Assembly: GCA_947463435.1 (NCBI GenBank)
Contig: CANHTS010000006.1
Coordinates: forward strand, 1 to 33,267
DNA from: Flavobacteriales bacterium
GTDB lineage: Bacteria; Bacteroidota; Bacteroidia; NS11-12g; UBA955
DNA length: 33,267 nucleotides
Direction of reading: 5' to 3'
A program made the position numbers and the translations under genes. Below, one piece after another: positions 1 through 33,267 of this stretch. The notes under the pieces are model-generated. The model worked only from the letters and a program-made list of their open reading frames with translations. It had not been told where the DNA came from and did not search any database. Every line of letters begins with the position of its first letter. Positions within the stretch are counted from its first letter, which is position 1.

Positions 1-684
1 AATTATCGCCCGATCTGGTTGATGATGCAGAAAATGAAGGTGATGATGGCTGATCTGGTCGATTGGTATGCGATGCTGGATCATGTTACTGCTGGTGTGG
101 CAGACTTCCCGGCTGTCCCTGAAAAGTCAGACCACGAACCAGAAACCCTCAAGACCGCTGCGAAGCAAGGGTTGCAGGTGAAGTCAGAAGAAGGACACGG
201 TCTGGAGTTGATGCCCGTTGAGATAAAGGGACTGAATTTACAGTTACCACATAGCCATCCGTGGTTCATCCACGCGCAGGGCGGGCGTTTGCGATTGATT
301 TCCATGCGGCCAGAATCACTGAAAGACCTTCCGTACAACCATCATCATCCGGTTCCACGGAAAACCACACCGCTGACACCTGAAGAGCTTCCGAATGGAA
401 TGAATATCCGCATCCGGAGCATCGACAACCGTCCGCGCCCCTGGTTCGAGGATGACCCCTATATGGGCAGGTTGCGCTACACGGAAATCATGAGAGTCAA
501 TGCCAGGCGGAACCTGGAAGGCATCCACCATTTCGTTAGTTCACGCTACCTCCGGAATTATCTGGGAGAATTCTGTTACCTCACCAATCGCCGCTACAGT
601 GGAAATCAGAAAGTTGAACACATGTTCGGTTTGTTCGTCAGTAAGGCTTGGAACCTTCCGTATATAGTGGACGCTTCCGACTAA
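1..684 (+). CDS. IS1595-family (ISXO2/ISBbi1-like) transposase-related protein, 5'-truncated by window edge
   Basis: Frame is open to base 1 (NYRPIWLMMQKMKVMM...). The C-terminus ARRNLEGIHHFVSSRYLRNYLGEFCYLTNRRYSGN matches the recalled IS1595 motif 'H..V...YLQ.YL.EFCY..NRRY', and the N-terminal stretch resembles 'YEPIWAMMHKLR..M'. Canonical DDE residues are not evident. Confidence 0.6.
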   Translation, partial: NYRPIWLMMQKMKVMMADLVDWYAMLDHVTAGVADFPAVPEKSDHEPETLKTAAKQGLQVKSEEGHGLELMPVEIKGLNLQLPHSHPWFIHAQGGRLRLISMRPESLKDLPYNHHHPVPRKTTPLTPEELPNGMNIRIRSIDNRPRPWFEDDPYMGRLRYTEIMRVNARRNLEGIHHFVSSRYLRNYLGEFCYLTNRRYSGNQKVEHMFGLFVSKAWNLPYIVDASD

Positions 685-853
685 TCTGGTTTTTGCGTTT
701 GTCTGATGGTGAAATCGGAAGCTAATTCCCGCCCCAAGTCCGCCCCAACCTCCAATACCTCGTCTCACCAACAACCATTCCTCTCGGATTCGGTTTCTCA
801 TCGTCTATTCACAATCTCGTAGCCAATATGATCTCTCCTTTGCCGAAATCCCG

Positions 854-871
854 TCCCGATAGCTATCGGGA
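854..871. repeat. 18-bp perfect palindrome TCCCGATAGCTATCGGGA
   Basis: Sequence equals its own reverse complement; intergenic. Confidence 0.9.
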
Positions 872-928
872 AAACACTCTTAAACCTCCTGACTTTTTCT
901 ATTCCACGATTCGGGTTAATCGCGAAGG

Positions 929-959
929 TTTGCATTTCCAAGTTCTCTTTTTATCTTTG
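929..959 (+). promoter_or_regulatory. Bacteroidota primary-sigma promoter upstream of rpmE2
   Basis: TTTG (929-932), 19-nt spacer, TATCTTTG (952-959), matching the -33 TTTG / -7 TAnnTTTG consensus; 25 nt before the rpmE2 ATG. Confidence 0.75.
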
Positions 960-984
960 CGGCCCTGAATTTCAGAACAGCATT

Positions 985-1233
985 ATGAAAAAAGATATTC
1001 ATCCGTCCAGCTACCGCATGGTGGTGTTCAAGGATATGAGTGCCGATTATTCCTTCCTCACCCGCTCTTGCGTGGATACCAAGGAAACCGTAAAATGGGA
1101 AGACGGCAACGAATATCCCCTCTACAAACTTGAAATCTCGAGCAAAAGTCATCCCTTCTACACCGGCAAGCAGCAGCTTGTAGATACCGCAGGACGTATC
1201 GACAAGTTCATGAAGCGCTACGGCAAGAAGTAA
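985..1233 (+). CDS. rpmE2: 50S ribosomal protein L31 type B
   Basis: [29 protein letters not shown]...[14 protein letters not shown]...[14 protein letters not shown] is characteristic of type-B L31. Confidence 0.97.
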
Positions 1234-1254
1234 GCCTTTACGCTCCTCCTATCA

Positions 1255-1288
1255 GAAAGCCCGGTTTGTCGCCGGGCTTTCTCTTTTT
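1255..1288 (+). terminator. Rho-independent terminator after rpmE2
   Basis: GAAAGCCCGG-TTTGTCG-CCGGGCTTTC (10-bp stem) followed by a T-rich run. Confidence 0.85.
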
Positions 1289-1357
1289 GCAGCCATCCGT
1301 AAAGGCATTCAACGATGGTATGCCGCGGCCAAGCGAATCCGCTTTAATTTTGGGCCC

Positions 1358-2530
1358 ATGAAAAGCCTGGTTTTCTTCGACGACGCCGAAGTCAGCAATC
1401 TGTATCCGCTCACCCTCACCCGACCTGCTGCAGGCTTGCGTGCGGGCATCCTCACCATAGCCGAGAAATGGGCACGGCTCCTGGGCTGCCAGGAACTGGG
1501 TTACCGCGGGCAGGCACATCTGTCGGAAGTATTTACCGACTTGCCCGATGCCGAAGTGCTGATCAACGGGCGGCTGCTTCCCAATGCCGGCCTGATCGAA
1601 AAAGCAGCTTCACTTTTACCGGGCGAAAAAGTACTGAGCAGCGATGGCCTGCTCCTGATGGAAAAACCCGGCGATACAAACACTGAAACCATTTGGTCAG
1701 AAGCGATACGTCTCATCCGCCGGCCGTATGACCTGTTCGCTTTGAACCACGAAGAAATCTGCAGTGACTTTGAATGGATAACCCGCGGCAGGGAAAGCGC
1801 TCCATTGGGCGACGACAACCGCGTGATTGGCCCGCACCCTGTTTTCCTCGAACCCGGAGCCAAAGCCTATTGCAGCATCTTCAATACCACAGACGGCCCG
1901 ATCTACCTGGCAGCCGACAGCGAAGTGATGGAAGGATGCATGGTGCGCGGTCCATTTTCTCTGGGTGAACACAGCCAGTTGCGCATGGGCGCCAGGATCT
2001 ATACCGGAACCAGCATCGGCCCGCATTGCCGCATCGGCGGGGAAGTAAGCAACTCCGTAGTGCAGGGCTTTAGCAACAAGGGCCACGAAGGTTATCTGGG
2101 CAACAGCGTTATCGGAGCCTGGTGCAATATTGGCGCCGATTCCAATAACAGCAACCTGAAGAACAACTACGACGAAGTGAAGCTGTGGAACTACCGCAGC
2201 GGCCGCTTCGACAAGACGGGCCTGCAGTTCTGCGGACTCATCATGGGCGACCACAGCAAATGCGGCATCAATACGATGTTCAATACCGGAACCGTGGTGG
2301 GTGTTGCTTGCAATGTTTTCGGTGCCGGCTTCCCCCGCAATTTCATCCCTGACTTCGCTTGGGGCGGTGCAAGTGGTTTTGTGACCTACCGCGCGAACGA
2401 TGCCTTGCAAACCGCACGTCGTGTGATGGCCCGTCGAAAAATCACGCCCACCGAAGCCGATGAAAACCTGCTGCGCGACGTGTTCTATATGACTGCTGAA
2501 GGGCGCTTCTGGGAAAGAAGCGAAAGCTGA
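1358..2530 (+). CDS. GlmU-family sugar nucleotidyltransferase-like protein
   Basis: N-terminal MKSLVFFDDAEVSNLYPLTLTRPAAGLRAGILTIAEKW and a left-handed beta-helix-like C-terminus (GYLGNSVIGAWCNIGADSNNSNLKNNYDEVKL), typical of the Bacteroidota GlmU-like family. Confidence 0.88.
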   Translation: MKSLVFFDDAEVSNLYPLTLTRPAAGLRAGILTIAEKWARLLGCQELGYRGQAHLSEVFTDLPDAEVLINGRLLPNAGLIEKAASLLPGEKVLSSDGLLLMEKPGDTNTETIWSEAIRLIRRPYDLFALNHEEICSDFEWITRGRESAPLGDDNRVIGPHPVFLEPGAKAYCSIFNTTDGPIYLAADSEVMEGCMVRGPFSLGEHSQLRMGARIYTGTSIGPHCRIGGEVSNSVVQGFSNKGHEGYLGNSVIGAWCNIGADSNNSNLKNNYDEVKLWNYRSGRFDKTGLQFCGLIMGDHSKCGINTMFNTGTVVGVACNVFGAGFPRNFIPDFAWGGASGFVTYRANDALQTARRVMARRKITPTEADENLLRDVFYMTAEGRFWERSES

Positions 2531-2537
2531 TTCGGGC

Positions 2538-4778
2538 TTATTCCACCTCGATCCGCGTCACCGTGATATGCTTGCCGATTTTCTCGAGCTTGCTGATCAG
2601 ATCGTTGAGGTGCGTGGTGTCGTGCGTGTACAGCAGGATGGTTCCCTCGAACGTGCCGGCATTGCTGCCAAAACTGATGGACTTCATGTTCACCTTCAAC
2701 TCCTTGGAAATGATATCAGTAGTACGGCTCACAATGCCCACATCGTCGATACCCGTAATACGCAGCCCGGCCAGGAACGCCTTGTCGAAATTGAACTTCG
2801 ATTTCCATTCTGCCTTGATGATCCGATAGCCGTAATTGCTCATCAGCGAAACGGCGTTTGGGCAATTGACACGGTGGATTTTTACGCCCTCTCCAATCGT
2901 CACAAAGCCGAAGATCGGATCGCCCGGAATTGGATTGCAGCATTTGGAAAGGGTATAATTCAGCTCGTGGTCGTCACCGACAATGATTTCTTCATTTTTG
3001 CGCGGCACATAATCGCGCGAAGGCTTGCTGCCTGAAACAGCGATTTCCTCCCCGGCAGTGGGCTGTTCTTCGCGCGGCGCCAGGATGCGCGAAACCTGGA
3101 TATGGTCTTTGGCAATCTTGCCGATGGCGATATCGTAATATAAGTCGAGCAGACTACTGCGTTCAAAATAGCGCATCACGCGGTTTGCCATCTGTTCGTT
3201 GAACTGCACCTTGACATTGCGGAACTTACGCGCCAGGATATCTTTCCCTTCCTCTGCGCTTTTGCGTTTTTCCTCTTTCAGCCAGTTCCGGATTTTGCTC
3301 TTGGCTTTGCCGGTAATCACAAACTCCAGCCATCCTTCATTTACGCGCTGTTTCTGGGATGTGATGATTTCAACCACATCGCCATTCTTAAGCGGATGGC
3401 TGATCGGCACAAGCTTGCTGTTCACTTTGGCACCGATGCATTTGGCGCCTATATCGCTGTGGATTTCAAATCCGAAATCGAGGGCAGTGCTATTTACCGG
3501 CAGGTTGCGGATATCGCCTTTGGGTGTGAAGACATAGATTTCTTCGCTGAGCAGGTTGAATTTGAAATCGTCGAGAAACTCCAGCGCACTCAGGTCGCGG
3601 TTTTCCAGCATGTCTTTCACCCTGTTCAGCCAGTTGTCGAAAGTGGCATCCTGCGGCGTGTGTTGATGGCTGGAGGTTGCTTTATAACGCCAATGGGCGG
3701 CCAGACCGCGTTCGGCAATATCCTCCATGCGCTTGCTGCGAATCTGCACTTCCACCCATTTGGCTTTGGGCCCGAGCACGGTGGTATGCAGTGCTTCGTA
3801 TCCATTGGCCTTGGGCGTGGTGAGCCAGTCGCGGAGCCGGTCGCCTTGCGTTTTATAGATATCGGTGATGATACTGAAGGCGCGCCAGCAATCTTCCTTC
3901 TCCTTTTGCTGTTCTGAGTCGATGATGATGCGGATGGCGAAGAGGTCGTACACCTGTTCGAAGGGAATGCCTTGCTTTTTCATCTTCTGCAGTATGCTGA
4001 AGATGGATTTTGGTCGGCCTTTTATTTCATGCACCTTCAGGCCTGCTGCGCGCAGTTTCTCGTCGAGCGGCTCGATGAATTCGCGGATATAACGGCTGCG
4101 CTGGGCCTTGTTGGCTGCGAGTTTCTGCACAATTTCATCGAAGCGTTCTGATTCGGTGTATTTGATGGAAAGGTCTTCGAGTTCTGTTTTGATGGCATTC
4201 AGACCGAGCCGATGCGCCAGCGGAGCGTAAAGGAAAAGTGTTTCAGACGCGATTTTTAGCTGGGTGCTGCGCGGTACACTTTCCAGCGTGCGCATGTTGT
4301 GGAGGCGGTCGCATAGCTTCACCAGGATCACCCGCAAGTCGTCGCTGATGGTGAGCAGCATCTTGCGGAAGTTTTCTGCCTGCACACTGCTTCCAGACTC
4401 GAAATGAACGGCCGAGATTTTGGTAAGCCCATTGATGATGCGGGCGATTTTGGGGCCGAAGCGCAGTTCGATATCGTCGAGCGTCACATCGGAATCTTCC
4501 ACCACATCGTGCATCAGGGCGCAAGCCACGGAAGAAGGGCCGAGGCCAAGCTCATGGGCGGCGATATGCGCCACGGCCAGCGGATGGAATATGTATGGCT
4601 CGCCGCTTTTGCGGTAAGTGCCGCGATGGGCTTCGAGAGCCACATCGAAAGCCTCGCGGATGAGTTTCTTTTTTTCGCGCGGCAATGGACCCAAGGCGCG
4701 CAGCAGGGCACGGTAGCGTTTCAGTATCTCATCGCGCTCCAGACGTGCTTTTTCCAGTTCGGGGGAAAGGGTATCCAT
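2538..4778 (-). CDS. Bifunctional (p)ppGpp synthetase/hydrolase, RelA/SpoT homologue
   Basis: HD hydrolase motif (IFHPLAVAHIA...ALMHDVVEDSDVT), synthetase motif (PKANGYEALHTTVLGPKAKWVEVQIRS..MEDIAERGLAAHWRYK), TGS (VFTPKGDIRNLP) and C-terminal ACT region. Start taken at MDTLSPELEKARLER rather than the longer ORF. Confidence 0.95.
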   Translation of the reverse strand: MDTLSPELEKARLERDEILKRYRALLRALGPLPREKKKLIREAFDVALEAHRGTYRKSGEPYIFHPLAVAHIAAHELGLGPSSVACALMHDVVEDSDVTLDDIELRFGPKIARIINGLTKISAVHFESGSSVQAENFRKMLLTISDDLRVILVKLCDRLHNMRTLESVPRSTQLKIASETLFLYAPLAHRLGLNAIKTELEDLSIKYTESERFDEIVQKLAANKAQRSRYIREFIEPLDEKLRAAGLKVHEIKGRPKSIFSILQKMKKQGIPFEQVYDLFAIRIIIDSEQQKEKEDCWRAFSIITDIYKTQGDRLRDWLTTPKANGYEALHTTVLGPKAKWVEVQIRSKRMEDIAERGLAAHWRYKATSSHQHTPQDATFDNWLNRVKDMLENRDLSALEFLDDFKFNLLSEEIYVFTPKGDIRNLPVNSTALDFGFEIHSDIGAKCIGAKVNSKLVPISHPLKNGDVVEIITSQKQRVNEGWLEFVITGKAKSKIRNWLKEEKRKSAEEGKDILARKFRNVKVQFNEQMANRVMRYFERSSLLDLYYDIAIGKIAKDHIQVSRILAPREEQPTAGEEIAVSGSKPSRDYVPRKNEEIIVGDDHELNYTLSKCCNPIPGDPIFGFVTIGEGVKIHRVNCPNAVSLMSNYGYRIIKAEWKSKFNFDKAFLAGLRITGIDDVGIVSRTTDIISKELKVNMKSISFGSNAGTFEGTILLYTHDTTHLNDLISKLEKIGKHITVTRIEVE

Positions 4779-4898
4779 GCTCCACAAAGATAAAAATACC
4801 GCGCCGCCTGCCGCGAAGTATATGCACAAGCTCTGCCGCGGAATGCCTATTATTGCACACACCAAAAACGCCTTCCAGAACGAAGGCCGAAGGCACCT

Positions 4899-4980
4899 GC
4901 GGACGTGTCGTAACTGGTAGCCGAGCCAGACTTAGGATCTGGTGCCGCAAGGCGTGTGGGTTCGAGCCCCTCCGTCCGCA
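4899..4980 (+). tRNA. tRNA-Leu (anticodon TAG)
   Basis: Acceptor GCGGACG/CGTCCGC plus discriminator A, anticodon arm CCAGA-CTTAGGA-TCTGG, long class-II variable arm (TGCCGCAAGGCGT), T-loop TTCGAGC; CCA is not encoded. Confidence 0.93.
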
Positions 4981-4987
4981 CCGCATG

Positions 4988-5019
4988 AAAAAGGGCTGAC
5001 GATTTGTCAGCCCTTTTTT
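4988..5019 (+). terminator. Rho-independent terminator after tRNA-Leu
   Basis: AAAAAGGGCTGAC-GATTT-GTCAGCCCTTTTTT hairpin with T-tract. Confidence 0.85.
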
Positions 5020-5050
5020 CTGGCATTGATTTTTCAATTCTGCGATCAGT

Positions 5051-5347
5051 ATGCAATATTTCATCGCCGACATACGCCTCCCGGAAGATCCGGAACCTGC
5101 ATTCTTCAGCCATATCCCCGCGCAGCGCGAAGTGGTAGACCGCATGATCGAGGACGGAGATATCTGTCAGTATGCCCTGAAGGAAGACCGCAGCCGTTTG
5201 TGGGTCATTTTCCTGGCTGAAAGCGAAGAACAAGTCTGGGAATGGCTCGGTGCCTTTCCGATGATTTCATGGATGCAACCGGAAGTTTCTCCGCTCATGT
5301 TCTTTCAGGATGCTCCCTCCACTCTTCCCGCATTTTCGCTCAACTGA
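5051..5347 (+). CDS. Conserved small protein, muconolactone isomerase/YciI-like ferredoxin-fold
   Basis: 98 aa, MQYFIADIRLPEDPEPAFFSHIPAQREVVDRMIEDGDICQYALKEDRSRLWVIFLAESEEQVWEWLGAFPM; domain pattern resembles muconolactone isomerase-like barrels. Confidence 0.6.
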   Translation: MQYFIADIRLPEDPEPAFFSHIPAQREVVDRMIEDGDICQYALKEDRSRLWVIFLAESEEQVWEWLGAFPMISWMQPEVSPLMFFQDAPSTLPAFSLN

Positions 5348-5368
5348 ACAGCAGGCGCGGAAAAACAA

Positions 5369-5376
5369 TACCTTTG
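5369..5376 (+). promoter_or_regulatory. Candidate -7 element (TACCTTTG) upstream of tig
   Basis: Matches TAnnTTTG 22 nt upstream of the GTG start; no clear -33 TTTG at the right spacing. Confidence 0.4.
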
Positions 5377-5398
5377 CAACCGCAAAAAACGATCTCCC

Positions 5399-6772
5399 GT
5401 GAAAGTTAATTACGAACCGATAGACGCGCAACACGCTTCGCTTACCATTGAACTGAACAAAGGCGACTACGCCGAAAAAGTTGACAAAGAATTAAAATCG
5501 CTGCAGAAAAACCTCGCCATCCGCGGCTTCCGCCAAGGCAAGGCTCCCATCGAAATGGTGCGCCGCTCCTACGGCAAAAGCGTACTCTCCGATGAAATTC
5601 AGCGCATTGCCACCCAGGCACTGAACGATTATATCAGCGAAAACAACATCGATATCCTCGGGTATCCGCTTACCAGCGAACGCATCGAATCAAAACTCGA
5701 TATCGAGAACAGCGAAGATTTTCTCTTTGCGTTTGACCTTGGCCTCGCACCAAAATTTGAGCTCAACCTCTCTCCCGCCGACCACCTCGAACAATTTGTC
5801 ATCAGCGTGGATGAAGCCGAAATCGACAAAGACATCGATTACATGCGCCGTCGCCTCGGCAAACTCGAAGAAGTGGATCAGGCCGAAGCAGATGACGTGA
5901 TTTACGGCGTCCTCGACGAACTAAATGAAGACGGACAGGTGCTCGAAGGCGGTGCCACGGCCAAAGAAGCTTCGCTCGTTGCTTCCATGGTGCAGGATGA
6001 AGCCCTCCGCAACACCCTGCTCAACGCCAAAGTAGGCGAAGAACTCCGCGTGAATATCTTCCAGCTATTCAACAACAACGACACCGTAATCCGAAATACG
6101 CTTGGAATACCGGCGGAAGGACTGAACGATCTGAGCATGGACTTTCGTTTCAGCATCAACAGCATCAAACGCCGTTCGCTGGCAGAGTTGAATGAAGCCT
6201 ATTACATGGAGCTTTACGGACCGGAAAGTTATCCGGCCAACGAAAGCGAATACCGCGAGCGCGTGAAGAATAACCTCGAAGGCTATTACGCCAACGAAGC
6301 ACAACTGTGGCTCGACCATCAGATCAGCCATTTGCTCACCAATAACCACCCGCTGGCCCTGCCCGACGATTTCCTGAAGCGCTGGCTCATTTCGACCAAG
6401 CCGGAAGAATACAACGCCGAAAACATTGAAGAGCGCTACCAGGAAGAATCGAACGTATTGCGCCGCCAGCTGGTTGTTGAGAAAATCGCAGAAGCACAGA
6501 ATATCCAGGTTGATGAAAACGACCTGCGCAACGCTGCCTATGAGTATGTGGCCGACTTGTACCGCCAGTACGGACTGATGAATGCCGGCAATCTGGTGGT
6601 GGAATACGCTGAGAAGCAATTGAAAGACAACGACTTCCGCCGCCGCATGGCAGACCGCGTAGTACACCGCAAATCATTCGATGCTGTGCGCCAGATGGTG
6701 AGTCTCGACGAAAAGCCCGTTAGCGTGGAAGAATATTTCAGCCACGTGAACACACACAAACACCAGCATTAA
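5399..6772 (+). CDS. tig: Trigger factor
   Basis: GTG start; N-terminal ribosome-binding domain (LKSLQKNLAIRGFRQGKAPIEMVRRSYGKSVLSDEIQRIATQALNDYI); followed by clpP-clpX as is common. Confidence 0.93.
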   Translation: MKVNYEPIDAQHASLTIELNKGDYAEKVDKELKSLQKNLAIRGFRQGKAPIEMVRRSYGKSVLSDEIQRIATQALNDYISENNIDILGYPLTSERIESKLDIENSEDFLFAFDLGLAPKFELNLSPADHLEQFVISVDEAEIDKDIDYMRRRLGKLEEVDQAEADDVIYGVLDELNEDGQVLEGGATAKEASLVASMVQDEALRNTLLNAKVGEELRVNIFQLFNNNDTVIRNTLGIPAEGLNDLSMDFRFSINSIKRRSLAELNEAYYMELYGPESYPANESEYRERVKNNLEGYYANEAQLWLDHQISHLLTNNHPLALPDDFLKRWLISTKPEEYNAENIEERYQEESNVLRRQLVVEKIAEAQNIQVDENDLRNAAYEYVADLYRQYGLMNAGNLVVEYAEKQLKDNDFRRRMADRVVHRKSFDAVRQMVSLDEKPVSVEEYFSHVNTHKHQH

Positions 6773-6799
6773 ACTGTTACCTCTCAAACGCTAAACGAT

Positions 6800-7492
6800 A
6801 TGGATCACGGCAAAGAATTCCGCAAATACGCTGTCAAGCACCTCGGTCTGAACAGCATCTACGTAGATAAATACATGAACGATGTGGTTCCCTCTGTAGT
6901 GAACCTCACCCCCAATATCATCGAAGAGCGGCAGATGAATGCCGTAGCGATGGACATTTTCTCTCGTCTGATGATGGACCGCATCATTTTCCTCGGTGTG
7001 CCGATTTACGACGAAGTGAGCAATATCATCATGGGCCAGTTGTTGTTCCTGGAGAGTTCAAATCCGAACCGCGATATCCAGATTTACATCAACAGTCCGG
7101 GTGGTTCTGTTTACGCCGGTCTCGGTATTTACGACACCATGCAATACATATCCAGCGATGTTGCGACCATTTGCACCGGTATGGCAGCCAGTATGGGAGC
7201 CGTTCTGATGTGCGCCGGTGAAAAAGGCAAGCGCTCTGCACTGCAACACAGCCGTGTGATGATTCACCAGCCATTGGGCGGCGCGCAAGGCCAAGCTTCC
7301 GATATCGAAATCACCTACCGCGAAATCAGCAAGCTGAAAACCGAGCTGTACAATATCATCAGTGCACACAGCGGCCAGCCTTTTGAACGCGTGGAGAAAG
7401 ACAGCGATCGAGACCATTGGATGACAGCAGCCGAAGCCCGCGAATACGGCATGATCGACGAAGTGCTCGGCCGCAATCCTAAAAAAGCCTGA
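6800..7492 (+). CDS. clpP: ATP-dependent Clp protease proteolytic subunit
   Basis: INSPGGSVYAGLGIYDTMQYI, CTGMAASMGAVLMCAGEKGKRSALQHSRVMIHQPLGG with catalytic Ser/His region. Confidence 0.98.
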   Translation: MDHGKEFRKYAVKHLGLNSIYVDKYMNDVVPSVVNLTPNIIEERQMNAVAMDIFSRLMMDRIIFLGVPIYDEVSNIIMGQLLFLESSNPNRDIQIYINSPGGSVYAGLGIYDTMQYISSDVATICTGMAASMGAVLMCAGEKGKRSALQHSRVMIHQPLGGAQGQASDIEITYREISKLKTELYNIISAHSGQPFERVEKDSDRDHWMTAAEAREYGMIDEVLGRNPKKA

Positions 7493-7529
7493 TTCTGAAC
7501 CTTTTTACCCCCCCCGATGTTCTTAGGCT

Positions 7530-8783
7530 ATGAAAACTAAGGAAGCTCATTGTTCTTTTTGCGGGCGTAAAAAATCTGAAGCATTGATGCTCATTTCCGG
7601 ATTGGAAGGGCATATCTGCGATCATTGCGCCGAACAGGCTTTCCAGATTATAGAGCAGGAACTGGGCCCGGTTTCGTCTAAGAAAGACGGACCGAAAGGG
7701 AAGAAAAAGAAAGCGCAGAACGATCATCTTCCTACGCCGGCTGAAATCAAGACTTACCTGGATCAATATGTGATCGGCCAAGACGACACGAAAAAGGTGA
7801 TGGCAGTGGCGGTTTACAACCATTACAAGCGCCTGCGCAATCCGGGTGCTGAAGGCGATATCGAGATCGAGAAGAGCAATATCCTGTTGGTTGGTGAAAC
7901 CGGAACCGGCAAGACACTCATGGCTAAATCGCTCGCCAAGATGCTCGATGTGCCATTCTGCATCGCCGACGCTACAGTGCTCACCGAAGCCGGATATGTG
8001 GGTGAAGACGTGGAAAGCGTGCTTTCACGCCTGCTGCAGGTGGCTGATTACGATGCGGCTCAGGCGGAACGCGGCATCATCTACCTCGATGAAGTGGACA
8101 AGATATCGCGCAAAAGCGATAACCCATCCATCACCCGCGACGTATCGGGCGAAGGTGTTCAGCAAGGCTTATTGAAAATACTCGAAGGAACGGTGGCACA
8201 TGTAGCCCCGGAAGGCGGCCGCAAGCATCCCGACCAGAAATATATCAAGATCGACACTTCGAACATTCTGTTCATTTGCGGAGGTGCGTTTGAAGGGATC
8301 GACCGCATCATCGCCCGCCGCGTCAACAGCCAGCAGGTTGGTTTCAAAGGAACTGCCAACAGCAGCCATCACCTCGACAAGAGCAATCTGCTTAAACATA
8401 TCGGCCCGGCAGATCTGAAAGCTTACGGACTGATTCCCGAGATTATCGGACGCCTGCCTGTCATCACGACCATGAACACCTTGGACAAGACGGCTTTGCG
8501 CAGCATCCTGACCGAACCGAAAAACGCACTGATCCGTCAGTACGTTAAACTCTTCGAACTGGACGGTGTGAAGTTACAGGTAGAAGATGAGGCTATAGAT
8601 TTCATCGTAGACCAGGCATTCGAATACAAACTTGGCGCGCGCGGCCTGCGCAGTATTTGCGAAGCCATCATGACCGACTACATGTTCAATACCCCTGGAA
8701 ATCCGGTGAAGGAGTTGGTTATCACCCGCGCCGATGCGGAAAGACTCTGGAAAAAGAACAGCGAAGACCTGCAGGCTGCCTGA
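7530..8783 (+). CDS. clpX: ATP-dependent Clp protease ATP-binding subunit ClpX
   Basis: C4 zinc-binding domain (CSFCGRKKSE...ICDHCAEQ), Walker A GETGTGKT, GYVGEDVESVLSRLLQ, sensor regions. Confidence 0.98.
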   Translation: MKTKEAHCSFCGRKKSEALMLISGLEGHICDHCAEQAFQIIEQELGPVSSKKDGPKGKKKKAQNDHLPTPAEIKTYLDQYVIGQDDTKKVMAVAVYNHYKRLRNPGAEGDIEIEKSNILLVGETGTGKTLMAKSLAKMLDVPFCIADATVLTEAGYVGEDVESVLSRLLQVADYDAAQAERGIIYLDEVDKISRKSDNPSITRDVSGEGVQQGLLKILEGTVAHVAPEGGRKHPDQKYIKIDTSNILFICGGAFEGIDRIIARRVNSQQVGFKGTANSSHHLDKSNLLKHIGPADLKAYGLIPEIIGRLPVITTMNTLDKTALRSILTEPKNALIRQYVKLFELDGVKLQVEDEAIDFIVDQAFEYKLGARGLRSICEAIMTDYMFNTPGNPVKELVITRADAERLWKKNSEDLQAA

Positions 8784-8814
8784 TTCGGCTTAAATTGCCG
8801 CAGGTACTGCCATC

Positions 8815-10110
8815 ATGACGATCAAAAAGAACGACCCGCGCACCTTGCAGGGCTGGGTGATGTACGACTGGGCCAACAGCGTTTTCTCGCTTACCATTGC
8901 CACCGCCGTTTTCCCGATCTATTACCAGGAAACCACACCCAAGCTGGTTGAAGTTGCCGGTAACTGGATTAGGAATACTGCGCTGTACGAGTACGGTGTT
9001 TCGGCTGCGTTTATTCTTATCGCCTTCATCTCTCCACTCCTTTCGGGCATCGCTGATTACCGCGGTAACAAGAAGAACTATATGCGCTTTTTCGTTTGGA
9101 TGGGCGCCCTGAGTTGCATGGCCATGTATTTCTTCACCGGTCCGAATGTCTGGCTGGGCATCGGCACGCTGATACTTGCTACCATGGGCTTTGCGGGCAG
9201 CCTGGTTTACTACAATTCCTATCTGCCGGATATTGCCACATCAGACCGCTTTGACACCCTCAGCGCGCGCGGGTTTGCAATGGGTTACGCCGGAAGCACA
9301 CTGCTGCTGATCGTGAACCTTTTGCTGATTCAACAGCCTGCTTGGTTCGGACTCGAAGCCGGAACAACCCTTCCTTCCCGTATTGCTTTTCTGTCTGTTG
9401 GTATTTGGTGGATTGCCTTTTCATCCTTCACCTTCAAGCGCTTGCCTTCCGTTCGGAATACAGCGACGCTGCCGGTGAAACAATTGCTGACCAAAGGCTA
9501 TCAGGAACTGCGCAAAGCTTATGGCAAAGCCCGCAAGGAAACCATGCTCAAGCGCTTCCTCCTCGCTTTCTTTGTCTATAACATGGGCGTGCAGACCATT
9601 ATGTACCTCGCCACCCTTTTCGGGAAAGACACGCTGAAACTCGAAACGGCCTATCTGATTGTAACCGTATTGATCATCCAACTCATTGCCATTCCGGGTG
9701 CCTGGCTCTTTTCGACTATTTCACGTAAGTACAGCAATGTCCATGCACTTGGTCTGGCTGTACTCATTTGGATTGGCATTTGCTTCGCGGCTTACTTCCT
9801 TCCGGAAAAAGAAAATGTTCCGTTTTTTCTGCTGGGTGCCGCAGTTGGCATTGTAATGGGCGGAGTTCAAAGCACGTCGCGTGCTACCTACGCTAAGTTG
9901 CTGCCTTCTCAGGAAGATACCGCCTCGTACTTTTCACTCTATGAGTTTGCAGAGAAAACCGGCATCGCGTTGGGCACACTTTGCTACGGCATTATCGACC
10001 ATATCACCCACGATATGCGCAATAGTGTGATTGTGTTGATTGTGTTCTTTCTGGCCGGATTCGGCTTGTTGCTGCGTGTCAATGACCAACGCCTGAAGGC
10101 AGCATCCTGA
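8815..10110 (+). CDS. MFS transporter, UMF1 (Atg22-like) family
   Basis: MTIKKNDPRTLQGWVMYDWANSVFSLTIATAVFPIYYQ signature; about 12 hydrophobic segments; GVQSTSRATYAKLLP. Confidence 0.88.
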   Translation: MTIKKNDPRTLQGWVMYDWANSVFSLTIATAVFPIYYQETTPKLVEVAGNWIRNTALYEYGVSAAFILIAFISPLLSGIADYRGNKKNYMRFFVWMGALSCMAMYFFTGPNVWLGIGTLILATMGFAGSLVYYNSYLPDIATSDRFDTLSARGFAMGYAGSTLLLIVNLLLIQQPAWFGLEAGTTLPSRIAFLSVGIWWIAFSSFTFKRLPSVRNTATLPVKQLLTKGYQELRKAYGKARKETMLKRFLLAFFVYNMGVQTIMYLATLFGKDTLKLETAYLIVTVLIIQLIAIPGAWLFSTISRKYSNVHALGLAVLIWIGICFAAYFLPEKENVPFFLLGAAVGIVMGGVQSTSRATYAKLLPSQEDTASYFSLYEFAEKTGIALGTLCYGIIDHITHDMRNSVIVLIVFFLAGFGLLLRVNDQRLKAAS

Positions 10111-10172
10111 CATTCCGTGCCTGTTTGTGCTCCGGTATAGGAACAGCAAGCCAACTGTTTTATCGAATCGGT

Positions 10173-13100
10173 TTAGCGAATGAGCAGCACGACTCCGCTG
10201 TCGTTCACTTCTCGCCCTGACAACGTGTAATAGCGCAGTTTCCATGCATAGCTGCCGGCGGCTAAGGGTTTGCCATGGCGCAGTGCATTCCAGCCTTCCT
10301 GTGGCGAAGTGGAACTGAATATTTTTTCACCCCAGCGATTGAAAACCATGAACGAATATTCCTGCACATTGCGGTCGATCACAGGCATGAACAATTCATT
10401 GCTTTCCGGGCCTTTCCGGTCGGGAGTAAACGCATTAGGTACAAAGTGCTGTACCCTGGGCTCCACGCGAACCTGATCGCTGGCAATAGACGTACAACCC
10501 TTGTCGGTTGCAATCAACAGACGCACATCGTAGAGCCCTTCAAGCGGGAAGTTCACCTCCGGATCGCGTAGATCTGATTCCCAGGCCCGTGGGCCTGAGA
10601 AATACCACTTGCTTATGAAATTATCGGTTGAGACAGAAGTATTGAGAAAAGCTGCCGTCGCATAATCCAAGTCGAGAACCGTGCCCGGCATCACATCGAA
10701 CGAGGCTTCCGGACTGCGGTAAACCCGTATAGAATCAGCCAGCGCGAGGGTTGTTTTACAACCATTCTTTTCGACGGTGCAATACACCATCATAGAACGC
10801 GCGTCGGGAATAGCCTGGAAATAGGTTTTACCAACTCCGATGTAATTGATATCTCCCAGCTGCCAGCTCACCCGATCAGGTTCATCGGCCGTCAATTGCA
10901 ACTGAAGTCCGAAAGGCGCGCAACCGCTCATTTGGGCGGCGCTGACTGTGCCTGAAGGAGCAGGAACAACTTCTACCTGCAGCTGGGTATCTGTGGCAGG
11001 GCAGACTGCGTTGGATCGGGCAGTTATGCGCAATGGATAGTACCCGGGTTGTGGTGAAGAGAAGAACCTGAACTCAGGTGCATCGGTAGCTGAAAGTACA
11101 TCAGCCTCAAGGGAGGAAATTGCGAATGTTGCAGGCTGATTGGCCTGCACTTCAATATCCAGGTATTGCCCTGCACAAACTTTGTCGTTCCAGCCATTGA
11201 TGGATGTAATCAGTACAGGCGTATAAACTTCAATACGGTGTGAAATGGTTGCTGCGCAACCGGTCGATGGGTCGCGGTACTGACCGTACACAATCCTGGC
11301 GCCTTCCTTGGGTTGCAAGCTGAGCTGATTGGCTGCAACATCCAAGCCCGACCATTGGGCACCTGCCGGTTCCGACGCAAGTGTCAGACGAAGCGGTGCG
11401 GGCACGCAGACAGTTTCAGGCACCGAAGCAGCCACGCTGAAAACCGGTCTTGGCAAAACACGAAAAACATCGTCGTGCACTATTTCACAGCCCCCATAAG
11501 CCAGACGGAAAGTCAAAGGATAAGCACCGTTTGCATCGGAATGGATGTACAAGGTATCACCGGAAACATTCCCTGCCGAAGTACTCCATTTCCCACCGGG
11601 CAACAACAAACCGCTGGCTTTTCGCAAAGGCACGAAACGCGTTCCCTGACAAACCGGGTCGAGCAGTTTCAATCCGGTTGCCGGAAGTTCGGTTACACTA
11701 ACTGCGTTGGTATCTGTGCGCAAACAGCCGGAGCGATCGGTATAAAATGCCAGGCAACGGCTCTTGCCGGGTGTACCGTTGTGGTTCAGCCAGGTGGAAG
11801 GTGCAGACCCGCTCAAATAAGATACGCCTGCCAGCAGGCTGAAATAAACCTGCTCTGTGGGTTTACGCGTTAACAAAGGTTCCAATTCCAAAGCGGGCGA
11901 ACTGCTGCAAATCGAAGTATCGCGCAAGCCCATAGGCGAGGCCACAATAGATTTGCTAAAAGCTGAGGCTTTCAACGCACAACCCATTCCGTCGCTGAAC
12001 ATCAGGTCCGCCTGCAAAGTACCTTTCGCCGGCATCACAGCTAAAAAGCGCGTTCCGCCGGGTATACTATTCCACCAATAGGCGTAAGGTGTCCTGCCCT
12101 TGCTAACTTTGGCTTCAATCTGCCAACTGCTTCCAGGACAGAGCGAATCTGCGAACTGCAAAACCAGCGATGGCCGTTCAAACATGGGCACCTGGACTGT
12201 ATCTGAAATAATGGTCTTACAACCACTTAGTCCGTCTATCAACTCGAGACGAGCAACGATAACTCCGCCTTTATCCAGTCGCAAGAATTGATTGCGCCCG
12301 TTTCGCTGTGCTATCAAATCACTTTTCTCATTGAAGATAAACCAGTTGAATTGATGCTTGCTGTGTTCACTTGCAGGGGTCGCCTTCATCCGCAAGGTGC
12401 CGCAAGTATCCAGGAATACCTCAACTGTGGCATCCAACTTCCTGGCTACACGGAGGTTCCAGGTTTTCCATGTATAGAGGTTTAGCGGACACGCATTATC
12501 GGCTGCCCAGGTTTTCAAGACATAAGGCTTGGTGCGTACATCGGCCAGGCTGGGCTTCCAACAGAAACCGGCATCAGTAAACCCGGGCCGGCTACTGCCC
12601 GTGAATATTTTTGAGCCGGTGGCATCGGTTAACATGCCATAGCGAAGTGAGTCGCTGCGGGTGCCGAATGCCTTGTCGGTAAAATAAACATCGAAACAGG
12701 ATTCTTCACCTGCACATAGCCATTCAGGAATTCCCGAAGTGGTGATATCAGGCATATGATTCCCAACTGCAGTAACCAGAAACTGGACATCGCGCCGTGT
12801 AATACCTACGCGGGTCATTTTACCGGACAACATGCGCCATTCGATGATTTCAATTACGAGAAAACCTCTTTCACCGGAGCTGACGGGTGTGCATATCAGG
12901 CCTCCATTCAGGCTGTCAAACCAGATTCCTGAAGGAGGATTAGACGCCGGATTCGGATTGCAAAGCGGTGGCGAGGCGCAATAGGCTGTTATCGGTCGGC
13001 CGGAACTGAGACCACTTGGGTAAACAAGGCTGCGCTCGTAGCCCCTCAAGGCCGTTCCCAGCCGGTAAGAAAGCGAATCTCCATCGGCATCAACCGCCAT

Positions 13101-13682
13101 CATATTATAACGAAAGGCTTCGTTTTGTGCGAGCAGGAAAACCGGTGCCACGGTTTCGATGGTCGGACTGACGTTGCGTATGCTGTTGCAAAGGTTTAAG
13201 CGGGAATAATTGTAGTAGTATTCGGCCGTTCCCCAGGCATCCGACCGGGAATCAACCCGGATTGTTGCATCAAATTCACATTGTATCAGCAGCAAATTGC
13301 TGAAATCATAACTACCGGAAAAAGTCCAGGCTTCGATACCTGATGGGAAACCGGTACTGGTATCGCAGCGACTGAGTTGCCCTTTGCACAATGGCGTGAT
13401 ATCTCTCACCGAAGTGCGCGTCAGCGCCACGGAAGCAAGCCTTTGACCTGCGCGTAATGTGCCTAGCGAACCAACGATTTCAAGATCAGGTATATCGGAA
13501 CAATTGTTGGTATTGAAGGCGCATTCTGCGCAGTTCCTGTATACCACCACCTGGAAACTGTAACGGTTGCCCGATTCAAACTTATGGGTGATTTCACCTC
13601 CAAGCACATGCGAAGCGTACAATCCTGCACCGGCAATGAGCCAAAGCAGAAATAAAAACGCTATGCGCCGGATTGCGTGCAT
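10173..13682 (-). CDS. Large secreted protein with gliding-motility-associated / T9SS type-B sorting C-terminal domain
   Basis: Signal peptide MHAIRRIAFLFLLWLIAGAGLYASH; C-terminal HFVPNAFTPDRKGPESNELFMPV...FMVFNRWGEKIFSSTSPQEGWNALRHGKPLAAGSYAWKLRY; PKD-like segment before the CTD. Start placed at MHAIRR. Confidence 0.88.
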   Translation of the reverse strand: MHAIRRIAFLFLLWLIAGAGLYASHVLGGEITHKFESGNRYSFQVVVYRNCAECAFNTNNCSDIPDLEIVGSLGTLRAGQRLASVALTRTSVRDITPLCKGQLSRCDTSTGFPSGIEAWTFSGSYDFSNLLLIQCEFDATIRVDSRSDAWGTAEYYYNYSRLNLCNSIRNVSPTIETVAPVFLLAQNEAFRYNMMAVDADGDSLSYRLGTALRGYERSLVYPSGLSSGRPITAYCASPPLCNPNPASNPPSGIWFDSLNGGLICTPVSSGERGFLVIEIIEWRMLSGKMTRVGITRRDVQFLVTAVGNHMPDITTSGIPEWLCAGEESCFDVYFTDKAFGTRSDSLRYGMLTDATGSKIFTGSSRPGFTDAGFCWKPSLADVRTKPYVLKTWAADNACPLNLYTWKTWNLRVARKLDATVEVFLDTCGTLRMKATPASEHSKHQFNWFIFNEKSDLIAQRNGRNQFLRLDKGGVIVARLELIDGLSGCKTIISDTVQVPMFERPSLVLQFADSLCPGSSWQIEAKVSKGRTPYAYWWNSIPGGTRFLAVMPAKGTLQADLMFSDGMGCALKASAFSKSIVASPMGLRDTSICSSSPALELEPLLTRKPTEQVYFSLLAGVSYLSGSAPSTWLNHNGTPGKSRCLAFYTDRSGCLRTDTNAVSVTELPATGLKLLDPVCQGTRFVPLRKASGLLLPGGKWSTSAGNVSGDTLYIHSDANGAYPLTFRLAYGGCEIVHDDVFRVLPRPVFSVAASVPETVCVPAPLRLTLASEPAGAQWSGLDVAANQLSLQPKEGARIVYGQYRDPSTGCAATISHRIEVYTPVLITSINGWNDKVCAGQYLDIEVQANQPATFAISSLEADVLSATDAPEFRFFSSPQPGYYPLRITARSNAVCPATDTQLQVEVVPAPSGTVSAAQMSGCAPFGLQLQLTADEPDRVSWQLGDINYIGVGKTYFQAIPDARSMMVYCTVEKNGCKTTLALADSIRVYRSPEASFDVMPGTVLDLDYATAAFLNTSVSTDNFISKWYFSGPRAWESDLRDPEVNFPLEGLYDVRLLIATDKGCTSIASDQVRVEPRVQHFVPNAFTPDRKGPESNELFMPVIDRNVQEYSFMVFNRWGEKIFSSTSPQEGWNALRHGKPLAAGSYAWKLRYYTLSGREVNDSGVVLLIR

Positions 13683-13730
13683 GATACATACAAATATAAT
13701 CCTTGGGGCAAGTACTGCCAATCGATGTTC

Positions 13731-13771
13731 AAAAAACAAAACCGGCCGCTTCTTAATCGATGCGGCCGGTT
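13731..13771 (-). terminator. Rho-independent terminator (minus strand) after the 1493-aa gene
   Basis: AACCGGCCGC ... GCGGCCGGTT 10-bp stem; on the minus strand followed by TTGTTTTTTG. Confidence 0.8.
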
Positions 13772-13793
13772 CTAAAGTGGATTTTCGTTGATT

Positions 13794-16700
13794 TTAACGC
13801 AGCAGCGTTATAGTACCGGTGAATTTGTACAGCTTGCCTTCGAAGCTTGTCACTTCAACGAGATAAGCGTACACATCCTGCTGGCATTCCTGTCCGTTGG
13901 CACGTCCATTCCATCCTTGGTTAACATCAGTGCTTTCGAACATCTTCTCACCCCAGCGGTTGAAGACGTGCATCTTATATGCAGTGAAGTTCTCGATGTA
14001 CACCTTGAAGGTGTTGTTGCCATTCGGCCCTGCATCATCCGGCGTGAAGGCATTCGGGATGTACACGATGATATCCGGACCTATCTTCAGCATGCGGTAA
14101 GCGGTGTCGCGGCAGCCTTTGTCTGAAATGGCAATCAGTCGCACTTCATAGGTATTGGTGTCTTTGCCGTAAGAGAAGGCAGGGTCGCGTTGGGTGCTGG
14201 TATCCAGACCCGTTCCGGTTCCGAAATTCCAGTTGTAGCGCAGAATTGAACTGTCTGCTATCCGGCTCTGGTTGAAGAATTGGAATTTAGGCAGTGCGAT
14301 GGTGGTGTAGAAGTTCGGGTTAGATGTGAACATGGCGTTCGGCACCGGCCAAACATCGATATACGAAGGCTTTTTGAGCGTAGTCGCGCAGGGGCCGGGT
14401 GTGTTCGTGATGGTCAGCGTCACATCGTACTTGCCCCAGTTGGCGAATAGAATGTTCGAAGGGTTCGCCAGGGTTGAAGTGTCGCCGTTACCAAAATCCC
14501 AGAAGTAAGCGAGTTGCGAAGCAGGAATCACGTTATTCAGGGTATGGTTGAAGTTCACGAGCAGCGGCTCGCAACCCTGGAGTGTATCGCCTGCAAAGTC
14601 AAACTGTGGGTAAGGATGAATCAACACCACCATGCTGTCGTTTACTGCAGGGCAAACGTTGCCGGGAGGCAGCACATTGGCTACACGCAGCAGGGCACGC
14701 TCGGCTGTAATATCTGCAGGACCGGGTTGGTAGATGGTATTGGTATCCTGTGCACTGAAGCTGCCATCACCTGCTGAAGTCCAACGGACACCAGGCGACC
14801 ACCGCAGTGTGCTGTTGATATTCAGGGTCTGATCGTTACAGATATTGGAAGGGTCAGTTGTATTGATTGTGATGGAAGGCATGCTCTGTACGGTGATGTA
14901 CATGCTGTCTTTCATTTTGCAGGAGAACGGATCGGTGTAAGTGTAGATGAACTTATGCGGACCTTCAAAGGTTGCCAATCCATCACTGCCGGGTGTAAAG
15001 ACACCATTCTCTGCGCCGCTCAATCGCCTTCCTGTCCAATTGCCGGATCCGCCGATGGGGCTTACGAAAGTAGGCACCAAAGTAATCGGCGGATCGATGG
15101 AGCAGACGCGCATGTTGGCTGGCAGAGTGATTCTGGGCAATGGTTTTACGACCAGAGTTCCGCTATCCGCTGTCAGACAACCTGTTGCAGTGTGTTCGTA
15201 TTTGAATTCCCAATCTCCATTACCGGTTGCAGGAATGAAGTAACGGCCTTGTCGCACGGCAGTGGCAAGCCTTGAATCTGTGCGGTCACCGTCTTTCGCA
15301 ATAGCGATCCAACGACCATCCAGTGGCATTGGTTTGCCATTGAGCAGCACATATTCATTCAGGTCGATGGTATCATCATCCAGACAAACCTGTGGCAAGG
15401 GCTGAACTTCAGCTACCGGCTCAGGCACTACATCGATACGTGTAGTATCACGGGTAAAGCATCCGGTAATCGCATCCTGAATAAAGAAGGCCATTTGGTA
15501 TTCGCCGGAGTAGAAGTCTTCCGTCACATCGCCGAAGCAGAACTGGAAGTTGGCAGGCAGACCGGTTCCCTGATTCAGGTCGCGGATGATAGTGGTGCGA
15601 TCTACACCTGCAGGCACTTTAAATGCATTCCAGTTGTACAAGGCACCGGTTTTTACGCGGGGCAGAATGATAGAAGAATCCATCAGAGCACAACCTTTAT
15701 CCTGGCAATAGGTGCGGTCACGCAGGCGGACAATTGGATTGCCCTGGGTTACCAGCCAGAAACTGTCTTTGTTGAAACAACCGGTCTTTGGGTCTTTGAA
15801 TTCGCTGATGATTCGGTCGCGGCGGAAGTTACCACCTTGCAATGTTGCATTATCGATATTGGTCGTCTTGTACAGATAGGTATTGCCATTCAGGATTACC
15901 AATCCGGGGCTGGTGCGCGATTTAAACGTCACACCGGCGCCGTGGCGGGCATCGAGTCCGGTTTCCTGGCCCAGGTTGCGGTCGCCATAATCATAGCAGC
16001 GGGAAGGCAAGGAAGCGCTCATGTCGGGAAGTGGCACAACGTTGATGCAGAAAGTATCGCGGTCTTCACACCAATGTCCACCCTGGTTCACGCGGAGGTA
16101 CAGATCGTAACAGGTATTGGAGCGGGGATGCACCCGTATGTTACGGTTCGTTCCGAGCGGAATATTCTGCGTGATATTGGACCACGTAAAGTTTAGGGTT
16201 TGTGTTGTAGGACGACCACCTGCAGTAATGGTAATGGTATCCTTGTCGCAGAGGTCTATATCCGGTCCGGCCAAGGCCACCACGGTATCGTTTACGAACA
16301 ATTCCACTTCGTCGGTGCCAATACAACCCCAGTTCTTTTCCTGGACGGTCACCTTGTACTTGCCTTTGACATTGACACGGATGGTGCGCGTTGTATCGTT
16401 GGTTGGTTCCCAGAGATAACGCACGGAATCCATGTGTTCGGCATCGAAGACGGTATTCTCGTAGGTACAGATGCGCTGGTCAGGGCCGAGGTTCACGATG
16501 GGCAGCGGCTTCATGTATACCAAGATGGTGTCTTCGTCCACACAACCGTTCGCATCTCGGATGCGGAGTGCGATAGTCGAATCGCGGGTTACCGTTACCT
16601 CGAAGGTTACCCCGGTATCGCCGGATTTGTGGTTGTGAGGGGTAGCCCAATAGTAGCGGTAAGGAGACGGACCGTTCCGGATGTCCGGAGCGAAGGTAAT

Positions 16701-18275
16701 CTTGTCGCCATAGCAGGCAAAGGTATCAGGCCCAAATGCGAGTTCAGCCTTCAAAACCGGAGGAATTACTACCGTATCCATATAGATGGTCGGGCAGTTT
16801 TCCGGGTTGTTGATCATGTGGGTGATGATGAACTTCCCACCTTGCTTAAACTGAATGGTATCCAATTGTTTAAAGCTAATTGGGAATACGAGACGCGTAT
16901 TTGTGCTGTCGCGGATTTCCCAGCGATAAAGCGGGTTGCCTTTGAAGTTCGGCTCCGGTTCACTCTTGTAAGCAAACTTACCGCACTTCAATACGTCGTA
17001 TTTGCGTTTTGCAATGGCCCGCTTCTTCACCTTGATACGGAAACCGCGGATGGCAGTTGCAGGTCGCGGACAGTTATCATCCTGTGCGGTAACGGTGAAA
17101 GTATAGAATACGTCACTTGCCTGACCGATGCGGGTCTGCCAGCAGAACTCAGCCTTCTTTTCACGGTCTTTGGGGTTCTTGATTTCGAAGGTAGCACCTG
17201 GAATACCACGGTTCCAGCGCATCTGCACGGTATCGGGCCGCGTTTGGTGCGGCGTGAACTGTTTATCCGTCCCATCCATCGTGAAACATAACTTATCTCC
17301 TTCACAGACGGAATGGGAGTTGGAACCTTTGATTTCAGGCGGGTTGTTCGGACCGCAGTTCTTTACAATGAGCTGCATGTCCCTTCGGGTAATACCAATG
17401 AGTTCCCATTTCTTGGTTGCGCTGTCTCGCCGGTATTCGTCAATTTGTATCACTACAATACCTACTTCTGAGCAGTCTGTGGGAGTGAAGATGATATCAC
17501 CGGTCAGTCGATCAAGGAAGAAACCGCGGGGCGGATTCGCCGAAGGCACCGGGGTGCAGTTCTTTACGCCCGGCTGAGGGCAGAAAGGCGTCATGGGCAC
17601 GGTCGGCGAAAAGCCGGAACCGTAAGAAACGGGGTTGGTGAGCGACTGCATGCCAGACACCAGCGAGTAGGCCAGCGAATCGAAGTCGGCCGTGTCAATC
17701 GCACCGTTGTTGAAGTAAAAAGGCTGGTTGCAGCAGAGATACGCCACAGGCTCGTTACTCAACGTCGGGCTGCTATTGCACTTTCTGCCGATTTCGCAAA
17801 TATTGAGCATACAGCTGGTCATAAAGTCCTGGCTGGACTGACCGGTTGTAATCGCCCCGTTGCGGCAGCACTGCCCTACGTAGAAAGTAATCTCGCAGCA
17901 GTTATTGGCCTTGTAATTTGCCCAGGGATTCTGGGTGAGATCGATGGTAGCCTCATACGTGTGCTCTTCCACGCCCTCGCCCGAAGTAGTGTTCGTCGGG
18001 TTGCATGGGTTACTGGCAGAAGCACAAACCGGCGTAATGTCGCGGATCCGGGTACGGGTCATCGGCAGACTGGCGCTGCTGCAACCGTTCGCCATTGCAC
18101 CCGTGGTCGGGCTGTTGAAGGGAATACCGCGGCAATCGCGATACACCTTCGCAATGATTTTGTACTTGCCACCGCCCAGGCACTGATAACTCATGTCGGC
18201 ACCCATCATGTGGGTTGCCATAACATCGAGCGTTCCAAGCGCGATGGCAATAAATGCGAGTAGGTATCTCTTCAT
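13794..18275 (-). CDS. Giant PKD-domain secreted protein with T9SS type-B / gliding-motility C-terminal domain
   Basis: Signal peptide MKRYLLAFIAIALGTLDVMATH; PKD-like motifs (YFWDFGNGDTSTLANP, YNWNFGTGTGLDTSTQRDPAFSY); CTD IVYIPNAFTPDDAGPNGNNTFKVYIENFTAYKMHVFNRWGEKMFESTDVNQGWNG. Confidence 0.92.
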   Translation of the reverse strand: MKRYLLAFIAIALGTLDVMATHMMGADMSYQCLGGGKYKIIAKVYRDCRGIPFNSPTTGAMANGCSSASLPMTRTRIRDITPVCASASNPCNPTNTTSGEGVEEHTYEATIDLTQNPWANYKANNCCEITFYVGQCCRNGAITTGQSSQDFMTSCMLNICEIGRKCNSSPTLSNEPVAYLCCNQPFYFNNGAIDTADFDSLAYSLVSGMQSLTNPVSYGSGFSPTVPMTPFCPQPGVKNCTPVPSANPPRGFFLDRLTGDIIFTPTDCSEVGIVVIQIDEYRRDSATKKWELIGITRRDMQLIVKNCGPNNPPEIKGSNSHSVCEGDKLCFTMDGTDKQFTPHQTRPDTVQMRWNRGIPGATFEIKNPKDREKKAEFCWQTRIGQASDVFYTFTVTAQDDNCPRPATAIRGFRIKVKKRAIAKRKYDVLKCGKFAYKSEPEPNFKGNPLYRWEIRDSTNTRLVFPISFKQLDTIQFKQGGKFIITHMINNPENCPTIYMDTVVIPPVLKAELAFGPDTFACYGDKITFAPDIRNGPSPYRYYWATPHNHKSGDTGVTFEVTVTRDSTIALRIRDANGCVDEDTILVYMKPLPIVNLGPDQRICTYENTVFDAEHMDSVRYLWEPTNDTTRTIRVNVKGKYKVTVQEKNWGCIGTDEVELFVNDTVVALAGPDIDLCDKDTITITAGGRPTTQTLNFTWSNITQNIPLGTNRNIRVHPRSNTCYDLYLRVNQGGHWCEDRDTFCINVVPLPDMSASLPSRCYDYGDRNLGQETGLDARHGAGVTFKSRTSPGLVILNGNTYLYKTTNIDNATLQGGNFRRDRIISEFKDPKTGCFNKDSFWLVTQGNPIVRLRDRTYCQDKGCALMDSSIILPRVKTGALYNWNAFKVPAGVDRTTIIRDLNQGTGLPANFQFCFGDVTEDFYSGEYQMAFFIQDAITGCFTRDTTRIDVVPEPVAEVQPLPQVCLDDDTIDLNEYVLLNGKPMPLDGRWIAIAKDGDRTDSRLATAVRQGRYFIPATGNGDWEFKYEHTATGCLTADSGTLVVKPLPRITLPANMRVCSIDPPITLVPTFVSPIGGSGNWTGRRLSGAENGVFTPGSDGLATFEGPHKFIYTYTDPFSCKMKDSMYITVQSMPSITINTTDPSNICNDQTLNINSTLRWSPGVRWTSAGDGSFSAQDTNTIYQPGPADITAERALLRVANVLPPGNVCPAVNDSMVVLIHPYPQFDFAGDTLQGCEPLLVNFNHTLNNVIPASQLAYFWDFGNGDTSTLANPSNILFANWGKYDVTLTITNTPGPCATTLKKPSYIDVWPVPNAMFTSNPNFYTTIALPKFQFFNQSRIADSSILRYNWNFGTGTGLDTSTQRDPAFSYGKDTNTYEVRLIAISDKGCRDTAYRMLKIGPDIIVYIPNAFTPDDAGPNGNNTFKVYIENFTAYKMHVFNRWGEKMFESTDVNQGWNGRANGQECQQDVYAYLVEVTSFEGKLYKFTGTITLLR

Positions 18276-18291
18276 AGGGTATTGTTTTTTC

Positions 18292-19821
18292 TTATTTCTC
18301 TGGTATTAAGGCCTTCCGGGTTATTTGCCTGCCGTAATTATCGCGAACCATAAATACGACAGGCCCGTTGCCGGGCAGACTTTTCAAATTAACTATTCCG
18401 GCACCCAAAAAACAAAACGAGGCAAGGCGGCGGGCGGTCATATCGTAAACGCTGACATTCAGGGGAGAATTGCCTGCGCCGTATATGACCATGTTGTCTT
18501 CAAAAAGCCGCATTCCTATTGGGTTGTCTGTAAGACCCACGAGCGGGTTGTTTTGTTGCCTGAGTGCAGCATTTTTTTGCTGAACCATTTTCGCACCCAA
18601 TGAAGCCGGGTCATTTCCTACATTGCGTATCACGCCCAGTGCCAGCTCCAGCAAGGCGCTGCCCCCTGCCGGAAGAGAAAATGTGTCTGCCGTGAGCAAC
18701 CCTGTGCGGTTACCCGGAAAATTTCCGGCGTCACCTTCATTCCATATTCCCATATTGGCCGGGTCGGTGCCGTTGCTGTACACATAGGAAGTAACAATGC
18801 TTCCATCCAACCCGGCACGGCCAAAGGCAAGATTTCGACCGGTTTTCCACCGTCCGCGTGCCAGGTAATGGTAATGGGCCATATTGGTTGGCTTTCCGCG
18901 CACTGCGTCGCCGGTATTTTCGAAATACATGCTCGAAAGCACCTGCCTGTTCAGCATGTAGAGGGCAACTGCCGGAATACTGCTGCCAAAAACCGCATCA
19001 GATGCAGTTCCGTTATAAGCGGCCAAACCACCGGCATGGACATCGGTCAGCAGGTAATCGTCGCTGGCATCTCCAAGGGAAAAATCTGCCGCCAGAGATA
19101 AAGCCACTCCATTCCAATTCTGCTGCGAGCGGTTGTGTACCACAAAACGGAAGTATGCCAGCAGTCCAAGCGAGGTGTCCGGCTGCGTTTCAGGTATCCA
19201 AACCATCGATTGCACCTCAGAACCCAAGGGTGCTGAAGAAGTCAATCTGTTTCCTGCCGCCACATCATTGCTGATTGTGTAAGCCAGTTCGCCTTCCGGC
19301 ACAAATGGGTAATCGCCGTGCAGCGGATCGTAAAAACCGTTGCGGTTCACATCTGCGTATGGTGCCAGTACGCCCGCAAAACCTTTGGAGCCATTTGCGG
19401 GCCAATTGCTGATGTTTTCTGAAGGCTGGTAACCGGGCTGTTTCCAGCTTGCTCTGTGCTGTTGTACTTCACCTTGACGGAGCGTATACACTTTGTTGAA
19501 TTGCAGGGTATCGGCTGCCGCTCCGCCGTTCTGCCGGGTCGGACCGGGACTGAAATCGGTTACCCCTGTGTATACATCACAAACCGCTCCCGATGCCTGG
19601 CTCGATGTGCTGCCCGTGGTAATCCAAAGGCCCATTTTTTGAATGACAGGTTTCCCCTGGTAAGTAACAGCAGGATGATTCACCGATTGCAGCAAGTGAT
19701 TGGCGCGCATATGCAAAGCCAGCCCTTGGCTACTGATCCGCGCCGTATCCTGGGCCCGGGTTACAATCGGGCTGCTGCAGGCAGCAAGAACTGCCAGAAT
19801 ATGTAAGTATCGGTTGCTCAC
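18292..19821 (-). CDS. Secreted protein with T9SS type-A-like C-terminal domain
   Basis: GTG start overlapping the upstream stop (GTGA). Signal peptide; APYADVNRNGFYDPLHGDYPFV...AYTISND family motif; C-terminal beta-sandwich PLNVSVYDMTARRLASFCFLGAGIVNLKSLPGNGPVVFMVRDNYGRQITRKALIP. Confidence 0.82.
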   Translation of the reverse strand: MSNRYLHILAVLAACSSPIVTRAQDTARISSQGLALHMRANHLLQSVNHPAVTYQGKPVIQKMGLWITTGSTSSQASGAVCDVYTGVTDFSPGPTRQNGGAAADTLQFNKVYTLRQGEVQQHRASWKQPGYQPSENISNWPANGSKGFAGVLAPYADVNRNGFYDPLHGDYPFVPEGELAYTISNDVAAGNRLTSSAPLGSEVQSMVWIPETQPDTSLGLLAYFRFVVHNRSQQNWNGVALSLAADFSLGDASDDYLLTDVHAGGLAAYNGTASDAVFGSSIPAVALYMLNRQVLSSMYFENTGDAVRGKPTNMAHYHYLARGRWKTGRNLAFGRAGLDGSIVTSYVYSNGTDPANMGIWNEGDAGNFPGNRTGLLTADTFSLPAGGSALLELALGVIRNVGNDPASLGAKMVQQKNAALRQQNNPLVGLTDNPIGMRLFEDNMVIYGAGNSPLNVSVYDMTARRLASFCFLGAGIVNLKSLPGNGPVVFMVRDNYGRQITRKALIPEK

Positions 19822-21212
19822 CTGCTGAGGTGGAACATCAAACCGGCTGAAAGACTGAGTTGCAGATTGCGCTGCCGGAGAGTACCTGATGCAAACTGTG
19901 TCAGGTTGTATCCGAGGCCAGGCTCCAGCATCATGGCGATGCGCGGTGCAAGGAACCTGCGCATACCGGCCGACAAACCTGCATGCAGTTGGAAGCGGTT
20001 GATATTGGCGCCCTCTGCCAGTGAAACCACACTGCCATCATTCATGCGCCGGCTGCCACCGCGGTAAACCAGATAAGAAGGTGTAATGCCCGCTTGCACA
20101 TACCAGATGCCATCCGGAACAGGGCTCCAGCGGAATGCCACCGGCAAACCAATCATGCGGTAGCGGTTGATATCGGCATAGATCTCCTGGCGGGTAACCT
20201 GCATTTCGGTTGTATCGTAACGCGTTTCGGTGCGGTCTGGCTGACCCGGCACGCGGATAATCACGTCGTAGGCGTCAATACGCTGATGCGTAGAAGTGTG
20301 TTCTTGGCTGAAATTGAAATGGTCAACCCACTCCTGATAACGGATACCACTTACCCACTGGAAACCGCGGTTTGCAGGGAATACTGCTCTGGCAGTAATG
20401 GCCGCAGCGCCTGCAAAGCGCTCTTGCTTGCGTAAAGCTGCACCGGCGGGACTTTGCTTCAGCACCCATCCCGGCTCTACCATCCACTCGGTCTGCAGAA
20501 AGTTCTGAGCAATGCGGGATGAACGTTGGAAATCCAATGGAGCAGTTGCCTGAGGCTTGCGGAACATCGGATGGAGACGGAGCGGTTGTTTCATCAATGC
20601 TGTCCAGGCTTCCAACTCTGCAGGGCCGCTTAACTGGCTTCCGGCATCTGCACCGCCAGCGACGGGCGTTTCACCTTTTGTATTGCTTCCTGCCATCAAG
20701 TCACCTTGGTGTGCAACAGCGGGATTGGCTAAACCTGTTTTGCGCAGGCCTGTTTTGCGACCTGATTGCATGTGCACACCTGTTTGAATGCCCGCAGCAC
20801 TCTCAGAGGACGATCCGGACAGGCCCGTTTTATGCGCAGCACCATCTTCTTTATCTCCGGCAGCACCAACGCTGACAGAACCTTGTGCGTCCCGCGCGAC
20901 TGAAGCCCCGGGGTACACCGCAGTTTTATCCGCGTTGCCTTCAGCATGATTGGCCAGGGCTGCAGCGTCCTGCGTTTCTGCGGTTTGGCTGCTCTTGTCT
21001 GCCTCGGGCACCAACATCGGGCTGTGTTGCAGGTACATGCCAATTCCGGCTGTGCCAATTAAGAGCGCAGCGGCCCAAATGCCTTTGCCTATCCAGGCAG
21101 CGCCGGCGCCGCCGGCCTTGCGACGTTCCATTACCCGACCAAAAGCACCGGCATCAACCGGCGATTCCTGGTCCAGCAAGCGCCGGCGAAAGTCTTTGTT
21201 TTCCATACCCAT
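19818..21212 (-). CDS. Putative dual-membrane protein: short cytoplasmic (anti-sigma-like) N-terminus, one TM helix, low-complexity linker, C-terminal outer-membrane beta-barrel
   Basis: MGMENKDFRRRLLDQESPVDAGAFGRVMERRK, then TM GIWAAALLIGTAGIGMYL, Ala/Gly/Ser/Thr-rich linker of more than 100 residues, then alternating beta-strand pattern ending in LQLSLSAGLMFHLSR. Starts at TGATG junction with the sigma gene. Confidence 0.75.
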   Translation of the reverse strand: MGMENKDFRRRLLDQESPVDAGAFGRVMERRKAGGAGAAWIGKGIWAAALLIGTAGIGMYLQHSPMLVPEADKSSQTAETQDAAALANHAEGNADKTAVYPGASVARDAQGSVSVGAAGDKEDGAAHKTGLSGSSSESAAGIQTGVHMQSGRKTGLRKTGLANPAVAHQGDLMAGSNTKGETPVAGGADAGSQLSGPAELEAWTALMKQPLRLHPMFRKPQATAPLDFQRSSRIAQNFLQTEWMVEPGWVLKQSPAGAALRKQERFAGAAAITARAVFPANRGFQWVSGIRYQEWVDHFNFSQEHTSTHQRIDAYDVIIRVPGQPDRTETRYDTTEMQVTRQEIYADINRYRMIGLPVAFRWSPVPDGIWYVQAGITPSYLVYRGGSRRMNDGSVVSLAEGANINRFQLHAGLSAGMRRFLAPRIAMMLEPGLGYNLTQFASGTLRQRNLQLSLSAGLMFHLSR

Positions 21213-21739
21213 CAATGCAATTCCTTTTGCAGTATGATCATTTTTTGAAGCGCACGGCGGGCTTTCGCCAACTGCGTGCGCGAGGTTACTTCTTCAATGC
21301 CGAGCATACCGGCGATTTCATGGTGGGAATAGCCTTCCACCGCATACAGGTTGAACACCATGCGATAGCCTTCCGGCAACCTGACGATCAATTCCAGCAA
21401 TTCGATGGTTTCCAAACGGTTCAAGGCATCGTCACCAATTTCGGTGTCGTGCAGTTCCGGTTCCAGCGTCTCTGTCTGACGGCGGGAGCGGATTTTATTC
21501 AGGGAGGTATTGACCGCTATCCGGCGAATCCAGCCTTCCAGCGAACCCTGATGGCTAAAGCTGCGTATGTGGTCAAATACTTTCACAAAGGTTTCCATTA
21601 AAGCATCCTCGGCATCTTCCTGATTCTGGCAATAGCGCATACACACCGCCTTCATGCGCGGTGCGAAACGACGAAAAAGCAACTCCTGAACCTGGCGCTC
21701 TTCCCTCAGACATCCGTCCACTAGCTCCTTGTCTGTCAT
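21212..21739 (-). CDS. RNA polymerase ECF-type sigma-70 factor
   Basis: Sigma2 (LFRRFAPRMKAVCMRYCQNQEDAEDALMETFVKVFDHIRSFSHQGSLEGWIRRIAVNTSLNKIR) and sigma4 (LPEGYRMVFNLYAVEGYSHHEIAGMLGIEEVTSRTQLAKARRALQKMI). Confidence 0.95.
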   Translation of the reverse strand: MTDKELVDGCLREERQVQELLFRRFAPRMKAVCMRYCQNQEDAEDALMETFVKVFDHIRSFSHQGSLEGWIRRIAVNTSLNKIRSRRQTETLEPELHDTEIGDDALNRLETIELLELIVRLPEGYRMVFNLYAVEGYSHHEIAGMLGIEEVTSRTQLAKARRALQKMIILQKELH

Positions 21740-21905
21740 CCATCCATGCCATTCACTGTGCTTGTATCGAAGACACAGGTGAGGGCATTTCGTTGCCCCG
21801 AAGTTTGTGTTTTTTGGGGAATTCTGCGCAAAACAAGTCTATCCGATTGATTACAAACGATTTAAAAAGAAGGAAAGAAAAGTTATAGCGCTGTAATTTC
21901 GCAAG

Positions 21906-22988
21906 GTGGAACCGGAAATACTCAGCGAAAGTGTCTTGCGCGATTTTACCCGCGCTGTGTTTCTGCAAATGGGTTGCAGCGAGGAACATGCCGAAGAAGC
22001 AGCCGATGTGCTGATGCATGCCGATCTGCGCGGCATCGACTCTCACGGTGTTGCCCGGCTATCGGGTTATGTGCGGCTGTGGAAAGCGGGTCGGGTGAAT
22101 GCCTCACCTTCTTTCCACCTGAGCACCGAAACACCGTCTACCGCCACTTTGAATGCCGATGGCGCCCTGGGCCTTGTGAGTGCACCCCATGCCATGCGCA
22201 TTGCCATTGAAAAAGCTAAAATCTGCGGCAGCGGCTGGGTAGCCGTGCGCAACAGCAACCACTTCGGCATCGCAGCGCACCACGCCCTCATGGCCGCCCG
22301 TGAAGGCATGATTGGCTTTGCGGTCACCAACGCCAGTCCGCTCGTAACACCGGCCGGCGGCGCCGAGCGCATGCTTGGAACCAATCCGGTTTGCTATGCC
22401 TTCCCTGCCGGGGCAGAAGCGCCCTTCGTGCTCGACATGGCCACTTCTGCCGCCAGCAACGGCAAGCTCGAAATCGCAGAACGCAAAGGCAAAGCGGTTC
22501 CGGAGGGATGGCTGACCGATCAAAACGGCAACGCCAGCACCGACCCATCCGCCCTGCGCAGCGGTGGCATGTTGCTCACCCTGGGCAGCGACACGGAGCA
22601 TGGCGATTACAAGGGTTATGGACTTTCATCGGTCGTAGACCTGCTCAGCGGCGTGCTCAGCGGCGCCAATTATGGCCCTTGGGTTCCGCCTTTTGTTTCG
22701 TACCTGCCCGTACTTCCCAATTTACCGGGAGAAGGCATCGGTCATTTTGTCGGCGCCATGCGGGTAGACGGTTTCCGTCCACTCGAAGAATACCAGGAGC
22801 ATATGGACCGTTGGATCCGGCGCTTCCGCGAAAGCAAGGCCCGGAAAAGCGAAAAGCCTGTAATGATACCCGGTGAACCCGAAGCCCGGGAAGAAGTTAT
22901 GCGAAGGCAAACAGGTATACCGGTAAATGACAAAGTCATGGCCGATTTGCGGCAACTGGCACAGGAATTAAATCTCAATTTTGCCTGA
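21906..22988 (+). CDS. Ldh family oxidoreductase (malate/L-lactate dehydrogenase type 2)
   Basis: ADLRGIDSHGVARLSGYVRLWKAGRVN, VAVRNSNHFGIAAHHALMAAREGMIGFAVTNASPLVTPAGG, LGTNPVCYAFPAG; GTG start. Confidence 0.92.
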   Translation: MEPEILSESVLRDFTRAVFLQMGCSEEHAEEAADVLMHADLRGIDSHGVARLSGYVRLWKAGRVNASPSFHLSTETPSTATLNADGALGLVSAPHAMRIAIEKAKICGSGWVAVRNSNHFGIAAHHALMAAREGMIGFAVTNASPLVTPAGGAERMLGTNPVCYAFPAGAEAPFVLDMATSAASNGKLEIAERKGKAVPEGWLTDQNGNASTDPSALRSGGMLLTLGSDTEHGDYKGYGLSSVVDLLSGVLSGANYGPWVPPFVSYLPVLPNLPGEGIGHFVGAMRVDGFRPLEEYQEHMDRWIRRFRESKARKSEKPVMIPGEPEAREEVMRRQTGIPVNDKVMADLRQLAQELNLNFA

Positions 22989-22991
22989 GCC

Positions 22992-23198
22992 ATGAATACA
23001 CAGAAAAGGAACAAACTCATCGTATTGATTATATTCCTCATTGCCGTACTCGGCAGCGGCTACCTGATGGTGCTTGGATACGTAAAAGACAAAGGCACAG
23101 TGAAGCGCGCTTCCCTGAAGGGACGCACCGATTACGACATTCACGTACTCGACAGCGTTAAAGCCGAGAACCAGCGCCGGCACGAGCGCCGGAACTGA
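22992..23198 (+). CDS. Small single-TM hypothetical protein (68 aa)
   Basis: MNTQKRNKLIVLIIFLIAVLGSGYLMVLGYVKDKGTVKRASLKGRTDYDIHVLDSVKAENQRRHERRN; begins 3 nt after the Ldh stop. Confidence 0.6.
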   Translation: MNTQKRNKLIVLIIFLIAVLGSGYLMVLGYVKDKGTVKRASLKGRTDYDIHVLDSVKAENQRRHERRN

Positions 23199-23205
23199 GC
23201 CGCGG

Positions 23206-24531
23206 TCAGAGGAAGCGATCGAACAAGGGCGTAAGCAAGGCCCGGTCGCCCAGTTGATCTTCCAGTTTGTTTTCGATCAGGTAATCGAGCAATGCGCCGT
23301 TCCGCACGCCCTGATCCCAGGCATAGCGATAAGGTTCGTTGCTGAAGGAAACCAGTTCGTACTGGCTGCGGAAGCGGTCTGGGTATAATTCGGCAAGGTC
23401 GTGTTCCACATGCTTACGATGCAGGAAGCCGGCATCGCCCACCCGATCGCGCATCTCCACAAAGTTCTGCAGCGCCAGATCGGCCACCGCATCGGCGTTG
23501 GTTTTGCGCAATACCTGATATTCATCTAAGGCAGCTGCCATATTGCCCGGATGGCGTTCCATACATTCATCCAGGATACGGCAATCTTCAAATGCACAGT
23601 TCATGCCCTGCCCATAGAACGGCACAATGGCATGAGCAGCATCGCCGAGCAGAGCTGCCTTGCCGCGCACCCAAGGGTAACTGCGCACTGTTACCAGCGA
23701 ACCGGTCGGATTGGTGTTGAAATCGTGCAGGTAATTCGGCATCAGGCCCACTGCATCGGAGAACTGTTCCTCCATGAAGGCCTTGATTTTGGCATCGCTG
23801 TCGAGACTGGTAAAACTCGGATTGCCTTCCCAGGGAAAGAAGAGCGTACAGGTGAAGCTGCCGTCCGGATTGGGAAGGGCAATCAGCATGTAGGCAGCAC
23901 GCGGCCAGATATGCAGGCAATGCTTTTCCATGGGGAAGCTGCCTCCGGGCCCCGGCACGATTTCCAGTTCCTTGTAACCGTGGTCGATATACGATTGGGA
24001 ATAATTGAAGCGGTTGCTGCGCTGGAAGGCGTCGCGCACCGCACTGTATGCTCCGTCGGTACCGATCAGGTAATCGCCCTGGAATTCCATGCTGCTGCCG
24101 TCTTCGGTTTCGAAGGTGGCGCTCGCCGTGTCGAGGTCGGCATGGGTACAGCGGTGTCTGAAGTACAGGTGAATATTCGGGTAAGCGTCGGCCAGTTGGA
24201 TGAGCTGGATATTGAGTCCGCCGCGTGAAACCGAGTTGATGGCCTGGCCATCTTTACCGTAGGGCTGATAAGTCAGATTGCCGGCCAGGTCGTGCATCAT
24301 GCGGCCATGCATCGGAATGGCTTGTTCAAGCACGGGCACATCGAGCCCCACTTTCTCCAGCGCCTTCAGTCCGCGCATGCTCAGCGCCAGGTTGATACTT
24401 CTGCCACCTTCGTATTGCCCGCCGCGCATATCGGGCCTGCGTTCAAACACATGCACTTCATGGCCTTTGCGCGCCATGTATACAGCCAACAGCGATCCGG
24501 CGAGGCCGCCGCCTACGAGTCCTATCTTCAT
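23206..24531 (-). CDS. kmo: Kynurenine 3-monooxygenase (FAD-dependent)
   Basis: GLVGGGLAGSLLAVYMARKGHEVHVFERRPDMR plus EGGRSINLALSMRGLKALEKVGL, LLGDAAHAIVPFYGQGMNCAFEDCRIL; characteristic of KMO. Start placed at MKIGLVGG. Confidence 0.93.
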   Translation of the reverse strand: MKIGLVGGGLAGSLLAVYMARKGHEVHVFERRPDMRGGQYEGGRSINLALSMRGLKALEKVGLDVPVLEQAIPMHGRMMHDLAGNLTYQPYGKDGQAINSVSRGGLNIQLIQLADAYPNIHLYFRHRCTHADLDTASATFETEDGSSMEFQGDYLIGTDGAYSAVRDAFQRSNRFNYSQSYIDHGYKELEIVPGPGGSFPMEKHCLHIWPRAAYMLIALPNPDGSFTCTLFFPWEGNPSFTSLDSDAKIKAFMEEQFSDAVGLMPNYLHDFNTNPTGSLVTVRSYPWVRGKAALLGDAAHAIVPFYGQGMNCAFEDCRILDECMERHPGNMAAALDEYQVLRKTNADAVADLALQNFVEMRDRVGDAGFLHRKHVEHDLAELYPDRFRSQYELVSFSNEPYRYAWDQGVRNGALLDYLIENKLEDQLGDRALLTPLFDRFL

Positions 24532-24539
24532 CTTGCGCC

Positions 24540-24570
24540 CAAAATTATCAAACAAGTGTTAGCCTGCAAC
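24540..24570 (-). promoter_or_regulatory. Candidate kmo promoter (GTTG - 19 nt - TAATTTTG)
   Basis: Minus strand: GTTG, 19-nt spacer, TAATTTTG; -7 box ends 8 nt before the kmo ATG. Confidence 0.5.
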
Positions 24571-24608
24571 TGATGTTTCGCAGAAATCGGCCTTATTTTG
24601 ACCCTGCA

Positions 24609-25955
24609 ATGCGAATTCACTTTATTTCCATCGGGGGTGCGGTGATGCACAACCTGGCGCTGGAGCTGCAGGCGCTCGGTCATACAGTCAGCGGCAGCGA
24701 CGATGAAATCTTTGAACCGGCACTGGGCAGGCTGCAAGAGGCCGGGCTATTGCCGGAGCGATTTGGCTGGTTTCCGGAGAAACTCGACAGCAGACCTGAC
24801 TGTGTCATCCTCGGCATGCACGCACGGAAAGACAATCCGGAACTGCTGCGCGCCCTGGAATTGCAAATTCCGGTGTATTCCTTCCCCGAGTATATCTACC
24901 GCCACAGCCAACACAAAACCCGCATCGTGATTGCCGGCAGCCACGGCAAAACCAGCACAACGGCGATGTTGATGCATGCCTTGCGGCACAACGGAATGGA
25001 TTTCGACTATCTGGTAGGCGCTGCCTTGCCCGGCTTTGAGCGCATGGTGCGGCTGAGCGATGCGCCCATTATGGTGATTGAAGGCGATGAATACCTCAGC
25101 TCTGCGCTCGACCCGCGCCCTAAATTCCTGCATTATAAGCCCCATTACGCCTGCATCACCGGCATAGCCTGGGATCATATCAATGTGTTTCCAACCTTCG
25201 AATCGTATGTACAAGCCTTTGACGACTTCCTGCTAACCTGCCCCGAAGAAGCAACAGTCTTCACCTTTTCAGGCGATGCCGCTTTGCAGGAACTCAGCCA
25301 TAAACACGCTACTATTTGTAAAGCGTATGATGGTCTTCCATTCGAAAACCAGGCCGGTCAAACCTTTATCCAACATGCAGGAAAATCATGGCCGGTGGGT
25401 GTTTTTGGACGACACAACATGCAAAACCTGCATGCCGCCATGCGGCTTGCTGAATCGATTGGCCTCGACCCGACGCGTTTTCTTGCCGCCATGGAAAGTT
25501 TTACCGGAACAGCCCGGCGCCTCGAATGCCTGCACCGCAGCGACAACCTGATTGTTTACCGTGACTTCGCCCATTCCCCTTCCAAGCTGCGGGCCACTGT
25601 GGAAGCGGTGAGGGAACAGTATCCCGATCACACCCTCATCGCCGCCTACGAACTGCACACTTACAGCAGCCTTTCCGCAGCTTTCCTGCCCGATTACCGG
25701 GGCTGCATGGAACCGGCCGATCATCGCTATGTCTTGCTCGACCCGCATGTATTCGCCCTGAAACGCCTGCCTGTTTTACCCGATGCCGATGTTTCCGCCA
25801 CTTTTGACGCTGAGGTATTCCATAGCGGTTCTATGCTTGGCCCGGCTATGCAGTCTGCTTTGAAAGAAAATAAAGGCCCTTGCATTATATTGCTGATGAG
25901 TTCCGGGAAGTTTGACGACTTTTCAATTTCGGATTTCATTCAAAAAAACACGTAA
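24609..25955 (+). CDS. mpl: UDP-N-acetylmuramate:L-alanyl-gamma-D-glutamyl-meso-diaminopimelate ligase (Mpl; Mur ligase family)
   Basis: MRIHFISIGGAVMHNLALELQALGHTVSGSDDEIFEPALGRLQEAGL, IAGSHGKTSTTAML, VIEGDEYLSSALDPRPKFLHYKP, FGRHNMQNLHAAM. Confidence 0.9.
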   Translation: MRIHFISIGGAVMHNLALELQALGHTVSGSDDEIFEPALGRLQEAGLLPERFGWFPEKLDSRPDCVILGMHARKDNPELLRALELQIPVYSFPEYIYRHSQHKTRIVIAGSHGKTSTTAMLMHALRHNGMDFDYLVGAALPGFERMVRLSDAPIMVIEGDEYLSSALDPRPKFLHYKPHYACITGIAWDHINVFPTFESYVQAFDDFLLTCPEEATVFTFSGDAALQELSHKHATICKAYDGLPFENQAGQTFIQHAGKSWPVGVFGRHNMQNLHAAMRLAESIGLDPTRFLAAMESFTGTARRLECLHRSDNLIVYRDFAHSPSKLRATVEAVREQYPDHTLIAAYELHTYSSLSAAFLPDYRGCMEPADHRYVLLDPHVFALKRLPVLPDADVSATFDAEVFHSGSMLGPAMQSALKENKGPCIILLMSSGKFDDFSISDFIQKNT

Positions 25956-25956
25956 T

Positions 25957-26826
25957 ATGGTAAAATCTATCCCTTTCTTCATTCTCTTTAGTCTGGCACT
26001 TACAGCCTCCTGCCAAACGCCGCAGCCCGCCGCACCGGCTTGCGAAGACATTCCTGTCCTCTCCAACATTACCCGGACAGCCGGCACAAACGCAATTTCG
26101 CGCTTCTCCCCTCCTGCCGGCTTCAAACGCACGTCATCCGACAGCAGCAGCTTCGCCTTCTTCCTGCGCCATTTCCCCTTAAAACCCGACGGCAGCCCGG
26201 TCCATTACCACAACGGCGACATCAAAGCGCACGCCTACCACGCCGCCGTGCTCGACCTCAGCACCGGCGAAGAAAACCTGCAGCAGTGCGCCGACGCGGT
26301 GATGCGGCTGCGGGCCGAGTACTTCTACAGCCAAAAAGCGTATGGAAAGATGCATTTCAACTTCACCAACGGCTTTCGTTGCGGCTTCGACCAATGGTCG
26401 CGCGGTTGCAGGGTAAAAGTGCAGGGCAATCAGACCAGCTGGGTTTGCGGACAAGCGCCTTCAACAAATCGCAGCGCCTTTCAAGCCTGGATGAACCAGG
26501 TTTTCATGTTCGCCGGAACCCTTTCCCTCGAAAAAGAAATGCAAGCAGTGGCAGCCAAAGACCTGCGCATAGGAGACGTATGGATCAAAGGCGGAAGCCC
26601 CGGACATGCCGTCATCGTAATGGACATGTGCATGGACAGCAGCGGCAACAAACTGTTCATGCTGGCCCAAAGCTATATGCCGGCACAAGACATGCATATC
26701 CTGCAAAACATTCACGAGCCCGGACTCAGTCCGTGGTTTCGCTTGCCGGAGCCGGGTATGGAACTGTATACGCCGGAGTGGACGTTTGCCTACGGACAGT
26801 TGAAGCGCTTTGCCGCAGCTCCCTGA
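25957..26826 (+). CDS. DUF4846-like lipoprotein
   Basis: Signal/lipobox MVKSIPFFILFSLALTASC; FRCGFDQWSRGCRVKV..., GDVWIKGGSPGHAVIVMDM...LAQSYMPAQDMHILQN pattern recalled for DUF4846 proteins. Confidence 0.78.
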   Translation: MVKSIPFFILFSLALTASCQTPQPAAPACEDIPVLSNITRTAGTNAISRFSPPAGFKRTSSDSSSFAFFLRHFPLKPDGSPVHYHNGDIKAHAYHAAVLDLSTGEENLQQCADAVMRLRAEYFYSQKAYGKMHFNFTNGFRCGFDQWSRGCRVKVQGNQTSWVCGQAPSTNRSAFQAWMNQVFMFAGTLSLEKEMQAVAAKDLRIGDVWIKGGSPGHAVIVMDMCMDSSGNKLFMLAQSYMPAQDMHILQNIHEPGLSPWFRLPEPGMELYTPEWTFAYGQLKRFAAAP

Positions 26827-26842
26827 ACCTTTAAACCTGGTT

Positions 26843-27682
26843 TTAAAGCACGTTCACCTTCACCCGAAGATAGCACTTCAGCAGCAAGGTCATTTTTTGC
26901 GAATCGGGTACGCGAATACGCTCTTCCATGATATGCTGTGCCGTAGCCCGCTCGATTTTCTCGAGCAGCTTCAGGTAATAGCGATAGGCCGTATAAACAC
27001 CGAAGCGGCAACCCATTGGTAGCTGCTTGATACCCTGGTAAGCCAGATCAAAATCCTTACGGATATCGCTGATGATGGACAGCTTGGTCTGGTCGTTGAA
27101 ACCCTGGAAGCTGATACCTGGGAAATAGACGCGTCCGCGGTCTGCGTAATCGCTTTTCAGATCCCGGATGAAGTTCACTTTCTGGAAAGCAGACCCCAAA
27201 GCCCGCGCTGCCGGCAGCAGGTGCTGGTAACGTTCCTCATTGCCATAACAGAAAACACGCAGGCACATGAGTCCAACTACTTCGGCCGACCCGTAGATGT
27301 ATTCGGAATAACTCTGATTGGAATGCGTGGTGCTTTCCAGATCCTCTTCCATGCTGTTGAAGAAGGGCTCGATCAGCTCGCGGCCGATATTGTAAGTGCG
27401 GCAGGCTATCTGAAAGGAATGCAATACCGGATTGGTGCTGATACCTTCTTCGATGGCGCGGTAAGTTTGTTCTTTGAATTCGGCGAGCAGACGGGCTTTG
27501 TCGTGGCCATGGAAGGTGTCGACAATCTCGTCTGCCACGCGCACAAAGCCATAAATAGCATACACAGCCCAGCGGTAATCGCTCGAAAGCATGCGAATGC
27601 CCAGCGAAAATGAGGTGCTGTAGTTGAGGGTAATGCGCCGGCTGGAAGCCAGGGCTGTGCGGTCATACAGTTGCATGCTCAT
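26843..27682 (-). CDS. crtB: Phytoene synthase (squalene/phytoene synthase family)
   Basis: YSTSFSLGIRMLSSDYRWAVYAIYGFVRVADEIVDTF, NFIRDLKSDYADRGRVYFP. Confidence 0.94.
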   Translation of the reverse strand: MSMQLYDRTALASSRRITLNYSTSFSLGIRMLSSDYRWAVYAIYGFVRVADEIVDTFHGHDKARLLAEFKEQTYRAIEEGISTNPVLHSFQIACRTYNIGRELIEPFFNSMEEDLESTTHSNQSYSEYIYGSAEVVGLMCLRVFCYGNEERYQHLLPAARALGSAFQKVNFIRDLKSDYADRGRVYFPGISFQGFNDQTKLSIISDIRKDFDLAYQGIKQLPMGCRFGVYTAYRYYLKLLEKIERATAQHIMEERIRVPDSQKMTLLLKCYLRVKVNVL

Positions 27683-29141
27683 GGCGTATCCTTTCTGTTA
27701 CAAGCCTGGAACCTATGACTACGATCGGCAGTCCGGTACCGGGATGAGTACTGGCGCCAACATAATACAAATTATTGAATTTCTCATCTTTATTCGCAGG
27801 ACGCAAGGCACCGATTTGATTCATTCCATGAGCCAGGCCGAGTCCGCTTCCTTTATAAAGATTGAACATCCCTTTCCAATCTATGGGTGTATAAACCGTT
27901 CGGGTGATGATGTTGTTTGCGATATCGTATCCAACACGCTCCCCAAGATCCTGAATGATGTCGTTAGCCAATTTTTCAGCGTCTGACCAATCAGGCTTGT
28001 AGCGCAGGTCGGGAACCGGGCACAGAATGAACAAGTTCTCGCAACCTTCCGGAGCACAACCCGGATTGCTTTTACTGGCTACATTCACGTAGTAATAAGG
28101 CTTTTCCGGTGCCACAGACGTTTTGAAAATCATGTCTGCATATGCCTTGAAGTTATTCCCAAGGAAATAGTTGTGGTGCGCGATACCGGGAATCTGACCT
28201 TTCACACCCAGGTAAATGGTGAAAGGCGCCAGCGTCCAATGCATCTTATCGAGCTTTACCTCGCTGTATTTCGAACGGTTCAGGATGGCTCCGCGGAACC
28301 AGGCCGCATCGGCATTGCACACGTATACATCGGCTGTCCAAAGTTTGCCATTGGCATCGGTGAAGCCTTTGAGCTGGTCGCCGTCTGCCTTATAGCCTGT
28401 GATTTCGGTGTGGTAATGAAACTTCACCCCACGCGATTCGAGGATAGGCAGGATACCTTCCACAATCTTGTACATTCCTCCTTCCACATTCCAATAGCCG
28501 TCGTGCTGCAGCTCCGTGTAATTCAGCAGGCTATAGACCGATGGCGTATCGAAGGGAGTGGCGCCGAGGAAGAAGGAAACAAGCGAGAAGATTACCTTCA
28601 CGTCTTCCGTTTCAAAATTCCGCTCCAGTTCCGTCCACATGCTGCGGAACATCTTGGGCAGGTGCTTCATCGGCACGGTGGCCAAGGATGCGAGGTACGG
28701 AACCATGCCATTGAAGTTCCGCTTGATGATGCGGTATTCGGTATCGTGGAAGATGGATGCGGCCGACTTCAGGTATCGCTTTGCCTTTTCTTCAAAGTTC
28801 TTTTCATCCGCAAATTCCTGCGCGAGCCTGCTGAGGTCTTTGTAAATATGGAAAACCTTGTCGCGGCCGGCCATATTAACGGTGTAAAGGGGATCGAGTT
28901 CGCGGATGGTGAAGGGAATGGGAATTCCCTGCGATTCGAATAGCTCTTTGAATTCATAACTCATGCTGAAGAAGGAAGGACCGACGTCGAACGTAAAACC
29001 ATCCTTTTCCAACAAGTTGAGGCGACCGCCTGCGCGGTGGTGTTTTTCGAGTATTTCCACCTGATAACCCTCGTGTGAAAGGCGCAGTGCGGTGGCGAGA
29101 CTGCCGAGGCCGGAGCCAATAATGAGTACTTTTTTAGGCAT
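27663..29141 (-). CDS. crtI: Phytoene desaturase (CrtI family)
   Basis: MPKKVLIIGSGLGSLATALRLSHEGYQVEILEKHHRAGGRLNLLEKDGFTFDVGPSFF; C-terminal YYVGASTHPGTGLPIVVIGSRLVTERI. Confidence 0.94.
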   Translation of the reverse strand: MPKKVLIIGSGLGSLATALRLSHEGYQVEILEKHHRAGGRLNLLEKDGFTFDVGPSFFSMSYEFKELFESQGIPIPFTIRELDPLYTVNMAGRDKVFHIYKDLSRLAQEFADEKNFEEKAKRYLKSAASIFHDTEYRIIKRNFNGMVPYLASLATVPMKHLPKMFRSMWTELERNFETEDVKVIFSLVSFFLGATPFDTPSVYSLLNYTELQHDGYWNVEGGMYKIVEGILPILESRGVKFHYHTEITGYKADGDQLKGFTDANGKLWTADVYVCNADAAWFRGAILNRSKYSEVKLDKMHWTLAPFTIYLGVKGQIPGIAHHNYFLGNNFKAYADMIFKTSVAPEKPYYYVNVASKSNPGCAPEGCENLFILCPVPDLRYKPDWSDAEKLANDIIQDLGERVGYDIANNIITRTVYTPIDWKGMFNLYKGSGLGLAHGMNQIGALRPANKDEKFNNLYYVGASTHPGTGLPIVVIGSRLVTERIRHEHATV

Positions 29142-29592
29142 TGTGATTGGGACGGAAGCGGTTCAGGAATTTGCGGGTAACATACAGGAAGCCAAACGCT
29201 TCCGAACCGTCTTTCCCGTGAAAGGTGTGATGATGGTAATGGGTCATGCGCATGGCATGGAAATAAGGAATACGGGTGATTTTCAGCCATTTGACGCGCT
29301 GGTGCACAAATACATCGTGAACCAGGAAATAGGCCACGCCGTACAAGGCAATACCGAGGCCGGCAAAAAAGCGCCAATCGAAATCAACCGATCCGACAAC
29401 AATCAACCAAACCGAAGGAATGGCAAACATGAAGCCGAATAGGTCGTTCAATTCGAAAGCTCCTTTGCGTGGTTCGTGGTGGCTTTTGTGCCAGACCCAG
29501 AGAAACCCATGCATGATAAACTTGTGTGTGAACCAGGCCACACCTTCCATTAACACGAAGAAGCCGAGCGTGATAAGAATATTGACGATCAT
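29134..29592 (-). CDS. crtZ: Beta-carotene (carotenoid ring) hydroxylase, fatty-acid hydroxylase superfamily
   Basis: Histidine motifs FTHKFIMH, HKSHHEPRKGAFELNDLF, HDVFVHQR, HAMRMTHYHHHTFHGKDGSEAFGFLYV. Confidence 0.92.
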   Translation of the reverse strand: MIVNILITLGFFVLMEGVAWFTHKFIMHGFLWVWHKSHHEPRKGAFELNDLFGFMFAIPSVWLIVVGSVDFDWRFFAGLGIALYGVAYFLVHDVFVHQRVKWLKITRIPYFHAMRMTHYHHHTFHGKDGSEAFGFLYVTRKFLNRFRPNHNA

Positions 29593-29667
29593 TTTCAAGA
29601 CCGGAAAGATAACGCCGGGGCAGTGCGAAAGTTTGCCCGGCATATTAATTCAGAAGCTTTCTATGCT

Positions 29668-30315
29668 TTAGCCCTGCGCGCGCACCCAGAAATACAGCAC
29701 GGCAAAAAATACGGCCTGCAGGAACAACAACCTGCCAGCCATGGGATTGGGTGAAATTTTCACGGTCTTCAGGTAGGCGTAATGGATCAGGAGCGAGGCG
29801 ATAAACCAGGCGACATAATTCTGCAAAGGGATCACATTGCCTTTCCACGACCAGAAATCAAAACGCATGGCCACCGGTTCGAGGAGGAAGTCGAAGCCGG
29901 TCATCATCGCTGCAGCCACCACACTGACGATTGCGGGGTCTTTGAACCAGCCGGATGCCACACTGCGTGTGAAATAGACGAGCATGAACCAGTTGGCGCC
30001 AAGAATCAGCGGAACTTCGAGGACACTGTAACCGAGGGTCTTGCCGTATTTGTACGACCCGAAAATGAGGCCGCTGTGCACGCCGGCCACTTCGAGCAAC
30101 CATCCGCAAAGGGCAATCATCAGGCCTGCGAAAACGAACGGCGCGTCCCATTTCTTGTGGAAGATGAGGGCAAGGAAGATGGCGAAGAGGATGTTGACGG
30201 GCGTAAGGCCCACGACCATTTGCTGCAACTCGGGCACCAGGAAACCGGTCAGGCCTACCGCGTAGATGATGATGGCAATCCAGGTAGCGGGAATCAGGTT
30301 CTTCGAAGCAGCCAC
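29668..30315 (-). CDS. Carotenoid biosynthesis protein, DUF422 / CruF-like (carotenoid 1',2'-hydratase candidate)
   Basis: Polytopic; GVHSGLIFGSYKYGKTLGYSVLEVPLILGANWFMLVYFT and DFLLEPVAMRFDFWSWKGNVIPLQNYVAWF are the recalled DUF422 motifs; sits inside the crt operon. Confidence 0.85.
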   Translation of the reverse strand: MAASKNLIPATWIAIIIYAVGLTGFLVPELQQMVVGLTPVNILFAIFLALIFHKKWDAPFVFAGLMIALCGWLLEVAGVHSGLIFGSYKYGKTLGYSVLEVPLILGANWFMLVYFTRSVASGWFKDPAIVSVVAAAMMTGFDFLLEPVAMRFDFWSWKGNVIPLQNYVAWFIASLLIHYAYLKTVKISPNPMAGRLLFLQAVFFAVLYFWVRAQG

Positions 30316-30321
30316 AGGCGA

Positions 30322-31815
30322 TCAGGGTTGGTATTTCTTTTGGATAAGCGATGCGGTGATGCGGGCACCCAGCAGACAGAGTGGGATACCGCCGCCCGGA
30401 TGCACACTTCCACCGGCAAAGTAAAGCCCCTTCACCTTCGAACTGAAATTTGCCTGCCGGAAAAATGCCGCCAGCATGCGGTTGGAACTGCTTCCGTACA
30501 AAGCACCGCGGTACGAGCCCGTGCGCGCTTCTATCCTTACCGGATCGAGAAATTCTTCTTCGGCTATCCATGCAGCGATATCGGTTCCCAGTTCCCGGCT
30601 CATACGGCGGATTACTGTTTCGCGCAGCTGACGCCGGATAGCATCCCAGTCTTGCCCGCGGTTGGCAGGCACATTCACCATAACGAACCAGTTTTCCATC
30701 CCCTCAGGAGCATCGGCCGGATCGCATTTGGAAGTAATATTAATATAGATGGTTGGGTCTTCGGGTGCTTGCTGTTCGTTCCAGATATCGCGAAACTCCT
30801 GTTCATAATCGCTGCTGAAGAAGATATTATGTACGCCCAGTTGCGAAAACGACTTCCGGATACCCCAGTAAAAAATCAACGCCGAACTGGAGCTATCTAC
30901 CTGCTCTACGCGTGCCGGGGCTTTCAGATCCGGGAGCATCTTCTTATAGGTCGGGAAAACATCGGCATTGCTGAGCACGATATCTGTCGGAACTTCTTCC
31001 CCTCCTTCCAGCAACAAGCCACGCACTTTCTTTTTACCAGCATCGAGCAGGATGCGTTCCACTTTGGCATTGAAGCGGAATCGCACACCCAGGCGCAGGG
31101 CAAGCTCATAAACAGCCATCGGAATACACCGCATTCCACCTTCCGGATACCAGGCGCCCATGGCAGATTCGAGATGCGGGATGACATTCAAGGTTGCCGG
31201 AGCCCGGTAGGGATCAGAACCGTTGTACGTGGCGAACCGATTATAGAACTGCCGGGCGTGGGCTGTGGCAAAACGGCCGATGTTCTCCTTGTTCATGCTG
31301 CGCATGGTTCCGATGAAAGGCAGGTTAGCGATGCCGCGCAAGCCACTCGGACGAATATAGGTAAGGAGTGTATGCAGGGAACTTTCGAGAAACACCGGTG
31401 CAGTAATGCGGTAGAGATAGGATCCGCGATTTTGCATGGCCAGGATATTGGCGGCAGGCTCGCCGAGTTCCTTTTCCATAGTAGCGGCGAGTGCGGCAGG
31501 CTCCGCCGGTGCATGGAAGCATTTGCCATCGGCGTAAAAATAATGGCAGACCGGATCGAGGCGTTGGTAGGAGAAATGATCCCGCGGATTTTCACCCGCC
31601 AACTCGAAAAGTTCGTCAATAAGGTCGGGCCTTGTGAACAATGAAGGGCCGGTATCGAAGCGAAAAGGGCCAAGCTGCATTGCTCCCAATTTGCCACCGG
31701 CGGTCGGGGCAGCCTCGAAAACCAGCACATCAAAACCGGCTATTCGCAGCCTGACAGCAGCCGCTAAACCAGCTATCCCGCCTCCTATGATCCCTATCCG
31801 TCGCCTTTGGTGCAT
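30322..31815 (-). CDS. CrtD-like carotenoid desaturase (CrtI/phytoene desaturase superfamily)
   Basis: GIIGGGIAGLAAAVRLRIAGFDVLVFEAAPTAGGKLGAMQLGPFRFDTGPSLFTRP; C-terminal GLYFAGGSVHPGGGIPLCLLGARITASLI; second CrtI-type enzyme beside cruF-like gene. Confidence 0.87.
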   Translation of the reverse strand: MHQRRRIGIIGGGIAGLAAAVRLRIAGFDVLVFEAAPTAGGKLGAMQLGPFRFDTGPSLFTRPDLIDELFELAGENPRDHFSYQRLDPVCHYFYADGKCFHAPAEPAALAATMEKELGEPAANILAMQNRGSYLYRITAPVFLESSLHTLLTYIRPSGLRGIANLPFIGTMRSMNKENIGRFATAHARQFYNRFATYNGSDPYRAPATLNVIPHLESAMGAWYPEGGMRCIPMAVYELALRLGVRFRFNAKVERILLDAGKKKVRGLLLEGGEEVPTDIVLSNADVFPTYKKMLPDLKAPARVEQVDSSSSALIFYWGIRKSFSQLGVHNIFFSSDYEQEFRDIWNEQQAPEDPTIYINITSKCDPADAPEGMENWFVMVNVPANRGQDWDAIRRQLRETVIRRMSRELGTDIAAWIAEEEFLDPVRIEARTGSYRGALYGSSSNRMLAAFFRQANFSSKVKGLYFAGGSVHPGGGIPLCLLGARITASLIQKKYQP

Positions 31816-31875
31816 TCGACAAAGAAACACCATTGCGGCGCTTCGGTTTTGGGAACGGTTTCGCTTGTGACTGTC

Positions 31876-31888
31876 AGCCTATTAGGCT
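31876..31888. repeat. Inverted repeat AGCCTA-T-TAGGCT in divergent intergenic region
   Basis: 6-bp arms around a 1-nt centre, between crt operon and 31981 gene. Confidence 0.7.
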
Positions 31889-31924
31889 ATTCCGTAAAAA
31901 AAAATACTTTTTTCAATCAAACTA

Positions 31925-31954
31925 TTTGAAATATGGCATCGCAATGTAAATTTG
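31925..31954 (+). promoter_or_regulatory. Bacteroidota primary-sigma promoter
   Basis: TTTG (31925-31928), 18-nt spacer, TAAATTTG (31947-31954), preceded by A/T-rich stretch including an A9 run. Confidence 0.75.
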
Positions 31955-31980
31955 CGGCACTCAAAACGAAAAAACACACA

Positions 31981-32208
31981 ATGAAAAAGGTTTCTTTCAC
32001 CCTCGCAGCTGTTGCTGCCCTCGCTTTTGCTGCTTGCAATGGCCCCGCTACTCCCGGTGTTAACACCGACTCTCTGCTGAAGGACTCTCTCATGAAGGAT
32101 TCTATCCTGAAGGCTTCACAGACTCCTGCTCCTGTTGACACCACCAAGAAAGACAGCACTGGCGCTGCTCCTGCTGCTGCTCCCGCTGCTCCTGCTGCTG
32201 GTCACTAA
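31981..32208 (+). CDS. Small Ala/Pro-rich lipoprotein with DS(L/I)xK repeats
   Basis: MKKVSFTLAAVAALAFAACNGPATPGVNTDSLLKDSLMKDSILKASQTPAPVDTTKKDSTGAAPAAAPAAPAAGH; lipobox AFAAC; strong flanking promoter and terminator. Confidence 0.75.
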   Translation: MKKVSFTLAAVAALAFAACNGPATPGVNTDSLLKDSLMKDSILKASQTPAPVDTTKKDSTGAAPAAAPAAPAAGH

Positions 32209-32233
32209 GCGTATCAAAAACAGAAAAAAAGAG

Positions 32234-32265
32234 AAAGGCACTTGCAAGAGTGCCTTTTCTTTTTT
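32234..32265 (+). terminator. Rho-independent terminator
   Basis: AAAGGCACT-TGCAAG-AGTGCCTTT stem-loop followed by TCTTTTTT. Confidence 0.85.
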
Positions 32266-32279
32266 AGTTTCGCATCCAA

Positions 32280-32657
32280 ATGATGAAGAAATTTGCCTCG
32301 GCCATCGCGATGACACTCCTCTTGGTAGTGTCTGCCAATGCCCAGAGCAATGCAGGCATGCTCAATCCGGGAACGGAAGATCACGCGCTCGCCTTCACCG
32401 TATCCCCCAATCCTGCAGCTGCCACCAGCGCAATTACAGTAAACTTCAACCTGAAGCCGGTGCAAAGCGGCCAGGTAAGCCTGAGCATCACCAACCTGAT
32501 TGGCCAGTCGCTCTACGGTCACATGGTTCAGGCCGGTGATATCCAGAATCAGTCTGTTCGGATTGACCTCGCAGATCTCAAGCTCTCCAAGGGCCTGTAC
32601 TTCGTAAAAATGTCCAGCGGAGAATTCAGCTTCACCCAGAAGCTGGTGATCCGCTGA
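32280..32657 (+). CDS. Very short T9SS type-A sorting-domain protein
   Basis: Signal peptide MMKKFASAIAMTLLLVVSANAQ, then VSPNPAAATSAITVNFNLKP...VSLSITNLIGQSLYGHMVQAGDIQNQSVRIDLADLKLSKGLYFVKMSSGEFSFTQKLVIR (type-A CTD pattern). Confidence 0.85.
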   Translation: MMKKFASAIAMTLLLVVSANAQSNAGMLNPGTEDHALAFTVSPNPAAATSAITVNFNLKPVQSGQVSLSITNLIGQSLYGHMVQAGDIQNQSVRIDLADLKLSKGLYFVKMSSGEFSFTQKLVIR

Positions 32658-33130
32658 TGGAGTCCAACTCCCCCATTATCATTCGCCACGCCCAACCGGA
32701 GGACGCCCCTTCGGTTTTTCAGTTGATACAGGAGCTGGCCGAATATGAACGCGCGCCGGAAGAAGTCATCAACTCCCCCGAACAAATGCTGCGCGACGGC
32801 TTCCCCGAAACCGCCTGGTTCGGTTGCCTTGTGGCCGAACACCAGGGACAAGTTGTCGGAATGGCCCTTTGGTACCTGCGCTACAGCACCTGGAAAGGCG
32901 TGTGCATGTACCTCGAAGACCTGTACGTGCAGCCGGCCTTCCGCCGGCAAGGAACAGGCAAAGCGCTCTTCCTCAGCCTGAAAGAACGCGCAGAAAAGAA
33001 ACAATGCCGCCGACTGGTATGGCAGGTGCTCGACTGGAACGAACCGGCTATCCGCTTTTATGCGCAATTGGGCAGCCATTTCGATAAAGGCTGGTGGAAT
33101 GGATTCCTAGACCTCAACGTGGATGCATGA
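32657..33130 (+). CDS. GNAT family N-acetyltransferase (diamine/SSAT-like)
   Basis: IIIRHAQPEDAPSVFQLIQELAEYERAPEEV...VVGMALWYLRYSTWKGVCMYLEDLYVQPAFRRQGTGKALFLSLKERA...WQVLDWNEPAIRFYAQLGS; starts in TGATG overlap. Confidence 0.92.
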   Translation: MESNSPIIIRHAQPEDAPSVFQLIQELAEYERAPEEVINSPEQMLRDGFPETAWFGCLVAEHQGQVVGMALWYLRYSTWKGVCMYLEDLYVQPAFRRQGTGKALFLSLKERAEKKQCRRLVWQVLDWNEPAIRFYAQLGSHFDKGWWNGFLDLNVDA

Positions 33131-33267
33131 GCGCAACGTTATATTGCCTGCCTTGCTCAGGCCTTTCGTATTGGGCCTCTTCATGCTTGCCTGCTGGGAA
33201 GCCCAGGAGTACTTCCAGCTTTCCTATACAGACTTCGGCGTCTACCCGCGCGATATGCGCAGCCTGA
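33123..33267 (+). CDS. Rhomboid-family intramembrane protease, N-terminal fragment (runs off window)
   Basis: Translated from 33123: MHERNVILPALLRPFVLGLFMLACWEAQEYFQLSYTDFGVYPRDMRSL; TM1 plus 'GVYPR...SL' recalled from Bacteroidota rhomboids. Confidence 0.65.
   Translation, partial: MHERNVILPALLRPFVLGLFMLACWEAQEYFQLSYTDFGVYPRDMRSL

Follow-up and report, generated by a model that had tools for sequence, protein, structure and literature searches.

The window, i.e. the whole stretch of 33,267 nucleotides of a Flavobacteriales contig (CANHTS010000006.1) analysed here, carries on its minus strand a row of genes headed by an ECF sigma factor of 175 aa (21212..21739). Its domains are recognised by Pfam (Sigma70_r2, E=1.3e-15; Sigma70_r4_2, E=2.8e-14) and our tree places it in a Das/ECF21-like clade, its ECF21 membership being read by clade and not by the published HMM. 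The next gene (19818..21212, minus strand) encodes a Dma-type anti-sigma of 464 aa, for which neither Pfam nor NCBIfam gives a match. Its ATG at 21212 overlaps the sigma stop, so that the TGATG junction reported in the initial annotation holds; the length of 465 aa given there had to be corrected to 464, since the 465-aa open reading frame begins at an upstream TTG. A third gene (18292..19821, minus strand), whose GTG start overlaps the Dma stop by 4 nt, encodes a secreted protein of 509 aa. Then come a fourth gene (13794..18275, minus strand) for a putative giant surface adhesin of 1493 aa (ATHMMGADMSYQC..., with PKD and CHU_C/T9SS type B domains in Pfam and NCBIfam) and, at 10173..13739 on the same strand, the gene of a second giant protein of 1188 aa (SHVLGGEITHKF...), whose T9SS type B domain is weak: TIGR04131 is matched with E=9.1e-7 and 28.9 bits, below the 35-bit cut-off of NCBIfam. 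The size of the 1493-aa protein, its PKD repeats and its T9SS signal suggest the label “adhesin”. The translocon SprA is encoded in the genome, which indicates that the T9SS is present. Elsewhere in the window (26843-31833, minus strand) a simple look at the sequence points to a carotenoid biosynthesis-like cluster, with a phytoene synthase-like and two desaturase-like proteins.

The anti-sigma had been proposed to consist of four parts—a charged N-terminus, a transmembrane helix, a low-complexity stretch and a barrel—and the AF2 model (single chain, built with 19 homologues), the Foldseek search and the statistics over 77 homologues all back this topology. Residues 1-35 (21108..21212, minus strand) form the predicted cytosolic anti-sigma segment, with helices at 6-14 and 23-33; it is supported by AF2, by an N-terminal HMM and by the identity between orthologues. 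The transmembrane helix follows at residues 36-62 (21027..21107), in agreement with hydropathy and with the positive-inside distribution of charges: the 77 homologues, whose transmembrane window begins at residues 37-53, have on average 5.1 K/R in the 12 residues before the helix versus 1.05 after. Residues 63-238 (20499..21026) make up a predicted disordered periplasmic tether, with a pLDDT below 50 over residues 63-196 and two short helices at 197-208 and 225-237; its length is kept among the 77 homologues (180 +/- 21 residues, range 139-263) and its sequence is not. Because of this disordered tether the mean pLDDT of the whole model is 63. The C-terminal part (residues 239-464, 19821..20498) is a predicted 8-stranded outer-membrane barrel supported by AF2, Foldseek and the family alignment: its strands span residues 239 to 462 with a pLDDT mostly between 80 and 95, and a very long hairpin (284-319 / 327-355) bears a conserved PGxP...YDT motif. 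In the PDB the Foldseek matches are outer-membrane barrels (Ail with a TMt of 0.63, OmpA, NspA, OmpX), those best covered having eight strands like Ail; the C-terminus is thus a barrel, as the initial annotation had it. AXA-type cleavage sites are as rare in a secreted control family (4/40) as in the anti-sigmas (5/77), and their count does not separate a signal peptide from an anchor. Over the 77 homologues the N-terminus and the barrel are better kept and the tether least, and orthologues of the same genus are 36-43% identical in the N-terminal segment versus 12-13% in the tether. This conservation, together with the tether length and the charge pattern, is as expected if the N-terminus is cytosolic, the tether periplasmic and the barrel in the outer membrane.

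The N-terminus is best read, from the model, as a two-helix anti-sigma segment of a size comparable to that of the class II anti-sigma CnrY, of which two short helices suffice to bind both sigma domains (PMC7406223). CnrY belongs to a metal-response system of Cupriavidus and is likened to the N-terminus by size and helices, not by sequence. As two helices are enough in class II anti-sigmas, such an N-terminus is not aberrant. A ZAS/class I anti-sigma domain was considered and rejected: the HxxxCxxC motif occurs in 0/77 anti-sigma homologues, which agrees with the non-ZAS character noted earlier, and two short helices stand against the four-helix fold of the ASD. An anti-sigma of the FecR type was also rejected, the window protein having no FecR Pfam match; and no FecR or TonB-dependent transducer partner gene was seen in the conserved downstream neighbourhood of the family loci. 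The qualification “unusually short” has to be abandoned, while the comparison with Dma and the topology, which came with it, stand. A 37-position HMM of the N-termini of the order ranks sigma-linked anti-sigmas first among 906 open reading frames not used in its building, and it matches Dma1 of Bacteroides faecis (E about 0.003), which reaches its transmembrane helix at about residue 47; this length is normal for Dma. Dma2 of B. faecis is absent among the matches listed for these 906 open reading frames, and is related to the order's N-termini by pattern only.

Dma1 was reportedly first described in Bacteroides thetaiotaomicron, in a PNAS paper of 2024; to our knowledge, Dma systems have been characterised in this one gut species, with indirect outputs. 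The family is defined by four parts—N-terminal segment, transmembrane helix, tether and barrel—and by an adjoining ECF21 sigma; Dma1 adjoins a NigD gene, and Dma2 genes for DUF4943, DUF4858 and nitronate monooxygenase (PMC13088901). Our comparison genome was that of B. faecis, which holds orthologues of the B. thetaiotaomicron Dma loci. Its four top-scoring matches to the sigma family of the window reach 120-152 bits, the next 84, and these four sigmas are exactly those joined to transmembrane-tether-barrel proteins, as two pairs and two fusions. One pair adjoins a NigD gene and the other genes for DUF4943, DUF4858 and nitronate monooxygenase, and because these neighbours agree with the published loci we assigned the pairs to Dma1 and Dma2 respectively. 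In a tree of 73 ECF sigmas, those of the order, the B. faecis Dma1, Dma2 and Dma3-like sigmas and the fusions form one clade (99/99), set apart from the other ECFs sampled; a very long-branched sigma of the window's own genome (own_L055) also falls there, its placement being unsure. Natural fusions of sigma, transmembrane helix, tether and barrel, 551-567 aa long, are found in B. faecis (L209, L213) and in Hoylesella oralis (L207); in these, the sigma passes into the transmembrane helix with no separate anti-sigma helices in between.

The likeness to Dma proposed by the initial annotation is borne out by three lines: the AF2/Foldseek architecture, the sigma clade and the HMM match of the N-terminus to B. 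faecis Dma1. By this computed architecture and homology, the window pair is a Dma-type system outside Bacteroidales. As in Dma1/Das1 and Dma2/Das2 of B. thetaiotaomicron, an ECF sigma adjoins a protein made of an N-terminal sigma-binding segment (putative in the window), a transmembrane helix, a tether and a barrel (PMC13088901), and the operon is small and includes genes without an assigned function. These downstream genes differ: those of the window operon encode a T9SS type A protein followed by a giant T9SS type B adhesin, where Bacteroides has NigD or DUF4943/DUF4858. Dma3 of B. thetaiotaomicron also shares with the window the sigma clade, the transmembrane helix, the tether and the barrel, but its sigma lies within the same polypeptide whereas that of the window is separate.

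The family profile matches 95 of the 108 genomes of the order, and an ECF sigma lies directly upstream in 77/77 of the homologues with an available upstream region—mostly with a 4-nt overlap. The linkage and family statistics refer to these 77 loci. The Dma-type design is thus near-universal in an environmental bacterial order. The conservation extends further downstream. In 40 loci, from two families, the next gene encodes the secreted protein of about 500 aa, which has a T9SS type A sorting domain in 32 cases out of 38, the window copy being below detection. AF2 gives for the third protein a confident model (pLDDT 86) with a super-beta-sandwich-like fold and a T9SS type A-like C-terminus; in Foldseek the model is similar to the beta-sandwich portions of GH94/GH116-type enzymes, with a TMq of only about 0.3, so that a glycan-related role is a guess. 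The giant PKD/CHU_C protein, with its characteristic SHMMGADITYKC-type N-terminus, is the fourth gene in 37/39 testable loci, and several genera without the third gene have an adhesin relative about 2 kb downstream. The conserved unit is therefore larger than the sigma/anti-sigma pair: it is an operon of sigma, Dma, a T9SS type A protein of about 500 aa and, at its end, a giant T9SS type B adhesin, and this four-gene operon is apparently autoregulated.

A promoter motif was searched upstream of the sigma genes of the order de novo, with no prior assumption, its significance being drawn from mononucleotide shuffles. The motif found is GCMACGwww-N12/13-TGTCTw. The form GCCACG...TGTCTA has a constant position, about -70 upstream of the sigma gene, and is present in 33/76 loci, where the best shuffled dyad reached at most 11; among the 43 remaining loci, 14 score with p<0.01, the window included. 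The window site, GCAACGAAATGCCCTCACCTGTGTCTT (21770..21796, minus strand), has a score of 15.4 and a shuffle p of 0.0009. The pattern GCAACGWWWN{10,12}TGTCTW has a single match in the 2.64-Mb genome of the window, upstream of the sigma, and in 105 genomes the strict motif has 24 matches, 22 of them at this operon and one per genome; a reversed control pattern gave 6 scattered matches in the same genomes. Computation thus supports this motif as the predicted promoter of the window sigma, nearly unique to the operon among the 105 genomes. A looser pattern revealed, in one genus, three sites outside the operon; each lies 22-28 nt ahead of a giant protein of the adhesin family, and two of the three are orthologous. 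Since the reversed pattern also gave 6 matches in that search, we take this link between motif and adhesins as supportive, not conclusive. The motif is distinct from what precedes the related sigmas: it was found upstream neither of the Bacteroides sigmas nor of those of the sister branch described below.

Our favoured reading, which we hold as quite probable, is that the window pair forms a Dma-type cell-surface signalling switch, in which a bridging anti-sigma releases a sigma that transcribes its own adhesin operon. At rest, the sigma would be kept at the inner membrane by the two N-terminal helices of a polypeptide that would also span the periplasm as a disordered tether and be anchored in the outer membrane by the barrel with its long, presumably extracellular hairpin. 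A change at the barrel—a ligand, a cargo, or failed assembly of the barrel itself—would be relayed by a pull on the tether or by proteolysis. The freed sigma would then transcribe, from GCMACGwww-N12/13-TGTCTw, its own gene and those of the anti-sigma, the T9SS protein of about 500 aa and the giant T9SS adhesin. In this scheme we infer the sigma binding, the dual-membrane topology, the signal and the mechanism of release, the topology across both membranes being that predicted for a single chain. The conserved PGxP...YDT hairpin suggests that the barrel might read something outside, and the makeup of the operon suggests that adhesin presentation is the output and possibly also an input. The logic is likely that of a feedback loop coupling adhesin production and the condition of the cell surface.

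Other explanations have to be weighed against this switch. The second gene could encode an ordinary outer-membrane barrel, exported by means of a cleaved signal peptide and being a target of the sigma, not its regulator. The C-terminus is indeed a genuine barrel by AF2 and Foldseek, and barrels can be encoded in sigma-linked operons. Yet in the 77 homologues the hydrophobic core begins at residue 37-57, as opposed to 1-9 in the control, the secreted third protein; the N-terminus belongs to the better conserved regions and is homologous to those of other sigma-linked anti-sigmas, and a long tether follows which a cleaved outer-membrane protein would not need; we consider this possibility very improbable. 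It is also unlikely, if slightly less so, that the adhesin and the 500-aa protein are mere downstream neighbours with a promoter of their own, the output of the sigma being limited to the head of the operon. Such an arrangement would fit the several genera in which the sigma-Dma pair has no third gene after it or the adhesin is encoded at another place, but the gene order is otherwise retained in two families, with frequent start-stop overlaps, and motif sites are found ahead of displaced adhesins.

A less easily dismissed explanation, to which we grant a real though minor chance, retains a true anti-sigma and changes its signal: failed assembly of the barrel would expose the tether to site-1/site-2 proteases, making the protein a sensor of OMP-assembly stress instead of a sensor of ligand or cargo. 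A disordered tether is a plausible protease substrate, and the RseA-type proteolytic cascades, which are established, offer a precedent. Besides, the loss of Dma1 or Dma2 alters the production of outer-membrane vesicles (PMC13088901). On the other hand, the strong conservation of the long hairpin and of its motif speaks rather for reading at the surface, and what the sigma is predicted to switch on is an adhesin operon instead of chaperones.

The switch also compares with other known systems. In the FecI/FecR/FecA type (PMC9249621), an anti-sigma of the inner membrane likewise lets an outer-membrane event govern an ECF sigma; that system takes three proteins, among them a TonB-dependent transducer, whereas the window has one polypeptide with no FecR/TonB-type domain match. 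New in this analysis are the conserved four-gene operon, the promoter motif that precedes it, and a sister branch in which a T9SS signal stands where the barrel would be. As the operon is compact and conserved, its promoter sharply defined and its candidate output a giant surface adhesin, the signal, the output and the mechanism of such a system become testable.

The sister branch lies inside the same Dma sigma clade. In the window's own genome, contig C51 (L260:3554-10037) carries a paralogous ECF sigma, an anti-sigma and then a CHU_C adhesin of 1589 aa. This anti-sigma (L260:4104-5195) has the same N-terminal motif and a transmembrane helix, the barrel being replaced by PKD and CHU_C, i.e. 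a T9SS type B signal. The arrangement was read at 13 loci, this one included (orthologues L262-L270, L272, L273, L283), and no description of an anti-sigma with a T9SS signal was found in the literature searched, whose coverage is incomplete. We propose tentatively that the sigma clade has two ties to the outer membrane within one polypeptide, a barrel or PKD plus a T9SS type B signal, that the latter might be an inner-membrane-anchored T9SS substrate reporting on secretion, and that both might be dedicated feedback controllers of adhesin export, since both types lie directly upstream of giant T9SS adhesins. If true, the anti-sigma with a T9SS signal would give the cell a new means of gauging its own protein secretion. 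A partial parallel is PorA of Porphyromonas gingivalis, a T9SS C-terminal-domain protein which feeds PorXY-SigP, a pathway whose ECF sigma controls T9SS functions (PMC7712824): a T9SS cargo also signals there to an ECF sigma pathway, but by a two-component system, where the window would use a membrane-bridging anti-sigma.

Other variants were met. In the second family of the order (L288, L290), an ECF sigma is immediately followed by an anti-sigma variant of about 410 aa that shares the N-terminal motif and ends in a CHU_C-like part; next comes a large secreted protein. Contig C54 of the window's own genome (L259:6864-11208) holds a second pair, whose anti-sigma is Dma-like; after it come a T9SS type A protein of 859 aa and a PKD-rich protein. 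Finally, the sigmas of the sister branch (L261-L273) share an upstream pattern, GCAACC...TTCTA, which resembles the window motif but differs from it.
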